Source: Candidatus Eremiobacteraceae bacterium
GTDB lineage: Bacteria > Vulcanimicrobiota > Vulcanimicrobiia > Eremiobacterales > Eremiobacteraceae
NCBI GenBank assembly: GCA_035710745.1
Contig: DASTCX010000031.1
Span: 1 to 64,000 of the forward strand
Direction of reading: 5' to 3'
Length of the DNA stretch: 64,000 nucleotides
The position numbers and the translations under genes were made by a program. Numbering within the stretch: the first letter of the stretch is position 1; the number at the start of each line of letters is the position of its first letter. Below are positions 1 to 64,000 of the stretch, in pieces. The notes under the pieces were generated by a model. That model did no database searches, had not been told where the DNA came from, and saw only the letters and a program-made list of their open reading frames with translations.

Positions 1-32
1 GGCGCGAATCGCAGCAGCATCCCAACGAGTGG

Positions 33-38
33 TATAAT
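33..38 (+). promoter_or_regulatory. Candidate -10 box before a strong hairpin
   Basis: A perfect TATAAT sits at 33-38, preceded by TGG (extended -10 style). I see no convincing TTGACA -35. Transcription would start near 45, right at the base of the hairpin at 46-95. No coding region on the plus strand follows, so it could drive a short non-coding RNA. The call rests on sequence match only. Confidence 0.35.
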
Positions 39-45
39 GCATGAG

Positions 46-95
46 GAGCCCTCCGGGTGGTGTGTGTTCACAACAACACCGTTCCGGAAGGGCTC
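46..95. other. Long stem-loop, possible small RNA or two-way terminator
   Basis: GAGCCCT (46-52) pairs with AGGGCTC (89-95), and CCGG (53-56) with CCGG (84-87) across one bulged A. The inner arm GGTGT pairs with ACACC, closing a nearly complete rod. It lies beyond the 3' end of clpC and just after a TATAAT box. TCTT follows the stem on the plus strand, a weak T-run. No protein can be assigned to 1-197. Confidence 0.4.
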
Positions 96-164
96 TCTTC
101 GTACCTCAGGTGTGTGGGGAGTACACTTTACGGTCGACCGCGGTCTGCCTTGAAGGGTCGTCCC

Positions 165-186
165 CGGTCGAGCTAAAGCTCGACCG
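165..186. repeat. REP palindrome, AGCT type
   Basis: Perfect 22-nt inverted repeat: arm CGGTCGAGCT, centre AA, arm AGCTCGACCG. It lies 12 nt past the clpC stop codon. It belongs to the dispersed family linked to the RAYT gene at 20723. Confidence 0.9.
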
Positions 187-197
187 CTACAGAACCC

Positions 198-2687
198 TTA
201 GCCGGTTTGCGTAGGTTCCGGAGCCGGCGGTTTGAGGGGCTCGCCGAGCTTTTGGAAGATGGTCTTGCCATCTGCGGCATCGAGCAAGATATGGTCGCCT
301 ACCTTGAACGTGCCTCGCAGCAGCTCTTCGGAGAGCGGATCCTCGACGAGCCGCTGGATCGAGCGGCGCAGCGGACGCGCGCCGAACGATGGATCCCAGC
401 CTTCTTTCGCGAGCAGTTCGCACGCGGCTTCGGTCGCTTCGAGCGTCATGTGCTGGTTCTCGAGCTCGCGGACGACCTTCGCCAGTTCCAGCTTGACGAT
501 CGCCTTGATCTGGTCCATGTCGAGCTGATGGAAGACGACGACTTCGTCGATGCGGTTCAAGAACTCCGGCCTGAAGAGATGCTTGATCTCCTCGAGTATC
601 TTGTTCTTCATCCGCTCGTAGCGGATGGCCGACGAGCCCTCTTCCTTGACGGGCCGGAAGCCGATGTCTTTGCTCGTCTGCATCCCGGCCGATCCGACGT
701 TGCTCGTCATGATGATGACGGTGTTCTTGAAGTCGACGATGCGGCCCTGAGAGTCGGTCAGGCGGCCGTCCTCGAGGACTTGAAGCAACAGATTGAAGAC
801 GTCGGGGTGCGCTTTCTCGATCTCGTCGAGCAGCACGACGCTGTAGGGACGGCGCCGCACCGCCTCGGTGAGCTGGCCGCCTTCTTCATAGCCGACGTAC
901 CCTGGCGGCGCGCCGACCAGCCGCGACACCGCGTACTTCTCCATATATTCCGACATGTCGATGCGGACCATCGACTCGGAATCGTCGAACAGGAACTCGG
1001 CGAGCGTGCGCGCGAGCTCGGTCTTGCCGACGCCGGTGGGTCCGAGGAAGATGAACGAACCGATCGGACGTTTCGGGCTCTTGAGACCGGCACGTGCGCG
1101 ACGGATCGCGCGCGTGATGACGGTGATCGCCTCGTCTTGGCCGACGATGCGCTTGTGTAGCGCCTCCTCCATGTTGAGGAGCTTGATCGTCTCTTCTTCC
1201 TTCAGCTTGCTGACCGGGATGCGCGTCCACGTCGAGACGATGTGCGCGATCTCCTCAGGGCCGACGGTGTTGACCTTCTCGCCCTTCTGGTTGCGCTTTT
1301 CGATCCAGTCGGCTTCCATCTGCTGCTTCTTCGCGCGCAGCTTTTCTTCGCGGTCGCGGATCTGTGCGGCTTTCTCGAACTCCTGCGCCTTGATGACGTT
1401 CTCTTTTTCCGTCTTGACCTTGCGGATCTCGGTCTCGAGCTCGCGGATCTCCGGCGGCAGCGACGTCGCCTGCAGGCGGGCGCGCGATGCGGCTTCGTCC
1501 ATCAGGTCGACGGCTTTGTCGGGCAGGAAGCGATCGGTGATGTAGCGGTCGGATAGGCGCACGGCGGCCTCGAGCGCTTCGTCGCTGATCTTGACGCGAT
1601 GGTGCGCCTCGTAGCGGTCGCGCAGACCCTTGAGGATCTCGATCGCCTCGTCGAGCGACGGCTCGCCGACCATGATCGATTGGAAGCGGCGCTCGAGCGC
1701 GCTGTCTTTTTCGATATGCTTGCGGAACTCGTTGAGCGTCGTCGCGCCGATGCATTGGAGTTCGCCGCGCGCGAGCGCGGGCTTGATGATGTTGCTCGCG
1801 TCGATTGCGCCTTCCGCGGCGCCGGCACCCACGAGCGTGTGCAGCTCGTCGATGAAGAGGATGATCTCGCCGCTCGCACCGCGGATCTCGTCCATGACGC
1901 GCTTCATCCGCTCTTCGAATTCGCCGCGATACTTCGTGCCGGCCACGAGCCCCGCCAGGTCGAGCGTGATGACGCGCTTGTCGCGCAGCGGCTCGGGCAC
2001 GTCGCCCGTGATGACGCGCTGCGCTAAACCTTCGGCGATCGCGGTCTTGCCGACGCCCGGCTCGCCGATCAGCGCCGGGTTGTTCTTCGTGCGCCGCGAG
2101 AGGATCTGGATGACGCGCTCGATCTCGGTGTTGCGCCCGATGACGGGGTCGAGCTTGCCTTCGCGTGCCAGTTGCGTCAGATCGCGGCCGTACGCGTCGA
2201 GCGTCGGCGTCTTGCTCTTGCCTTTCGAGGCGGTCTGCGTCTGGGTTTCGGCGCCGAGCAGCGACGTCGTTTGGACGCGGACCTTCGCCGGGTCGACGCC
2301 GAGGTTCATGAGGACGCGCGCGGCGACACCCTCGCCCTCGCGGATGAGGCCGAGGAGCAGGTGCTCGGTTCCTATATAGTTGTGGTTGAGCTGGCGCGCC
2401 TCTTCGAAGGCGAGCTCGATGACGCGCTTCGCCCGCGGGGTGAACACCATCTCTTGCTGGACGGTCTGGCCGCCGCGGCCGACGATCGCCTCGACTTCAG
2501 CGCGGACCTTCGCGAGATTGACGCCGAGCGTCTCGAGCACTTTCGCGGCGAGGCTTTCGCCCTCACTGATGATGCCGAGCAGTATGTGCTCCGTGCCGAT
2601 GTAGTTGTTGCCGAGGCGCTGCGCTTCTTCTTGCGCCAGCACGATGCTGCGCCTCGCTCGCTCGGTGAACGGTTCCCACATCGACAT
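198..2687 (-). CDS. clpC: ATP-dependent Clp protease ATPase subunit ClpC
   Basis: Hsp100 unfoldase that feeds proteins to ClpP. The 829 residues match the usual ClpC length. Two Clp_N repeats fill residues 1-145. The first AAA+ domain has Walker A GEPGVGKT at 208-215 and Walker B FIDELH near 276. A UVR-like coiled-coil segment ([19 protein letters not shown]) around 430-450 marks it as ClpC rather than ClpA or ClpB. The second AAA+ domain has GPTGVGKT near 555. The ATG at 2687 is preceded by AGGAG 8 nt upstream. No mcsA, mcsB or ctsR gene is adjacent, so the usual Firmicutes operon is absent. Confidence 0.97.
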
Positions 2688-3155
2688 CTTGGACTCTCCT
2701 CTGCAGCTCGTTTCGACGGAATGGCCGAAAACTGCTTTCTCTATACGAATCTACGTTTGGTATCGGCGTTTTGGTTCGAAATCTCTCCTTGACCTAGACG
2801 AAAGGCTGGTGAAAATATGGCGAAAGAACAGCAAAAGGGAGGGCGCGTAACCCTCCCGAGAAACGGACTTTCGTCCATAAAGCGCCTCAAGCGAGCTCGG
2901 TCCTTGCTGTACTGTAGCCCGTACCGGCCGGGAATCTTATCGGCTTTCGGTCGATCGGGTCTATGCCCTATCGCTACGCCCGGGTTTTACAATCCGGATG
3001 CGGGTTGAATGCCAACCCGCTCGCCGATCAGTACGCCTTGGAGCGGATCCCTTGAGGCTACTCGAATGATACCGCCGGGATTTCACGCGTGTCAATCTTT
3101 TTTTGACGGGATGGCACGAAAGACCAGCGAAGGTTTCCGCATAGAGAGAGAACTC
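2688..3155. other. Long intergenic region with several short hairpins
   Basis: This 468-nt divergent gap separates clpC from the folate fusion gene. I see no supported ORF. A TTGACC at 2789-2794 could be a plus-strand -35, but the -10 is weak. It then holds a run of small hairpins: GGGAGGG/CCCTCCC near 2838-2858, GGAC/GTCC near 2868-2879, GCGGGTT/AACCCGC near 3000-3020, and GTCAA/TTGAC around a T-run at 3091-3106. It may be a structured leader for the downstream gene. It does not match the tetrahydrofolate or preQ1 aptamers as I know them. Confidence 0.35.
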
Positions 3156-4631
3156 GTGACGCCCGTCGCGATCGGGCTCGGATCGAACCTCGGCGATCGC
3201 CAAGCGAATGTTGCCGGCGCATTGCAGCGCTTGCGCGCGTTCATCGATATCGAACGCGTGTCGTCCGCCTTCATCACGACGCCCGTCGGATACCGCAACC
3301 AGCCGGATTTCCTGAACCTTGCGTGCATCGGAACGACGGCGCTTGCGCCGCGCGAACTCCGCGTCCGTCTGCGCGACGTCGAGCGCCGCGTCGGGAGGGG
3401 AGCTGCGGTGCCGATGGGACCGCGAGCGATCGACCTCGATCTTCTTCTATACGGCGAGCTTCGTATCGAAGATGAAGACCTCACGATCCCTCATCGCGGC
3501 CTGCAGGATCGCGCGTTCGTCCTCATCCCCTTGGCCGAGATAGCGCCCGATTGGCGTGACCCGGTGACCGGCTCGACCATCAAGCAGCTCGCATCGCGCG
3601 TCGACGCGAGCGGCGTCACTCGCTCAGAGGGCGGCCTCCTTCCTCGACTGCGACGCGACATCCAAGAGCAGCGGCCGGCCGTCTCGCTCGCGCTCGATCG
3701 TGCGGGCGTGACGGGCGTGAAGACGCTCATCGCGCTCGACGATCGCAAGACCGGTCGGCAGCAGACCGCGATCGCCATTTTCGACATCTTCGCCGACCTC
3801 GATGCGACGCACAGCGGCGTACATATGTCGCGCTTCTCGCAAGACCTAGAAGATGCGCTCGCCGACCTCACGGCGCAAACCGCGTACGGCGGTCTCGACG
3901 CGCTTGCCCTCGACCTCGCGGAACGCGTCGTCGCCAGCCAGCGTGCGGAGCAAGCATACGTCCGCGCGCGCGCCGAGATCGCGCTTCCGCGTCACACGCC
4001 GGCGAGCGGCATCGCGACGCATGAGTTCTATACCTTGCTCGCACGTGCGGTCGCCGCTCCGGATCATCGTCGCCGCGTCGTGGGCGTCGAGGCGGATGGC
4101 ATCACCGCTTGCCCGTGCGCGCAAGCGATGGTCGCCGACGCGTCGCGCGAACGTCTGACCGCGGCCGGTTTCGGCGCCGACGCGGTCGAGCGCATAATGG
4201 CCGCCGTTCCGATGGTGACGCATAATCAGCGCGGACGCGGACGTCTGCTCGTCGGCGGCGAGGGCGACGTCGATCCGGCGGTGCTCGTCGAGATCGTCGA
4301 GCAGTCGATGTCGTCGGAGACGTACGATTTGCTGAAGCGGCCGGACGAGCTTTTCATCGTCGAAAAGGCGCACCACGCGCCTCGCTTCGTCGAGGACGTC
4401 GTCCGCGAGATGCTTCGCTACGCGTGCGACGCGTTCGTCGATATGCCTGTAGATAGCTTCATATCAGCTCGGCAGATCAACTTCGAAAGCATCCACAAGC
4501 ACGACGCGCTGGCGGAGTCCGGCGGCACGCTCTCAGAATTGCGACGCGAGCTCGCCGGCGAGACATCGGTGAGCCATACCCGCCTAGAAGACTGGCTCTA
4601 CCCGGCAGGCGCGCGTTTGGACGCCCGATAG
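3156..4631 (+). CDS. HPPK-FolE2 fusion (folate biosynthesis)
   Basis: Two folate enzymes in one 491-residue chain. The N-terminal ~150 residues are 6-hydroxymethyl-dihydropterin pyrophosphokinase (FolK), with VAIGLGSNLGDR, the GYRNQPDFLN motif and GPRAIDLDLLLYG. Residues ~175-480 are a type IB GTP cyclohydrolase (FolE2/MptA, COG1469), with HMSRF, GITACPCAQ, THNQRGRG, SSETYDLLKRPDE and ARQINFESIHKHD. FolE2 catalyses the first pathway step and FolK a later one. I chose GTG 3156 because GAGAGAG lies just upstream and the HPPK core starts four residues later. ATG 3111 would add 15 residues and has no clear ribosome site. FolE2 enzymes are metal-flexible, so zinc limitation may matter. Confidence 0.9.
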   Translation: MTPVAIGLGSNLGDRQANVAGALQRLRAFIDIERVSSAFITTPVGYRNQPDFLNLACIGTTALAPRELRVRLRDVERRVGRGAAVPMGPRAIDLDLLLYGELRIEDEDLTIPHRGLQDRAFVLIPLAEIAPDWRDPVTGSTIKQLASRVDASGVTRSEGGLLPRLRRDIQEQRPAVSLALDRAGVTGVKTLIALDDRKTGRQQTAIAIFDIFADLDATHSGVHMSRFSQDLEDALADLTAQTAYGGLDALALDLAERVVASQRAEQAYVRARAEIALPRHTPASGIATHEFYTLLARAVAAPDHRRRVVGVEADGITACPCAQAMVADASRERLTAAGFGADAVERIMAAVPMVTHNQRGRGRLLVGGEGDVDPAVLVEIVEQSMSSETYDLLKRPDELFIVEKAHHAPRFVEDVVREMLRYACDAFVDMPVDSFISARQINFESIHKHDALAESGGTLSELRRELAGETSVSHTRLEDWLYPAGARLDAR

Positions 4632-4659
4632 CTAGGGCATCACAGCGAGGTCGGGACGC

Positions 4660-6003
4660 ATGGCGGCGCCGCGGCGTCGTCGAATGCTCGGCCATTTGGA
4701 GCACTGGGGGCGGACGGTCATGATGCCCGCAAAGCGCGACGCGCGCACGAAGACGGACCATGAGGACCGCTTCCGGCATCTCGTCGAGAACGCGTTCGAC
4801 ATCATACTCGAGTGCGCGGTCAGCGGCCGGATCCTCTACGTCAGCCCGAACATCGTCGATGTGCTCGGCTACGAGCCGGAGCAGATCATCGGCACGTTTC
4901 TCGTCGACCATCTCCACCCGGAAGACGCCGACCGCGGCCTCGAGGCGTTTGCGATGGCGGTCGGCGACGGCGATCGCATCCACGAGACGCTCCGCTATCG
5001 CAGGGTCGACGGCACGTGGCGTCACCTTGAAGGGCGCGGACGCCCGTATCGAACGCAAGCGGGCAAGCTGCGCGTCGTCATCATCGGACGCGACGTGACG
5101 TCGGAAGTCCAGGCTGAGGAGAAGTTGCGCAACGTGCAGCAGCGCCTCGAACTGCAGCTCCGCCGCCTACCGGTCGCGGTGATCGCTTGGGATGGCGACG
5201 GCGTCGTCACCGAGTGGAATCCGGCGGCAGAGCGGATGTTCGGCTATACGCGAGCCGAAGTGATCGGGCGCTTCGCGGGTCCGCTCATCGAATCGGTGAG
5301 CGCGGCGGGCGAGCCGTTCGTCCAGACGATCGATGCGGCCGACGACGGCAGCGAGCCGTTCCGCGTGATCTCCACCAATCGGACGAAAGCGGGCGATCCG
5401 GTCGTCTGCGAATGGAACATCGTGCCCATGCATGACGGCCATGGCGCGATGAGCGGAGTCATCGCGATCGCCGAGAGCATCTCGGAACGCGAGCGCGCAC
5501 GGACGCTCGAAGAGGCGGCGTATAAAGATCCGGTCACGGGTATGCCGAATCGCCGGCTGTTCGACGACAAGCTCGCGGCGGCAGCCGACGCGACGCGGCG
5601 ACGCAGCGACACGTTTGCGGTGCTCTACATCGACCTCGACGATTTCAAGCGGATCAACGATACGCATGGCCACCATGTCGGTGACGCCGTGCTGACGGCG
5701 GTCGGGCTCCGTCTGCGCGTCTGCGTCCGCGAGACCGACGTCGTGGCGCGACTCGGCGGCGACGAGTTCGGCGTCATCCTCTCAAGCCTTGAGGGCTCGG
5801 AGTATGCGGAAGAGGTCGCCGAGCGCATCCTCGCGACCGTGCGGCAACCCCTCGTCGCGGCGGATCGGATATTCGAGGTCAGTGCGAGCATCGGGATCAG
5901 CAAGTTCCCCGACGACGGCGCGGACGCGACGGCGCTCCAACGCAAAGCGGACGCCGCGATGTATCGCGCGAAACAGAAGGGCAAGTTCACCTTCTCCCTC
6001 TGA
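4660..6003 (+). CDS. Sensory diguanylate cyclase (PAS-PAS-GGDEF)
   Basis: Makes cyclic di-GMP under control of two PAS sensors. PAS1 spans about 38-150 (DIILECAVSGRILYVSPN) and PAS2 about 165-285 (VTEWNPAAERMFGYTRAEVIG). The GGDEF domain fills 290-447 with an intact [12 protein letters not shown] active site near 366. A canonical inhibitory RxxD (RETD) lies five residues before it, so product feedback is likely. No membrane segment is visible, so it is probably cytoplasmic. The ATG at 4660 gives 447 residues. In-frame ATGs lie downstream, so the first ~20 residues are uncertain. Its first PAS domain resembles that of the GGDEF-EAL protein at 14540. Confidence 0.93.
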   Translation: MAAPRRRRMLGHLEHWGRTVMMPAKRDARTKTDHEDRFRHLVENAFDIILECAVSGRILYVSPNIVDVLGYEPEQIIGTFLVDHLHPEDADRGLEAFAMAVGDGDRIHETLRYRRVDGTWRHLEGRGRPYRTQAGKLRVVIIGRDVTSEVQAEEKLRNVQQRLELQLRRLPVAVIAWDGDGVVTEWNPAAERMFGYTRAEVIGRFAGPLIESVSAAGEPFVQTIDAADDGSEPFRVISTNRTKAGDPVVCEWNIVPMHDGHGAMSGVIAIAESISERERARTLEEAAYKDPVTGMPNRRLFDDKLAAAADATRRRSDTFAVLYIDLDDFKRINDTHGHHVGDAVLTAVGLRLRVCVRETDVVARLGGDEFGVILSSLEGSEYAEEVAERILATVRQPLVAADRIFEVSASIGISKFPDDGADATALQRKADAAMYRAKQKGKFTFSL

Positions 6004-6036
6004 TCAGCCGAGGCGGCCGACGACGACTCGACAAGT

Positions 6037-7272
6037 ATGAACTGGGAACTTTCCGCAGCGCCATATCTGCCTATCCACCGTCGCCGGATACGCCGGCGTC
6101 GCATGATCTTCGCGATCGTCGCTCTCGCCGTCGCGCTGCCGGCCTATCTCTATTACCGGCACGTCGCTGCCGAGTCGATGGGGACGCGCGTGTTCGATGA
6201 GGTCGAATCCTCGGTCGCGGAATCGTACTACGATCCTTCGTATCACGGTCACGTCTGGCAGGCGGTCGCGGCGCACTATCGGCCGCTCATCGTCGGCGCA
6301 CCGGACGTCACCGCGCGTTACGACGCCCTGCACGAGATGCTCGCCGTGCTGGGCGACAGCCACACGATCGCATTCTCGCCGCTCGAGGTCGATCGCATCG
6401 ACCGTCGACCGGACGCCGGCGCTGCCGGCGCCCTCATCTCGCTGATCGACGGCCATCAGGTCGTCATGGCGGTCTCGAATCACTCGCCGGCGCAGCGCGC
6501 GGGTCTGCGCCGCGGCGACATCGTCGTGGCCGCGGATGCCGAGCTCGGACCGCCGGGTACGCTGAAGCACTACGAATTGCGCGATCCGGTCACAGGCAAA
6601 CTACGTCACACGTCGCTCCGGCTTGCGCCCGCGGTGCTTGTCGACGATCCTCGCGGACCGGACGTCGACTGGGATGTCGCAGCCGCGGGCGTCGGTTATC
6701 TGCGCATCGGCTCGTTCCCGGAAGCGATCGATGACGTACTCGGCTGGGCGATGGAAGAGGTCGGCAAGGAGCCTGCGCTCGTGCTCGATCTGCGATCGAA
6801 CCCGGGCGGGATGCTCGACGCGGTCGACGATACTGCCGGCATGTTCCTGTCCAAGGGAACCCTCGTCGTCACCGGCTGGCGGCGCGTCCACTGGTTCGGT
6901 CCGCAGCGCTTTCTCGCAAGCGATGCTGCGGGCGTTCATTATGCGGGCGCGCTCTACGTGCTCGTCGACGACAGCAGCGAGAGCGGCGCCGAGACCCTCG
7001 CCGCAGCCCTCCAATCGTACCATCGCGCGACGATCGTCGGCGTGAGGACCTCCGGTAAGGTCATGGGCGTCGATCTCGAGGAGCCGTTGGCGGACGGCGG
7101 ACTGCTCCGGGTCGCGACCCTCGACATGATCGCGCCGAGCGGTGTTCGGCTGGAAGGTCGTGGCGTCACACCGGACGTCGTCGTCGTGCGCACACCGCGC
7201 GACGTCGCTCGCGGCGTCGATCCGCAGCTGCGCACCGCGATCGCCCTCGCGCAAGACGCGATCAAAGACTAA
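6037..7272 (+). CDS. Membrane-anchored S41-family (C-terminal-processing-like) protease
   Basis: A 411-residue periplasmic protease. An arginine-rich N-terminus (HRRRIRRRR) precedes a single membrane segment at about 23-42. A PDZ-like region covers ~110-190 (SPAQRAGLRRGDIVVAADAE). The S41 core covers ~200-390, with VGYLRIGSFPE, LVLDLRSNPGGML, the candidate nucleophile in ESGAETLAAAL near 315 and the candidate lysine in TSGKVMG near 340. These fit the Ser-Lys dyad of CtpA/tail-specific proteases. It follows the GGDEF gene by 33 nt and may be co-transcribed. The substrate cannot be inferred. Confidence 0.85.
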   Translation: MNWELSAAPYLPIHRRRIRRRRMIFAIVALAVALPAYLYYRHVAAESMGTRVFDEVESSVAESYYDPSYHGHVWQAVAAHYRPLIVGAPDVTARYDALHEMLAVLGDSHTIAFSPLEVDRIDRRPDAGAAGALISLIDGHQVVMAVSNHSPAQRAGLRRGDIVVAADAELGPPGTLKHYELRDPVTGKLRHTSLRLAPAVLVDDPRGPDVDWDVAAAGVGYLRIGSFPEAIDDVLGWAMEEVGKEPALVLDLRSNPGGMLDAVDDTAGMFLSKGTLVVTGWRRVHWFGPQRFLASDAAGVHYAGALYVLVDDSSESGAETLAAALQSYHRATIVGVRTSGKVMGVDLEEPLADGGLLRVATLDMIAPSGVRLEGRGVTPDVVVVRTPRDVARGVDPQLRTAIALAQDAIKD

Positions 7273-7288
7273 TCAATTTGCTAGGGAG

Positions 7289-7310
7289 CGGTCGAGATTT
7301 ATCTCGACCG
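7289..7310. repeat. REP palindrome, AGAT type
   Basis: Perfect 22-nt inverted repeat with CGGTCGAGAT arms and centre TT. First of three REPs packed into 117 nt between two convergent genes. Confidence 0.9.
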
Positions 7311-7340
7311 CCGCAGACCCGCCTTATGACCGCTCGTCTC

Positions 7341-7362
7341 CGGTCGAGCTAAAGCTCGACCG
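7341..7362. repeat. REP palindrome, AGCT type
   Basis: Same 22-nt sequence as the copy at 165-186. It is the middle member of the triplet and is flanked by the other (AGAT) subtype on both sides. Confidence 0.9.
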
Positions 7363-7383
7363 CTACATTCACTGAGACCGCGG

Positions 7384-7405
7384 CGGTCGAGATAAATCTC
7401 GACCG
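7384..7405. repeat. REP palindrome, AGAT type
   Basis: Perfect inverted repeat with centre AA. It ends 9 nt before the stop codon of the minus-strand gene at 7414. Confidence 0.9.
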
Positions 7406-7413
7406 GTCCCATA

Positions 7414-7773
7414 TCATCTGTTCGTGCCGACCGTCGCAAGAGCAGACCGCAACTCGTCCAAACCGAGGATCGTCGCGCGCGGGGCACTGGCGCGCGTCTC
7501 GTTGTATTCCGCAGACGGCACGTCGACGAGATAGACCGGGATGTTGCGCGTGTTGAAACCGTCGCCGAGATAACGCGCAGCTTCGCGGGCATGGCGCGAT
7601 AGGATCGCGCACGCGATGACGATGACGTCGGGCCGCTCCTTCGTGATGAGATCGAAGAACGCGGGCCAGCGCGGCTCGCCTTCGACGACCGTCGCGCCAA
7701 GCGATGCGACTGCCGCGCGACGCGCGGCGCACGCAGGATCGGTGTCGAATTGCAAGAGCGCGATCTTCGCCAT
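7414..7773 (-). CDS. Small Rossmann-like protein, function unknown
   Basis: 119 residues with alternating predicted beta strands and helices: MAKIALLQFD, RPDVIVIAC, NIPVYLVDVP. The pattern resembles a response-regulator receiver or pseudo-receiver fold, but I cannot place the acidic pocket, the conserved Thr/Ser and the Lys of a true phospho-acceptor. No output domain is present. It is convergent with the S41 protease, with three REPs in between, and divergent from pccB with a 56-nt gap. I do not recognise the family. Confidence 0.65.
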   Translation of the reverse strand: MAKIALLQFDTDPACAARRAAVASLGATVVEGEPRWPAFFDLITKERPDVIVIACAILSRHAREAARYLGDGFNTRNIPVYLVDVPSAEYNETRASAPRATILGLDELRSALATVGTNR

Positions 7774-7829
7774 GACGCGCTTTTCGAGCGGCGGGTAGCG
7801 CCGCCCCTTGCGGGGAACCGTGTCGCTCG

Positions 7830-9380
7830 ATGAGCCACAAGTCAGAACTAGACCAGCTCAGAGCGAAGCGTGCTCAAGCGGCGGCGCCCGCAGGTGAAGC
7901 CGCGAACGAGCGGCAGCACGAGCGCGGCAAACTTACGGCGCGCGAACGTGTCGCTCGCCTCCTCGATCCGGATTCCTTCGTCGAGCTCGACGCCTTTGCG
8001 GTTCACCGGACCGACGCGTTCGGGCTCGCGGAGAAGCGCTACGTCGGCGACGGCGTCGTCACCGGATACGGAACCATCGACGGTCGTCGCGTCTTCCTCT
8101 TCTCGCAAGACTTCACGGTGCTCGGCGGTTCGCTGGGTGAGGTCTTCGCGGAGAAGATCTGCAAGGTCATGGATCTCGCCGTGCGCACGGGTTGCCCGGT
8201 CATCGGCATCAACGACTCGGGCGGTGCGCGCATACAAGAAGGCGTCGTCAGCCTCGGCGGATATGCGGAGATCTTCTGGCGCAACGTCCAGGCGTCGGGC
8301 GTCGTGCCACAGATCTCCCTCGTCGCAGGACCCTGCGCCGGCGGCGCCGTCTACAGCCCTGCGATCACCGACTTCATCTTCATGGTCGACAAGATCTCGC
8401 AGATGTTCATCACCGGGCCTGAGATCATCAAGACGGTGACCGGCGAGGAGGTGACGTTCGAAGAGCTCGGCGGCGCGCTCACGCACAACCGGAAGAGCGG
8501 CGTCGCGCACTTCCTCTGCGCCGACGAAGACGACGCATTCGAGCAGATCCGCCACTTGCTCTCGTTCCTGCCGCAGAACAATCTCGACGATCCGCCCGAG
8601 GCGGAGTCATCCGATGACCCGCGACGCACCGACCCAGGGCTCATCGACATCATCCCGCCGTCGGCGAACATGCCGTACGATATGGTCGACGTCATCCACC
8701 GCGTCGTCGACGACGGCGATTTTTTCGAAGTGCAGGCGCTTTACGGCGGCTCGCTCGTCGTCGGCTTCGCGCGCCTCGGCGGCCGCAGCGTCGGCATCGT
8801 CGCGAATCAGCCGGCGGTCCTCGCCGGCGTTCTCGATATCGATTCGTCGATCAAAGGTGCGCGTTTCGTCCGCTTCTGCGACGCGTTCAACATCCCGCTC
8901 ATCACGTTCGTCGACGTCCCCGGGTTTCTGCCGGGCACGAATCAAGAGTTCGGCGGCATCATCAAGCACGGGGCGAAGCTGCTCTACGCGTTCGCCGAGG
9001 CGACTGTGCCGAAGCTGACGGTCATCACCCGCAAAGCCTACGGCGGCGCCTACGACGTCATGTGCAGCAAACATATCCGCGCCGATTTCAATATCGCGTG
9101 GCCGACTGCCGAGATCGCGGTCATGGGACCGCACGGCGCGGTCAAGATCATCCACCGCGATGAGATCGCGAAGGCGAAAAACCCGACCGCTCGCGAGGAA
9201 GAGCTCGTCGCCGAGTACGTCGAGCGCTTCGCAAACCCGTACGTCGCCGCGGAACGTGGTTACATCGACGACGTCATCGATCCGGCGATGACGCGGCCGG
9301 TGCTGTGCAACGCGCTCGAGATGCTGCGGACCAAGCGCGTCGCGCGGCCGGCTCGCCGACACGGCAACATACCGCTATGA
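7830..9380 (+). CDS. pccB: Propionyl-/methylmalonyl-CoA carboxylase carboxyltransferase subunit
   Basis: Transfers CO2 from carboxybiotin to propionyl-CoA, giving (S)-methylmalonyl-CoA. At 516 residues it has the family length. Visible motifs include [14 protein letters not shown], the oxyanion-hole segments GGARIQEGV and [12 protein letters not shown], and [10 protein letters not shown]. The Asp in GGAYD is the position linked to acyl-chain preference in acyl-CoA carboxylases, and Asp is expected for propionyl-CoA. The gene opens an operon with a small ORF, pccA, the mutase and the epimerase. Its stop overlaps the next start (ATGA). Confidence 0.95.
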
Positions 9381-9598
9381 GGATGACCGCCGACGAGTCC
9401 GCCGCGGTCGCACTCGCGCTCGCGGCGCTTCGCGCGCGATCCGCGCCGGCAGCAGCAGCGTCTCGGCGGAGAAGCCGCTGGTCGTCTAAAGCGCCGCGCG
9501 ATCTCGAATCGATCGGCGGCGTTTCTCAAGCGAAACAAGATGGTCTTTCGCCTTGGGCCGGCGCAGCTCGACGCGAGGCGCTCCGCGACGATGTTTGA
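9377..9598 (+). CDS. Small epsilon-like subunit of acyl-CoA carboxylase (candidate)
   Basis: A 73-residue ORF wedged between pccB and pccA. It overlaps the pccB stop by 4 nt (ATGA) and the pccA start by 8 nt, which argues for real translation. The N-terminus [18 protein letters not shown], then an Ala-rich linker and [12 protein letters not shown], follows the layout of small AccE/PccE-type subunits (short helix, low-complexity linker, terminal Trp/Arg patch). The C-terminal 30 residues do not match anything I know, so the role is inferred from position and N-terminal pattern. Confidence 0.55.
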
Positions 9599-11360
9599 CA
9601 AGGTCCTCATCGCGAATCGCGGCGAGATCGCGCTGCGCGTCATCCGCGCGTGCAAGGAACTCGGCGTCGCGACCGTCGCGGTGTACTCCGACGTCGATCG
9701 CGACGCGGCGCACGTCACCGCGGCCGATGAGGCGTATCGCATCGGGCCGCCGCCGGCAGCGCAGTCGTACCTCGATTTCGATGCGATCATCGAGACCGCG
9801 AAACGAAGCGGTGCGGACGCCATCCACCCGGGCTATGGATTCCTCGCCGAGAACGCCGCCTTCGCGCGGCGTTGCGAAGACGAAAAGCTTACCTTCATCG
9901 GACCATCCGCCAGCCTTATCGAAATGATGGGCGACAAAGTCGCCGCGCGCAACGCGGCCCGGAAAGCGGGCATGCCGATCGTGCCCGGCACGACCGAACC
10001 GGTGCGGTCGCCCGAAGATGCGAAGCGCCTCGCGAAAACGATCGGCTATCCGCTGGCGATCAAAGCAGCGGCCGGCGGGGGCGGCAAGGGACTGAAGGTC
10101 GCGCGCGACGCCTCGGAAGTCGATCAAGCGTTTTCTCTCGCCGCGAAAGAAGCCGCGACGTATTTCAAAGACGGCACGGTTTACCTCGAGCGATATCTCG
10201 CGCGGCCGAAACACGTCGAAGTCCAGGTGCTCGGCGACAAACACGGCAACGCGGTACACGTCGGCGAGCGCGACTGCTCGCTCCAGCGGCGGCATCAAAA
10301 ACTCGTCGAGGAGACGCCGGCGACGATCGCCGACACCGTCCGGCAACGTCTGCTCGATGCCGCGCTCGGGCTTGCCAAGACGATCCGCTACGACAGCGCC
10401 GGCACGATCGAGTGCCTCGTCGAGGGCGACGAGTTCTTCTTCCTCGAGATGAACACGCGCATCCAAGTCGAGCATACGATCACCGAGGCGGTGTGGGGGC
10501 TCGATCTCGTCAAGGCGCAGATCCGCGTCGCGGCCGGCGAAGCGCTCTGGTTCTCGCAAAAAGAGCTCGCGCCGCGCGGACACGCGATCGAATGCCGCAT
10601 CAATGCCGAATCCCCGGCTTTTGGTTTCCGGCCGAGCGCAGGGCGCATCGACGTGTTCGCGCCGTCGGCGGGCCCCGGCATCCGCGTCGACGCGGCGGCA
10701 TATCCAGGCTGGGTCATCCCTCAAGAGTACGATTCGCTGCTCGCGAAGCTCGTCGCGTGGGGCGAGGATCGCGAGGAGGCGCGGCGCCGCATGCTGCGTG
10801 CGCTCGGCGAATTCGTCGTGAGCGGCGTCGACACGACCATTCCGTTGTTCGACTTGCTGCTCTGCGACGAGCGCTTCGTCCGCGGTGACTATGCGACGCC
10901 CGACGTCGAGTCGTTCGTCGATCGCCACAAAGAACGGATCGCGGCGCATGTCGCCGAGCGCAAATCGACGGCGATAGCCGGCACGATCGGCGAGCCATCG
11001 GCCGAAACCGACCAGGGCCGGACCGTTACCGTCGAAGTGAACGACAAACGTTTCGATGTGCGAGTCTTCGGCGACGGACCGGGCACCTCGAGCGCGCGCG
11101 CGAAAGCGCCCCGATTCAAGGCCCCGAAGAGGGTAGCGGCCGACGCCAACCGCGTCACCGCGCCGATGCACGGCATCGTGGCGGACATCAAGATCGCGCC
11201 CGGCGACTCGGTGCGCGACGGCCAGGTCGTCGCCATCGTCGAAGCGATGAAGATGATGAACGAAATCGTGGCGCACCGCGAGGGCGTCGTGAAGTCCGTG
11301 GACACGAACGTCGGCGACACCCTTGAGACCGGCGCTTCGATCCTGACCTTCGAGGCGTAA
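9591..11360 (+). CDS. pccA: Acyl-CoA carboxylase biotin carboxylase/biotin carrier subunit
   Basis: ATP-dependent biotin carboxylase fused to its biotin carrier. The start at ATG 9591 gives [18 protein letters not shown], the standard family N-terminus. ATP-grasp signatures include [15 protein letters not shown] and [15 protein letters not shown]. The C-terminal biotinyl domain has the lysine in EAMKMMNE near residue 554. With 589 residues it lacks the long extra domain of mitochondrial PCCA. It forms the holo-carboxylase with PccB, and the tiny ORF before it may bridge the two. Confidence 0.95.
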
Positions 11361-11404
11361 GGTGCGCACAGGCCGCGCGCGGCGCGTCTGCGAACAGCCG
11401 TCAC

Positions 11405-12987
<1,583 letters not shown>

Positions 12988-12991
<4 letters not shown>

Positions 12992-13404
12992 TCGACGGCC
13001 GCGCGCTCGATCACGTCGCCATCGTCGTCGCTGATCTGGCGGAGGCCGAGCGCCGATACGCATCGCTCGGCTTCACCGTCCGCTATCGCGAGCGCGTCGA
13101 GGATCAAGGCGTCGATATCGTCGGCATGCGGGCCGGCGACGGCTCGATAGAATTGCTGCGGCCGGTCGCAACCGATTCGCCGCTCGTCCGCTATCTCGGC
13201 GACAAGCCATCCCGGCTCCACCACTTCGCGTACCGAGTGCCGGACCTCGTGGCCGAGCTCAAGCGCCTCGCATCGCAGGGCGTGCGTCTGATCGACGAAC
13301 GGCCTCGACGCGGCGCGCACGGCAATCTCATCGCGTTCATCCATCCGTCGGAGACAGGCGGCACGCTCGTCGAGCTGTGTCAACCGCCAACGGACTCTCT
13401 ATGA
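12988..13404 (+). CDS. mce: Methylmalonyl-CoA epimerase
   Basis: Interconverts (S)- and (R)-methylmalonyl-CoA, linking the carboxylase product to the mutase substrate. The 138 residues match the vicinal-oxygen-chelate fold: [18 protein letters not shown], the metal His in HHFAYRVPD and terminal Glu in [12 protein letters not shown] 12988 overlaps the mutase stop by 4 nt, implying translational coupling. This closes the propionate-to-succinyl-CoA operon, and a REP follows its stop by 10 nt. Confidence 0.93.
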
Positions 13405-13414
13405 CGGGCCGCGG

Positions 13415-13436
13415 CGGTCGAGCTAAAGCTCGACCG
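13415..13436. repeat. REP palindrome, AGCT type
   Basis: Perfect 22-nt inverted repeat just after the epimerase stop codon and identical to the copy at 165-186. Confidence 0.9.
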
Positions 13437-13489
13437 CTACAAGCCCATTGAGGCAGGTCCTGTACGGGCCCCGCCTAAACGCTTGATGC

Positions 13490-14218
13490 ATGTCCGAAGC
13501 TTGGCAAGAGTCGGATTCGAAAGTGTTTGCGGACCTCGGCCGCATCTACACGCCGAACCGCGACGAGATCGAATCGACGATTCTCCGGCTCATCCCCGCG
13601 CGACCCGACGAGCGTTTCTGGTGCGTCGACGTCGGCGCCGGCGAAGGCTGGTTGAGCCACCGCGTACTGCAGCGCTTCAATGGCGCGCAGGTCATCGCGC
13701 TCGACGGCTCGCCGGCCATGCTCGCGCGAGCTCGCGAACGGCTCGCACCGTATGGACAACGCGCGATCGTCCGTGAATTCCGGCTCGAATCCGACGCCTG
13801 GATCGCGCCGCTGCCCGGCGGCGTCCGCTGTTTCCTCAGCAGCATCGTGCTCCACCATCTCGATCCCGAAGCGCGCTGGACGCTCTTCCGCAATCTCTAC
13901 CGCCGGCTCGAGCCCGGCGGCGCGCTGCTCATGGCGGATCTCATCGCGCCGTCTAGCGAAGCCGAACGCGATTACGCCGCCGAGTTCTGGGATGCCGAGG
14001 TGAAGCGCCAGTCGACCGAGATGACGGGAAGTCTGCTCGCGTTCGATCGCTTCGACGGCGACCAGTGGAATTGGTACCGGCACCCCGATCCGGGCGATCG
14101 CCCGTCGCGGCTGCTCGATCAGTTGAAGTGGCTGGAAGAGGTGGGATTCGTCGGCGTGAGCGCGTTTTGGCTGCGCGCAGGTCACGCGGTGTTCGGGGGC
14201 TTCAAGGCAAGGCCCTGA
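13490..14218 (+). CDS. SAM-dependent class I methyltransferase
   Basis: 242 residues with a SAM-binding core: motif I VDVGAGEGWLSHRVL near 45-60, acidic VIALDGSP after the second strand, and SSIVLHHLDPEARW at motif IV. It fits the small-molecule Methyltransf_25 type group. The substrate cannot be predicted. It stands alone, separated from the epimerase by a REP, and is followed by a 320-nt gap. Confidence 0.85.
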   Translation: MSEAWQESDSKVFADLGRIYTPNRDEIESTILRLIPARPDERFWCVDVGAGEGWLSHRVLQRFNGAQVIALDGSPAMLARARERLAPYGQRAIVREFRLESDAWIAPLPGGVRCFLSSIVLHHLDPEARWTLFRNLYRRLEPGGALLMADLIAPSSEAERDYAAEFWDAEVKRQSTEMTGSLLAFDRFDGDQWNWYRHPDPGDRPSRLLDQLKWLEEVGFVGVSAFWLRAGHAVFGGFKARP

Positions 14219-14230
14219 GAGGCTAAGGCG

Positions 14231-14323
14231 CTACAGCCACCACGGGCGCTTGCTGCGAACGACGCCGTTCGCCAGGATCGGCACGACAATCGCCAGCGCG
14301 ACCGCGCTGAGTATCCAACGCAC
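14231..14323 (-). CDS. Possible 30-residue single-span membrane peptide
   Basis: A GTG start preceded 9 nt upstream by GGGGAG opens a short frame coding for one hydrophobic helix (ILSAVALAIVVPILANGV) flanked by Arg residues and ending KRPWWL. The layout (SD, one span, basic/aromatic end) is that of a small membrane protein. It is too short for homology to be judged by eye, and its 3' end nearly touches the methyltransferase stop. Confidence 0.35.
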   Translation of the reverse strand: MRWILSAVALAIVVPILANGVVRSKRPWWL

Positions 14324-14391
14324 GTGACTCGACTCCCCACTCCACCCACCGGTTGTCAATAACCCTATCATCGGAGCCGCCCGCCGCGAAG

Positions 14392-14431
14392 GTGATGGCT
14401 TTCCCTTTCGCATGGGCGTAAGCCCCATCAC
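14392..14431. other. Strong multi-segment hairpin in a gene-poor gap
   Basis: GTGAT/ATCAC, GGCTT/AAGCC and CCC/GGG form a stacked stem with a small CC bulge and an 8-nt loop. It sits between the tiny membrane ORF (which reads away from it) and the GGDEF-EAL gene. A TTTTT run follows at about 14441, too far for a classic terminator. It may be a leader element. It does not match the c-di-GMP-I or fluoride aptamer consensus as I remember them. Confidence 0.4.
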
Positions 14432-14539
14432 ACTTAGGACTTTTTGCGCCCCGCCACACCGGACGAGGGCGCCTGCGCGCCCCGGAAAATGCGGCCGGAG
14501 CCCTCTGCGCGCTGCGAATCGTTCGATAAATATGGATAG

Positions 14540-17212
14540 ATGGAAAGCGACACCGCGACCGAGCAGGTCCAGGCGCGGCCGATGCCGCCGCTCCGCCGCG
14601 CGTTCTTCGGCGCGGCGGCTCGCGTGCTTTCGGCGTTCGCTCGAGTGCTGCCCAAGCCGCGGACGGCGACGCCGATCGCGATCGACGACGCGCATGACGA
14701 AGAGCAGCGCTTCCGCTGGTTCGTCACAAGCAGCCAAGACATGCTCGTCGAGATGTCGGTCGACGGGCGGCTCATGTACGTCAGTCCGAATTGCGCTTCG
14801 ATCGTCGGCTACGAGCCGCACGAACTTCTCGGCCGGTCGATCTTCGAATTCACGCACCCGGACGACCTCGCGCAGTCGAGCGCGTCGCTTGTCGCGACGG
14901 TCGGCGGCAAGCCCGTCGGTGTGAAGCTGCGCTACAAGCACAAGAGCGGGCAGTGGCGTTGGTACGAGGGCTACCGCCGGCTCTACCGCCGATCGAACGG
15001 CGACGTCCGCATCGTCACGATCGCGCGCGACGTCACCGAGCGGCGCAACGCCGAAGACGCGGCGCGACAGTCCGAAGCTCGGCTGCGCCTTCACGTCGAA
15101 CAGACGCCTGTCGCGGTCATCGGTTGGGATAGCGAGGGTCGGATCGCAAGCTGGAACCCGGCCGCCGAATCGATCTTCGGGTTCACCGAGTCCGAAGCAC
15201 TCGGCAAGGACGGGCAGGCGCTTCTCGGACGCCCGCGGCCGGGCGGCGCGCAAGGCAGCCGCGTCACGCGCGATGCGACGACGAAGGCGGGCACGCACAT
15301 CATCTGCGAGTGGAACGACACGCCGCTCGTCGCAGTCGACGGCTCGCTCGTCGGCGCGACCTCGATGGTCCAAGACGTCACCGATCGCATGCGCGCGCAG
15401 GAGGCGCTGCGCGACAGCGAAGCGGCGATCCGCTCGCTGTACGAGGTGACATCCGCGCCGCACATCGACCATTACGACAAAGTCGACGCGGTGCTCGCGA
15501 TGGGCTGCGCCTTCTTCCACCTCCCTTCGGGCATCATCACGCGCATCGACGGCGATGAGCTCGAGATCTTGTCCGCGCAATATCCCGACGAGCGCTTCAA
15601 GCGCGGCGCGCGCTTCAAACTCGCGACGATGTACTCCGGTCGAGTCGTCGCGGCAGGCGAGACGGTGGCGATCCACGACGGCCGGACGCCGGACTGGGAG
15701 AGCCATCCGGCGCACCAGACGTTCAAGCTCGAGGCCTACATCGGCACGCCGCTGCGCGTCAGCGGTCAGGTGTATGGCACGATCAGCTTCGCCGGGCCGG
15801 AACCGCGCGCGACGCCGTTCTCCGAGACAGAGATAGATTTCATCAGGCTCATCGCGCAGTGGCTCGGCCTCGCGATCGAGCACCGCAACGTCGAAGATGA
15901 GCTGCGGCACAACGCGCTTCACGACGCGCTCACAGGTCTGCCGAATCAGCGCCTCTTCTACGATCGCGTCCAGGTCGCGATGGCGCAAGCAAAGCGCTCG
16001 AATGAGAAGGTCGCGGTGTGCTTCCTCGACCTCGACCGCTTCAAGGTGATCAACGATACGCTCGGCCATCGCATCGGCGACGGGTTGCTCCAAGAGGTGT
16101 CGGCGCGCATCTCGACGACGCTGCGCGAAGGCGATACGCTTGCGCGTCTCGGAGGCGATGAATTCGTCGTCTTGCTGCCCGATGTCGGCGATGCCGCCGC
16201 CGCGGGCAAGATCGCGCAGCGCCTCCTCGACTCGCTCGAAGCGCCGGTTTCGATCGATGGTCGCGAGCTTTTCGTCACCGCGAGCATCGGCATCAGCCTG
16301 TATCCCGATGCCGGAGCCGACCCGGAGACGCTCGTCAAGCACGCCGACTACGCGATGTATCGCGCGAAAGAGGTCGGCCGCGCGACGTACCAGCTCTACA
16401 CGCCGACCGATGCGAAATCGAACGAGCGGCTCGCGCTCGAGACGTCGTTGCGCCGCGCTGTGAAGAACGGCGAATTGCTGCTCCACTATCAGCCGCAGAT
16501 CGACATCTCATCGGGCAAACTCGTCGGCGTCGAGGCGCTCGTCCGGTGGGAGCGGCCGGGCCTCGGCCTCGTGCCGCCGTCGGAGTTCATCCCGATCGCT
16601 GAGGAGACCGGGCTTATCGTATCGATCGGTTCGTGGGTCATCGAGGAGGCGTGCCGTCAAGCAGCCCAATGGCGCCAGCTCGGCTTCCCGGCGTTCAAGA
16701 TGGCTGTGAACGTGTCGGCGCGTCAGTTCCGCCATAAGTCGTTCGTCGAGTCGGTCGATGCGGTGCTCGCCGCGCACGGGCTTGACCCGTCGAGCCTCGA
16801 GATCGAACTGACCGAAAGCATCACGATGCATGCGAGCGACGTCGAGCTGCTCGCGTTCGAGGAGCTCAAACGCATCGGCGTTCGGCTCGCCCTCGACGAC
16901 TTCGGCACCGGCTTCGCGTCATTGTCGAATCTCAAGCGCTTTCCGGTCGATGTCGTCAAGGTTGACCGCACCTTCGTCACCGACTGCCTGAACAGCACGG
17001 ACGACGCGGCGATCGTCAAGGCCGTCGTCTCGATGGGCCACGCGCTCCGCCTGCAAGTGACGGCGGAAGGGGTCGAAACGCGCGAGCAGCTGGCGTTCCT
17101 CCAGCTGCTCGGCTGCGACAGCGCACAAGGCTTCTTCGTCGGCGCGCCGATGCCGGCAGCGGATCTCGAACGGCTCGTCGCGGCGCGGATGGGCGTCTTT
17201 CCGGCCGCCTAA
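14540..17212 (+). CDS. PAS-PAS-GAF-GGDEF-EAL dual c-di-GMP enzyme
   Basis: 890-residue sensory protein with both synthetase and phosphodiesterase domains. PAS1 is at ~50-170, PAS2 ~175-290, GAF ~310-455, GGDEF ~455-620 and EAL ~630-885. The GGDEF site [12 protein letters not shown] and RxxD (REGD) are intact. The EAL domain keeps [35 protein letters not shown] and AEGVET, so both activities may be real. No membrane helix is evident. Direction of net activity cannot be told from sequence. It is the second c-di-GMP gene within 10 kb. Confidence 0.94.
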
Positions 17213-17247
17213 AGGTATTCGCTTCGGCGGCATCTATTTAGGTCGGC

Positions 17248-18417
17248 ATGGACGAGCCGACGACGCCGCGTACATCGCTCGCACTCGCTGCATCCCTCGC
17301 CATCCTCTCGGTCACCGGTTGTTCGAATCATCGCGATGCGTTCGCTTACAGCGGCACGGTGCAAGCGGATTCGGCATCGGTCGGCTCGACTGCGGGCGGG
17401 CGCGTCACGACGATCGCGGTTTCCGACGGACAACGCGTTAGCAAAGGTCAGACGATAGTCGCCTTCGACGATCGTCAATTGCGAGCCGGCTATCTCGCGG
17501 CGATCGCGGCTCGCGATCAGGCATACGCGCAGCTCCGAGACCTCGAGGCCGGACCGCGCGCGGCCGATATCGCAAAAGCCGAGGCGAACGCGTCGCAGGC
17601 GGACGCCGCGTACGAACAGGCGCGCGTGAACCAGCCGCAAACGGTCCAGGCGGCGCGCTCCGCCGAGGAATCGGCGAAGGCGGATGACGCCGCCGCCAAC
17701 GCGGCGAGCGCCAAAGCGACGCGCGACGAGGAGCGGTCTCAAACGCTCTTCCAGGAAGGCGCCATTTCAGCGCAGGCGATGGACGCATCGCACGCCGCGG
17801 CCGATTCGGCCCGCGGCGCCGCGCAAGCGGCAGATGCGCGACTTCGGCAAGCGGTAGCGCAACTCGATTCGGTCGAACACGGATCGGCCGCGCAAACCGT
17901 CAACTCGGCGGCGGATGCCGCCGCAGCTGCGCACGCAGAGCTGTCGCTCGTGCTCGCGGGAACGCGACCCGACCAATTGCAGCAAGCGAGAGCCGCCGCT
18001 CGGGCGGCAGACGCGAACGTCGCCGCCGCGTCCGCTCGGCTCGATGAAGCGCGTGTGGCCGCTCCTGCCGACGGCGTCGTCGACGGGCTCGACCTTCGGC
18101 CGGGCGATCTTGTCGCAGCGGGTGCGGCGGTCGCGCAGGTCGACGAGTTCGGCGACCCATGGGTCCGCATCTACGTGACGCAGTCGGACATGCAAACCGT
18201 CAAGGTCGGTGCGCCGGTGCGCGTCAGATCCGACGCGCTTGCCGGCCGCACGTTCGACGGTCGTATCGAGACCATCGACGCGCAAGCGCAGTTCACGCCG
18301 CGCGACGTGCAGACCGCGGAAGACCGCGCCGATCTCGCTTTCGGCGTCAAGGTCCGCATCGCCGACCCCGACCGTGCGCTCCGCGCCGGAACGACGGTCG
18401 ACGTCGCGCTGCCGTGA
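17248..18417 (+). CDS. HlyD-type membrane fusion lipoprotein of an ABC exporter
   Basis: 389 residues. A signal sequence ends in a lipobox-like VTGC at about residue 25, so it is probably lipid-anchored. The N-terminal half-barrel includes GGRVTTIAVSDGQRVSKGQTIVAFDD. A long Ala/Asp/Glu/Gln-rich coiled coil follows (~90-270). The second half-motif APADGVVDGLDLRPGDLV and a beta-barrel follow. It resembles YbhG-type adaptors. The ATPase and permease genes follow with overlapping ends, making a three-gene exporter operon. No outer-membrane TolC is adjacent. Confidence 0.9.
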   Translation: MDEPTTPRTSLALAASLAILSVTGCSNHRDAFAYSGTVQADSASVGSTAGGRVTTIAVSDGQRVSKGQTIVAFDDRQLRAGYLAAIAARDQAYAQLRDLEAGPRAADIAKAEANASQADAAYEQARVNQPQTVQAARSAEESAKADDAAANAASAKATRDEERSQTLFQEGAISAQAMDASHAAADSARGAAQAADARLRQAVAQLDSVEHGSAAQTVNSAADAAAAAHAELSLVLAGTRPDQLQQARAAARAADANVAAASARLDEARVAAPADGVVDGLDLRPGDLVAAGAAVAQVDEFGDPWVRIYVTQSDMQTVKVGAPVRVRSDALAGRTFDGRIETIDAQAQFTPRDVQTAEDRADLAFGVKVRIADPDRALRAGTTVDVALP

Positions 18418-19352
18418 CCGTCACGATCGAGACGAAGGCGCTCACGAAGCGCTACGGCGTCCATACGGTCGTCAACGGCATCGACCTTCGGATCGAGTCG
18501 GGTTCGATCTTCGGTTTCCTCGGACCGAACGGCAGCGGCAAGTCGACGACGATCAAGATGCTGTGCGGGCTCGTAGCGCCGACGTCGGGAAGCGCGTCGG
18601 TGGACGGGCACGATATCGTGCACGATGGTGACGGCGTCAGGCTCGCGATCGGGTACATGTCGCAATCGTTCTCGCTCTACGGCGATCTGACGGTCGATCA
18701 GAACCTCGAGTTCTATGGCCGCGCATACGCGCTCGAGGCGGTTGCGCGTGAGCGGCGCAAACGCGAGGTGGCGGAGCTCACCGGCGTCGAACGCTTCAAG
18801 GACCAGCAAGCGCAAACGCTGTCGGGCGGATGGAAGCAGCGCCTCGCGCTCGCCTCGGCGTTGCTGCACGACCCACAAGTGCTCTTCCTCGACGAGCCGA
18901 CCGCGGGCATCGATCCGGTCGCTCGTCGCGACCTATGGGATCTGTTGTTCAAGCTCGCGGGCGATGGCCGGACGCTGTTCGTCACGACGCACTATATGGA
19001 CGAAGCCGAGCGGTGCACGCGCGTCGGCTACATCTACGACGGCGATCTCATCGCGCAGGGAACGCTCGACGAGTTGCGCGCGCTGCCGGGCGTCAACGCG
19101 CCTGGCACCGTTCGCTATTTCGTACGCTCGGATCGGGTGATGACGGCGTTCGCGCGTGCGCGCTCGCTGCCGTACGTCCGCGACGTCACGATCTTCGGCC
19201 GAGATCTCCACCTCGTCGTGTCGTCCGACGTCGACTCCAAGCGTGTCGCGTCGGACCTGTCTGAAGCGGGAGTGTCGATCGTCGAGCGGATCGAGCCGTC
19301 GCTCGAAGACGTCTTCGTCGCGTTGACGCGCGCTCGGGCGAACGTCGCATGA
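18414..19352 (+). CDS. ABC exporter ATP-binding protein
   Basis: 312-residue ABC ATPase, YbhF/NatA-like. The GTG at 18414 overlaps the stop of the adaptor gene (GTGA). Walker A GPNGSGKST, Q-loop SQSFSLYGDL, signature LSGGWKQRLALA, Walker B VLFLDEPTAGIDP and H-loop TTHYMDE are all intact. Only one nucleotide-binding domain is present, so it should homodimerise on the ABC-2 permease encoded next, with which it overlaps by 4 nt. Confidence 0.93.
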   Translation: MTVTIETKALTKRYGVHTVVNGIDLRIESGSIFGFLGPNGSGKSTTIKMLCGLVAPTSGSASVDGHDIVHDGDGVRLAIGYMSQSFSLYGDLTVDQNLEFYGRAYALEAVARERRKREVAELTGVERFKDQQAQTLSGGWKQRLALASALLHDPQVLFLDEPTAGIDPVARRDLWDLLFKLAGDGRTLFVTTHYMDEAERCTRVGYIYDGDLIAQGTLDELRALPGVNAPGTVRYFVRSDRVMTAFARARSLPYVRDVTIFGRDLHLVVSSDVDSKRVASDLSEAGVSIVERIEPSLEDVFVALTRARANVA

Positions 19353-20473
19353 GGCGTCCGTTCGACCTTCGCGGATTCGGCGCGGTCTTGTACAAGGAAC
19401 TGATCCACGTCGTCCACGACCCAACGACGCTCGTGCTCGCGCTCGCGCTGCCGCTCCTCCAGCTGCTCATATTCGGTTATGCGATCAACACGCGCGTCGA
19501 GCACATCGGCACCGCATATCTCGACGAAGACCACGGTCAGATCGCCGTACGTGTGCTCGACGCCTTGCGTGCGTCGCAGGATTTCAACCTCGTGTACGAG
19601 GCTGGATCGCGCGAGCAGCTCCACGAGCTCATCGTCGCCGACAAGGTGAAGATCGCGATCGACGTTCCGCCGAATTTCTCGGCCGACGTCATCGCGGGAA
19701 GACCTGCCCAGCTCCAGGTCCTCATCGACGGCTCGGACTCGTCGATCGCAGACGTCGCGCTCGCTTCGGCATCGTCGATCGGCTCGGCGTTGAGCGCTCA
19801 GCTCGACCCGCGCTTGAGCGTGACGCCGCAGCTCATCGACGTGCGGCCGAGGACGCTCTTCAATCCGAGCCTGCGCAGCGCGAACTTCCTCGTGCCCGGG
19901 CTCATCGGCGTCATCATGCAGATCATCACGATCTTCTTGACGGCGCTCGCGATCGTCGGTGAGCGCGAGCGCGGCACGCTCGACCAGCTGCTCGTGACGC
20001 CCATCGGCTCGACCGGTCTCATGCTCGGCAAGATCGTGCCGTACGCCGCGATCGGGTTCGTCGACTTCCTCGGCGTGTTCGCCGCTATGCTGTTCGTATT
20101 CAAAGTGCCGATCGCCGGTAGCGCGCTGCTGCTGCTCGTCCTCGCGATCGGGTTCTTGCTCGCGGCGCTCGGCTTGGGTCTGCTCGTCTCGAGCGTCGCA
20201 CGCTCGCAGCTCCAGGCGATGCTCATGACGATGGGCATCATGCTGCCGTCGATCTTGCTCTCGGGCTTCTTCTTCGAACGCGACGCGATGCCGTGGATCA
20301 TGCAGCTCCTCGGTTATGCGATTCCGCTGACCTACTTCCTCGAGATCCTCCGCGGCATCATCTTGCGCGGCGCAGGCCTTGCGGAGCTCTGGCCGTCGGT
20401 CACCGCGATGCTCTCGCTCGGCTTGTTCCTCGTGATCGTCGCATCGGTCCGCTTCGCCCGCACCACATCATGA
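19349..20473 (+). CDS. ABC-2 type exporter permease
   Basis: 374 residues with the YbhR/YhhJ-like layout: one N-terminal membrane segment (VLALALPLLQLLIFGYAIN), a large extracytoplasmic domain (~45-175), then five hydrophobic segments. The ERERGTLDQLLVTPIG motif at the domain boundary is typical of ABC-2 permeases. It completes the exporter operon. The substrate is unknown; drugs or lipids are usual for this group. REP arrays begin 20 nt after its stop. Confidence 0.9.
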   Translation: MRRPFDLRGFGAVLYKELIHVVHDPTTLVLALALPLLQLLIFGYAINTRVEHIGTAYLDEDHGQIAVRVLDALRASQDFNLVYEAGSREQLHELIVADKVKIAIDVPPNFSADVIAGRPAQLQVLIDGSDSSIADVALASASSIGSALSAQLDPRLSVTPQLIDVRPRTLFNPSLRSANFLVPGLIGVIMQIITIFLTALAIVGERERGTLDQLLVTPIGSTGLMLGKIVPYAAIGFVDFLGVFAAMLFVFKVPIAGSALLLLVLAIGFLLAALGLGLLVSSVARSQLQAMLMTMGIMLPSILLSGFFFERDAMPWIMQLLGYAIPLTYFLEILRGIILRGAGLAELWPSVTAMLSLGLFLVIVASVRFARTTS

Positions 20474-20488
20474 CCGCTTGAGAGACTG

Positions 20489-20680
20489 GGGAGCGGTCGA
20501 GATTCATCTCGACCGCCGCGGCCTCGCACGTAAGGAAAAGGGGAGCGGTCGAGATGCTCTGAGTAAAGGGGAGCGGTCGAGATTCATCTCGACCGCCGCG
20601 GCCTCGCACGTAAGGAAAAGGGAGCGGTCGAGTTGCTCTGAGTAAAGGGGAGCGGTCGAGATTCATCTCGACCGCCGCGG
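20489..20680. repeat. Upstream REP array of the RAYT locus
   Basis: Three full AGAT-type palindromes at 20494-20515, 20574-20595 and 20653-20674, spaced 80 and 79 nt. They sit in a tandem unit that also carries a truncated half-copy (20546-20555 and 20625-20634) followed by TGCTCTGAGTAAAG. Each full copy is preceded by GGGGAG and followed by CCGCGG. The array fills nearly the whole gap between the exporter permease and the transposase. Confidence 0.92.
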
Positions 20681-20722
20681 CCTCGCCTGGACGATAGGTT
20701 CAAGCGAAGTGAAGCCCTTATC

Positions 20723-21184
20723 ATGAGATTTCACAGGACACCACCGCGCCTTGAAGACGTCGACTATGCTCAGGATTTAACGTACCTCATCACATTCTGC
20801 GTCGCCGACAGACGCGCGGCGTTTTCTGAGTCAACTATCGCGTCGATCGCGACCGAAGAACTGCGCCACTTTCGCGATGCCGGTTTGTACTATCTCTACG
20901 GATACGCCGTTATGCCCGACCACATTCACGCGGTCATGCGTCTGCGAAAGGTCGGCATCCACCTATCGAAGGTTGTCAGAACGCTGCGCGCCGCCATCAC
21001 GATACGAGTTCGCAGACTTATCGATGGATTCGAGTGGCAGCGCGGCTATCACGAGCGGATCATACACGGTGTGAGAGAATGCCGAGAAACGGTCGACTAC
21101 GTTCTTGCGAACCCTTTCCGGGCCGGCCTCGTAGCAGCTCACGAACAGTACGAATACTCAGGGATTGTCGATCGTTGGCGTTGA
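20723..21184 (+). CDS. REP-associated tyrosine transposase (RAYT, Y1_Tnp family)
   Basis: 153 residues of the IS200-like HUH endonuclease family. The HUH pair is in MPDHIHAVM near residue 73. The catalytic tyrosine is most likely that in ETVDYVLANPFRAGLV near residue 128; the segment WQRGYHERII just before it is typical of RAYTs. Unlike an insertion sequence it is single copy here and flanked by REP arrays in opposite orientations. RAYTs are thought to be domesticated, vertically kept enzymes that mobilise REPs through single-stranded DNA. No ribosome site stands out before ATG 20723. Confidence 0.93.
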   Translation: MRFHRTPPRLEDVDYAQDLTYLITFCVADRRAAFSESTIASIATEELRHFRDAGLYYLYGYAVMPDHIHAVMRLRKVGIHLSKVVRTLRAAITIRVRRLIDGFEWQRGYHERIIHGVRECRETVDYVLANPFRAGLVAAHEQYEYSGIVDRWR

Positions 21185-21195
21185 CTCGGCTAGAC

Positions 21196-21410
21196 CGCGG
21201 CGGTCGAGATGAATCTCGACCGCTCCCCCAACCTACGTGTTTTGGCCGCCCTCATCCCAACCGGTTAGACCGCGGCGGTCGAGATAGATCTCGACCGCTC
21301 CTCAACCTACGCGGCTCGACCGCTGCCATCCCAGTCGGCTAGACCGCGGCGGTCGAGATGAATCTCGACCGCTCCCCCAACTTAGTTGTCTCGACCGCTC
21401 CCCCAACCTA
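21196..21410. repeat. Downstream REP array of the RAYT locus
   Basis: Three full AGAT-type palindromes at 21201-21222, 21276-21297 and 21350-21371, spaced 75 and 74 nt, then a half copy at 21389-21397. Each full copy is preceded by CCGCGG and followed by CTCC (CTCCCC in the first and third). This is the exact reverse complement of the upstream layout, so the transposase sits inside an inverted pair of arrays. Confidence 0.92.
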
Positions 21411-21443
21411 CGCGCCTCGGCTGCCCCCAACCGCTCGCAGCGT

Positions 21444-24400
21444 TTAGTCGCCGGCGTCGGTGCCGACGAGCTCGATCGTGTCCTCGCGTTCGAGGGTCGG
21501 CGTGGTCGCCATAAGGCGACGGTTGACGAAACGGCCGCCGGAGCGGTTTGCGACGGCGAGGTAAAGCGTCGGGACGACGAGCAACGAGAGGAACGTCGAC
21601 GTGACGAGTCCGCCGATGACGACGGTCGCGAGCGGTGCTTGCGTCGAACTGCCTGCCTCGATGCCGAACGCAAGCGGCAGCATGCCGCCGCAGGTCGCGA
21701 ACATCGTCATGAGGATGGGCCGCAATCGCATCGGCCCCGCGCGCATAAGGGCGTCGCGAGCGGACAGACCCTCTTCTCGCAGCTGGCGCGTGAATTCGAC
21801 GACGAGGATCGCGTTCTTCACCGCGATGCCGACGAGCATGAGCGAACCGATGAATGCGGTGAGGCCGAAGGCGCGATTCGTGATGAGCAGCGAACTGATG
21901 ATGCCCACGAGCGACAACGGGATCGATGTCATGATGATGAGCGGATCGACGTACGACTCGAACTGCGCGGCGAGCAGCATATAGATGAGGAGTATCGCGA
22001 GGCCGACCGCCAAGTACATCCCGCTGAAGCTGTTCTGACCCTGGACGATCTCAGGGCCATATTGCCAGCGATAGCCGTCGGGCAGGTGCATGCCGTCCAT
22101 GACGACCGCCGCGTCTTTGAGAATCGGCCCGAGCGGCCTTCCCGAGATAGGCGCTTGGATCTCGATATTCCGTTGACGGTTCAGACGGCTGATCGCAGAC
22201 GGGCCGAAGCCTTGCGAAAGAGCCGCGACGCTGCCCAGCGTCAGACCGTTCGACTGCGCTTGCGATCCGCTCCCGACCGGGTTTGCGCCGGTCGGATCGT
22301 ACACACCCGGATTCGAAGAACCGCCGGCCGACGTGGTCCCACCTGAGCCGTTCGCGGCACCGGCCGGCAGCTCGAGTTGACCCAGCGCGTTGAACGAGCG
22401 CCGCTGCGCCGCGGGCAGTTGCACGATGATCGGATATTGGATGCCGTTGACCTGGAAGAAAGAGGCCGTCGAACCATTCGTCGCCGTATCGATGAAGCCG
22501 GCGAGGTCGCCCGTGCCGAGCCCGGACATCATCGCCTTCGTGCGATCGATCGCGACATCGACCTCCGGCTGCGCTTCGGTCACATTCGTGTCGGGTTGAC
22601 CGACGCCGGGTATCTGCGCGAGTCGCGACATCGCGTCGTTCGAAAGCGCCTGTAGTCTGTTGATGTCCGGTCCGAACAACTCGACCTCGAGCGCGGTCTG
22701 ACCCTGCGATATCTGGCGCTGGACGATGTCGATGGTCTGACCGCGGACGATAGATCCGGCAAGCGCGGCGCGGAGCTTCGGATCCGAGCTCCTGCCGGAA
22801 AGCTTCGCGTTCCACTCGTGGACGAATGACGCCGCCGCGCTTGCGCTCGTTCCGGGCTGCAGCGTTACCTGCAGCGTCGCACGGTTCGTGATCGGGCGAG
22901 CCGACGTGAAGCCGGTCTGGCCAACGGTGGACCCGACCGCGACGACGCGTGGATCTTTGCGCAACGCCGACTCGATGACGCGAGAAACGGCATCGGTGCG
23001 CGCGAGCGCATCGCCGTTGGGCGTCTGCAGCCCGATGGAGACGAAGCGTGAGTCGGACGCCGGGAAGATCTCCGTCTGCACGACGCCCGCGAGCAGCGAG
23101 CCGAGCGCTATGACGAACAAGCCGATCGCACAGCCGAGCACCGCACGCGGCCGATCGAGGCAGAAGCCGAGCGCGCGCCTGTAGGTATCCTCGAACCGCG
23201 CATATCCGTGGTCGAATCGCGCGCCGAAGGTGCGGCGTCCATCATCGCCGTCTGCCGCCGTATCGCGACGGCGGAGGATGCTGGCGGAAAGCATCGGCAC
23301 CGCGGTGACGGCGACGAGAAGCGAGATACCGACCGCGCTCATGACGACGATCGCGAACGGGGTGAAGATGAGCCCCTGCAATCCGGGGATGAGCATGAGC
23401 GGGAAGAACACGGTGATGACCGTGATCGACGATGCGAGGACCGCCGTGAAGATCTGCGTCGTCGCCTTTTCCGCCGCCGCGACCGGCGCGTTTCCCGCGC
23501 GCAGGAAACGCGAGATGTTCTCGATGACGACGACGGCATCGTCGACGATGAGGCCGACGCCGAGCGCGACGCCGCCGAGGGTCATGACGTTGAGCGACTC
23601 ATGGAGGAGGTATGCGACGAAGAGCGTGCCGAGGATCGAGACCGGCAGCGATACGGCGACGATGACCGTCGACCGCCAAGAGTGCAGGAACAAGAGGATG
23701 ATGAGCACAGCGAGCACCGCACCGTAGATCGCCGTGTGCTCGAGCGATGCGAGCGCGCTCAAGATGAATTCGCGCTGATCGAGCATCGTCTCGAAGTGCA
23801 TCTGCGGATACGACTTGTGGATGTCCGCGAACTTCGCCGACAGCTCGTTGGCGACGGCGACGATGTTCGCGTCGGGTTGTGCCGTGATGTTGAGGAGCAC
23901 CGACTGCTGACCGTTGAGTCGGGAGAAGACGCGCTGTTCTTGGATGCTGTCCGAGACGCTCGCGATGTCCTTGAGCCGTATCGCCGATCCGGCTTGGACC
24001 GCGATGACCGTATCGCCGACGTCGGCGGCGGATTTGTAAAGCGCGCTCGTGCGGATGCCGTATTCCTCCGGCCCGATCTGGATGATGCCGGCGGGAATGT
24101 CGACATTCTCGTTCGAGATGCGGTTCATGACGTCCGTGAGCGTCAGTCCGATCGCAGCGAGCTTGTGCTCGTCGGGCTGCACCATGATCGCGCGCTGCGC
24201 CGCGCCGGAGACGCTGACGCTGCCGACGCCATGGACCGAGGCGAGCTCGTCGGAGAGCTGGTTGTTGATGATGTCGGAGAGGTCGCGCTGCGTGCGCGCG
24301 GGATCCGTCACTTCGAGCGTGAGTATCGGCAGGGCGTTCGGATCCGCCTTGATGATCTGCGGCTCTTGCAGCGCAGGGTCGTTCGGCAGCGACGCGCGGA

Positions 24401-24743
24401 TGCGTGCCACCTGCTGCTGGACGTCGACGGCGGCGACGTCGATGTTCGTGCCGTAGTCGAACTGGATGCGTACGCTCGAGACGCCCGGCGCCGAGGTCGA
24501 CTCGAGGATGTCGATGCCGGACACCCGGCTCACCGCGTTCTCGATCGGCCGCGTCACGGTCGACTCGATCGTCTCCGGCGATGCATTCGTGTACAGAACG
24601 GTGACGAATACGACCGGGGGTGCGAACGACGGCAACAGCGCGACTGGCAAGCGTGGAGCTGCGAAGATGCCGAGGACGACGATCGCAGCCGAGAGCATCG
24701 TCACCGCGACCCTGCGCGTGACGGCGAAACGAGCGATGGACAT
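21444..24743 (-). CDS. RND multidrug efflux permease (AcrB/HAE1-like)
   Basis: Proton-driven inner-membrane pump of about 1,099 residues. ARFAVTRRVAVTMLSAAIVVLG forms the first span. The second periplasmic loop, GGVALGVGLIVDDAVVVIENISR in the TM4 region with the two Asp residues needed for proton relay, and MLVGIAVKNAILVVEFTRQ in TM10 are present. The extracytoplasmic C-half carries a Gly/Ser-rich insert (GSGGTTSAGGSSNPG) absent from E. coli AcrB. I chose ATG 24743 because the family N-terminus MSIARFAV starts there. No membrane fusion protein or TolC lies next to it. Confidence 0.92.
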   Translation of the reverse strand: MSIARFAVTRRVAVTMLSAAIVVLGIFAAPRLPVALLPSFAPPVVFVTVLYTNASPETIESTVTRPIENAVSRVSGIDILESTSAPGVSSVRIQFDYGTNIDVAAVDVQQQVARIRASLPNDPALQEPQIIKADPNALPILTLEVTDPARTQRDLSDIINNQLSDELASVHGVGSVSVSGAAQRAIMVQPDEHKLAAIGLTLTDVMNRISNENVDIPAGIIQIGPEEYGIRTSALYKSAADVGDTVIAVQAGSAIRLKDIASVSDSIQEQRVFSRLNGQQSVLLNITAQPDANIVAVANELSAKFADIHKSYPQMHFETMLDQREFILSALASLEHTAIYGAVLAVLIILLFLHSWRSTVIVAVSLPVSILGTLFVAYLLHESLNVMTLGGVALGVGLIVDDAVVVIENISRFLRAGNAPVAAAEKATTQIFTAVLASSITVITVFFPLMLIPGLQGLIFTPFAIVVMSAVGISLLVAVTAVPMLSASILRRRDTAADGDDGRRTFGARFDHGYARFEDTYRRALGFCLDRPRAVLGCAIGLFVIALGSLLAGVVQTEIFPASDSRFVSIGLQTPNGDALARTDAVSRVIESALRKDPRVVAVGSTVGQTGFTSARPITNRATLQVTLQPGTSASAAASFVHEWNAKLSGRSSDPKLRAALAGSIVRGQTIDIVQRQISQGQTALEVELFGPDINRLQALSNDAMSRLAQIPGVGQPDTNVTEAQPEVDVAIDRTKAMMSGLGTGDLAGFIDTATNGSTASFFQVNGIQYPIIVQLPAAQRRSFNALGQLELPAGAANGSGGTTSAGGSSNPGVYDPTGANPVGSGSQAQSNGLTLGSVAALSQGFGPSAISRLNRQRNIEIQAPISGRPLGPILKDAAVVMDGMHLPDGYRWQYGPEIVQGQNSFSGMYLAVGLAILLIYMLLAAQFESYVDPLIIMTSIPLSLVGIISSLLITNRAFGLTAFIGSLMLVGIAVKNAILVVEFTRQLREEGLSARDALMRAGPMRLRPILMTMFATCGGMLPLAFGIEAGSSTQAPLATVVIGGLVTSTFLSLLVVPTLYLAVANRSGGRFVNRRLMATTPTLEREDTIELVGTDAGD

Positions 24744-24817
24744 TAGTGCGGGGAGACCTCGAGATCCACGATAATTAGGCTCCCGATTCAATGCGGGCGA
24801 GAACCTACCATTTTGTG

Positions 24818-24834
24818 CCGAGCTTCGCTCGGCC
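24818..24834. terminator. Hairpin GCCGAG-CTTCG-CTCGGC, probable terminator or processing stem
   Basis: Six-bp GC-rich stem with a CTTCG loop, located 3' of murQ and touching the REP at 24834. No T-run follows in either direction, so termination is uncertain. Confidence 0.35.
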
Positions 24835-24855
24835 GGTCGAGATGAATCTCGACCG
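24834..24855. repeat. REP palindrome, AGAT type
   Basis: Perfect inverted repeat with centre GA, located between the murQ stop and the RND pump start on the minus strand, next to another small hairpin. Confidence 0.9.
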
Positions 24856-24880
24856 CTCCCAACTTTGCGCCCATCGAGCG

Positions 24881-25816
24881 TTAAGGCTGGGAATCGGCTG
24901 TGAGCTCTAGCGCTCCTCGCAGCGACCCGCCGCTCCTCTCGAGAGCGTCTCTCGCGCGCGCCGCGTCGACGCCGCGCGCGAGCATGTACGCCGCGATCTT
25001 CACGCGACCGCCGCTTTCATCCAGCGCTCGCGCTGCATCTTCTGCCGATGCTCCGGACGCGAGTTGCGTCAAGCGCAGCGCTCGAGCGCGCAGCTTGCGA
25101 TTCGTCGGCGCGACGTCGACCATGAGGTTGCGATACACTTTGCCGAGACGCACCATGACAGCCGTGCTGAGCGCGGTGAGCGCCATCTTCTGCGCCGCGG
25201 CGGCCTTCATCCGCGTCGATCCCGTTAGCGCTTCGGCGCCGGTCTCGAGCACGATCGCGATCGCGACCGCTCGCGCGAGCGCACCGCGCGGATCGCTCGT
25301 GATGCCGATGGTAAGAGCGCCGCGCGCGGCGCTTGCTTCGATCGCTGCGATGACGTACGGCGCTGATCCGCTGGCGGATAGACCAAGCGCGACATCGGAT
25401 GGTCCGATCCGTGACGCCGCGACCTCGGCGCGTCCTGCTTCGGCGTCGTCCTCTGCGCCTTCGACCGCACGCGTCAACGCCGCATCACCACCGGCGATGT
25501 GCGCGACGACGAGCGATGGATCGGTAGAAAACGTCGGCGGCAGCTCGGCCGCGTCGAGTACGCCGAGTCTGCCGCTCGTGCCCGCGCCGAAATAGTGGAG
25601 CCGTCCGCCGCTTTGCAAACATGAGGCGACCGCATCGACTGCGGCGCTCAGGCCGTCGAGTGCGCGTTCGACCGCAGCCGCAGCGAGCCGGTCCTCGGCA
25701 TTGATGCGTACGAGTAGCGCGCGCGTATCAAGCGCGTCAAGATCTGCGGTCGACGGATTCGCCGCTTCGGTCGGCGGCAGTTCGTCCATTCGCTCCAGCG
25801 TACGATGGGTGAGCAT
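24881..25816 (-). CDS. murQ: N-acetylmuramic acid 6-phosphate etherase
   Basis: Cleaves the lactyl ether of MurNAc-6-phosphate, yielding GlcNAc-6-phosphate and lactate. The 311 residues match MurQ. The SIS domain begins GGRLHYFGAGTSGRLGVLDAAELPPTF, followed by a conserved acidic AEDDAEAGRAE segment and GSTRMKAAAAQKMALTALST. With AnmK from the same strand it completes recycling of anhydroMurNAc in the cytoplasm. It lies 29 nt after the lipoprotein gene. Confidence 0.95.
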   Translation of the reverse strand: MLTHRTLERMDELPPTEAANPSTADLDALDTRALLVRINAEDRLAAAAVERALDGLSAAVDAVASCLQSGGRLHYFGAGTSGRLGVLDAAELPPTFSTDPSLVVAHIAGGDAALTRAVEGAEDDAEAGRAEVAASRIGPSDVALGLSASGSAPYVIAAIEASAARGALTIGITSDPRGALARAVAIAIVLETGAEALTGSTRMKAAAAQKMALTALSTAVMVRLGKVYRNLMVDVAPTNRKLRARALRLTQLASGASAEDAARALDESGGRVKIAAYMLARGVDAARARDALERSGGSLRGALELTADSQP

Positions 25817-25845
25817 CGCTCACCCCCGTACGCCGGCCTTAGCGT

Positions 25846-26601
25846 CTAGTGGAGAGGGGAGAGTTTGATCGAGGTGGCGCCGAGCGCTTGCGCGACGTCG
25901 TAGAACGCCTGGTTGCTGATCTCGTGGTACTGCAGATCGGCCTTCTTGCCGAATGCGGCGTTCGCATCGATATCGTCCATCACTTGGACGTGGATCGGGT
26001 GCGACACGGCCTTATCGAGCAGGAACTCGATCTGGAACGTGCCGTCGGGAGCCGTACCCGCTTTGGCGAGCGTCGTCGCGAGCGCCTTACCCGTCATCTT
26101 CGGATCGGCGGACGGAAGCTTGACGCCCTTGGCGGTCGCGATCTTGAGCGCATCGCCGACCGCGAAGTCGAACGTCTTGAGCCATTGCGTTACGTTCGCA
26201 GCGCCGTACTGCGCAGAAAGCTTCTTCACTTCCGCGGCGACCGTCGCTTTGCCGAGCATCGACGTGAGCGCTTTCGCGGTCGAGTAGTATTCCGCTCCAC
26301 CGCCGGCTGCGACGAGCGCCGCAGTGACGGTCAACGCTGGCGCGCCCGAATAGATCGGTCCGCCATAGCGGCTCATCATCTTGCCGCCGACGACCGTGTC
26401 TTTGCCCATGTCGCGCGGCGCCGCCATCGAACCACCGGCCATCGAACCGCCCGCCATCGAGCCGCCGCCGGCCGCCGTCGTCGGCGCCTCAGTCGCTGTC
26501 GAGCTGCTGCCGCTGCCGCTTCCGGTGCAGGCCGCGACCGTTGCCGCGATGCCTGCTGCTAATGAAATTCCGACGAGAACGCGGGTGAACTGTTTGAACA
26601 T
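25846..26601 (-). CDS. Lipoprotein of unknown function in peptidoglycan-recycling operon
   Basis: 251 residues. A signal peptide ends in a VAAC lipobox (Cys near residue 25). A Gly/Ser/Thr-rich linker contains three tandem GGSMA units. The globular part includes ALTVTAALVAAGGGAEYYSTAKALTS, AVGDALKIATAKGVKLP and a C-terminal half with VSHPIHVQVMDDIDANAAFGKKADLQYHEI. I do not recognise the fold. GAGGAG lies 3-8 nt before the ATG. Its place between anmK and murQ suggests a role in cell-wall turnover or coupling to it, but this is inference. Confidence 0.75.
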   Translation of the reverse strand: MFKQFTRVLVGISLAAGIAATVAACTGSGSGSSSTATEAPTTAAGGGSMAGGSMAGGSMAAPRDMGKDTVVGGKMMSRYGGPIYSGAPALTVTAALVAAGGGAEYYSTAKALTSMLGKATVAAEVKKLSAQYGAANVTQWLKTFDFAVGDALKIATAKGVKLPSADPKMTGKALATTLAKAGTAPDGTFQIEFLLDKAVSHPIHVQVMDDIDANAAFGKKADLQYHEISNQAFYDVAQALGATSIKLSPLH

Positions 26602-26742
26602 CGCTCCTCCTCATATCGCCCAGCGGGGAGACGTGGCAAACGCCCCGCTTCCATCTATATACGTGGCAAAACGCCGCGCGGATTGGACGGAGCGCACAAG
26701 TTCGGACCGCGAACGCCCATCCCCCTGCCTCACGGAAGGGTT

Positions 26743-27921
26743 CTACCCCCAAATGCGCGCCATGAGACTGCGATAATTCTCTCCCGGCGTGATCTTCCCG
26801 AGAACCGCCGCGCGCGCTGCTCCGGTGGTCGCGGGCAGATGATTGATGTCGCCCGCGATCGCTTCGCATGCCAGCACGGCGAACGCGGTCGCCTCCTTCG
26901 CGTCTACCTCGATTCCGTAGACATCCGACCGTTCGACCCGCGCGTGCGCCGGCGGCTTGCCGACCGACGCCTGGAGCGTCTCCATAAGCGTCCGATTGTG
27001 GACGCCGCCGCCCGAGACGATGATACGTCGGCACTCGCTCGGCACCGCGTCGGCTATCGTCCGCGCCGTCAGCGCGGTGACCGTCGCGATGACGTCGTCA
27101 GGATGGAGGCCGAGGCGCCGGCCTTGCTCCCATACATGCGCCGCATACGCCGCGCCATATCGCTCGCGGCCGGTCGATTTGGGCGTCGGCCGGCTGAAAT
27201 AGCCATCGTCGAGCAGTTCATCGAGCAAGGCATGCGCCGGGATTCCCCTGGCCGCCGCAGCGCCATCACGGTCGAAGTCGGACTCGCCATCGCTCGCGAG
27301 TCGGACGCAGGCATCGATCACCATATTCCCGGGTCCTGTGTCGAACGCACGTATCGCCGCTCGACCGCCGTGCGCTTCATCCGGCAGCAATGTGACGTTC
27401 GCGATGCCGCCGATGTTGAGCGCCGCGCGATATTCGTTCGGATCGGCGAACAGCACCGCGTCGACGAACGGCACGAGCGGCGCTCCTTGTCCGCCCAGCG
27501 CGACATCGGCGATTCGGAAATCGGCGACGCACGTGACGCCCGTTCGCGCCGCGACGATCGCGCCTTCGCCGATCTGGATGGTCACGCAGGTCTCGGGCGC
27601 GTGGTACATCGTGTGGCCGTGCGATCCTATGACGTCGATGCTCCCGAGGTCGAGCCCCCATCGGCGCGCAGCCTCGATCGTCGCGGCCGCGAACGCTTCA
27701 CCGACGGCGGCGTTCAATTCGCCGAGCTGGACGATCGTCGTGCCGACCGATGATGACGAAGACAACAGACGTTCCCGCAGCGTCGCTTCGTAGGGAAGCG
27801 TTGCGAAGTGAAGCACTCGGATACCGAGTCCGCCGTGTGCTTTCTCATGCTCGACCTCGACCGCTGCGACGTCGATGCCGTCGGCCGACGTCCCCGACAT
27901 GAGTCCGATCGCACGCATCAC
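26743..27921 (-). CDS. anmK: Anhydro-N-acetylmuramic acid kinase
   Basis: Opens the 1,6-anhydro ring of anhydroMurNAc and phosphorylates it, making MurNAc-6-phosphate for MurQ. About 392 residues. The ASKHA phosphate-binding motif IGLMSGTSADGIDVAAV opens the chain. DVIGSHGHTMYHAPE, NIGGIANVTLLP, FDTGPGNMVID and VSGGGVHNRTLM follow in family order. Start is GTG 27921 or ATG 27918; either overlaps the stop of the serine hydrolase. Confidence 0.95.
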   Translation of the reverse strand: MMRAIGLMSGTSADGIDVAAVEVEHEKAHGGLGIRVLHFATLPYEATLRERLLSSSSSVGTTIVQLGELNAAVGEAFAAATIEAARRWGLDLGSIDVIGSHGHTMYHAPETCVTIQIGEGAIVAARTGVTCVADFRIADVALGGQGAPLVPFVDAVLFADPNEYRAALNIGGIANVTLLPDEAHGGRAAIRAFDTGPGNMVIDACVRLASDGESDFDRDGAAAARGIPAHALLDELLDDGYFSRPTPKSTGRERYGAAYAAHVWEQGRRLGLHPDDVIATVTALTARTIADAVPSECRRIIVSGGGVHNRTLMETLQASVGKPPAHARVERSDVYGIEVDAKEATAFAVLACEAIAGDINHLPATTGAARAAVLGKITPGENYRSLMARIWG

Positions 27922-29015
27922 GCCGGGCCCAAGCGCTCGACGTCTTCGACGACCGCATCATGCACCGCACCGCGCAACTCGAACACCGGGTGCGGATCGC
28001 GCGTGAAGTATACGCGGTTCGTGAGCAGCGCGACCGTGAGGCCCCTATCCGGATCGACCCACAGTGACGTGCCCGTGTAGCCGGTGTGACCGAACGATCG
28101 CGGCCCGAAAAGCGAGCCGCACGACTGGCGCTGATCCGTACGCAGCGCCCACGCAAGACCGCGGCGTTCGTCGGCGCTGCGAGCCCACTCGCGGGTCGCG
28201 GCGAGCGATGTGTGCCGTGATAGCACGCGGCCGTCGGGGGCGATGCCGCCGTCGCGAAATGCCTCGCCGATGTCGGCGACCGCCGCCGCACGCGCGAACA
28301 GTCCGGCATGCGCCGATACGCCGCCCATCGCCCAACAATTCTCGTCGTGGACCTCGCCTTGGAGCAGTCGCCCTCGCCACGAGTCGCGTTCCGTGCACGC
28401 GATGCGGCTTCGTACGTCAGAAGGCGGATTGAAGCCGGCGTCGACGGCGCGCAATGGTTCGAGAACTCGCTCGGTGACGACGTCGGATAACGGGCGAGAT
28501 GTCAGGCGCTCGATCGCGGCGCCGACGAGCATGAAGCCGAGATCGCTGTATGCGACCTTCGTGCCCGGCATCGACGTCAACGGCGTCGCGCACACGCGCG
28601 CGATGACCGCCGCGCTCGCGACTTCGTCGCGGAAGCTGACGTGCGCCGGAAGACCCGACGTGTGCGCGAGGAGATGGCAGAACGTGACGGATCTCCGGCG
28701 CGCGTCGTGGCCGCCGAATTCCGGGATGAGCGAGACGATCGAATCGTCGAGCGCGAAGCGGCGTTCGTCGAACAGCGAGAGCAGTGCGGTGCCGGCGAAT
28801 ATCTTCGTGAGCGACGCGAGATCGAACGGCGTCTCGGAGATGACCGGATCGCCGCCGGGGGTGACGACGCCAAAGGGAAGATCCGCGAGAACCTTGCCGC
28901 CGACGCGGACGTGGAGGACCGCCGCGGTGCAAACGCGTCCGAGGGCGGATTCGATGACCGCAGCCGATCTCGCGAGCGGTTTGCGCGCGGCGCGCGCGCC
29001 GGCCGTCTTGTTCAT
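27918..29015 (-). CDS. Serine hydrolase, class C beta-lactamase/esterase fold
   Basis: 365 residues of the beta-lactamase-related superfamily. The nucleophile motif SLTK follows PFDLA near residue 68, the second motif is YSD (KVAYSDLGFML) near 156 and HTGYTG near 310 takes the KTG place. No signal peptide is evident, so it is probably cytoplasmic. Similar hydrolases (e.g. B. subtilis YbbE) sit in MurNAc-recycling operons beside NagZ and MurQ, which fits this context. A resistance role is not supported. It overlaps nagZ and anmK by 4 nt each. Confidence 0.88.
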   Translation of the reverse strand: MNKTAGARAARKPLARSAAVIESALGRVCTAAVLHVRVGGKVLADLPFGVVTPGGDPVISETPFDLASLTKIFAGTALLSLFDERRFALDDSIVSLIPEFGGHDARRRSVTFCHLLAHTSGLPAHVSFRDEVASAAVIARVCATPLTSMPGTKVAYSDLGFMLVGAAIERLTSRPLSDVVTERVLEPLRAVDAGFNPPSDVRSRIACTERDSWRGRLLQGEVHDENCWAMGGVSAHAGLFARAAAVADIGEAFRDGGIAPDGRVLSRHTSLAATREWARSADERRGLAWALRTDQRQSCGSLFGPRSFGHTGYTGTSLWVDPDRGLTVALLTNRVYFTRDPHPVFELRGAVHDAVVEDVERLGPA

Positions 29016-30640
29016 GAGACCGCCGACGTCGGAGCAGCCCGGGCGACGAGCGAAACGGGTAGCCTGCCTTTCGGTTCGCTTTTGCCCATCAAGACGTCGG
29101 CGACCGCATCGATGGTCGAATGGTCGTCGCCGTACGCCGCGAGCACGGCCGCCGTCGGTGGAGCGCTCGACGCGTCGTACGGTTCACGCGCTGCGACGAC
29201 GACGAGGGGTTTGCCGGCCATCGCAAGACCACCGACCGCTCGTCCTTGGAGCGGATGGGCCCACGCGCGCCGAGTCACCGCGACGATGACGGTCGCGGAC
29301 GCAGCCGCCGTCAACAGTTGCTTAGTCTCAAGCTCCGCGGGATCGAGGCCGAGGTTTTGGGTTTGCACGCGCGCCGGACTTCGTTCGTCGAGCAGGGCTC
29401 CGAGCGACGTCTGATGCTTGCCGGCGCTCTCGACCGGCGACGAGCCTGCGCCTGCGAACTCGACGACGAGGATCTCGTCGCCCTCATGAAGCGCGAGGGG
29501 CACGATCGACTGCTGGTCACGAACGAGCGTGATCGCACTTCGGGCTGCTTCAAGCGCGACGCCGCGATGAGGAGCGCTCCCGATGACGTCGAGCGGCGGC
29601 CGCTCGTCGGCTTTAAGCCCGCGATTTCGCAAGGCCTCGACGCGCGCGAGGCTTCGCTCGAGCTGGTCTGCATGGAGACGCCCGCTCCGTATAGCATCGC
29701 GGATCGCTGCGACGGCTTCCATAGCCGCCGGGATCGACGACGAATACGTGACGAGATCGACGCCCGCTTCGATCGCAAGGACTGCAGCTTCGCCGGCAGG
29801 ATAGCCCCCAGCGATCGCTTCCATCTGCATGCAATCGGTACAGACGACGCCGTCGTAGCCGAGCTCTTCGCGCAGTAGATCCGTGATGACGGCACGCGAT
29901 AGCGTCGCCGGAGCGCCCGAAGCGTCGATCTGCGGCAGGGCGACGTGCGCGGTCATGACGACGTCGACGCCGGCGCCGATCGCAGCTCGGAACGGCTCGA
30001 ACTCCACCGAGCGCAAGCGATCGAGCCCGGCTTCGATGACGGGCAGATCTTTGTGCGAATCGACCGAGGCGTCGCCGTGACCTGGGAAATGTTTCGCGGT
30101 CGCCGCGATCCGCGAATCGTGCAACCCGACGACGGCAGCGGGGACGAGCGTTCGAGCGACCGGCGTTTCGCCGAACGAGCGGGTGCCGATGACGGGGTTG
30201 CGCGGATTTGTGTTCGCGTCGGCGACAGGCGCGAAATCGAGCGTGACGCCGAGTGCGCCGATCTCCTCGCCGATGCATGCGTAGACCGCTCGCGCGATCG
30301 CCGGATCGCCGCCCGCCCCGAGCGCCATCGCCGACGGCATAAGCGTGCCTATCCGGCCGATGCGGGAAACCGTTCCGCCTTCTTCATCGATCGCGATGAT
30401 GAGCGGCGATCTGCCGGCGTTGCGAGCGGCCGATTGGAGATCGTCGACGAGCGAGCGCGTCTGGCGTGCGTCGACGACGTTCCGCGCGAAGAGCGCAACC
30501 CCGGCGAGCCCGCTCAGAAACTCGAGCGGCGCTTGCGCGGCTGTCGTCGCCTCGAAACCGGTGAGCACGAGACCTGCCGCCCGCTCGGCGATGGAAGACG
30601 CGTTCAACTCGACGTCACCATGACGCACGCTTTCGCTCAA
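29012..30640 (-). CDS. nagZ: Beta-N-acetylhexosaminidase (GH3, NagZ-like)
   Basis: Removes GlcNAc from muropeptides or GlcNAc-anhydroMurNAc. The family-3 core covers ~20-340: IAIDEEGGTVSRIG, KHFPGHGDASVDSHKDLP near 185 (general acid/base His-Asp loop) and CTDCMQMEAI near 268 (nucleophile Asp). At 542 residues it is longer than the single-domain enterobacterial NagZ. The extra C-terminal domain resembles that of Gram-positive two-domain enzymes. It is the first gene of the recycling cluster nagZ, serine hydrolase, anmK, lipoprotein, murQ. Confidence 0.93.
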   Translation of the reverse strand: MSESVRHGDVELNASSIAERAAGLVLTGFEATTAAQAPLEFLSGLAGVALFARNVVDARQTRSLVDDLQSAARNAGRSPLIIAIDEEGGTVSRIGRIGTLMPSAMALGAGGDPAIARAVYACIGEEIGALGVTLDFAPVADANTNPRNPVIGTRSFGETPVARTLVPAAVVGLHDSRIAATAKHFPGHGDASVDSHKDLPVIEAGLDRLRSVEFEPFRAAIGAGVDVVMTAHVALPQIDASGAPATLSRAVITDLLREELGYDGVVCTDCMQMEAIAGGYPAGEAAVLAIEAGVDLVTYSSSIPAAMEAVAAIRDAIRSGRLHADQLERSLARVEALRNRGLKADERPPLDVIGSAPHRGVALEAARSAITLVRDQQSIVPLALHEGDEILVVEFAGAGSSPVESAGKHQTSLGALLDERSPARVQTQNLGLDPAELETKQLLTAAASATVIVAVTRRAWAHPLQGRAVGGLAMAGKPLVVVAAREPYDASSAPPTAAVLAAYGDDHSTIDAVADVLMGKSEPKGRLPVSLVARAAPTSAVS

Positions 30641-30671
30641 GCCGCCTGCCGGCCTCGCGCCGCGTCACGTC

Positions 30672-30701
30672 AAAAAACGCCTCGACGCATGCGTCGAGGC
30701 G
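30672..30701 (-). terminator. Rho-independent terminator
   Basis: A perfect 24-nt palindrome (arms CGCCTCGACGCA/TGCGTCGAGGCG, 30678-30701) followed on the minus strand by six Ts (30677-30672). It ends the transcript of the secreted protein gene at 30727 just before nagZ begins. Confidence 0.85.
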
Positions 30702-30726
30702 GGAGAATGCTAGCCCGGGTTGACCT

Positions 30727-31092
30727 TCAGCGGACGACGATCGACTCGGCCGTCATGACGCCGCCGATGACGGACCCTCGGACGTGCACGTGCATGCCAG
30801 GCCGCAGATCGGCGATGCTTCCCTGTTGGCCCCCAAGCTCGACCGAGGTCGTCGGGGTGAGGCTGATGCTCGTGGCACCGTGCTTAGCTTTGACGACGAT
30901 GACGTTCGCCGTATAGTTGACAGAGTCGATCCGGCCGGCGACCGAAAACGCCTGCGGCGAGCCGCCCTGATCGGACGACGCGCTCGAAGCCGCGGGTTTC
31001 GGCGCGGCGATCGACACGGCGGGGCTGACGAGCGCCGGCAACGCCAGCGCGACGATGATTGCGAAAAGACGAGTGCGTGCGTTCATATCCAT
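30727..31092 (-). CDS. Small secreted DUF5666-like protein
   Basis: 121 residues with a clear signal peptide (LFAIIVALALPALVSPAVSIAA). The mature part has the OB-like pattern of DUF5666: FSVAGRIDSVNYTANVIVVKAK, TTSVELGGQQGSIADLRPGMHVHVRGSVIGG, MTAESIVVR. The family is exported and of unknown role. It is a single-gene unit closed by the terminator at 30672-30701. Confidence 0.75.
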   Translation of the reverse strand: MDMNARTRLFAIIVALALPALVSPAVSIAAPKPAASSASSDQGGSPQAFSVAGRIDSVNYTANVIVVKAKHGATSISLTPTTSVELGGQQGSIADLRPGMHVHVRGSVIGGVMTAESIVVR

Positions 31093-31127
31093 CTACCTGA
31101 ACGGATAGAGCCGCAAAAGAGTTTCAC

Positions 31128-31406
31128 CTAGTCGAGCCCGATATCCCACATCGCCTGCACGTCCTTGCGCGAGTAGCAGCGGAACGCGACGAGCGTCTGG
31201 GTCGAGAGGATGCCTTCGAAGGCCGCGAGGCGACCGGTCACGAGCTCGTCGAGCTCGTCATGCCGTTTGACGCGGATCACAGCGACGAGGTCGTATGGGC
31301 CGGCGACGCTGTAGACCTCGCCGACGGACGGCACGTCGAGCAGAGCGTTCGCGACCGATTGCACCTTTCCGCGCGCGACTGTCATGAGGACTATCGCCGT
31401 CACCAT
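31128..31406 (-). CDS. Stand-alone Lrp/AsnC ligand-binding (RAM) domain protein
   Basis: 92 residues equal to the C-terminal RAM domain of Lrp/AsnC regulators without the HTH: AIVLMTVARGKVQSVANALLDVPSVGEVYSVAGPYDLVAVIRV. Such proteins form dimers or decamers and bind small effectors such as amino acids. It follows mqnD by 13 nt on the same strand, so the two are likely co-transcribed. Confidence 0.85.
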   Translation of the reverse strand: MVTAIVLMTVARGKVQSVANALLDVPSVGEVYSVAGPYDLVAVIRVKRHDELDELVTGRLAAFEGILSTQTLVAFRCYSRKDVQAMWDIGLD

Positions 31407-31419
31407 CTGCCGTTCATCC

Positions 31420-32265
31420 TCACATGACGAAGTCGATGTCGAACAACCGGGGCACGATGCCCGCTTCGGCGCCGAGCTGTAGGAAAAGTCGGATGCTCCT
31501 GCGTCCGTCGTCGCCGAGATCGACCGTCCTGCGGTTGACGTACATGCCGACGAAGGTGTCCGCCGTCGACGTCTCCATGCCGCGCGCGTAGCGGAGCGCC
31601 CAGCGCAACGCGTCTTCGCGATGCGCGAGCCCGAACTCGATGCTCTCTCGCAGCTGGCGCGATGCGTCGCGCTTCACGTCATCGGGCAACGCTCGTCGGA
31701 TCGTGTTGACGCCGAGCGGCAGAGGCAGGCCGTGCTGCTCCCACCACCACGCACCGAGATTGACGATTGGCCGAAGTCCGAGCGCGCCGTGCGTCAGTTG
31801 ACCTTCGTGGATGAGCAAGCCGAATTCGTGTTCGCCACCCGCGACCGATTCCATGATCTTGTCGAACGGCATGACGACCGGCTCGAAATCGCCGACGCAG
31901 AGGCGAAGCGCGAGGTACGCGCTCGTCATGAGCCCGGGAACGGCGACGCGCTTGCCGCGAAGATCAGATGGCGACGCGGGCTCGCGTGCGACGACCATCG
32001 GTCCGTAATCGCGTTCGCCCATCGACGCGCCGTGATTGAGGATCGCGTATCTGTCTGCGACGTACGCGTACGCGTGCACCGAGATCGCGGTGGTGTCGAG
32101 GCGTCCTTCTTTCGCCCACTCGTTGAGCGTTTGGATATCTTTGAGGATATGTTCGTATTCGAGGTCGCCGGTCTGGATGTTCCCGCTCGCGAGGCCGTAG
32201 AACATGAATGCGTCGTCGGAATCGGGAGAGTGGCCGAGCGTCAGCGTGCGCGTCGTCGTCGTCAT
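31420..32265 (-). CDS. mqnD: 1,4-dihydroxy-6-naphthoate synthase (futalosine menaquinone pathway)
   Basis: Converts cyclic dehypoxanthine futalosine to 1,4-dihydroxy-6-naphthoate. The 281 residues begin TLTLGHSPDSDDAFMFYGLA, the family N-terminus, and continue with DIQTLNEWAKEGRLDTTAISVHAYA and GLLIHEGQLTHGALGLRPIVNLGAWW. The fold is that of periplasmic binding proteins but there is no signal peptide. ATG 32265 has GAGG 7 nt upstream. Other mqn genes are not in the window, so the pathway is inferred from one gene. Confidence 0.93.
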   Translation of the reverse strand: MTTTTRTLTLGHSPDSDDAFMFYGLASGNIQTGDLEYEHILKDIQTLNEWAKEGRLDTTAISVHAYAYVADRYAILNHGASMGERDYGPMVVAREPASPSDLRGKRVAVPGLMTSAYLALRLCVGDFEPVVMPFDKIMESVAGGEHEFGLLIHEGQLTHGALGLRPIVNLGAWWWEQHGLPLPLGVNTIRRALPDDVKRDASRQLRESIEFGLAHREDALRWALRYARGMETSTADTFVGMYVNRRTVDLGDDGRRSIRLFLQLGAEAGIVPRLFDIDFVM

Positions 32266-32322
32266 GCGCGTCCTCATTCGCGCAGGAGTCGTTTTTCCTT
32301 GCCCGCAACTACAATAGAAGCC

Positions 32323-32670
32323 ATGGAAACGAATGCATCTGACGCGGCAGCAACGCCGGCAGCAACGGTCACCGAGGAGCGCGTCCGCGAGGAACTCAAA
32401 GGCGTCGTCGACCCCGAGATCGGTCTCGACGTCATCAACCTCGGCCTCATCTATGACGTGAAGGTCGATGGCGATGCCGTCGCCGTCCTCATGACGCTGA
32501 CCTCGCCCGGCTGCCCCGTCGCGGGCATGTTCATCGCGAACGTCAAGAACGCGGTCGAAGCGATCCCGGGCGTCGGATCGTGCAGCGTCGACCTCACTTT
32601 CGCCCCGCCATGGGATCCCCGCTCGCACGCCTCCGAGGAAGCGAAGATGATGCTGGGGATCTACTATTAG
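32323..32670 (+). CDS. DUF59/MIP18-family iron-sulfur cluster assembly protein
   Basis: 115 residues. VTEERVREELKGVVDPEIGLDVINLGLIYDV is the conserved start of the family. TSPGCPVAGMF contains the conserved Cys, and VDLTFAPPWDP closes the domain. Members (SufT, PaaD) help mature Fe-S proteins. Here it directly precedes an ABC exporter ATPase whose first codon overlaps its stop. Confidence 0.9.
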   Translation: METNASDAAATPAATVTEERVREELKGVVDPEIGLDVINLGLIYDVKVDGDAVAVLMTLTSPGCPVAGMFIANVKNAVEAIPGVGSCSVDLTFAPPWDPRSHASEEAKMMLGIYY

Positions 32671-33406
32671 CGGCGCAGCCCTTTCGGTCTCCCACCTCAC
32701 CAAACGTTACGGCTCGATGACCGCCGTCGACGACCTGTCCTTCGACGTCGCGCGCGGCGAGTTTTTCGGCTTTCTCGGACCGAACGGCGCGGGCAAGACG
32801 ACGACGATCAACGCGATCGTCGGATTGGCGACGTTCCAGTCGGGGTCGATCGAAGTTTTCGGTCACGACGTCGTCCATGATTTCAGGGCGGCACGCGCGC
32901 GCATCGGGCTCTCGCCGCAGGAGTTCAACTTCGACCGCTATCTGACGGTCGAGGAAATCCTCCTATATCAGGGCGGCTACTATGGCATGCGGATGCCGCA
33001 AGCGCGAGCCCGCGCGAACGAGCTGCTCGAGCGCTTCGAGTTGACCGACAAGCGCCGCGTCGTGCCGCTCATGCTTTCGGGCGGTATGAAGCGGCGTCTT
33101 TCTCTCGCGCGCGCACTCATGCACGAGCCGCAGCTGCTCATCCTCGACGAGCCGACGGCCGGTATGGACGTCGAACTCCGTCTCGAGCTGTGGGAGTTCT
33201 TGCGCAGCATCAATGCCGGCGGCATGACGATCGTCATGACCTCGCACTACCTCGAAGAAGTCGAGATGCTCTGCAACCGGATCGGCATCATCAACCAAGG
33301 TAAGCTCGTCACGCTCGAGGAGAAGTCGGCGCTCATCGCGAGCCACGGTGACGCGTCGCTCCAAGACGTCTTCCTCGAACTCGTCGGACGGCGGACGCGT
33401 GGCTAA
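32666..33406 (+). CDS. ABC-2 exporter ATP-binding protein, apparent ATT start
   Basis: ABC ATPase of about 246 residues. Motifs: Walker A GPNGAGKTT, Q-loop SPQEFNFDRYLTV, signature LSGGMKRRLSLA, Walker B LLILDEPTAGMDV, H-loop TSHYLEE. The first ATG (32717) would delete the conserved first strand LSVSHLTKRYGS, including the A-loop Tyr that stacks on ATP. The frame is open back to a TGA at 32648, and within that stretch no ATG, GTG, TTG or CTG occurs before 32717. An ATT at 32666, with GGGGAT ending 5 nt upstream and overlapping the preceding stop (ATTAG), is the likely start. Confidence 0.85.
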   Translation: MSGAALSVSHLTKRYGSMTAVDDLSFDVARGEFFGFLGPNGAGKTTTINAIVGLATFQSGSIEVFGHDVVHDFRAARARIGLSPQEFNFDRYLTVEEILLYQGGYYGMRMPQARARANELLERFELTDKRRVVPLMLSGGMKRRLSLARALMHEPQLLILDEPTAGMDVELRLELWEFLRSINAGGMTIVMTSHYLEEVEMLCNRIGIINQGKLVTLEEKSALIASHGDASLQDVFLELVGRRTRG

Positions 33407-34163
33407 CTTCGTCGGCCTTTGGGCGCTCGTCCGCCGCGAGATGAAGCGGACGATGATGGTCATCAACCAGGTCATCTGGCCGCCGGTCATCACGACCGTC
33501 TTGTATATCTACGTCTTCGGGTTCTCGCTCGGCCCCCGGATCAAAGATGTCGATGGGGTGCCGTACGTCGAGTTCCTACTGCCCGGTCTCGTCATGTTCA
33601 ACGTCATCACGTCGTCGTACGACGAGACGTCGTCGTCGATGTTCCAACAGCGCTTCATGAACTCCATCCAGGAACTGCTCATCGCGCCGCTGTCGTACGT
33701 CGAGATCCTCGTCGGCTTTCTCGCCGGGAGCGTTCTGCGCGGCGTCGTCATCGGCACGATGGTCATGCTGCTCGGCTTCGGGCTCGTCCACTTCGTGCCG
33801 CGCGACGTCGGCACGTATCTCTATTTCATGGTGGTGACGTCGCTGCTCTTCTCCTCGTGCGGCCTCATCGCGGGTCTGCTCGGCAAGACCTTTGACAATC
33901 TCGCGATCATCAACACATTCGTCATCTCGCCGCTGACGTTCATCGGCGGCATCTTCTCGAGCTCGTCGATGCTGCCGCCGGCGCTCGCCAAGATCGCGAA
34001 CGTCAATCCGATGGTCTATATGATCGATGGTTTTCGCTACTCGTACACGGGCGGGGTCGAATATGGACTTTTCGCCGACGGCCTCGTCGTGCTCGTGCTC
34101 GCGCTCGCCGCGCTCGCGGCGGCGTTCATCATGATGCAGCGGGGCGTCAACCTGCGCGTCTAA
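33399..34163 (+). CDS. ABC-2 type exporter permease
   Basis: 254 residues, six hydrophobic segments. GTG 33399 overlaps the ATPase stop by 8 nt. The N-terminus FVGLWALVRREMKR and the QQRFMNSIQELLIAPLSYVEI loop are typical of NodJ/DrrB-like ABC-2 permeases. It pairs with the preceding ATPase. The substrate is unknown. A small hairpin (CAGCC/GGCTG, 34178-34190) and a REP follow the stop. Confidence 0.9.
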   Translation: MANFVGLWALVRREMKRTMMVINQVIWPPVITTVLYIYVFGFSLGPRIKDVDGVPYVEFLLPGLVMFNVITSSYDETSSSMFQQRFMNSIQELLIAPLSYVEILVGFLAGSVLRGVVIGTMVMLLGFGLVHFVPRDVGTYLYFMVVTSLLFSSCGLIAGLLGKTFDNLAIINTFVISPLTFIGGIFSSSSMLPPALAKIANVNPMVYMIDGFRYSYTGGVEYGLFADGLVVLVLALAALAAAFIMMQRGVNLRV

Positions 34164-34192
34164 ATCGCGCAATGTACAGCCGGAGGCTGTAG

Positions 34193-34214
34193 CGGTCGAG
34201 CTTTAGCTCGACCG
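34193..34214. repeat. REP palindrome, AGCT type
   Basis: Perfect inverted repeat with centre TT, between the convergent 3' ends of the ABC permease and the thioesterase. Confidence 0.9.
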
Positions 34215-34228
34215 CCGCGGTCTTGCTT

Positions 34229-34684
34229 CTAGTTCAGCGTCTTGCTCTTCGACGTGAGGACGGTGAGCGGTCGTCCTTCGAACGCTTCCACCTGCTTGCG
34301 CCGTTCTTCGGACATGGGCATCGAACGGTTCTTCTTCGTGTCGAACATGACTGCCGCGGTATTCACCTCGACGAGAAGCTTGCCCGTTTTCGCGTCGGTG
34401 ATCTCGTGCTCCATGAGCCAGCTCGAGCGGCGCAGTTCGGTGACGCGTACCCCGACGAGCAGCTCGTCGCCGAGATGCGCCGGGGCGTGGTAGCGTGCGC
34501 TGAGCTCGGCGAGGACGAAGTCGAAGTCCGCGACGTCCGTGATGCCGGTGATCATCTGCCAGTACTCGTTGCGGGCTGCCTCGGCGTACGTCAGATAGAC
34601 GGCGTGGTTGACGTGGCGCATCCCATCGAGGTCGCGGAAGATGACCTTGAACGGACGGACGTACTTGAAGCGGCTCTCGCTCAC
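34229..34684 (-). CDS. Acyl-CoA thioesterase, 4HBT hotdog fold
   Basis: 151 residues, YbgC/FadM-like. FRDLDGMRHVNHAVYLTYAEAARNEYW holds the catalytic Asp and the HVNH signature of the 4-hydroxybenzoyl-CoA thioesterase family. LLVGVRVTELRRSSWLMEHEI forms the next strands. It hydrolyses an acyl-CoA of unknown chain length. It is convergent with the ABC permease and closely follows the M1 peptidase start side. Confidence 0.87.
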   Translation of the reverse strand: MSESRFKYVRPFKVIFRDLDGMRHVNHAVYLTYAEAARNEYWQMITGITDVADFDFVLAELSARYHAPAHLGDELLVGVRVTELRRSSWLMEHEITDAKTGKLLVEVNTAAVMFDTKKNRSMPMSEERRKQVEAFEGRPLTVLTSKSKTLN

Positions 34685-34741
34685 GTGATGAAGCTCCCGT
34701 GGATCACAGACGGCGGCGCCGCGAGCTCTAGAGCCCGCAGG

Positions 34742-37249
34742 TCACGGGCGCTTCGTCGGCCTCCTCGTCATGGCCTCGATGGTTGCGACCGCCGCCTGCG
34801 CGCCTTGTCGCAGCCGGACGTCTTCGGTCGTCTTCGCAAACCGTTCGAGCGCCGGGATGGCCTTAACGTCCTCGCGCTCGCCGAGCGCCCGGAACAGCGC
34901 GAAATTGGTCCGGAAGTTGGGGTCGCCGAGGAGACTCGTGAGGAACGCGGTCACACGCGCGTCACCTTTCCCGATAGTCCCGAGCGCTCCGATCGCGGCG
35001 TTGCGCGACGCTTGCGGCGCCCCGTATCTCGCGTAACGCTCCTCTAGAGCGATCGCGCCGCTCTTCTCGACGACCGCGTAGCCGTGCAGCGCAGCCGACG
35101 CGACAACGCCGTTGTTCGACGGCTCGGTCAACGCGCGTGCAAGAACCGCAGGGATGCCCGGCGCGTCGTATTGGGCGAGCGTCGTGACCGACGCCGCCGT
35201 CGTCGCGTACGACGGGTCGGACGCCGCTAGCCGCTCGAGCACCGAAATGGTCGCCGGATCGCCGCCGAAGTCGCTCAGCGCCCGAGCGGCCGCGGCTCGG
35301 ACGTGCGCGCTTCGATCGCTGAGCTCAGCGAAAAGTACATCTCGCGCGCGATCGTCCGGCGCGAGAGCGTCAAGCGAGTCGGCGATCGCGGACCGTGCAT
35401 CGTCAAATCGTTCGTTTTTGGCGAACCATTCTGCGTCCGAGAACTCCTCCGACGTCGGCTTTTGGTGCGCGATGAGCTGCTGTGCCGCGTAGAGCCGATC
35501 GAGCACGGATGGGGCATGACGCATCTGGTAGTCGAGATCGCTGTCGGATTTCTTGAACGTCACCTTCGACAAGATATTGTGGCCGGGGTCGAAGAGCACC
35601 ATCGCGGGCGTCGACACGCACGGGATGTCGAATGTCTTCGTCCGGGCGTCGTCGTTGACGGTCGTCGTCGACGACTTGCCGTCCGCCGTCTGCGTCTCGA
35701 TCGCGATCGGCATGGTGAAGACGGCCGGCGTGTTCCACGCCGTCGATTGCGTCTGATCGACCGTCACGTGGATGACGCGTGCAGCGTCATCGTACGTGTA
35801 CGAGACGTCGTATTCGGGAAAGCCCGCTTTATAGAGCCACTCATCGACGAACCAGTGCAGATCCTGACCCGTCGTGCGCTCGACGGATGTCTCCCACTCT
35901 TGCGTGTTCGCGCTCTTCGTCGCGTATTCGCGCAAGAACGCGGTCTGCGACTTTCGGTATTCGTCGGTGTCGAGGACCGTGCGGAACATGTGGAGGACGA
36001 GCCCCGCTTTCGAGTAGCTGTCCGCATCGAAGAGGTCGATCGGATCGCCGTAGACCTCGGTGACGATCGGCCGGCGAACGCGCTCGTCCTCGTTGAATAC
36101 TTCGTCCATCATGCCTTGACGGTCCATGTCGAAGGCATCTTCGCCGTGCGCATGCTCGCGATAAAGCGCCTCGTAGTACGTCGCGTAGCCTTCGTTGAGC
36201 CAGACCTGCCCCCAGTCTTGCATCGTCTCGAGATCGCCCCACCATTGGTGCGCGAGCTCGTGCGCGACGAGGCCTTCGCTATTCGTATCGAGCTCCGCAC
36301 GGTGATCGTGGAGCGTCGTCGACGTCTGCGTCGTCGCCGACATGTTCTCCATGCCGCCGTAGGTGAAGTCGACGACCGCGGACTGCGCGTACTTCTCGTA
36401 CGGGAACGGGTAGTCGTTGAATTGCTGGAAAAATGCGATCATGTCCGGCGTCGCGCGGAAGTCGTATGCGACCTCCGCCCGATCGGCCGGCGGCGCGTAG
36501 TACGTCACCGGCAGTTTTCCGAGATGATCGGTCCATTGTGCGAATGTGCCCGCGACGATCGAGATGAGGTAGGTCGAGTGCGGCACCGACTCGACCCAGT
36601 CGTAGGTCACGGTCTTCTTTGCGACGTCGTGGGTGACGCGCTCGAGGCGCCCGTTGCTGACGACCGTCTGCCCCTCGGGCACGCTGATGATCGTCTCGCT
36701 CGTCGCCTTTTCGTCGGGCCAATCGTAGGTCGGGAGCCAGAAATGGTTGTCGATCATCTCGCCTTGCGACCAGACCTCCCACGGTCGATCGGGATAGTAG
36801 CTGTCGGGGTGCACGAAATAGACGCCCTTCGTCGGATGGGTCGAGTATTTCGTCTCTATGGCTATCTCCGTTCCGACGTCCGCCGGCTTCGCCAAGAAGA
36901 CGCGCAGCGTCTCGCCGAAGGTCTGATAACGGAGCTTCGTTCCATCCGGCTCGCCGACCGACGTGTAGTGGAGATCGGCGGAATCGAAGTCGACGTACGT
37001 CGTCGACGGATGGATCATCGTGACCGTATTCGTCACGTCGCCGGAGACCGTGCCGGCGACCTCGTCGAACGACGCGATGATCTTGACGTTGTCGAGCTCA
37101 TACTCGTGGTATCGCGGCGGGTGGTAGTAGGCGTGTCCGCCGCCGAACGCTGTGCGATGATCCATGGGCGTCGTGGGAGCGGCATATGCCGATGTCGCGA
37201 CAGACGCGCTAATGCACGCCGCCGCCAAGATGATGACGCGTATTTTCAT
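34742..37249 (-). CDS. Secreted M1-family zinc aminopeptidase with C-terminal HEAT-like repeats
   Basis: 835 residues with a Sec signal (MKIRVIILAAACISASVATSAYAA). The N-terminal beta-saddle precedes the exopeptidase motif GGMENMSATT and the zinc site HELAHQWWGDLETMQDWGQVWLNEGYATYYE near 325. The C-terminal third (~600-830) is made of helical repeats such as DRSAHVRAAAARALSDFGGDPATI, close to HEAT/PBS-lyase repeats. It should trim peptides outside the cytoplasmic membrane. It is divergent from the HD-domain gene. Confidence 0.92.
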   Translation of the reverse strand: MKIRVIILAAACISASVATSAYAAPTTPMDHRTAFGGGHAYYHPPRYHEYELDNVKIIASFDEVAGTVSGDVTNTVTMIHPSTTYVDFDSADLHYTSVGEPDGTKLRYQTFGETLRVFLAKPADVGTEIAIETKYSTHPTKGVYFVHPDSYYPDRPWEVWSQGEMIDNHFWLPTYDWPDEKATSETIISVPEGQTVVSNGRLERVTHDVAKKTVTYDWVESVPHSTYLISIVAGTFAQWTDHLGKLPVTYYAPPADRAEVAYDFRATPDMIAFFQQFNDYPFPYEKYAQSAVVDFTYGGMENMSATTQTSTTLHDHRAELDTNSEGLVAHELAHQWWGDLETMQDWGQVWLNEGYATYYEALYREHAHGEDAFDMDRQGMMDEVFNEDERVRRPIVTEVYGDPIDLFDADSYSKAGLVLHMFRTVLDTDEYRKSQTAFLREYATKSANTQEWETSVERTTGQDLHWFVDEWLYKAGFPEYDVSYTYDDAARVIHVTVDQTQSTAWNTPAVFTMPIAIETQTADGKSSTTTVNDDARTKTFDIPCVSTPAMVLFDPGHNILSKVTFKKSDSDLDYQMRHAPSVLDRLYAAQQLIAHQKPTSEEFSDAEWFAKNERFDDARSAIADSLDALAPDDRARDVLFAELSDRSAHVRAAAARALSDFGGDPATISVLERLAASDPSYATTAASVTTLAQYDAPGIPAVLARALTEPSNNGVVASAALHGYAVVEKSGAIALEERYARYGAPQASRNAAIGALGTIGKGDARVTAFLTSLLGDPNFRTNFALFRALGEREDVKAIPALERFAKTTEDVRLRQGAQAAVATIEAMTRRPTKRP

Positions 37250-37332
37250 GGGTTTGGTCTACGCGTCAGCGCTTTGCTCGGCCTCCCATAGCTCTGCGTT
37301 ACGATAATTGTAGTAGGCCGAGTTGAAGGGAG

Positions 37333-37354
37333 CGGTCGAGATTCATCTCGACCG
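37333..37354. repeat. REP palindrome, AGAT type
   Basis: Perfect inverted repeat with centre TC, preceded by GGGAG. It is the only copy between two divergent gene starts (M1 peptidase and HD protein), so it could lie in a promoter or leader. Confidence 0.9.
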
Positions 37355-37395
37355 CCGTGGCAGGTCCGTTTGGTCCGCGCCAAAAACGCGTCGGC

Positions 37396-37977
37396 ATGAG
37401 TTCGGATGCCGTTTCGCTTGCGCCGCCGAGCCGCGACGCCGCGTGGGCGCTCGTCCAGGAAAACGTCCGCGAAGAAGGTCTACGGCGCCACATGCTCGCC
37501 GTCGAGTGCGTCATGCGCGCCTATGCGCGCAAGATCGGTGAAGACGAGGACCGTTGGGGCATCACCGGTTTGCTCCACGACTTTGATTGGGAGATCCACC
37601 CGAACACCGAGCAGCATCCCGAAGAAGGCTGCAAGATGCTCGAAGGAGCCGGCTGGCCACCGGATATCGTCCGCGCGATCCGAGGTCACGCTTCGTATCT
37701 GAACGTGCCGCGCGATACTCAGATGGCCAAAGCGCTCTTCGCCTGCGACGAACTCACCGGATTCATCGGCGCCGTCGTCGCCGTGCGCCCGAACAAGTCG
37801 ATCCGCGAGGTCGAAGTCAGGTCAGTTCGCAAGAAACTCAAGGACAAGAGCTTCGCCGCGAAAGTCAACCGCGAGGAAGTCGTACAGGGCGCGCAAGAGT
37901 TCGGCGTCGACCTCGACGAGCACATCGCATTCATCATCGCCACGCTCACCGAAAACGCTGCCGCCCTCGGGATGTGA
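37396..37977 (+). CDS. HD-domain hydrolase
   Basis: 193 residues from ATG 37396. The metal-binding HD motif is LLHDFDWEIHP, with an upstream His in RRHMLAVE and a downstream His in AIRGHASY. These fit the small HDIG-like hydrolase family often annotated as a YedJ/phosphohydrolase-like protein. The substrate is unknown, possibly a nucleotide. A GTG at 37357 would add 13 residues but falls right after the REP. No good ribosome site precedes either. Confidence 0.82.
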   Translation: MSSDAVSLAPPSRDAAWALVQENVREEGLRRHMLAVECVMRAYARKIGEDEDRWGITGLLHDFDWEIHPNTEQHPEEGCKMLEGAGWPPDIVRAIRGHASYLNVPRDTQMAKALFACDELTGFIGAVVAVRPNKSIREVEVRSVRKKLKDKSFAAKVNREEVVQGAQEFGVDLDEHIAFIIATLTENAAALGM

Positions 37978-37994
37978 CGTCACTCGGCCCTGAT

Positions 37995-38936
37995 TTACGG
38001 TAGCGGGAACACTGCCACATCTCGGGCGCAGCAGCCCGGAAGCGATATCATCCGCCTGAGGCTGCCGTCGCTCGAGAAGTATTCCTCGAGCGCGTTGTTG
38101 GCATTGTCGGCGACCCAAATATTGTGAAGGGCGTCGTGTGCAGCGCCGTCGGGCATCCCAATTTCGCTGAGTTGGTTTATCAGTAAGGTCTGCAATGAGA
38201 AGACGTCGACCACCGGCACGTGCGGCTGGGTGATGATAATGCGGCCTTGCTTGTCGAAGTTGAGCGATTCAGGCACGTCGGTCAAAGGCGTGCGAAGCGG
38301 ATCCGGGAACTTCACCCCTTTGGGATAGCGGTCGATCCTGTAGCCCGACGCCGTTTGAACGCCCCAGAAGATGTTCTGCTTGTCGTTGATCGCGATGCCC
38401 CAGCCCGCGACGGCATTCGGGTCGAGCAACTGCGACATCGGATTCTGCGAACCTTTCGCGTAGACAAATATGGCGGGGATAGCTCCCGTGGTCGACACGT
38501 AGACGGTGCCGTCAGCGCCAACGGCGACGTCAACTGGCTGTTGTGGCGCGAATAGGAGATTCGTGCGCTGCAGCGATCCGGCGGCATATTCGTCGATCTC
38601 GAAGTTCCCGTTCGCATCTCTCACCGCGTCCGTGACGTAGAGAGCGTCGTTCGAATCGGTCGTGATGCCCTCCGGGTTGACGAAATCGCCACTGATGAGC
38701 CCGATAAATCTTGCTCGCGATGCGCTGTAGACGAGCACGCAGCCGCATTCCGGCTCGCTGACGTAGGTGAAAGGCGCGCCCCCGGCGCCGCGATCCATCC
38801 ATGACTGTGCGCGAGCGTGCGGCGAACCGGGCGCAGCTGATGTCGTGTCGAGGACGGTCGGGGCTGGTACGGAAGAGGCGGCACAACTGCTGAGAAAAGC
38901 CGCGAGTGCGGAAACGATGATGACCCGACGGAACAT
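37995..38936 (-). CDS. NHL/SMP-30-like beta-propeller lipoprotein
   Basis: 313 residues. The signal peptide ends with lipobox LSSC (Cys near 18). The mature part repeats the propeller pattern: NPEGITTDSNDALYVTDA, QPVDVAVGADGTVYVST, WGIAINDKQNIFWGV, ESLNFDKQGRIIITQP, DGAAHDALHNIWVADNANN. It has paired cysteines (PECGC near the start, GCC near the end). The fold suggests a binding or lactonase-like role, with no catalytic residues I can assign. It is similar in style to the lipoproteins at 52088 and 53271. Confidence 0.8.
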   Translation of the reverse strand: MFRRVIIVSALAAFLSSCAASSVPAPTVLDTTSAAPGSPHARAQSWMDRGAGGAPFTYVSEPECGCVLVYSASRARFIGLISGDFVNPEGITTDSNDALYVTDAVRDANGNFEIDEYAAGSLQRTNLLFAPQQPVDVAVGADGTVYVSTTGAIPAIFVYAKGSQNPMSQLLDPNAVAGWGIAINDKQNIFWGVQTASGYRIDRYPKGVKFPDPLRTPLTDVPESLNFDKQGRIIITQPHVPVVDVFSLQTLLINQLSEIGMPDGAAHDALHNIWVADNANNALEEYFSSDGSLRRMISLPGCCARDVAVFPLP

Positions 38937-39083
38937 GACGACCTCCTTGCGCGGACGCGCAGTCGCCTTTGAGGGACTCGGCGCTTCCAGTAGCTCCCAG
39001 TGGCACCTTCAGACGTTTGGCCTAGTCAGGCCCAGCTTGGGACCGTCGAGGGCGAAGGTGCCGGAAATCCGAACCCTAGCACC

Positions 39084-39887
39084 ATGTCGTTCACTGACGG
39101 CTCCTACACCGGTAAGATCCCCGAGATCTACGATAGCAACCTCGGAAAGCTGCTCTTCGTGCCCTACGCCGAAGACGTCGCGCGGCGCGCAAAGGAACTA
39201 AACGCTCGCCGCATTCTCGAAATCGCCGCCGGTACCGGCATCGTCACCGAGGCGCTCGCGCGCGCCTTGCCCGATGCAACGATCGAAGCGACCGACTTGA
39301 ACCACGCGATGATCGATTTCGCGTCGTCGCGGCGAGCGAACAAGGGAGTCAAATGGTCGGTAGCCGACGCGCAACAGCTTCCGTTCGACGACAAAGCCTT
39401 CGACCTCGTCGTATGCCAGTTCGGCGCGATGTTCTTCCCCGATCGAGCCAAGGCGTTTCGCGAGGCTCGACGTGTTCTCGCGGCCGGAGGAGCCTACATC
39501 GTAAGCTTGTGGGAGGGCCTCCAACGTAACGACGTCGCGCGAATCGTCTCCGACGCGGCGAGGTCGGTCTTCCCCGATGACCCGCCGTTATTCTTGGAGC
39601 GCGCGCCATACGGTCACGGTGATCCAGTCGCCATCGAGCGCGAGCTGCGAGCTGCCGGGTTCTCAAACGTCGCATTCGAACGAGTCGAAAAACGCACGCG
39701 CGGTTCTTCTCGATCTGGTGCGCGTGGATACGTCGAGGGAACACCGCTGCGCTTCGAGATCGAGGCGCGCGACGCGCGGCGCCTGCAAGGCGTCGTCGAA
39801 GCGGCGACAGAGGCGCTCGAAAAGGCGTACGGGGGCAGTGCCATCGACGGCTCGATGTCGGCACTCGTCTTTACCGCGAAGAGATGA
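39084..39887 (+). CDS. SAM-dependent methyltransferase
   Basis: 267 residues from ATG 39084. Class I core: RILEIAAGTGIVTEALARALP (motif I), IEATDLNHAMIDFA, SVADAQQLPFDDKAFDLVVCQFGAMFF and RVLAAGGAYIVSLWE. It resembles the UbiE/Methyltransf_11 group. The substrate cannot be given. It stands 99 nt before the FkbH-like gene on the same strand and could be part of that locus. Confidence 0.85.
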   Translation: MSFTDGSYTGKIPEIYDSNLGKLLFVPYAEDVARRAKELNARRILEIAAGTGIVTEALARALPDATIEATDLNHAMIDFASSRRANKGVKWSVADAQQLPFDDKAFDLVVCQFGAMFFPDRAKAFREARRVLAAGGAYIVSLWEGLQRNDVARIVSDAARSVFPDDPPLFLERAPYGHGDPVAIERELRAAGFSNVAFERVEKRTRGSSRSGARGYVEGTPLRFEIEARDARRLQGVVEAATEALEKAYGGSAIDGSMSALVFTAKR

Positions 39888-39986
39888 ATTAGCGGGACAT
39901 CTGTCGCTGCACCATGCACGTGTCGCAATCTCTGGAGCGGGGAACCGCTCCTCTTAGCCGATGAAAATGTCAGTGGGACCCGCTTA

Positions 39987-41858
39987 ATGACCGAACGGGA
40001 TACGATCGACAGATTGCTCGAACACGGGAAGCTCGCTGAAGCGTTTCAGACGCTCGCCGACGCGTGGAACCGCGAGCCGAGCCTCAACTCCGCGCAGTTC
40101 GTCATCGCGAAATACGAACGCCACCGCGCCGACCTCGACCTCATCGCGTGCCGGCTCGCAATCCTGCGATCGGTGACGGTCGAACCGCTCGTTCCCCTTC
40201 TTCGCGCGGCAGCGTACGTCAACGGCATCGACCTCGAAGTTCGAGTCTCGGACTTCGACACGTACGCGACCGAGATGCTCGACCCGCGCAGCGCGCTCTA
40301 CGAGTTCCAACCGCGTGTCGTGCTGCTCGCCCTCAACACTGCGTCGGTCGCGCCGCAACTGTGGGCGCCCTCGGACGATTCCGAATCGCATCTGCGAACG
40401 GTCGCCGACGACACCGTCGCTCGGCTGACGCCGCTGCTTCACGCGTTCCGAAAGAACTCGCAAGCAGACCTCATCTTCCACTTGCTCGACTCGCCGGATC
40501 TCACGACGCGCGGCTCGCTCGAGTCGCACGCAACCTTTGGTCAGCGCGCGGCGATCGAGAGCGTCAACGAGCGCCTCGCGGCCGTCGCGCGCGGCATGAA
40601 CGGCATCCATCCCCTCGACTACGATGCGCTCGTCGCGCGTCACGGCCGACGAGATTGGTTCGACGAGGGCAAGTGGGAGCAGTTCCGCCTGCCCGCGACG
40701 GCGCCCAACTTGCGTCACATCGTCGACGAGTGGCTGCGCTTCATCCAACCGGTCATCGGCGCGGTCGTCAAGGTCGCGGTCGTCGATCTCGACGATACGT
40801 TGTGGAAGGGGATTGTCGGCGAAGACGGCTTCGCGCGGCTGAAGATGGGCTCCGATCCTCCCGGAACGCCATACCGCGCGCTGCAGCGCGCGCTGCTCGC
40901 ACTGCGCGAGCGCGGCGTCGTCCTTGCGGTTTCGAGCAAGAACGACGAGGCCGATGCGATGGAGGTGCTCGAGAAGCATCCGGACATGCTCGTGCGGCCG
41001 GCGCATTTCGCGACGCTGCGGATCAACTGGGAGAGCAAAGCGGAGAACATCCGGTCGATCGCGAGCGAGCTGAACATCGGTCTCGACGCGGTCGCGTTCA
41101 TCGACGACAATCCGGTCGAGCGAGCCGAGGTCCGGGCGATGCTGCCGCAAGTGCGCGTCCTCGACCTGCCCCCCGAGCCATCGAAATACGCGCGGATCGT
41201 GCTCGAGAATCCGTTCTTCCAACGCGTCACCGCAGCTTCGGTCGAAGACCGTCAGCGCACCCAGTTCTACAAAGAACAGGCACAGCGTGCGACGATGCTC
41301 GCGTCTGCCGGATCGAAGGAGGAATTCTATCGAAGCCTCGGTCAGGTCGCCGACATCGCCGCCGCGAACGATCTCACGCTCGGCCGCGTCGCGCAGCTCA
41401 CACAGAAGACGAACCAATTCAACTTGACGACGCGACGTTATGGCGAAGCGGACATCGCACGCTTCATGAGTGATCCGAAAAGAAAACTTCTGACGATCAA
41501 AGTGAGCGACCGCCTCGGCGACAACGGCATCGTCGGCACCGCGATCACCGAAGACGATGGCGACGTATGCAGGCTCGACACGTTCTTGCTGAGCTGTCGC
41601 GTCATCGGGCGAGGAATCGAAACTGCGTTCATCGCATACATCGCGGACCAAGCGCGTCTGCGCGGGAAGTCACGCCTCGTGGGGATGTTTTGCCCAACCG
41701 CCAAGAACGAGCTCGCAAAGCACTTCTATGAAGACCACGGCTTCCGGCGCATCGCCGACGATGCGGACGGCTCCGTGTGGGAGCTCGTGCTCGCGAACAG
41801 CGATCTCAAGGCGCCGGAATGGATCACGGTAACGCCGGCGCCAGCGGTGCCGGCGTAA
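39987..41858 (+). CDS. FkbH-like HAD-IIIC / GNAT protein
   Basis: 623 residues. The HAD phosphatase-like site VVDLDDTLWKGIVGEDG lies near 268, followed by SSKNDEADAMEVLEKHP and FIDDNPVERAEV. This is the FkbH signature. The C-terminal ~150 residues are an acyltransferase domain (LLSCRVIGRGIETAFIAYI, YEDHGFRRI). FkbH proteins load a three-carbon glyceryl unit from 1,3-bisphosphoglycerate on an acyl carrier protein, and related HAD-GNAT proteins act in surface glycan and lipid assembly. The next gene encodes an ACP and overlaps this one by 40 nt. Confidence 0.9.
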   Translation: MTERDTIDRLLEHGKLAEAFQTLADAWNREPSLNSAQFVIAKYERHRADLDLIACRLAILRSVTVEPLVPLLRAAAYVNGIDLEVRVSDFDTYATEMLDPRSALYEFQPRVVLLALNTASVAPQLWAPSDDSESHLRTVADDTVARLTPLLHAFRKNSQADLIFHLLDSPDLTTRGSLESHATFGQRAAIESVNERLAAVARGMNGIHPLDYDALVARHGRRDWFDEGKWEQFRLPATAPNLRHIVDEWLRFIQPVIGAVVKVAVVDLDDTLWKGIVGEDGFARLKMGSDPPGTPYRALQRALLALRERGVVLAVSSKNDEADAMEVLEKHPDMLVRPAHFATLRINWESKAENIRSIASELNIGLDAVAFIDDNPVERAEVRAMLPQVRVLDLPPEPSKYARIVLENPFFQRVTAASVEDRQRTQFYKEQAQRATMLASAGSKEEFYRSLGQVADIAAANDLTLGRVAQLTQKTNQFNLTTRRYGEADIARFMSDPKRKLLTIKVSDRLGDNGIVGTAITEDDGDVCRLDTFLLSCRVIGRGIETAFIAYIADQARLRGKSRLVGMFCPTAKNELAKHFYEDHGFRRIADDADGSVWELVLANSDLKAPEWITVTPAPAVPA

Positions 41859-42088
41859 GTCCGACCTTCGCGGTCGTCCAGCAGATCGCCGCGGGCGTCT
41901 TCGGCGTCGCTGAATGCGACATCTCGCCCGAATCCTCGCCGCAGACAGTCGAACGCTGGGACTCCGTCCAGCAGATCTACCTCGTCCTCGCTCTCGAAGA
42001 GCGTTTCGGCGTACAGCTCGCGCTCGAGGATATCGAGGAATTGAAAAACCTCGGCGATATCGCCAAGGCTATCGACAAGAAGGTGTAG
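41819..42088 (+). CDS. Acyl carrier protein
   Basis: 89 residues. PQTVERWDSVQQIYLVLALEERFGV has the phosphopantetheine serine in DSV (most ACPs have DSL), and the last helix is LEDIEELKNLGDIAKAI. The start at 41819 lies inside the 3' end of the FkbH gene, which suggests coupled translation. It is the likely carrier for the FkbH product. Its stop codon directly abuts a REP. Confidence 0.87.
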   Translation: MDHGNAGASGAGVSPTFAVVQQIAAGVFGVAECDISPESSPQTVERWDSVQQIYLVLALEERFGVQLALEDIEELKNLGDIAKAIDKKV

Positions 42089-42108
42089 CGGTCGAGCTTT
42101 AGCTCGAC
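42089..42108. repeat. Degraded REP, AGCT type, overlapping two gene ends
   Basis: Arm CGGTCGAGCT, centre TT, arm AGCTCGAC, then the symmetry is lost. It starts at the base after the ACP stop and contains the stop codon of the acyltransferase gene. Confidence 0.85.
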
Positions 42109-42647
42109 TGGACCGCTTCGACCGGTGTCTTCGCGAGAACGCGCGCGGGGCAGCCGACCGCGATGCTGTTCGGCGGTATATCCGAGACGACCGATGAGCC
42201 CGCGCCGATCGTCGTGTTCTTGCCGATCGTGACGCCTGGCGCGATCGAGCTGTTCGGCCCGACGAGGACGCCGTCTTCGATCGTCACCGGCGCGTAGCCC
42301 ATCGTGACGCCGCGCGGCGAGTCTTTGTCGCGCTTGAGCTGATTGGCGCTGATGGCGACGTGCGCGCCGATGTGCACGCCATTGCCGAACGTGATGCCGC
42401 CCGCTCCGTTCAACACCGAGTACGGGCCGATCTCGCAATCATCGCCGACCGTGATGTGTCCGGCATAGTTGTTCCACGCGCCGCCCGCGCAGCTCAAGTA
42501 TGCCCCGACGTCGATGACGCAGTTCTTGCCGTACTTGAACTTGTCTTCGCCTCGAAGCGTGACGCCCTCGGCGATCGAGATGTCGGGCAGGCGGCTGCGC
42601 GCCGGCTGAACGGCTTTGCGGAATCGGCGCATGAAGCGGTTGATCAA
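42099..42647 (-). CDS. Left-handed beta-helix (hexapeptide) acyltransferase
   Basis: 182 residues with hexapeptide repeats: ITVGDDCEIGPYSVLNG, ITFGNGVHIGAHVAIS, VTIEDGVLVGPNSSIAPGVTIGKNTTIGAGSSVVSDIPPNSIAVGCPARV. The final block is typical of O-acetyltransferases acting on sugars (MaaA/WbbJ-like). The last residues and the stop fall within a REP, so its C-terminus may have been set by REP insertion. It lies 46 nt after the MaoC-SDR gene and is probably co-transcribed with it. Confidence 0.9.
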   Translation of the reverse strand: MINRFMRRFRKAVQPARSRLPDISIAEGVTLRGEDKFKYGKNCVIDVGAYLSCAGGAWNNYAGHITVGDDCEIGPYSVLNGAGGITFGNGVHIGAHVAISANQLKRDKDSPRGVTMGYAPVTIEDGVLVGPNSSIAPGVTIGKNTTIGAGSSVVSDIPPNSIAVGCPARVLAKTPVEAVQSS

Positions 42648-42693
42648 AGCGCGTTCTGCTACGCGTTCGCCGCCGTTCGTTCCTGGGCAACGG

Positions 42694-44124
42694 TCAGGTC
42701 GACGTCGATCCGCGGACCATCTCGCGCACGATCGGGAGCATCACGTCGACCGCGTCGAGCAGCTTCGCGGGTTTGACGGCGGCCGTCTGATCGGTCAGCA
42801 CCGCCGGGAGACGTCGCACGACGATGTGCGCCTCGCGCCATTCGTCGTTCATCTCCGCGGATAGCGTCTCGCCCGCTGCCTTTGACTTGCTTACTTCTTC
42901 GAGCCCGCGCGTCTCGCCGTCGAGCGCCGTCGACGATGGGTAGAATATCGTGAGCGGCCCTTTCGTACGTGCGCGAAGCAGCTCGCACAAGCGCTGAAAT
43001 CCGAGGACCTGAACCTTGAAGAGTTCTTCAAACCGCCCGGTCTCGAACGGTGCGCCCTTCTGCCGGCGCAGCTGGGGTGTAGCGAAGTAGTAGACTTGAT
43101 CGAAGTCCCATGCGAGCCCGTTCAATTGCGTCGCCGGATCGTCGCGCACGTCGAAGCGCCGGACGGTGCACGACGAAGCCCCGACCTCGGAATTCATCTC
43201 CTGCGCTTCGATCTCCCCGACGAGATGCGTGATAGTGACGCGACCGCCGCCGGCGGCGATGATCTTCGCGGTCGCCGCGCCGAGGCCGCGCGACCCGCCG
43301 ACGATGAGCGCATGCGTGGCTGCGAATTCGTCGCCGCGGACGAGGCCGGCGAGATCTCGCACGCTGCGCTGCTGGACCGGCGGTTTGCGCGCGAACGCGT
43401 AGGCGGATCCGCTCAGCCCGCTCCCTTCGACGGCGATGTCGACGATGCGGAAGCGATCGTCGACTTTGCGCACCTCGAACTTGAGCGCTCCGTCCTTGGC
43501 GGACGTGTCGGTGAGATCGACGTCGAACCGGCTGAATATCGAGTGCATCCCCGGCACGATCATCCCGACGAGCGCCGAAAGCGCGGCCAGACCTTTGACG
43601 CGCTCGGCGCCGAGCACGCGAGCCGCATTCGGAAATTCCTCGACGATCCGTCCGTCGACCATCGACGGCAACAAGCCGCTTCGACCGAGCATGTCCTTGG
43701 TGTCGAGGATGATCGGCGTCTGCGGAATCGCGATGGGCGTGCCGGCGACGGGCGGCTTGGCCCGCGGCGCTTGCGGCGTGAATCGTAAAGCGACGGCGAA
43801 CGCGACTTGGCCGTCGACCGACAGCGCGATGCGCGTGATGTCAACTGTCCGCTCGGCGACCTCGAGCGACACGCTCGTCTCAGGATATATGAAACGCGTG
43901 AAGCGCGCGTCGATCGACGTCGGAGCGGTTACGATGATACGACGTTCGCAGAGCACGTCGAGCGCCCACAATACGGCGTGGATCGCGTGGACGATCGGTT
44001 CGCCCGGCTCTGTCCTTCGCGCGGCGACGCGATCGACGTGCATCGGATTCGCATCTCCGGACAATCGCGCGAACGACTGTTGTCCGGCCATGCTGAATTC
44101 GCGCGTGGCTACTACGTCGCCCAT
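42694..44124 (-). CDS. MaoC-like hydratase / short-chain dehydrogenase fusion
   Basis: 476 residues with two enzyme parts. The N-terminal hotdog domain contains FARLSGDANPMHVDRVAARR, the hydratase signature with Asp and His of R-specific enoyl hydratases. The C-terminal ~220 residues are an SDR: ALIVGGSRGLGAATAKIIAAGGGRV binds NAD(P). PSSTALDG and a downstream KSKAAGE stand where the catalytic Ser and Tyr-x-x-x-Lys are expected, but the Tyr is missing. Hydratase plus ketoreductase next to an ACP suggests acyl-chain editing on the carrier. Confidence 0.82.
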   Translation of the reverse strand: MGDVVATREFSMAGQQSFARLSGDANPMHVDRVAARRTEPGEPIVHAIHAVLWALDVLCERRIIVTAPTSIDARFTRFIYPETSVSLEVAERTVDITRIALSVDGQVAFAVALRFTPQAPRAKPPVAGTPIAIPQTPIILDTKDMLGRSGLLPSMVDGRIVEEFPNAARVLGAERVKGLAALSALVGMIVPGMHSIFSRFDVDLTDTSAKDGALKFEVRKVDDRFRIVDIAVEGSGLSGSAYAFARKPPVQQRSVRDLAGLVRGDEFAATHALIVGGSRGLGAATAKIIAAGGGRVTITHLVGEIEAQEMNSEVGASSCTVRRFDVRDDPATQLNGLAWDFDQVYYFATPQLRRQKGAPFETGRFEELFKVQVLGFQRLCELLRARTKGPLTIFYPSSTALDGETRGLEEVSKSKAAGETLSAEMNDEWREAHIVVRRLPAVLTDQTAAVKPAKLLDAVDVMLPIVREMVRGSTST

Positions 44125-44339
44125 GTGTCAAGCACTTCGGCGGTCGCCAATCGACGGCCCCTTTGCATGCCGCCTCGCGTCGTCGCCCCTCAACGGAAGC
44201 GAGCGCCGCTTCAACTACAGCGCGACCCACGCACCATCCGCCCGCAGCCCATATCTTCGCTCGGCACGGGTAACTCATGTCGGGTAGGTGATGCACGAAC
44301 GCGCCGCCTGCCATCAGCGAAAAGAGAAAGGTGAGCTGC

Positions 44340-44747
44340 ATGAATTTGATCCGAGTCTCGCCGATCATCGGCATCGCAACCGCTGTCGCACTGACGACCA
44401 CAGCGATCGCCCGTCCGACCCCGGCGGCACATCCGCCGGTCCCTAACGTCAGACCGCCCGTGCCGATCGTACATCCCGTCCCCGTGCATCCGATGATCTT
44501 CCACCACGTCGATCCGATGATGCGCATCGCGCCGCTTCCGGTAGTGCCGCGACAGACGCACAACGTTCCGGTTGCCGGACCGAACACGAGAGCAACAGGC
44601 GCGCGTCCGCTCACGCCGAGACCTGCCGCACATCCGGGGCCGAGACCCGTCACTCGACCGATAATCCGAGTGCCGGTACCGACCGCGCCAAAACCGCCGG
44701 AACCGATACCCCTGCCGCCGAGGCCGATAGTAAGGCCCCCCGCATAG
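44340..44747 (+). CDS. Small secreted proline-rich protein
   Basis: 135 residues. Signal peptide (LIRVSPIIGIATAVALTTTAIA), then a mature part very rich in Pro, Val and Arg with scattered His (HPPVPNVRPPVPIVHP). AAAGGTGAG lies 5 nt before ATG 44340, which decides the start over GTG 44331. No enzyme motif. The composition suggests an extended periplasmic or surface protein. A GC-rich hairpin follows. Confidence 0.65.
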   Translation: MNLIRVSPIIGIATAVALTTTAIARPTPAAHPPVPNVRPPVPIVHPVPVHPMIFHHVDPMMRIAPLPVVPRQTHNVPVAGPNTRATGARPLTPRPAAHPGPRPVTRPIIRVPVPTAPKPPEPIPLPPRPIVRPPA

Positions 44748-44775
44748 GCACCCTCGCGGTGTAAAGGAGATGACA

Positions 44776-44803
44776 CGAGGCCGGCTTGGTTTTGCCGGCC
44801 TCG
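44776..44803. terminator. Hairpin between convergent genes
   Basis: CGAGGCCGGC (44776-44785) and GCCGGCCTCG (44794-44803) form a 10-bp stem with an 8-nt loop between the convergent genes at 44747 and 44809. It may terminate transcription both ways, though no clear T-run follows. Confidence 0.6.
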
Positions 44804-44808
44804 CCGCG

Positions 44809-45627
44809 TTACACGGGCAATCCGCGTGCCAAGACGAAGATATACAGCGCCAACATGATCAGGTAGAGGACGATCGCGACGGGCTCGATCCTGAGCGGTT
44901 CTCCGGGTGCTCTTTTTAGTGTGAATCCGTCGCCGGTTCTGTACAGCGAGAGCGCGACGACATCGATGTTGCCGATCGTCGCGAGCATGCCGTAGAAGAC
45001 GACCATCGGTTGTCCGCCGAAACCGCCGAGTGCAGTCAACAGCGTGCCGGCGAGGAGCGGAAGGTAGAACGAACGGAGTATTAAGCGACGACGATCGCGC
45101 GGCGTATCGAGCGGCTCGGATTCGGGTGCGAGGCAGAGCATATCGTGCGCGGCCGGCCGCGTGAGAAAAATCAGAGCTGCCCAACCGACCGCCGAAACGA
45201 GATAGCGCCCCCATGTGGGCACGTGGAGCAGGTCGGCGATCTGCGCAGTATCTCCAGCGGTCAACCACGGCGTCACGATCAGATAGTTGACGAATTGCAT
45301 GATACCGAGCCACGCCATCCAGAAGAGCAGCAGCTGGCCGAGGCTATAGCGCGGTACTCCGCTTCGATACCATGCCCTGAAAAGCAGACCGAGCATGAGG
45401 CTGACGACCGGGCCGGCAGCGAGAATCGCCAGGCTTTGGTGAATGGTGCCGGTCGGATTGTCTTCGTAGAAAGCGTAGATCTTGGGCGAAAAGCCGAACG
45501 CCTGCGCCATCAGGCCGTGACCGGTTTCGTGCAGCGCGGCCGTCAAGAGCTCGGCGAATGCAAATCCCAGAGCAGAGTTGACGAACAGGGCTGCCTTGCT
45601 CACAGGGGATACGTTTGGCACCCGCAT
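44809..45627 (-). CDS. Membrane metalloprotease-like protein (M50/site-2 type)
   Basis: 272 residues from ATG 45627 (an in-frame ATG at 45666 would add 13). About six hydrophobic segments. ALHETGHGLMAQAFG in the first span holds HExxH, the zinc site of intramembrane proteases. The second motif (NxxPxxxLDG in classic S2P) is not clear; AAGPVVSLMLG resembles the glycine/proline loop. It may be a degenerate or non-proteolytic relative. It stands alone, divergent from the small gene at 45706. Confidence 0.7.
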   Translation of the reverse strand: MRVPNVSPVSKAALFVNSALGFAFAELLTAALHETGHGLMAQAFGFSPKIYAFYEDNPTGTIHQSLAILAAGPVVSLMLGLLFRAWYRSGVPRYSLGQLLLFWMAWLGIMQFVNYLIVTPWLTAGDTAQIADLLHVPTWGRYLVSAVGWAALIFLTRPAAHDMLCLAPESEPLDTPRDRRRLILRSFYLPLLAGTLLTALGGFGGQPMVVFYGMLATIGNIDVVALSLYRTGDGFTLKRAPGEPLRIEPVAIVLYLIMLALYIFVLARGLPV

Positions 45628-45705
45628 AGGCCGCCCTTTGGCGAGGACCGCGCGGGCCGGGTGCATAGGGGGTGGGCTCGAGGGGTCGAACTAGATTCGT
45701 TGACA

Positions 45706-46080
45706 ATGATCTCGTACAGAGTCGACGGCCAGTTCGTCATTCTGACGACGGACGGCAAATCAGATGAACGCGAGCGCGCTAATGTGTTCGAGGCTCTTCG
45801 AGTCGACCCGAAGGTACCTGACGGCGCATTTCTCATCATCCACATACGTGACTACGTGGTCCGTTTGACGCAAGCGGAGCTTGAGTCTCGGGTTCGCTCG
45901 ATGGTCGAAGCGCTCGCACCCAAAATCGGCGTAGCCAGCGCGGTTCTCGTCGGAGACGCATCGCTGCGGATCGGTCTTGGTCTTCAACTCGTCGCCGGGA
46001 ATATGAACTTCCGCGTCGGCGTCTTCCATGACGAGGCGAGCGCTCGCAAGTGGCTCGCCCCGGGTGCGCCTCGCACTTGA
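45706..46080 (+). CDS. STAS/SpoIIAA-like small protein
   Basis: 124 residues. The strand-helix order (ISYRVDGQFVILTTDG, GAFLIIHIRDYVV, VASAVLVGDAS, FRVGVFHDEASARKWLAPG) resembles the STAS/SpoIIAA-like family. The conserved C-terminal F.D...A..WL pattern is typical of that family. No phospho-accepting serine is obvious. Function unknown. A terminator-like hairpin follows. Confidence 0.65.
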   Translation: MISYRVDGQFVILTTDGKSDERERANVFEALRVDPKVPDGAFLIIHIRDYVVRLTQAELESRVRSMVEALAPKIGVASAVLVGDASLRIGLGLQLVAGNMNFRVGVFHDEASARKWLAPGAPRT

Positions 46081-46145
46081 CAATCGTCACGAGTTCGTGC
46101 ATCATACGTCTGTAGGTCTTTAAAACGAAATAAGGTGTTCGCGAG

Positions 46146-46176
46146 CCGGTGCGCTGAGGGTGCGACCGGTTTTTTT
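46146..46176 (+). terminator. Rho-independent terminator or attenuator
   Basis: CCGGT/ACCGG plus an inner GC stem (46146-46169) followed by seven Ts. It sits 20 nt before the binding-protein gene start. It either ends the gene at 45706 or attenuates the gene at 46197. Confidence 0.7.
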
Positions 46177-46196
46177 GTTTTATGGAGGTAGCGGTC

Positions 46197-47852
46197 GTGG
46201 TCAACGATCGAAGATGGGGTCTGCTATGCCGGTGGGGTGTCACGGCCGCGGTCGCCACGGGATTGACGATCTGCGTGGGCTCGGGGTCAAGCGCGTCACC
46301 CGACCGTGCTGCTCGCGTCAACTCCTGGACGACACCGCACGTGCTGACAATCGCTGACGGCGGCGACCCGAGCACGCTCAACCCGCACTTCAGCGAAACA
46401 GCTTCGACCGCCAACCTGTCTGAGATGACGATGGCGTGGCTGCTCCGCTGGGACGAGCACAACCGCATGTATCCGGAACTCGCGACCGAAGTGCCGACCC
46501 GCGCGAACGGCGGCGTGAGCGGGGATGGGCGCACGATCACGTACCACTTGCGCAGGGGCGTGAAGTGGTCGGACGGCATGCCATTCGACGCCGATGACGT
46601 CGCATTCTCGATCAAGGTCGTGAACGATCCCGCGAATTCCGAGTTCGTGCGGTTTGACCAGATCGCGAAGGTGGATGAGCCCGACAAATTCACGGTCGTC
46701 ATCCACTTGAAGAAGCCGTACTCGCCGTCGACCGAGTCCTTCTTCTCCAGCTGCTGTGCCAACCCGTGCATCCTGCCGAAACATCTGCTCGCGCAGTATC
46801 CGAGCATCAACAACGCGCCGTACAACGCGCTTCCGGTCGGTATCGGGCCGTTCAAGTTCGAGCGCTGGGATCGATCGAAGCAAGTCGTTCTCGTGGCGAA
46901 CCCTTTGTACTGGCGTGGGCGGCCGAAGCTCGACAAGATCGTCTATAAGGTCATCCCAGATCGCGACGAGCTGTTGTCACAACTGCAATCGCACCAGGTC
47001 GACATGTGGTATCAGTTCAGCGGCAAGTATTTGACGCCGATCCAAGCCCTCAGCGGATACACGGTCGTCCGCCAGCCGAGCTACGCGTATAGCCACTACG
47101 ATTTCAACCTCACGCACCCGGTCCTCGCCGACCCCGTCGTGCGCCAAGCGCTTCGGCTCGCGCTCGACCGCCAGGAACTCGTCGACAAAGCCGAGCACGG
47201 GATCGGGACGGTTCAAGACTCAGCGCTGCCTCCGACCGCGCCGTACTTCTTCGCTCAAGAGACGACGCCGTATGATCCGGCGAAGGCGAACGCACTGCTC
47301 GACAAAGCCGGCTGGCTGCGCGGTGCGGAGGGTATCCGCGCGAAGAACGGCGTCAAGCTCATCCTCAACGTCGCGACGCAAGCAGGTGCGCGCGACGTCG
47401 ACGATCAGCTCGAAATCGCGCGCAAGGATTGGAGCGCGATCGGCGTCGGTATCGACCTGCACCACTATCCGCCGGCCTTGATGTTCGCGTCGCGGCAGCA
47501 AGGCGGCGTCGTATTCGGCGATGACTGGGACGTCGTCACTTTTGCGTGGGCTGCCGACCCGCTCGGCGACTTCTCTGCGATATACGGCTGCGACGCGTTC
47601 CCGCCGGCAGGCCAAAACGACGTTCGGTGGTGCGATCGGAGCGCGCAGACGGCGATGGACGCGCTATTCGGGCACTACGATCAGTCCGAGCGCAACGCGG
47701 ATCTCCGCGTCTTGATGCGCGCGTTCGTCGACGACGTCCCATCGATCGTGTCGTTCGTCCGCGTCGATCTGTTCGGGTACAATAAGGACCTGAAAAACTA
47801 CGAGCCGAACAACGTGACGCCGTTCGACAACATGATGGACGTCGACATCTGA
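46197..47852 (+). CDS. Extracellular solute-binding protein, family 5
   Basis: 551 residues. GTG 46197 is chosen because GGAGG (46184-46188) lies 8 nt upstream; the ATG at 46182 would put the SD inside the gene. An N-terminal hydrophobic signal is followed by ADGGDPSTLNPHFSETAST, LRWDEHNRMYPELATEVP and YHLRRGVKWSDGMPFDADDVAFSI, the peptide/nickel-binding signature. It should bind an oligopeptide or similar ligand outside the membrane. No permease or ATPase genes are adjacent, so it is an orphan. Confidence 0.9.
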   Translation: MVNDRRWGLLCRWGVTAAVATGLTICVGSGSSASPDRAARVNSWTTPHVLTIADGGDPSTLNPHFSETASTANLSEMTMAWLLRWDEHNRMYPELATEVPTRANGGVSGDGRTITYHLRRGVKWSDGMPFDADDVAFSIKVVNDPANSEFVRFDQIAKVDEPDKFTVVIHLKKPYSPSTESFFSSCCANPCILPKHLLAQYPSINNAPYNALPVGIGPFKFERWDRSKQVVLVANPLYWRGRPKLDKIVYKVIPDRDELLSQLQSHQVDMWYQFSGKYLTPIQALSGYTVVRQPSYAYSHYDFNLTHPVLADPVVRQALRLALDRQELVDKAEHGIGTVQDSALPPTAPYFFAQETTPYDPAKANALLDKAGWLRGAEGIRAKNGVKLILNVATQAGARDVDDQLEIARKDWSAIGVGIDLHHYPPALMFASRQQGGVVFGDDWDVVTFAWAADPLGDFSAIYGCDAFPPAGQNDVRWCDRSAQTAMDALFGHYDQSERNADLRVLMRAFVDDVPSIVSFVRVDLFGYNKDLKNYEPNNVTPFDNMMDVDI

Positions 47853-47853
47853 C

Positions 47854-49104
47854 CTATTGGGTCTGGCGCTCGTAGGCTCCGATGTCGCAGCCGGGCGGGT
47901 CCCCTTGATCCGGCCGCGACATGCCGCGCTGGTCGGTCTTCAGCAAATGGCCGGCCCAATCTCTGCAACCGCCCCGATTGCCTGCGTCGATAGCCGGGCT
48001 TAAGAACAGCAGCGCCATGGTCTGCGTCGGGCCGCCGTTGTCGTGGAGCGATCCGAGTCTCGGATCGACGTTGTTCATGTCGCCGGCGCCGTCGAGATCG
48101 CACGTCGCGTCGCTGCTCAGGTTGAACCCCTCGGTAGCGAGTGGCGAGCCGCCGCAATTCTGCGGAGTGTTGTTCGCGATGATGTCGTTTTGTACGTAGA
48201 TCGGCAGTCCGAAGTGATTGTAGACGCCTCCGCCGGGAGAGTGTCCGAAGGCCGCCTTGTTTCCGGCGATCGTCGTGTTATCGATTTGCGCGCCGCCGTT
48301 GAGTCCGAACAGCAGCCCGTTGTGTATCGCACCACCGACGCCGGCCCGGGCTTCGTTGCCGTTAAACGTACTGTTCGCTACGTGCAACACGCCGTAGTTG
48401 AAGATGGCGCCGCCGCCCCGTAGATCTCGCGCCGTATTGCCGCTGAACGTGCTGTTGATGATCGTGAGGACGCCGCCATTGCAGATGCCGCCACCCGCGT
48501 TTGCAATGTTGTTTCGGACGATGCTGTTGATGATGGTCAGCGTGCCCGAGGGGCAGTTGTACATCGCTCCGCCGAAGCCGTCGACCGTCGGAGCGGGGAC
48601 ATCGTTCCCCTCGAGGACGACATCGTCGATCGTAAGCGTGCCAAAGCAGTGGTAGATCCCGCCGCCGTCGGGGCTGCCCGTGCCGTTGCGCACCGTAAAG
48701 CCTTTGATCGTCACGTCAGACCGCGTGAATGCGACGGAAAAACCGCTACCGCGTTTTTGCCCGTCGACGATCGTCTTGCTCGGTCCGGCTCCGACGATCT
48801 GCACGCTGTTGCGAACAGTGACGTTCTCGGTGTACACTCCCGCCGCCACGAGGATCTTGTCGCCTGACCCGCTGATGAATACAGCGTGTTGAATGGTCTT
48901 GCACGCGGTCTGCGGTGACAGGCAGTCGTTCTTGTCGCTACCGTTGAGGCCGTCCACGTAAAGCGTTGTGTTGCCAGAGGGCGCCATGAGAAGCCCCTCG
49001 GATCCGACCTCTCGGAACGCCGGATCGGGAGAACCTGCTTGGGCGCATCCCGCAAGCAGCAATATCGCGGCAGCCGCAAAACACCACGCGCGCATGACCC
49101 ACAC
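47854..49104 (-). CDS. Right-handed beta-helix lipoprotein (choice-of-anchor Q type)
   Basis: 416 residues. Signal plus lipobox LAGC (Cys near 20). YVDGLNGSDKNDCLSPQTACKTIQHAV is the common start of the parallel beta-helix family. Repeats such as TIINSTFSGNTARD, HVANSTFNGNEARAGVGGAIHNG and IDNTTIAGNKA follow. The end (FLSPAIDAGNRGGCRDWAG, CDIGAYERQ) matches the choice-of-anchor Q domain. Probably a surface protein binding or shielding polysaccharide. No catalytic triad is evident. Confidence 0.87.
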   Translation of the reverse strand: MWVMRAWCFAAAAILLLAGCAQAGSPDPAFREVGSEGLLMAPSGNTTLYVDGLNGSDKNDCLSPQTACKTIQHAVFISGSGDKILVAAGVYTENVTVRNSVQIVGAGPSKTIVDGQKRGSGFSVAFTRSDVTIKGFTVRNGTGSPDGGGIYHCFGTLTIDDVVLEGNDVPAPTVDGFGGAMYNCPSGTLTIINSIVRNNIANAGGGICNGGVLTIINSTFSGNTARDLRGGGAIFNYGVLHVANSTFNGNEARAGVGGAIHNGLLFGLNGGAQIDNTTIAGNKAAFGHSPGGGVYNHFGLPIYVQNDIIANNTPQNCGGSPLATEGFNLSSDATCDLDGAGDMNNVDPRLGSLHDNGGPTQTMALLFLSPAIDAGNRGGCRDWAGHLLKTDQRGMSRPDQGDPPGCDIGAYERQTQ

Positions 49105-49308
49105 CCTCCCCAGATCTCCTGCACCAGCAGACTAGTCCCGCTGTCTGTAAGTTTGCTGAAATCTTGCAGACAAGGCCAAGCGCCTGGTTAGACGAATCCA
49201 CTCGTAGTGTTGACGCCGCGCACAGTCCTCATATAACCGAGGTTCGGTCATCGGCCAAGCCGAAAGCGCGCGGAGACCTCGGTATCATCTATGAGTTGAG
49301 GATATGTT

Positions 49309-50715
49309 GTGTTTTTGACGACCTATCGGTTCGCCGCGTTCGCAGTTGCATGTCTGAGTGCGCTTGTAGTGGCCTGTGGTGGTGTCGGGTCGACTCTATC
49401 TTCCGGAGGGCCAGTCCACCAGATCGCTTCTCCGGATAAGAACGACCATTCCCCACATGGCGGTCCGTCTCCGACGCCGACTCCCACGTCCTCGCCGTCT
49501 CCGCAGCCGTCACCATCGGGGTCGGGGGTCGTCCAGCACGTCGTCATCATCATCCAAGAAAACCGAAGCGTCGACGATCTCTTCAACGGTTTCCCAGGAG
49601 CCGACACGGCACAAACGGGCCAGACGCACGACGGGCAGACGGTCCGCTTGGCGTCGCGCAGCCTCGCGGCCCCGGGTGATGCGCAACATAGCCATGCGGC
49701 CTGGGTGACGGATTACGACTCGGGCGCCATGAACGGGTTCGACCTGAGGGTGCCGCAAGGTCAACCGGCGAGCTACAACTACGCGTTCGTGCCGCAGTCG
49801 GAGACCGTTCCTTACTGGAATCTCGCGTCGACATACACGTTCGCCGACCGGCTATTTCAGTCGAACACCGGTCCAAGTTTTCCCGCCCACTTGTATTTGA
49901 TCTCTGGCCAATCCGACATGGCGGCGGGCAACCCGGAGATCTCGGGTGTGCCGGTCAATCCGTGGGGATGCGACTCTCCACGAGGCACGATCGTGCAGGT
50001 GATGACGCAAAGCGGGCAACTCACCAACGGCCCCTTTCCGTGCCTAGATTTCACGACACTTGCAGATGAGATGGACGGCGCCGGCGTCACGTGGCGCTAT
50101 TACGCGCCGGCGCTCGGCACATCAGGTGACGTGTGGTCGGCGTTTGACGCCATCAAACATATCCGTTTTGGTACCGACTGGACCCACGTCGTCTCGCCCG
50201 AGACGCAAATCCTCTCAGACGTCTCCGGCGGTTCGCTCGCTCAAGTGACGTGGGTCGTCCCGTCCAAAGTCAACTCGGACCATGCGGGAAGCCAGAGCAC
50301 GACCGGACCGCAATGGGTCGCGTCCGTCGTCAACGCTATCGGCTCAAGCAAATATTGGAACAACACGGTCATCTTCGTGACCTGGGATGACTGGGGAGGC
50401 TGGTACGATCACGTCCCTCCGCCGCAGCTCGACACGATGGGGCTGGGATTCCGTGTTCCGCTTATCGTCGTCTCACCATTTGCGAAGCGTGCCTACGTGT
50501 CGCACGTCCAACATGAGTTCGGCAGCATCCTCAAGTTCACCGAAGAGCAGTTCGGTCTGCCGAGCCTCGGCACGACCGACGCGAGAGCCGACGACCTTTC
50601 GGACTGTTTCAACTTCGGCCAACGGATGGAGAAATTCGTTCCGGTGAAGACGCGGCTCTCGCCGTCGTTCTTCATCCATCAACCTGCGAGCAGCGAGCCG
50701 CCCGACGACTATTAG
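49309..50715 (+). CDS. Secreted phosphoesterase lipoprotein (phospholipase C / acid phosphatase family)
   Basis: 468 residues. The GTG start follows GAGGAT. Lipobox VVAC with Cys near 23, then CGGVGSTL and a Pro/Ser/Thr-rich linker (PTPTPTSSPSPQPSPSG). The catalytic domain has VVIIIQENRSVDDLFNGFPG, FVTWDDWGGWYDHVPPP and HVQHEFGSILKFTEEQFGLPS, the signature of PF04185 phosphoesterases. It may release phosphate from phospholipids or other esters. Its first mature residues are almost the same as those of the lipoprotein at 53271. Confidence 0.9.
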   Translation: MFLTTYRFAAFAVACLSALVVACGGVGSTLSSGGPVHQIASPDKNDHSPHGGPSPTPTPTSSPSPQPSPSGSGVVQHVVIIIQENRSVDDLFNGFPGADTAQTGQTHDGQTVRLASRSLAAPGDAQHSHAAWVTDYDSGAMNGFDLRVPQGQPASYNYAFVPQSETVPYWNLASTYTFADRLFQSNTGPSFPAHLYLISGQSDMAAGNPEISGVPVNPWGCDSPRGTIVQVMTQSGQLTNGPFPCLDFTTLADEMDGAGVTWRYYAPALGTSGDVWSAFDAIKHIRFGTDWTHVVSPETQILSDVSGGSLAQVTWVVPSKVNSDHAGSQSTTGPQWVASVVNAIGSSKYWNNTVIFVTWDDWGGWYDHVPPPQLDTMGLGFRVPLIVVSPFAKRAYVSHVQHEFGSILKFTEEQFGLPSLGTTDARADDLSDCFNFGQRMEKFVPVKTRLSPSFFIHQPASSEPPDDY

Positions 50716-50722
50716 CAGCTGA

Positions 50723-51880
50723 TCAGCAGTGCAGCTTCAGGACGAGCACGCTGGTCCGGGCCGTTCGGGTGAAATACCTGCCGACCGCCCATGCAAGGCT
50801 CGAACCTGGGATCCGCGCGACCGCGTCGAGGTCGTCTCCGGTCGTACCCCGGTTCGGGCTAGCCACGACAGTCCATACCGACCCGTTCCAATTCATCGTA
50901 AACGTTCGATCGGGTAGGAACGTGTTGCCGACCGCCCATACGTCGGTCGCACTTATGGCCGCCGCTCCGTTGATCACCGTGTTCTGACCGGCGACCGTCG
51001 GCGTCGGGCTTACCGAGAACGCACTCCCGTTCCAGACCTCCGCGAGCGGTGCGAAGTACGGCCCGCTATAGTAATAACCGAACGCCCACGTATTGTTTTG
51101 CGCGATCGGCACGATACTCCGGAAGATGCTGTAGCCGATGTTCGGCGTCGGTACGATGCTCAAGGCGCTGCCGTTCCAGACCTCGGCGAGCGCCTTTGGG
51201 CTGCTCGATCCTTGGGAGACGCCAACCGCCCATACGTCGGTCGAGCCGAGAGATCCGGCGCCGAGCAATTGATTGTTCGATCCGGTAACATCGGGACTCG
51301 ACACCACCGACCACGATGCGCCATCCCAATGCAGCGCGAGCGTCAGGTATGCATTCGCGGTCGTGTCGAAATACGATCCGAACGCCCATATGTCGCTCGT
51401 CGAGTTGGCGGCAAGCGCGTTCAGCTGGTTGCTGTTCGATCCGACGTCTGGGCTAGCGACGATCGTCCACGTCGTGCCATCCCAATGCATCGTCAGCGTC
51501 TGTGAGATCCCGTTACGATTGAGAACGGAGCCGACAGCCCAGACGTCCGTCGGCGTTATCTCGCGCACGCTCGACAGTTGCGAGAAATCCGGTTGCGGAC
51601 TGATGACGATCGACCAAGAGGTGCCGTCATAGTGCTCGGTGAGCGGCCACGAGTCATCCGTGCGCACCTGCAAGTGATACCCGACGGCCCATGCATCAGC
51701 GCGCGAGGTCGCCGAAACGCCTAGCAGTTCGTTGCCGTCGCTCGTCGTGTTCGGAGCGGAGCTGAAGTTCGCGGCGCATGAAGTCCCGATAAGCCTCGGC
51801 GACGGAAGGGCGGCAACGGGTCGTACCATTGACGCGAGCCAAAGGAATATAAGAGCAAACGCGACGCCGTAACGTGACAT
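50723..51880 (-). CDS. Secreted seven-bladed repeat protein (DVWAVG repeats)
   Basis: 385 residues from ATG 51880. Signal peptide (VAFALIFLWLASMVRPVAA), then seven repeats of about 46 residues, each with a D(V/I)WA(V/F)G strand and HWDGTTWTIVASP-like strand. The first repeats read DAWAVG, DVWAVG, DIWAFG, DVWAVG. The pattern fits a seven-bladed beta-propeller. No catalytic residues are obvious. The gene at 54432 is a divergent paralogue. Confidence 0.82.
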   Translation of the reverse strand: MSRYGVAFALIFLWLASMVRPVAALPSPRLIGTSCAANFSSAPNTTSDGNELLGVSATSRADAWAVGYHLQVRTDDSWPLTEHYDGTSWSIVISPQPDFSQLSSVREITPTDVWAVGSVLNRNGISQTLTMHWDGTTWTIVASPDVGSNSNQLNALAANSTSDIWAFGSYFDTTANAYLTLALHWDGASWSVVSSPDVTGSNNQLLGAGSLGSTDVWAVGVSQGSSSPKALAEVWNGSALSIVPTPNIGYSIFRSIVPIAQNNTWAFGYYYSGPYFAPLAEVWNGSAFSVSPTPTVAGQNTVINGAAAISATDVWAVGNTFLPDRTFTMNWNGSVWTVVASPNRGTTGDDLDAVARIPGSSLAWAVGRYFTRTARTSVLVLKLHC

Positions 51881-52087
51881 GATGTGGTTCTTCTGTTCGG
51901 CGACTTCCAGCCGACATTCGCGTGCACCCGCTGCGCTAGAGTTGTCGAGAGTGCTGGTTCCCAAGTTTTTCATTTTCGAAACTGAAAAAAACTGGGACCT
52001 CCAAGGCCCTAGGTCGATGTTGAAATCAGTTGCGCCGCGTGCGAGAATGGAGCTGTTATCTCCCGTCGATGTAGCGGAGGTGCGCAT

Positions 52088-53083
52088 ATGCGCCTAACAA
52101 CGTTGCTCACTCTCGGGCTGGCAATCATTTCGTCAGCCGCCGTCGGCTGTTCGTCGCTCGGCGAGCGAAACGCCATATCACCACCATTGCCGGGCGTAGG
52201 AGCGATGGTCGCTTCGCAGGCGCCGCTATTTACCCCGCGACTGATCACGATGAACAGCCGGACCAGTCGCCTCGAGGCGTGGCCGATCCAACGGGGCGGC
52301 GGTAGCGATCCGGAGCCCATCACGCCTCCGCTCAACGTCGGAGGCGCGAGCGTGCTTTCGACGATCGGTGACGTCGTCGTGATGGTCGAGTCGTTCCCAT
52401 CCTCGCGCGTCGTCCTATATAACACCAAGACCGGAACGACACGTTTCCTCGATGATCCATTCGGTACGCCGATCGCGATTGCGGTCGCCAAAGACAAGAC
52501 TATTTATGCCTTAAATGTTTCCAAGAACGGGTCGCCTATCACGATGTATCAACCCCCGGCGCACCGCGCGGTTGAATTGAATTGCAGCGTTATGCCATCC
52601 GGCCAAGCGATCGCCGTCGACAACGAAGGGAATATCTTCATCCAAGGCTACCCTTCGAACAGCGCATATTCCATCGCGGAGATCCCGAATGGGCCCGGCG
52701 GCCCCGAGCCGCAGAACTGCGCGATCCTGCCCCTTGAGACCAATCCGGGCTACGTCGGTGGAGTCGCCATCGATCCGAAGACGGACGCCTTGATCACGCT
52801 CGACGATCCATCGTTGTGCGCGGGCGGCGAGGAAGGCCGCATGACGATCTATCCCAGGCCGTACAATCAGAGCACTGGCCGCTCAAAGGACATCGGCAAG
52901 AACTGCACGGGCGGACTCTGGCTCAATGCCGATTCGACGATCGTGTTCACCAGCGACGAAGACGTCAGCGGCAGCTTCTCGTTTATCCTACAGCGCAGTT
53001 TCCCGGATGGCGGCGACATCGGCATCTACCATGGCAGCAATTTCGCCGGTTTGGCGCCGATGCCAAGTATGCTGCCGAATTAA
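52088..53083 (+). CDS. Propeller-like lipoprotein, function unknown
   Basis: 331 residues. GGAGG lies about 8 nt before ATG 52088. The signal ends with lipobox AVGC (Cys near 21). The mature part has repeats like SGQAIAVDNEGNIFIQGYP, YVGGVAIDPKTDALITLDD and GGLWLNADSTIVFTSDED, similar to NHL/SMP-30 propellers. Two Cys pairs may be oxidised. It is divergent from the DVWAVG gene and followed by a strong terminator. Confidence 0.78.
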   Translation: MRLTTLLTLGLAIISSAAVGCSSLGERNAISPPLPGVGAMVASQAPLFTPRLITMNSRTSRLEAWPIQRGGGSDPEPITPPLNVGGASVLSTIGDVVVMVESFPSSRVVLYNTKTGTTRFLDDPFGTPIAIAVAKDKTIYALNVSKNGSPITMYQPPAHRAVELNCSVMPSGQAIAVDNEGNIFIQGYPSNSAYSIAEIPNGPGGPEPQNCAILPLETNPGYVGGVAIDPKTDALITLDDPSLCAGGEEGRMTIYPRPYNQSTGRSKDIGKNCTGGLWLNADSTIVFTSDEDVSGSFSFILQRSFPDGGDIGIYHGSNFAGLAPMPSMLPN

Positions 53084-53104
53084 CGCTCCCGCTGGATCCT
53101 ACCG

Positions 53105-53138
53105 AAAACCCGCAATCTAAAAAGGTGCGGGTTTTTTT
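53105..53138 (+). terminator. Rho-independent terminator
   Basis: AAAACCCGCA (53105-53114) pairs with TGCGGGTTTT, followed by more Ts, ending the transcript of the lipoprotein at 52088. Confidence 0.9.
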
Positions 53139-53270
53139 ATACGTTCGAACCGCCGCTCGCTTGACTGCTGCGAATTAGGCCTTGCAATTTGCCTCGTTCA
53201 GGGTTACGCTTTGCCATGTTCGCGTCGACGCTTCGCCGACGCTATTGATTTGTGTCCGATGGAGTTGCAT

Positions 53271-54272
53271 ATGAAGATCTCACATCTAGCCCAGCGGATT
53301 TTGGTCATTTGTGCGGCGGCAACGCTCGCGGCCTGCGGCGGCGTCGGGTCGACGCTTCAGACGGGATCTCCGCAGAAGCCGACCGCGCAGGTCGCGCACG
53401 GCACTCTTAACTTCGTTCACGCCGGTGTACCGTTCGCTTCGCTTTCGGCTCATCCGGCAAGCGTCAGTCACACGATCATGGCCACGTACCCGACGACAAG
53501 CCCGCTTCTGTTCGAGGGTGATCAGGCCGATAACCGGGTCGCGATCTACAAAGCGGGCCGACTCGCTCACAACCCCGCTCCTATAGCTACGATTAGTTTG
53601 ACCTGTCCCTACGGCTTGGCGATGAACTCGGTTGGTACGCTTTTTGTCGCGAGCAATTGCGGAGGCAACACCGTAACCGAGTACCCCATCGGTTCGACGT
53701 CGCCGTCGGTGACGATCACGAACGGGATAAGTAATCCGCTTGGTCTAGCGGTAGACGGAAGCGGGAAGCTCTACGTCAGCAACTACCCCGCGGCGATCAC
53801 CGAGTACCCCAACGGGTCGACGTCGCCGTCGGTGACGATCACGGGCGGCGGCTTGACCGATCCATTCGGTCTCGCGCTCGACAGTCTCAAGAACCTGTAC
53901 GTCGCCGACTTCGGCGCCGACCAGGTCTTTGAGATCAAGCGACACACGACCACACCGATACCGCTCAACTTGCAAGGTCTTTCCGAGCCGATCGGCGTTG
54001 CGTTCGACAATCTCGGGAACTTGTGGGTGACGGATGGCGCGGGCGACAAGATCAACGTCTATCCGCCGGGCTCGACGGTTGCGAGCCAGACGATCACGTC
54101 GGGATACACCTTCCCGTACGCGATCACCATCGACAAACGTGGCAAGGTGGCCATCTCCAACATCAGCTCGCCGATCGCGGTGCACGCGTACTTGCCCGGA
54201 CAGTTCACGCCGTTCGCGACGCTGACAAACGGCATCACGCTTCCGACGGGACTGCTCTTGAAGCTACCCTAA
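53271..54272 (+). CDS. NHL-repeat beta-propeller lipoprotein
   Basis: 333 residues. ATG 53271 has GGAG 8 nt upstream. Lipobox LAAC (Cys near 22) is followed by CGGVGSTLQTG. Propeller repeats are clear: PYGLAMNSVGTLFVASNCGGNTVTEY, NPLGLAVDGSGKLYVSN, DPFGLALDSLKNLYVADFG, EPIGVAFDNLGNLWVTDG. Two blades share GSTSPSVTIT. It is of the Vgb/NHL type and has no catalytic site that I can name. Confidence 0.83.
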   Translation: MKISHLAQRILVICAAATLAACGGVGSTLQTGSPQKPTAQVAHGTLNFVHAGVPFASLSAHPASVSHTIMATYPTTSPLLFEGDQADNRVAIYKAGRLAHNPAPIATISLTCPYGLAMNSVGTLFVASNCGGNTVTEYPIGSTSPSVTITNGISNPLGLAVDGSGKLYVSNYPAAITEYPNGSTSPSVTITGGGLTDPFGLALDSLKNLYVADFGADQVFEIKRHTTTPIPLNLQGLSEPIGVAFDNLGNLWVTDGAGDKINVYPPGSTVASQTITSGYTFPYAITIDKRGKVAISNISSPIAVHAYLPGQFTPFATLTNGITLPTGLLLKLP

Positions 54273-54307
54273 GGGCGCACTTCGGCTCGGCGAAACGTCA
54301 AACAGCG

Positions 54308-54332
54308 AAGGCCCCGGCAACTCCGGGGCCTT
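54308..54332 (+). terminator. Hairpin terminator
   Basis: AAGGCCCCGG/CCGGGGCCTT, a 10-bp stem with a 5-nt loop, 35 nt after the NHL lipoprotein stop. Only TTCAACTT follows, so efficiency is uncertain. Confidence 0.65.
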
Positions 54333-54431
54333 CAACTTCGCGCCGCTCAACATTGAGCCGCCAACTCACGGGTTTCAGGTCCGGACGTGGATCACGCAAG
54401 CCGGCGCACCCTTGTGCATGCACGCTGACTC

Positions 54432-55565
54432 TCAACAAGAGGACAGATCGGTTACGCCCTTGCCGCTGCTACCGCTGCTGTCTTCCGCACGACCAAAGGA
54501 CCACAAGGCGTGAGGCTGGCCCGAGATGCCAAAGAGAGATTGGAATGTTTGCGGTTCTGGTGCGCGTAGCGTCGTCCACGCAAGACCCGTCCAGTGAGCG
54601 ACGATGTTCGTTGATTGGAATGGACGTCGGTCGTATGTCACGCCAGCGGTCCAAACGTTGCTTCGCGAAAGGGCTAGCACACCATTCAAGGTCGCGTACT
54701 TCAAGTGAAACGTCGGGCCAGGCACCTGCGTCCAAGAAACGCCATCCCAATGGGCGACGAGTGGTCGAACGCTACGGTCAAATGAAACCGTACCGACAGC
54801 CCAAACGTCGCCATCGCTCAGCTCCGAAACGGAGCTAAAGCTTCCTCCGGTTGGAAGCCCAGTCGTGAGCATTTGTGACCACGTCTGTCCATTCCAGTGG
54901 ACGGCCAGTGGATACGAGCTTCCAGTCGGAGCCGTGTACGATCCAACGGCAAAGGCAGACTTTTGGGATAGGGCCGCGATTCCAGCAATGTAGCCCGGCG
55001 TCGCATAGGCGACCGACCACGATCCTCGATCGTGAAGCTCTATGAAACTAAACGCGCTGCTCTGCAACCCGGCTACGCCAACCATCCACAAAGCGTTTGA
55101 CTTGCCGATTCCCGTGACGCCTTGCAATAGGGCATCCTGACCTGGATTTGGCGGTAACACGAGGGCCCACCGCTTGCCATTCCAGTGAAGGGCGAGCGTT
55201 GAGTAAGCGCCCTGCGTCAAATCGAAATAGTCGCCGACCGCCCAAACATTCGCGCTTGAGATCGCGGCAACGCCGTAGAGGTTCGGCCCGTATTTATTTG
55301 CCTCATAGTTCGGCGTCGGTACAATCGTCCACGATGTGCCATCCCAGTGCTCAGCGAGAGTCTCCTTGGCCTTGAAGTTAGCCGCCGAGCCCACCGCCCA
55401 TACATCGTTTGCAGCAATTGAAACGCCCGAGTAGAAAGCATCGATGCGCAGATCCCTGGCGTTTGGAACGCGGTGGATCGTACATTGGGAGGCACCGGCC
55501 GGCGCGACGCGAGTGAATAGGATTGCGACGATGACAATCAAGATTGCGAGTAATTGTTTGTTCAT
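54432..55565 (-). CDS. Secreted seven-bladed repeat protein, paralogue of the 50723 gene
   Basis: 377 residues from ATG 55565. Signal peptide (LLAILIVIVAILFTRVAPAGA), then seven repeats: DVWAVG, NVWAVG, ALWMVG, SAFAVG, DVWAVG, NVWTAG, ALWSFG, each with an LAEHWDGTSWTIVPTP-like partner strand. Repeats 3, 4 and 7 have drifted. A single Cys near the start and one at the end may pair. Function unknown. It lies between the NHL lipoprotein and the tRNA-Asn island. Confidence 0.8.
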   Translation of the reverse strand: MNKQLLAILIVIVAILFTRVAPAGASQCTIHRVPNARDLRIDAFYSGVSIAANDVWAVGSAANFKAKETLAEHWDGTSWTIVPTPNYEANKYGPNLYGVAAISSANVWAVGDYFDLTQGAYSTLALHWNGKRWALVLPPNPGQDALLQGVTGIGKSNALWMVGVAGLQSSAFSFIELHDRGSWSVAYATPGYIAGIAALSQKSAFAVGSYTAPTGSSYPLAVHWNGQTWSQMLTTGLPTGGSFSSVSELSDGDVWAVGTVSFDRSVRPLVAHWDGVSWTQVPGPTFHLKYATLNGVLALSRSNVWTAGVTYDRRPFQSTNIVAHWTGLAWTTLRAPEPQTFQSLFGISGQPHALWSFGRAEDSSGSSGKGVTDLSSC

Positions 55566-55775
55566 TGGGATCAATCAGCAGCCTTACCGGCTTGCCATGC
55601 CTTCGCTACGTGCCGGGGGTCTCCCGCGCAACTCCTCTTTGGAGGGCCCAGAGTCAATCAGTGCACGCACATGGGTAGACGAACCAAGCCGCTAATATCA
55701 ATGATGGCGCGAGCAATTTGAACAGCATGATGTGCGGACGTACGCGGAAATGCGCGGATCCTGGCGGACAGACAG

Positions 55776-55808
55776 AAAACCCGCGGCCTCAATTATGGCG
55801 CGGGTTTT
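55776..55808 (-). terminator. Former terminator of tRNA-Asn, now beyond the island
   Basis: AAAACCCGC (55776-55784) and GCGGGTTTT (55800-55808) form a stem with a T-run on the minus strand. It lies just past the tRNA fragment at 55822, so it probably ended the tRNA-Asn transcript before the island inserted. Confidence 0.7.
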
Positions 55809-55821
55809 CCTCGTAAACCAT

Positions 55822-55864
55822 GCTCCCCGAGTTGGACTCGAACCAACGACTTGCTGATTAACAG
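55822..55864 (-). repeat. Distal attachment repeat: 3' half of tRNA-Asn
   Basis: 43 nt identical to 60598-60640. It runs from the anticodon loop to the discriminator base of tRNA-Asn. The rest of the tRNA is missing and the CCA is altered (CAT on the minus strand). This is the displaced original 3' end, i.e. attL/attR of the island. Confidence 0.9.
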
Positions 55865-55960
55865 GCAAGTCAAGCGTCTGCAGCGCCAGGCGCAAATTGC
55901 GTAAATGCGGTTGAAAAGTTGTGCCTCGTTGCGCCCCGTTGGTTGCCATTGTGTTCTATT

Positions 55961-56011
55961 GGCGGCAGTTAGGCGGCAGTGACTCAATGTAGGGCGGCTT
56001 CAGGGCGGGTC
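55961..56011. repeat. Iterated GGCGG motifs beside the distal att site
   Basis: GGCGGCAGT occurs at 55961 and again at 55972 (11-nt period), followed by GGGCGGCTT near 55992 and GGGCGGGTC near 56003. Short iterated sites next to an att core are typical of integrase arm or excisionase binding sites, but this is inference from position. Confidence 0.4.
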
Positions 56012-56013
56012 AG

Positions 56014-56112
56014 TCACCCCATCTCAACGGCGATCTTCTTCAGTTCAGTTGGCTTCCGCTCAGCACTATTGTTTTGCATTTCCCGCGCCATCTTCGCGCT
56101 TCGATCTGTCAT
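56014..56112 (-). CDS. Possible 32-residue peptide
   Basis: A short frame overlapping the 3' end of the 56066 gene in another register. It encodes a charged, helix-prone peptide ending ERKPTELKKIAVEMG. No ribosome site is obvious. It may be a small accessory gene or chance. Confidence 0.25.
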   Translation of the reverse strand: MTDRSAKMAREMQNNSAERKPTELKKIAVEMG

Positions 56113-56662
56113 GGAATATAGGAAGGTCCTTCGGTAACGCTACCCGCGCCAAGTACCGCCCGCAGGCAGCGGAAAAATGTTCCAGGTATGGAGGACGCAG
56201 ACCCGGTCGGTGCTCTTTTTGCTTGGCCATCGTCTGCAAGTATTTCAATTCCAGCGGAGTGATATACCTTAGGTCTACTAGGACGCAACCTTCTTTGTCG
56301 TTTGGGTCATTTGGATTTGCAAGCATGATCCAATCGGGTCGCCTTTGATCGCGAATATCTTGAAGTGCCTCATCGTCAAAATCATGCTTCGATCTAGCCT
56401 GGCCGACGCTGATTATGCTAGTTACTAAAGCTCGCGAGGCATTCCTAAAGTCACACGATTGAGTGACCACAATGGCGTCGGTGTGAAAGAAATTTACGGT
56501 TGCGTTCTTCTTCTTCCGATTTGGGAGTTCCATGAGTTCGGACTCAATGAAGCGCGGGAGATAGAGACCCTGGATTATCTGCCCCTGCTCTAAGTCGGCA
56601 TCCTTGGGTACATTCCACCACCAGCCTTCGTCCGGCTTGTCCGAAGTCAATAGCGCCCCCAA
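56066..56662 (-). CDS. Island protein with TQSCD motif, unknown function
   Basis: 198 residues, last gene of a three-gene operon. It starts GWWWNVPKDADLEQGQIIQGLYLP, then HTDAIVVTQSCDFRNAS, and RPDWIMLANPNDPNDKEGCVLVDLRYITPLEL. The V(T/S)Q(S/D)CD signature occurs in a scattered group of island and phage proteins that I cannot name. No membrane segment. It is 11 nt downstream of the 101-residue gene. Confidence 0.75.
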   Translation of the reverse strand: MGALLTSDKPDEGWWWNVPKDADLEQGQIIQGLYLPRFIESELMELPNRKKKNATVNFFHTDAIVVTQSCDFRNASRALVTSIISVGQARSKHDFDDEALQDIRDQRRPDWIMLANPNDPNDKEGCVLVDLRYITPLELKYLQTMAKQKEHRPGLRPPYLEHFSAACGRYLARVALPKDLPIFHDRSKREDGAGNAKQ

Positions 56663-56673
56663 CGAGTAGACAG

Positions 56674-56979
56674 CTACTCGTCTACAAAACCGCCAAATTC
56701 GACGGTGATTTCCAAATCATCCTGTAGGGGGCTAATTTGAAATAGTTCGCCCATAGATCCCCACGGTCTATAGATTGGACGCGCCCGTGGCAATACGGGG
56801 TAATTGGACGACTGTGCTAGTGCCACTAGTGCACCTATCGCGTTCACACTCGCGTTGTCGAAGGCGTCGCGGAATATATCCGGCGTGAATTCAATATAGC
56901 GAGTTGAAATCTCCCGATTCCCGGGCGGGGGGAAAATCGGATCGGGATTTAAGATTTTTACGTCTATTAGTTCTTTCAC
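56674..56979 (-). CDS. Island protein of 101 residues, unknown function
   Basis: Middle gene of the operon; its ATG overlaps the stop of the 221-residue gene (ATGA). Contains NREISTRYIEFTPDIFRDAFDNAS, a helical central part, RPIYRPWGSMGELF and an acidic C-terminal beta segment (DDLEITVEFGGFVDE). I do not recognise it. Tight overlap with both neighbours implies a joint function. Confidence 0.72.
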   Translation of the reverse strand: MKELIDVKILNPDPIFPPPGNREISTRYIEFTPDIFRDAFDNASVNAIGALVALAQSSNYPVLPRARPIYRPWGSMGELFQISPLQDDLEITVEFGGFVDE

Positions 56980-57641
56980 GCACGTACCATAAGATGGGAA
57001 ACAAGCGGTGCAAACTTCTTGGTAAATAGGTCGAACTTGCGTCTTAAATCCTCAACGAGCCCAAGCGCGTTATCGGCGGGCGTAGCGAGACAATTGGCAT
57101 CTACCGACACGAAGAATTTCTTGCTGTTTAAAAACAGGGTTTCGACCTTACAATCAAAGGTTTGACCGGATTCAACATAGACATTTCTAAAACCGCCACC
57201 CAAGTGCGTTGAGCCATCGGGCGTCAGTGCTTTAAATACATCGGATTTTGCGTCAATCGCTTCGAGTGACGTACCTGGAGCCGCGTCAAATGAGCCCGCA
57301 AAATAGATGCCGTACGGATATGGAGGTTTGAATTCTAGGCCGCCTAGCACAAGGTCGATCGGGAAAACGATCGTCGCAAGAATAATTTCTGGGTCCATCG
57401 GCGCGTTGGTCGCGAATTGAATTCTGTCAGGGGTAAGTATTACGGACGCGCTACCATTCGCAGTATTGAAATACCACTCGTCCTCGTCGCCCTTGGTCAC
57501 GGTTTGAAACTTGGAGATCAAGCGGTTTGTCAACACCGTCACAACTGCATCTGTAATAGGCAACGGCGGCCGCATGATAACAAGCCGAACGGAGTCGACG
57601 GAGAGAGCTGGATCGGTGCGCGGGGTCGGGGCGACCTTCAT
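56976..57641 (-). CDS. Island protein of 221 residues, unknown function
   Basis: First gene of the operon. Beta-rich with two parallel stretches: SVDSVRLVIMRPPLPITDAVVTVLTNRL and GSASVILTPDRIQFATNAPMDPEIILATIVFPIDLVLGG. The C-terminal half has FDCKVETLFLNSKKFFVSVDANC. The pattern resembles proteins that form a dimeric beta-barrel scaffold, but I cannot assign a family. Confidence 0.72.
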   Translation of the reverse strand: MKVAPTPRTDPALSVDSVRLVIMRPPLPITDAVVTVLTNRLISKFQTVTKGDEDEWYFNTANGSASVILTPDRIQFATNAPMDPEIILATIVFPIDLVLGGLEFKPPYPYGIYFAGSFDAAPGTSLEAIDAKSDVFKALTPDGSTHLGGGFRNVYVESGQTFDCKVETLFLNSKKFFVSVDANCLATPADNALGLVEDLRRKFDLFTKKFAPLVSHLMVRA

Positions 57642-57966
57642 GGTATCTGTCCCAAATTGCCCCTTCCGGTCAATGATGCCTTCGGACCTATGGTTCCCCT
57701 GATACGGTTATCGGAGTCTATGGCCTCATATACTACCGAGCTGGTTTCCGGCAAGTTTCTGCGTTCCATTCGAGCTAAACCACGCGGTTCTTGGATTTGT
57801 GGTAGGCTAGTCGCCACGGAGGGTTGGCCGAGCGGCTGAAGGCACCCGACTTAGGATGGGGTAGCCAAATCCCGTAGGACGGACTACCGATATGAGTTAC
57901 CGCAAACCCTTATTTAGAAAGGCTCTGCCGAACGTGCCGCGCGGGGAGAATTGCCGAACGTGAGGC
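57642..57966. other. Gene-poor gap inside the island
   Basis: Apart from the tRNA-like fragment at 57817-57862 I see no supported gene. It separates the unknown operon (reading left) from the small Cys-rich gene (also reading left), so it should hold the operon promoter near 57650-57720. Confidence 0.4.
57817..57862 (+). pseudogene. tRNA-Leu(UAG)-like 5' fragment
   Basis: A class II tRNA D-arm pattern (GGTTGGCCGAGCGGCTGAAGG) leads into an anticodon arm with loop CTTAGGA, whose centre TAG would read leucine codon CUA. The stem has one G/G mismatch. A T-arm (GTTCGA) and a matching acceptor strand are missing. It could be a relic of a phage tRNA or an old attachment site. Confidence 0.4.
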
Positions 57967-58203
57967 TCAGTTCAGCGGCAGGACGTCCCCTCCGTGCCGG
58001 ACGCAGGCCGGACAGATAGCCCATGCGTGGCTCGGCTTTGAGGGATCGGCGAGCAATTTCCAGCCGGCGGAGCTGTCGGATGCCGAGAGGCAAGCGGCCA
58101 TCTCGTCCAGCCGTTCGCCGGTCCTTGGATGGGTATTCGACTTGCATCCTGGGCAACCACATCTAAGAGGCTCCATCAAGGGATTCGGCTTTGTGGTGGT
58201 CAC
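57967..58203 (-). CDS. Small zinc-ribbon-like protein
   Basis: 78 residues from GTG 58203 (or 69 from ATG 58176). RCGCPGCKSNTHPRTGER and AWAICPACVRHGGD give a CxCxxC...CxxC set suited to bind zinc. Short, soluble, island-encoded. It is divergent from the Cys/His protein at 58236 with 32 nt between. Confidence 0.6.
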   Translation of the reverse strand: MTTTKPNPLMEPLRCGCPGCKSNTHPRTGERLDEMAACLSASDSSAGWKLLADPSKPSHAWAICPACVRHGGDVLPLN

Positions 58204-58235
58204 GGTGCTACCCTTGCATGGGAGGACCTAATGTA

Positions 58236-58439
58236 ATGGAGTACCATCAAGTCAAATGCGAGATCTGCTCATACAGGCGAACCGTTCTCAATAATGCGGT
58301 TGCCGAAAGGCTTACGATACAGCATCGGTCGATCCACGGCCACGCTGCCTACCTCGTGACCATATCGCTCCCGCCTCCCAAACGGCCGGTGCAGCTGCCG
58401 ACCCCGACCAGCGCAATTCGATCCGGCAGAGGATCGTAA
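58236..58439 (+). CDS. Small C2H2-like Cys/His protein
   Basis: 67 residues. GGGAGG lies about 10 nt before ATG 58236. CEICSYRRTVLNNAVAER followed by HRSIHGH gives a C-x2-C...H-x4-H set resembling a C2H2 finger. The Pro-rich tail is disordered. It is convergent with the XRE-ImmA gene, with only 2 nt between stops. Possibly a DNA-binding factor of the island. Confidence 0.5.
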   Translation: MEYHQVKCEICSYRRTVLNNAVAERLTIQHRSIHGHAAYLVTISLPPPKRPVQLPTPTSAIRSGRGS

Positions 58440-58441
58440 CC

Positions 58442-59605
58442 CTAGCGCGAGGCGCGTGATCCATCACCAAGCTTCAGCGTAAGCTCCACATCGTCGACAA
58501 CTCCAGGCCGTACTTCCTCTTCTTCCAAACCACAATACCGAGCGACGTCAGCACCTTGCAGTCCTACTTCGTCGCACAAGGCGTTGAGATTCTCTGGATC
58601 ATCGGCCTTAAGAGCACGTATGGCATTCCCCAACAGGCGCGGCTCTTCAGGTGGAATCATATCATCGAACGGTTCAGAGTCACGCCACTTCCTGCGGTTG
58701 CGCTTAGCCCAAAATCCACTCTCCGCAGACGCATCGATCATTTCCAAGTCCACGGCCCGCTTCAGCATCGCTCCCACGGACAAATGCCAATGCTGCTTCA
58801 AAAGAAGCAGACTATCGAGGCTTACGTACGTCAGAGACTTGCGAAACGACGCGGCGGGCATAAGGAATGCCCGAGCAAATCTAAAGGCCTGATCCTCTAC
58901 CAACTTGTGAGTATCAGGGTTGAGCTGAAGAAATCGCTTGTCGATATTGCGATGCATGAGCAAATGGCCGAGCTCGTGGGCAACGTCGAATCGGCGATGA
59001 ACGCCACTAACCTCACGGCAACCAACAACGACTATCGGCCTTCCTCTCTTACTCCACAACGAAAAGGCATCAATAGCGTTGGCCTTTACCAGCTCTGCAA
59101 CTACGATACAGCCGTTGTTTTCAACGAGTTTTACGACGTCACGTATTACACCGTCTCGAAAGCCCCAATGGCCGCGGAGTGCGGTTGCAGAATCCTCGAT
59201 CTCAGTCTCTGTAATCTGTCTTGGATCGCTAGGCGGATGGAAATCTGGAATGCTTACTTCGGGAAGCACGACGTACTGTTCGAGCACGGTAACAAAATCG
59301 CGCACCCAAGCGAGCTGCCTAGTAACTGCGGCGAGCTGCTTCTTGTTCGTCTTTGATCGAAAGTGTCGAAAAAACACTGGCGACGGCTCGGGCTCCGGCG
59401 CCGACCGCGAGAAAAAGTCTACCGGTACGTTCAGTGCCGCACAGAATCGCGCCACCGCCAGGGGGCTGGGTTTGACTCGCCCGTGCTCATACTTGTAAAC
59501 TACCTGTCGCTGAACGCCTAACTTGCCCGCGAGCTCTTCAAGAGATAGACTGCGACCCTCGCGGGCCTCTCGAAGCCGAGCGAGCGGATGATCCTTACTT
59601 GCCAT
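58442..59605 (-). CDS. XRE-family HTH / ImmA-IrrE metalloprotease fusion
   Basis: 387 residues. The N-terminal HTH_XRE (~9-65) reads LREAREGRSLSLEELAGKLGVQRQVVYKYEHGRVKPS. The middle holds the ImmA/IrrE zinc site FDVAHELGHLLMH near 215. Such fusions (PF01381 + PF06114) occur in mobile elements and cut or derepress phage and island regulators; some act as antitoxins. It overlaps the preceding 62-residue gene by 11 nt. Confidence 0.92.
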   Translation of the reverse strand: MASKDHPLARLREAREGRSLSLEELAGKLGVQRQVVYKYEHGRVKPSPLAVARFCAALNVPVDFFSRSAPEPEPSPVFFRHFRSKTNKKQLAAVTRQLAWVRDFVTVLEQYVVLPEVSIPDFHPPSDPRQITETEIEDSATALRGHWGFRDGVIRDVVKLVENNGCIVVAELVKANAIDAFSLWSKRGRPIVVVGCREVSGVHRRFDVAHELGHLLMHRNIDKRFLQLNPDTHKLVEDQAFRFARAFLMPAASFRKSLTYVSLDSLLLLKQHWHLSVGAMLKRAVDLEMIDASAESGFWAKRNRRKWRDSEPFDDMIPPEEPRLLGNAIRALKADDPENLNALCDEVGLQGADVARYCGLEEEEVRPGVVDDVELTLKLGDGSRASR

Positions 59606-59783
59606 CGTTTGATTCTTTGCGTTTTGGCTTCCGCAGTCTTCGCCCTGCCCGAAGAGGCGTAGTGCGCTTGTCGGCTACAACTTCCACGCGCGCCGTAGAT
59701 GCTGGCTGTGACAGAACCTCCTCAACTAGACGGACTTGCTCCGAGACGTAGTTCATGTCGTCATCTAAGAAACGAACATCCAT
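59595..59783 (-). CDS. 62-residue basic protein upstream of XRE-ImmA
   Basis: An acidic N-terminus (MDVRFLDDDMNYVSEQVRLVEEVL) and a very basic C-terminus (RAGRRLRKPKRKESNDGK). It overlaps the XRE-ImmA start by 11 nt, so the pair is coupled. It could be a small partner or toxin of the HTH-protease. No family recognised. Confidence 0.6.
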   Translation of the reverse strand: MDVRFLDDDMNYVSEQVRLVEEVLSQPASTARVEVVADKRTTPLRAGRRLRKPKRKESNDGK

Positions 59784-59818
59784 AAAAGCGACGACAGACG
59801 GGTTGCCCTTCTCGAACC

Positions 59819-60241
59819 CTAGACGAGTGTGGCAAAGAGCATCTTCGGATCGTCGAACAACGTTGGCTGCGATGGTCGGCTCATTAAACGTTGACGCGGC
59901 CGTGGATTGCGATGGCGCGATCGAACCTTCACGAAGGCAAGACGTAGCTGCGGTGATTCGAACAGCACGTAGTGAGTCGACGAACCCTCGTGCTGATATA
60001 TTTGGATGCTACTGAGCGGTAAGGCACTCTGTAGATCGTCGAGCGCAGCCGCCACCGTTTCTTGAATCTTGAAGTACCGCTGGAGCCCTGCGACATCACC
60101 CAAAGGAACTCGCTTGTATTGCGCGCGGCAAAGCGCGACGCCCTGACGCGCGCCGTCAGCTACGGCAGCGCCCAGTTTCCGAAGAACGATCTCCGGCACC
60201 AGCGCCAGGAATCGCTCCCGATAGTTACGGTTACGAGCCAC
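59819..60241 (-). CDS. Island protein of 140 residues, unknown function
   Basis: First gene of the three-gene unit (35 nt before the next). GTG start. Helical N-terminus (NYRERFLALVPEIVLRKLGAAVADGARQGVALCRAQ), DLQSALPLSSIQIYQHEGSSTHYVLFESPQLRLAFVKVRS, and a C-terminal SRPSQPTLFDD. A PxxLF-type tail can resemble clamp- or partner-binding motifs, but no family can be named. Confidence 0.65.
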   Translation of the reverse strand: MARNRNYRERFLALVPEIVLRKLGAAVADGARQGVALCRAQYKRVPLGDVAGLQRYFKIQETVAAALDDLQSALPLSSIQIYQHEGSSTHYVLFESPQLRLAFVKVRSRHRNPRPRQRLMSRPSQPTLFDDPKMLFATLV

Positions 60242-60482
60242 GGTTCACCATCCAGTCGTAAAGTGTAAACTCGTGTCATTATCGGTAGTAGTACATAGTT
60301 TTTGTAACCCTAGATGCGTAAACCTTGTGCATTTCGTAACCTACAACTGGGTCTATCGTTCGGGGTGCGGGACAGGTTGCATACAATCAGGGCCCAATCA
60401 GATCAGAGTCGGCGATCCTGCCGTGCTCGCCGTGTCGACGCTTGTTGCGACCCAGCGTTTCTCGCACGCAGTCGAGTAGTGA

Positions 60483-60511
60483 CGACTTGCTGATCAGATG
60501 TCAGCAAGTCG
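60483..60511. repeat. Palindrome built from the tRNA-Asn anticodon arm
   Basis: CGACTTGCTGA (60483-60493) and TCAGCAAGTCG (60501-60511) are perfect inverted copies with a 7-nt spacer. The same 11 nt occur in tRNA-Asn as part of the 43-bp att repeat. It may be an integrase-recognition or fold-back structure derived from the tRNA. Confidence 0.6.
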
Positions 60512-60561
60512 CGACGTTGACGATACTTTGGCGTCAGTGAACTACATCGGAAGAAAAATCA

Positions 60562-60592
60562 AAAGCCGCAAACCGTTATGGAGTGCGGCTTT
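60562..60592 (-). terminator. Terminator of tRNA-Asn carried by the island
   Basis: AAAGCCGCA (60562-60570) and TGCGGCTTT (60584-60592) form a stem with Ts on the minus strand, just after the tRNA 3' end. It gives the tRNA a new terminator after insertion. Confidence 0.75.
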
Positions 60593-60597
60593 ACGTG

Positions 60598-60640
60598 GCT
60601 CCCCGAGTTGGACTCGAACCAACGACTTGCTGATTAACAG
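60598..60640 (-). repeat. Proximal attachment repeat within tRNA-Asn
   Basis: 43 nt identical to 55822-55864, covering the tRNA from the anticodon loop to its 3' end. Integration at this site restores a complete tRNA. Confidence 0.9.
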
Positions 60641-60671
60641 TCAGCCGCTCTACCAACTGAGCTATCGGGGA
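60599..60671 (-). tRNA. tRNA-Asn (GTT)
   Basis: Full cloverleaf on the minus strand: acceptor TCCCCGA/TCGGGGA, D-arm AGCTCAGTTGGTAGAGC, anticodon loop CTGTTAA reading GTT, T-arm GTTGGTTCGAGTCCAAC, discriminator G. CCA is encoded (60596-60598). It is the integration target of the island. Confidence 0.97.
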
Positions 60672-60713
60672 CCGTTGGCAATAGGCGAATTATAGCAAAA
60701 GGGGGACGGTCCT

Positions 60714-62138
60714 TCAAGCAGGCGACTGGCGTGCGATATGACCTTTCGCGCCGCTCGGTTCGAGCAGCCTAATGATCTTCTCGGCAGCGATACTTGCGCC
60801 CGAAATGCAATCGGAGATCGATGGCCCGCTGAAGTAGTTTCCGACGAGAGTCATCTGCGGCAGTCGAGAAATGCCTTCACCGATCGCGGCCAATCTATCG
60901 CCGTGACCCAATGTGAGCTGCGGAATCGCCTTCTCCCAGCGAAAGCCGGCGATCACCGATGGCGGCACGTCGACGCCGAGCGCGCGCTGAAGGTCGCGAT
61001 GCGCGATAGCGACGATCTCATCGTCACGCAGCGATGCGATCTCGCGGTCGCCGCTGCCGCCGAGAAACGCGGTCAGCAACGTGCGATCTCTCGGACACCG
61101 ATCGTCGAACATCGCCGAGTTCCACGCGCAGCCGAGGATGCGCAATCCGGAGTCGTCACCGCGCAGAAAACCGAAGCCGTGCAGCTCGGCCTCTATAGCG
61201 TCGCGCGGGTACGACAACGCGACTTGTGCGACCGGTTCGTACGGTATTTCGCAAAGGGCGTAGGCCGCTTCCGGCTCGAGCTGCGCAAGCAGTCTGCCCG
61301 ACTCGTACGCGGGAAGCGCGAGCACCGCGTGCCGAGCGACGACGCTCGCCGAATCATCGCCTTTTCCTTGTCGAGTCGAATCCTTGAAGACGAGCTCGAC
61401 GTTGGCGCCGCGCAAGACGACGTCCGTCACTCGCGCGCCAAGCCGAACGTCATTACCGAGCATCGCGCCGAGCGCAGCCGTCAACCTTTCGTTCCCGCCG
61501 GCGATCGCGAGCGGCGTGCGCTGCGGTCCGCGCCGAGCACTGCGTCGACGGGCGATCGCACCGACGAAGACGCTCGTATAGCGTCGCTCGGATTCGACGA
61601 GCGCGGGAAACGCGCTTCGCATCGACAGCATCGACGGATCGCCGGCGAAGATCCCGTTGATCATCGGGCGGACGATCGCGTCGATGACGGCCTTGCCGGC
61701 TCGTCGCGCGGCGAACGACGAAACGGACTCGTCTTCGTCCGACGAGCGCGCGCCGATGAGCGGCTCGGCGAGCAGTCGCAGCTTGGCAGCCGGCGACAGC
61801 AGCGGCGACGCTAGAAATGCCGGCGGCGACGTCGGTGCACGCTCGAGACGGCCGTGCGCGAAGAACCATGGCGTGCCGGTCCGCGCACGCAAGAGCTTGT
61901 CATCGAGCGAGAGCGCCGACAAGAGCCTCGTGAATTGTGGAGAGGCGGCGAACGTCTGCGGACCGCCGTCGGCGATGCACCCATCGCGATGGACGCTCGA
62001 AATACACCCCCCGACACGATCGCCCGCCTCGAGGACACATGTTCGAAGACCCGCACGTCGCAGCGAGACCGCACAGGTGAGTCCGGTTATCCCTGCGCCG
62101 GCGATCGCGACATCGTAAGGGACGAAGGCGGGCGTCAT
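60714..62138 (-). CDS. hemY: Protoporphyrinogen oxidase (oxygen-dependent, HemY-like)
   Basis: 474 residues from ATG 62138, which overlaps the hemH stop (ATGA). N-terminal FAD site VAIAGAGITGLTCAVSLRRAGLRTCVLEAGDRVGG; GGPQTFAASPQFTRLLSALSL and a C-terminal LVGNYFSGPSISDCISGASIAAEKI are the HemY family ends. It oxidises protoporphyrinogen IX (or coproporphyrinogen III) before metal insertion. It is last in the hemE-hemH-hemY operon. Confidence 0.92.
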   Translation of the reverse strand: MTPAFVPYDVAIAGAGITGLTCAVSLRRAGLRTCVLEAGDRVGGCISSVHRDGCIADGGPQTFAASPQFTRLLSALSLDDKLLRARTGTPWFFAHGRLERAPTSPPAFLASPLLSPAAKLRLLAEPLIGARSSDEDESVSSFAARRAGKAVIDAIVRPMINGIFAGDPSMLSMRSAFPALVESERRYTSVFVGAIARRRSARRGPQRTPLAIAGGNERLTAALGAMLGNDVRLGARVTDVVLRGANVELVFKDSTRQGKGDDSASVVARHAVLALPAYESGRLLAQLEPEAAYALCEIPYEPVAQVALSYPRDAIEAELHGFGFLRGDDSGLRILGCAWNSAMFDDRCPRDRTLLTAFLGGSGDREIASLRDDEIVAIAHRDLQRALGVDVPPSVIAGFRWEKAIPQLTLGHGDRLAAIGEGISRLPQMTLVGNYFSGPSISDCISGASIAAEKIIRLLEPSGAKGHIARQSPA

Positions 62139-63160
62139 GTCGCCGAGCTTCGCTCGGCATACCACATCGGGTTCGACATCCCGGCGGCGAGCGACGCGAT
62201 GGCACGCTCCGCGAGGTCCGCCAAACATCGGATGTACGATGGGTGGCATTTCACCGCACACGCGCGCTCGAATTCGGCGATGTGCGAGGCGCGCGCGATC
62301 TCTCGATATTGGATGTCGATTTCGTTGAGCGTCTCGACGTGTTCCGTGACGAACGCGACCGGAACGACGCACGCGGCCCGTGCGCCCGATTTGCCCAGCT
62401 CTTCGAGCAGCGAATCAGTCGACGGCGACAACCATTTCTGCGGTCCGAGCCGGCTTTGGTACGAGAGATGCGACGGCCCGGGGTGCTTCAATTTCAAGAG
62501 CGCTGCCGACATCGAGCGCTTGACGTGCTCGACGTACGGGTCACCCCGCTCGATATAGCTCAATGGCAAACCGTGCGCCGAAAAGATGAGATGCACGTCC
62601 GTCGGCGCCGCCGTGAACGAGCGCAGCGCCTTGCGCGTGACGTCGACGAGCGCATCGACATACGACGGTTCGTCGCAATGCTCGTCGATGACACCGAGCG
62701 GAGGCCGATAGGCCATCGTCGCCAGCACCCGCCGCAGCTCGTTGACGCTCGAGCGCGTCGTCGCGTACGAGCACTGCGGATAGAGCGGCAGTGCCGCGAG
62801 ATGCGTCACGCCGTCGCGCTGCGCACGCAACAATGCTTCCGCCGAATCCGGATGCCAGTTGCGCATAGCGACGTAGACCGGCCACGACCGTCCGCGACGG
62901 CGTAACTCGTCGCGCAGACCATCGGCTTGCGCTTGCGTCTGGGCTCGTATCGGTGAACCACCGCCGATCGATGCGTAGAGCTTGCGCGACGTCGGAGCGC
63001 GCCAGGTCGCGATGAGTTCGGCCAACGGCCGAATGAGAAGCCGCGGCGCGTTATCCGCGAGCAGATCGCGGAAGAAGTTGCCGAGAAACGGCCGAACATC
63101 CGACAGCGTCTCGGGTCCTCCGAGCTGGAGCAATACGACTCCCGGGCGTACCTCGCTCAC
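62135..63160 (-). CDS. hemH: Ferrochelatase
   Basis: 341 residues from GTG 63160, which overlaps the hemE stop (GTGA). VRPGVVLLQLGGPETLSDVRPFLGNFF opens the family. LIFSAHGLPLSYIERGDPY holds the His of the active site, SYQSRLGPQKWLSP and VPVAFVTEHVETLNEIDIQYRE hold the downstream conserved His and Glu. It inserts iron in the porphyrin. It may use coproporphyrin III in a Gram-positive-type route, which cannot be told here. Confidence 0.95.
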   Translation of the reverse strand: MSEVRPGVVLLQLGGPETLSDVRPFLGNFFRDLLADNAPRLLIRPLAELIATWRAPTSRKLYASIGGGSPIRAQTQAQADGLRDELRRRGRSWPVYVAMRNWHPDSAEALLRAQRDGVTHLAALPLYPQCSYATTRSSVNELRRVLATMAYRPPLGVIDEHCDEPSYVDALVDVTRKALRSFTAAPTDVHLIFSAHGLPLSYIERGDPYVEHVKRSMSAALLKLKHPGPSHLSYQSRLGPQKWLSPSTDSLLEELGKSGARAACVVPVAFVTEHVETLNEIDIQYREIARASHIAEFERACAVKCHPSYIRCLADLAERAIASLAAGMSNPMWYAERSSAT

Positions 63161-64000
63161 GCGGAAAGCCCCACGACCTTCGGCGCCTCGACGAAGGCGC
63201 GCGCGCACTCGATCGGCGTCGACGGCAAGATGCCATGCCCAAGGTTCAAGATGTGGCCGATGGGCCCGGCAGCATCAATCGCTTCGTGCGCCGCCGCGCT
63301 CACGACCAAAGGTGACGAAAGGAGGATACACGGGTCGACGTTTCCCTGAACGGCGACAGCAGGCCCCAACCGTTCGCGCGCATGTCGAAGATCGAGCCGC
63401 CAGTCGACGCTGACGACGTCGGCGTTGCACTGCGCGATGAGGTCGAGCTTGCCGGCGCAGCCGTTGACGTAGATGATCGCCGGAGCGCCCGTTTCGCGGA
63501 TCGCACCGATGACTTTTGTTTGGTAGGGAAGCGCGAATTCTTCAAACGCCGCGGGGGACAGCTCGCCCGCCCATGTGTCGAAGACCTGGATCACTTGCGC
63601 GCCCGCGCGAACTTGCGCCGCGGCGTAGAGAGCACAGAACTCGGCGAGCTTCGCGAGCAGCGCGTGCACGACCGCGCTTTGCGTGTAGAGCATCGTCTTG
63701 ATCGTGGCGAACAAGCGCGAGCCGCCGCCCTCGATCAAGTACGCTGCGAGCGTGAACGGTCCGCCGACGAAGCCGACGAGCGCCGCTCGATCGCGCAGCG
63801 CAGCGCGCGTGAGACGCAGCGCTTCCATCGCGTACGATAGCGAAGACTCGGGATCCGTCACTCGCAGGCGTTCGACCGCAGCCATCGATCGGACCGGGTC
63901 GTCGATGTGCGGACCGCCGTCGCCGAACGAGACGGGCGCGCCCATCGCTTCGACCGCCATCATGATGTCGGAGAAGATGACGCACGCATCCATACCGAAT
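63157..64000 (-). CDS. hemE: Uroporphyrinogen decarboxylase, 5' end outside window
   Basis: Decarboxylates uroporphyrinogen III to coproporphyrinogen III. About 280 residues are visible; roughly the first 60 of a usual 340 lie beyond the window edge. DACVIFSDIM is the conserved early segment. GFVGGPFTLAAYLIEG, QVIQVFDTWAGELS and NLGHGILPSTP match the family. Confidence 0.95.
   Translation of the reverse strand, partial: FGMDACVIFSDIMMAVEAMGAPVSFGDGGPHIDDPVRSMAAVERLRVTDPESSLSYAMEALRLTRAALRDRAALVGFVGGPFTLAAYLIEGGGSRLFATIKTMLYTQSAVVHALLAKLAEFCALYAAAQVRAGAQVIQVFDTWAGELSPAAFEEFALPYQTKVIGAIRETGAPAIIYVNGCAGKLDLIAQCNADVVSVDWRLDLRHARERLGPAVAVQGNVDPCILLSSPLVVSAAAHEAIDAAGPIGHILNLGHGILPSTPIECARAFVEAPKVVGLSA

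Follow-up and report, generated by a model that had tools for sequence, protein, structure and literature searches.

A REP-associated tyrosine transposase between convergent REP arrays, and two coexisting REP codes, in the Eremiobacterota

Published REPs carry a head of the form GT(A/G)G (PMC2817692, PMC3686654, PMC6006769), and GTAG REPs have been reported from Cyanobacteria, Chloroflexi, Planctomycetes and Verrucomicrobia (PMC3733652). In the E. coli enzyme the GTAG head is contacted by Arg104 (PMC8266576, PMC6006769), a residue that is conserved in the GTAG subclasses and kept in group 3 (PMC8266576). Mutagenesis shows that the E. coli enzyme accepts no change of the GTAG head and that group 3 enzymes accept some, and in the TnpAREP of Marinomonas it is the head nucleotides A3 and G4 that choose the C↓T site (PMC8266576).

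We analyzed a window of 64 kb on contig 31 of a genome of Candidatus Eremiobacteraceae (G000; 2.97 Mb, 98% complete), which contains a gene for a REP-associated tyrosine transposase (RAYT), here called RAYT-A. The open reading frame lies at 20723..21184 on the plus strand and encodes 153 amino acids. It is preceded by a gene for an ABC-transporter permease (19349-20473, plus strand) and followed by one for an RND pump (21444-24791, minus strand), both named from their translations. RAYT-A is placed between two convergent arrays of REPs, each with three full copies, with half copies between and beyond them. The components are as follows.

20490..20514, plus strand: A-type REP 1 upstream (GGAG head, stem A:T, loop TTC); 24-nt palindrome GCGGTCGAGATTCATCTCGACCGC at 20493-20516
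20540..20555, plus strand: 5′ half REP consisting of the head and the left arm
20570..20594, plus strand: A-type REP 2 upstream; 24-nt palindrome at 20573-20596
20620..20632, plus strand: 5′ half REP
20649..20673, plus strand: A-type REP 3 upstream; 24-nt palindrome at 20652-20675
21202..21226, minus strand: A-type REP 1 downstream, inverted; palindrome at 21200-21223
21277..21301, minus strand: A-type REP 2 downstream, inverted, loop TCT; palindrome at 21275-21298
21351..21375, minus strand: A-type REP 3 downstream, inverted; palindrome at 21349-21372
21389..21403, minus strand: half REP, inverted

On both flanks the full REPs have their heads directed outward and their CCGCGG tails toward the gene. 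An earlier note on this DNA had described a RAYT bracketed by mutually inverted REP arrays, with periods of 79-80 and 74-75 nt and half copies in between. The three full copies on each side are read directly in the window, and the periods are 80 and 79 upstream and 75 and 74 downstream. In the sister species the orthologous locus has two REP copies on each side, at a distance of 49-50 nt, and half copies are lacking. Since the sister locus has just two copies per side at another spacing and without half copies, the RAYT-A arrays have grown locally, in agreement with the growth by tandem duplication that had been suggested for them.

The protein scores 94.6 bits against the curated NCBIfam equivalog model for REP-associated tyrosine transposases (NF047646, cutoff 80), and its Pfam match is PF01797 (Y1_Tnp). 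Its best solved relative is the E. coli TnpAREP 4er8, both for the single sequence (E=8e-4) and for a profile of 13 relatives (E=1.4e-13). With a structural model of RAYT-A (pLDDT 75, built on 3 sequences only) as the query, Foldseek also placed 4er8, the TnpAREP-REP complex of E. coli, at the top (E=4.2e-7), with ISDra2 and IS608 next. The catalytic residues, H67-I-H69 of the HUH motif and the tyrosine Y126, are invariant in 13 aligned RAYTs. Thus the assignment of the Y1-type HUH protein at 20723 as a RAYT has held. The motifs DHIH, WQ and YVLANP, together with REPs that are perfect palindromes, resemble the set DH[LF]H, WQ and YI[VI]ANP of subclass 2.5, which is group 3 of Bertels (PMC6006769), a comparison made by motif only. 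RAYT-A has a GC content of 55.6% and a GC3 of 62%, low against 63% for the window and a GC3 of 88% for the neighbor. Yet it is syntenic in both species (G000 and its congener G001), which speaks against recent acquisition of the gene.

The same data bear on whether the unit is simply an insertion sequence of the IS200/IS605 family, of which the REPs would be merely the ends. The Y1 fold is common to both, the second-ranked structures in the fold search belong to that family, and there are hairpins at both ends of the gene. Against this, the IS200 model (NF033573) gives 15.5 bits, far under its cutoff of 55; each RAYT is single-copy; RAYT-A occupies the same place in both species; and the hairpins exceed the gene by hundreds. 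We consider an insertion sequence very improbable.

A second, diverged paralog, RAYT-B, is found on contig 25 of the same genome and in the congener, with one copy of each gene in G000. The two proteins are 61% identical and form sister clades whose split is older than the two species. In both species RAYT-A is flanked by GGAG-CGGTCGAGATTCATCTCGACCG and RAYT-B by GTAG-CGGTCGAGCTTTAGCTCGACCG, the flanking REPs being convergent at each. Throughout G000 the head and the stem pair go together: we count 179 REPs with GGAG and the A:T stem and 117 with GTAG and the C:G stem, against 5 GTAG-AT and 16 GGAG-CG. The part of G001 that was covered gives 33 GGAG-AT, 29 GTAG-CG, 1 GTAG-AT and 7 GGAG-CG. Fisher's test returns p values of 1e-61 (G000) and 5e-12 (G001), which overstate independence because the REP copies descend from few founders. 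The head and stem pair co-vary, so that there are two REP families, each tied to one RAYT. Each RAYT has probably given rise to the family of short intergenic hairpins that matches it, from one hundred to several hundred in number, and the families differ at exactly those bases that enzymes of this kind are known to recognize.

RAYT-B REPs, with their GTAG head, conform to the published definition of a REP. The A-stem REPs do not, since 179 of the 184 that carry either head have GGAG. No occurrence of GGAG as the start of a word was found in PMC2817692, PMC3686654, PMC3733652, PMC6006769 or PMC8266576. RAYT-B (outside the coordinates of the earlier note) and its separate REP code had been overlooked there, as had the fact that the GGAG head is non-canonical.

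The commonest class of REP is GGAG with the loop TTT (115 copies), and the RAYT-A flanks carry the loop TTC; either RAYT-A tolerates both loops, or the TTT class was left behind by a previous state of the RAYT. A further stem class, C (GGTCGACCTTTACGGTCGACC, about 60 copies), has the GGAG head too, and GTAG versions are absent among its common forms. There is also a class GT(A/G)G-TA-GCCGAGCGAAGCTCGGC, of which the 17-nt hairpin occurs 71 times in 2.27 Mb. A search of the G000 genome found no cognate RAYT for it, and these hairpins are possibly relics of a lost REPtron. One copy of this family, written GT(A/G)G-TA-[GT]GCCGAGCGAAGCTCGGC, lies in the window at 62142-62165 on the minus strand.

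REPs are dispersed through the rest of the window. It contains 15 near-matches to the 20-nt REP core, against 0.13 expected in shuffles. REPs away from the RAYT-A locus are the following.

166..190, minus strand: B-type REP, solitary
7285..7309, plus strand: A-type REP with the loop TTT, the left-hand REP of a convergent cluster
7342..7366, minus strand: B-type REP, GTAG head, C:G stem, forming a heterotypic doublet with 7285-7309
7385..7409, minus strand: A-stem REP with the variant head GGAC
13416..13440, minus strand: B-type REP, solitary; in the sister the orthologous gap has an A-type REP of opposite orientation
24835..24859, minus strand: A-type REP, solitary, just upstream of the neighboring minus-strand RND pump gene
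34189..34213, plus strand: B-type REP, solitary; the sister species has no REP at this site
37329..37353, plus strand: A-type REP, solitary; the orthologous sister site has a B-type REP

How widespread are these palindromes? G000 was read directly over 2.27 Mb of its 2.97 Mb, in stretches, and the full genome was covered by pattern search. The exact 24-mer occurs 213 times genome-wide, and the reversed control pattern 0 times. The genome-wide count that the earlier note had suggested comes to 248 exact copies of the 20-nt A-stem core in G000; there are 130 in G001 and 0 in 39 other Eremiobacterota genomes. The corresponding numbers for the B-stem core are 186, 136 and 0, the reversed controls for the cores being 0 apart from a single stray hit of the B control in G037. 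The 39 relatives outside the genus in which the A palindrome was not found include family members without a RAYT and others whose RAYTs have different palindromes. Equal abundance in relatives lacking the RAYT had been named as the observation that would speak against a link between the two, and the opposite is seen: REP abundance tracks the cognate RAYT, with copies only in the two genomes that have RAYT-A and RAYT-B.

Within the 2.27 Mb, 300 of 329 REP copies (91%) are not wholly inside predicted genes, where 17.5% would be expected. Of 278 copies, 142 are in gaps flanked by convergent genes, a type that makes up 20% of gaps; the gene predictions come from a home-made codon model that missed the RAYT itself. 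Such a placement of half the REPs between convergent gene ends, and the strength of the stems, could suggest that the host maintains the palindromes because they serve as bidirectional transcription terminators or stabilizers of mRNA ends, with the RAYT a bystander. However, a terminator would not be expected to conserve an unpaired head and a 3′ tail, nor to show strand asymmetry in its loop. Moreover the tail is CCGCGG with no T run, the head matches the neighboring RAYT in two species, and the REPs are wholly absent from relatives in the same family. We therefore regard a purely host-maintained origin as unlikely. A host role could still have been gained later.

Adjacent REPs form 71 same-orientation pairs about 50 nt apart, mostly of one class, 28 convergent pairs and 0 divergent pairs. 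In 16 of the 21 convergent doublets that can be classified one end is A and the other B, and one is AA, a significant contrast with the tandems; the spacers of the convergent doublets are partly self-complementary, e.g. GACCTTGC...GCAAGACC. Thirty-one clusters could be compared in the congener, where 25 sites are occupied and 6 unoccupied, though some of the absent calls may be decayed copies. Cluster sizes are often unequal between the species (8 against 1 in one case). At some shared sites, such as 37329 in the window, head and stem class change together, and both here and at 13416-13440, where the sister has the other class, it is as if REPs had been replaced or re-inserted at preferred sites. 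Comparison of empty sites with the sister species did not find a single precise insertion boundary. There is one clean empty-site case, at window position 34189, with TCTA-REP-TCTA here and a single TCTA in the sister; deletion between short repeats would explain this equally well.

Taken together, the locus is very probably a REPtron, with the RAYT-A gene bracketed by the REPs that its product processes and with each of the two paralogs now using a recognition code of its own. This reading rests on the family membership of the protein, the convergent REPs, their genome-wide spread, their restriction to the genus and the presence of a second, paralogous REPtron. The observation of the earlier note is confirmed, and its interpretation in terms of a RAYT and its REPs is supported. 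By analogy with work on TnpAREP from E. coli, Stenotrophomonas and Marinomonas, we infer that RAYT-A would bind the REP hairpin as single-stranded DNA, reading the 5′ head and features of the stem and loop, and would cut C↓T beside the hairpin with formation of a Tyr126-DNA link. Strand transfer would then seed new REP copies, mainly in intergenic positions, and the tandem arrays would subsequently expand and contract by local duplication. RAYT-A would recognize the GGAG heads and RAYT-B the ancestral GTAG head. Both codes retain A3 and G4, the head nucleotides that presumably direct the cut to C↓T; since GGAG still has A3G4, a C↓T cut is predicted for both paralogs. The 3′ tails have C↓T at +8/+9 in 66% of A-TTC, 63% of A-TTT and 38% of B copies, and a CT anywhere from +7 to +11 in 71-77% of A and B tails, compared with 10-16% for a control position close by. 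This conserved CT is consistent with cleavage there, and is not proof of it.

RAYTs occur elsewhere in the family. The earlier note had asked whether each genome of the clade has one RAYT with a matching REP. Each RAYT does have its own palindromes; RAYTs are present in 10 of 14 family genomes, and these have from one to three. The REPs are convergent at the family RAYTs examined, with a palindrome that differs for each RAYT lineage. Their heads are mostly GTAG, the exceptions being GTGG (G002), GAAG (G003) and GTAC (G010, where the gene is truncated). One genome, G008, has three RAYTs (L021, L030, L032) with three different flanking palindromes. One of its REPs is found in G008 only, and 10 of its 15 copies are at its RAYT, suggesting that the system is young or local. 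Two RAYTs are apparently broken, by an in-frame TAG in G007 (L023) and by truncation at 126 aa in G010 (L031), and the flanking REPs are still there in each. In G051, a distant member of the phylum, there has been an expansion, with 12 matches to the RAYT model (L178, L184, L186-L195), 5 of them over the cutoff.

How does a RAYT choose its own REPs? Here the head and one stem pair have been changed naturally between paralogs, in at least two species and over hundreds of substrate copies. In this natural experiment, two small proteins and short oligonucleotides make specificity switching directly testable. Residue 115, which aligns without gaps to R104 of E. coli, is histidine in RAYT-A of both species and arginine in 12 of 12 other family RAYTs; of the 12 positions at which RAYT-A of both species has a residue found in no other family RAYT, it is the sole one where all 12 others agree. 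In the structural model (pLDDT 75, 3 sequences) it comes just after strand β4 (110-114). Five distant RAYTs of the phylum have Arg as well, and their readable heads (L187, L188) are GTAG. In a stronger form of the explanation, His115 permits GGAG in place of GTAG. The association is confined to one lineage and so to a single evolutionary event, and in G003 the second base of the head has changed (GAAG) with Arg115 kept. We thus hold a role for His115 to be quite conceivable, though short of probable. A strict rule linking Arg115 to GTAG was rejected on account of G003. It is a tentative suggestion that the RAYT pair has evolved two orthogonal single-stranded DNA codes (GGAG with A:T, and GTAG with C:G) through few residues including 115, with mixed doublets that would need both enzymes to move.

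In terms of known systems, the RAYT and its REPs are of a described kind. The earlier note had expected novelty from an uncultivated, deep-branching phylum. The REP/RAYT system is indeed extended to the Eremiobacterota; however, with GTAG REPs already reported across several phyla (PMC3733652), the argument that a new phylum means a new kind was rejected. What is new is the switched head and the two coexisting codes, in a new phylum. The closest resemblance is to the group 3 RAYT/subclass 2.5 REPtrons of Stenotrophomonas, fluorescent Pseudomonas and Marinomonas Mb (PMC2817692, PMC3686654, PMC6006769, PMC8266576). These share the length of about 151-153 aa, the motifs DH[hydrophobic]H, WQ and Y-x-x-ANP, two inverted flanking REPs, palindromes that are short and perfect and enclose a small loop, and several paralogs per genome with cognate REPs in hundreds of intergenic copies. 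They differ in that the RAYT-A head is GGAG rather than GT(A/G)G, the host phylum is Eremiobacterota, the codes here differ by one head base and one stem pair, and inverted doublets usually mix both. Like the E. coli TnpAREP with its y and z REPs and BIMEs (group 2), the system has the HUH-Y1 fold (4er8), a head 5′ of the hairpin and inverted pairs of unlike REPs as composite elements; in contrast, the palindromes here are perfect and lack a bulge, the protein has no long C-terminal tail, and there are two RAYTs rather than one. The inverted doublets also recall the REPINs of Pseudomonas fluorescens (PMC3116915), and the spacer here is partly self-complementary as well. In contrast to the REPINs, there are more same-orientation tandems here (71 pairs, about 50 nt apart) than inverted doublets (28), most of which are heterotypic.
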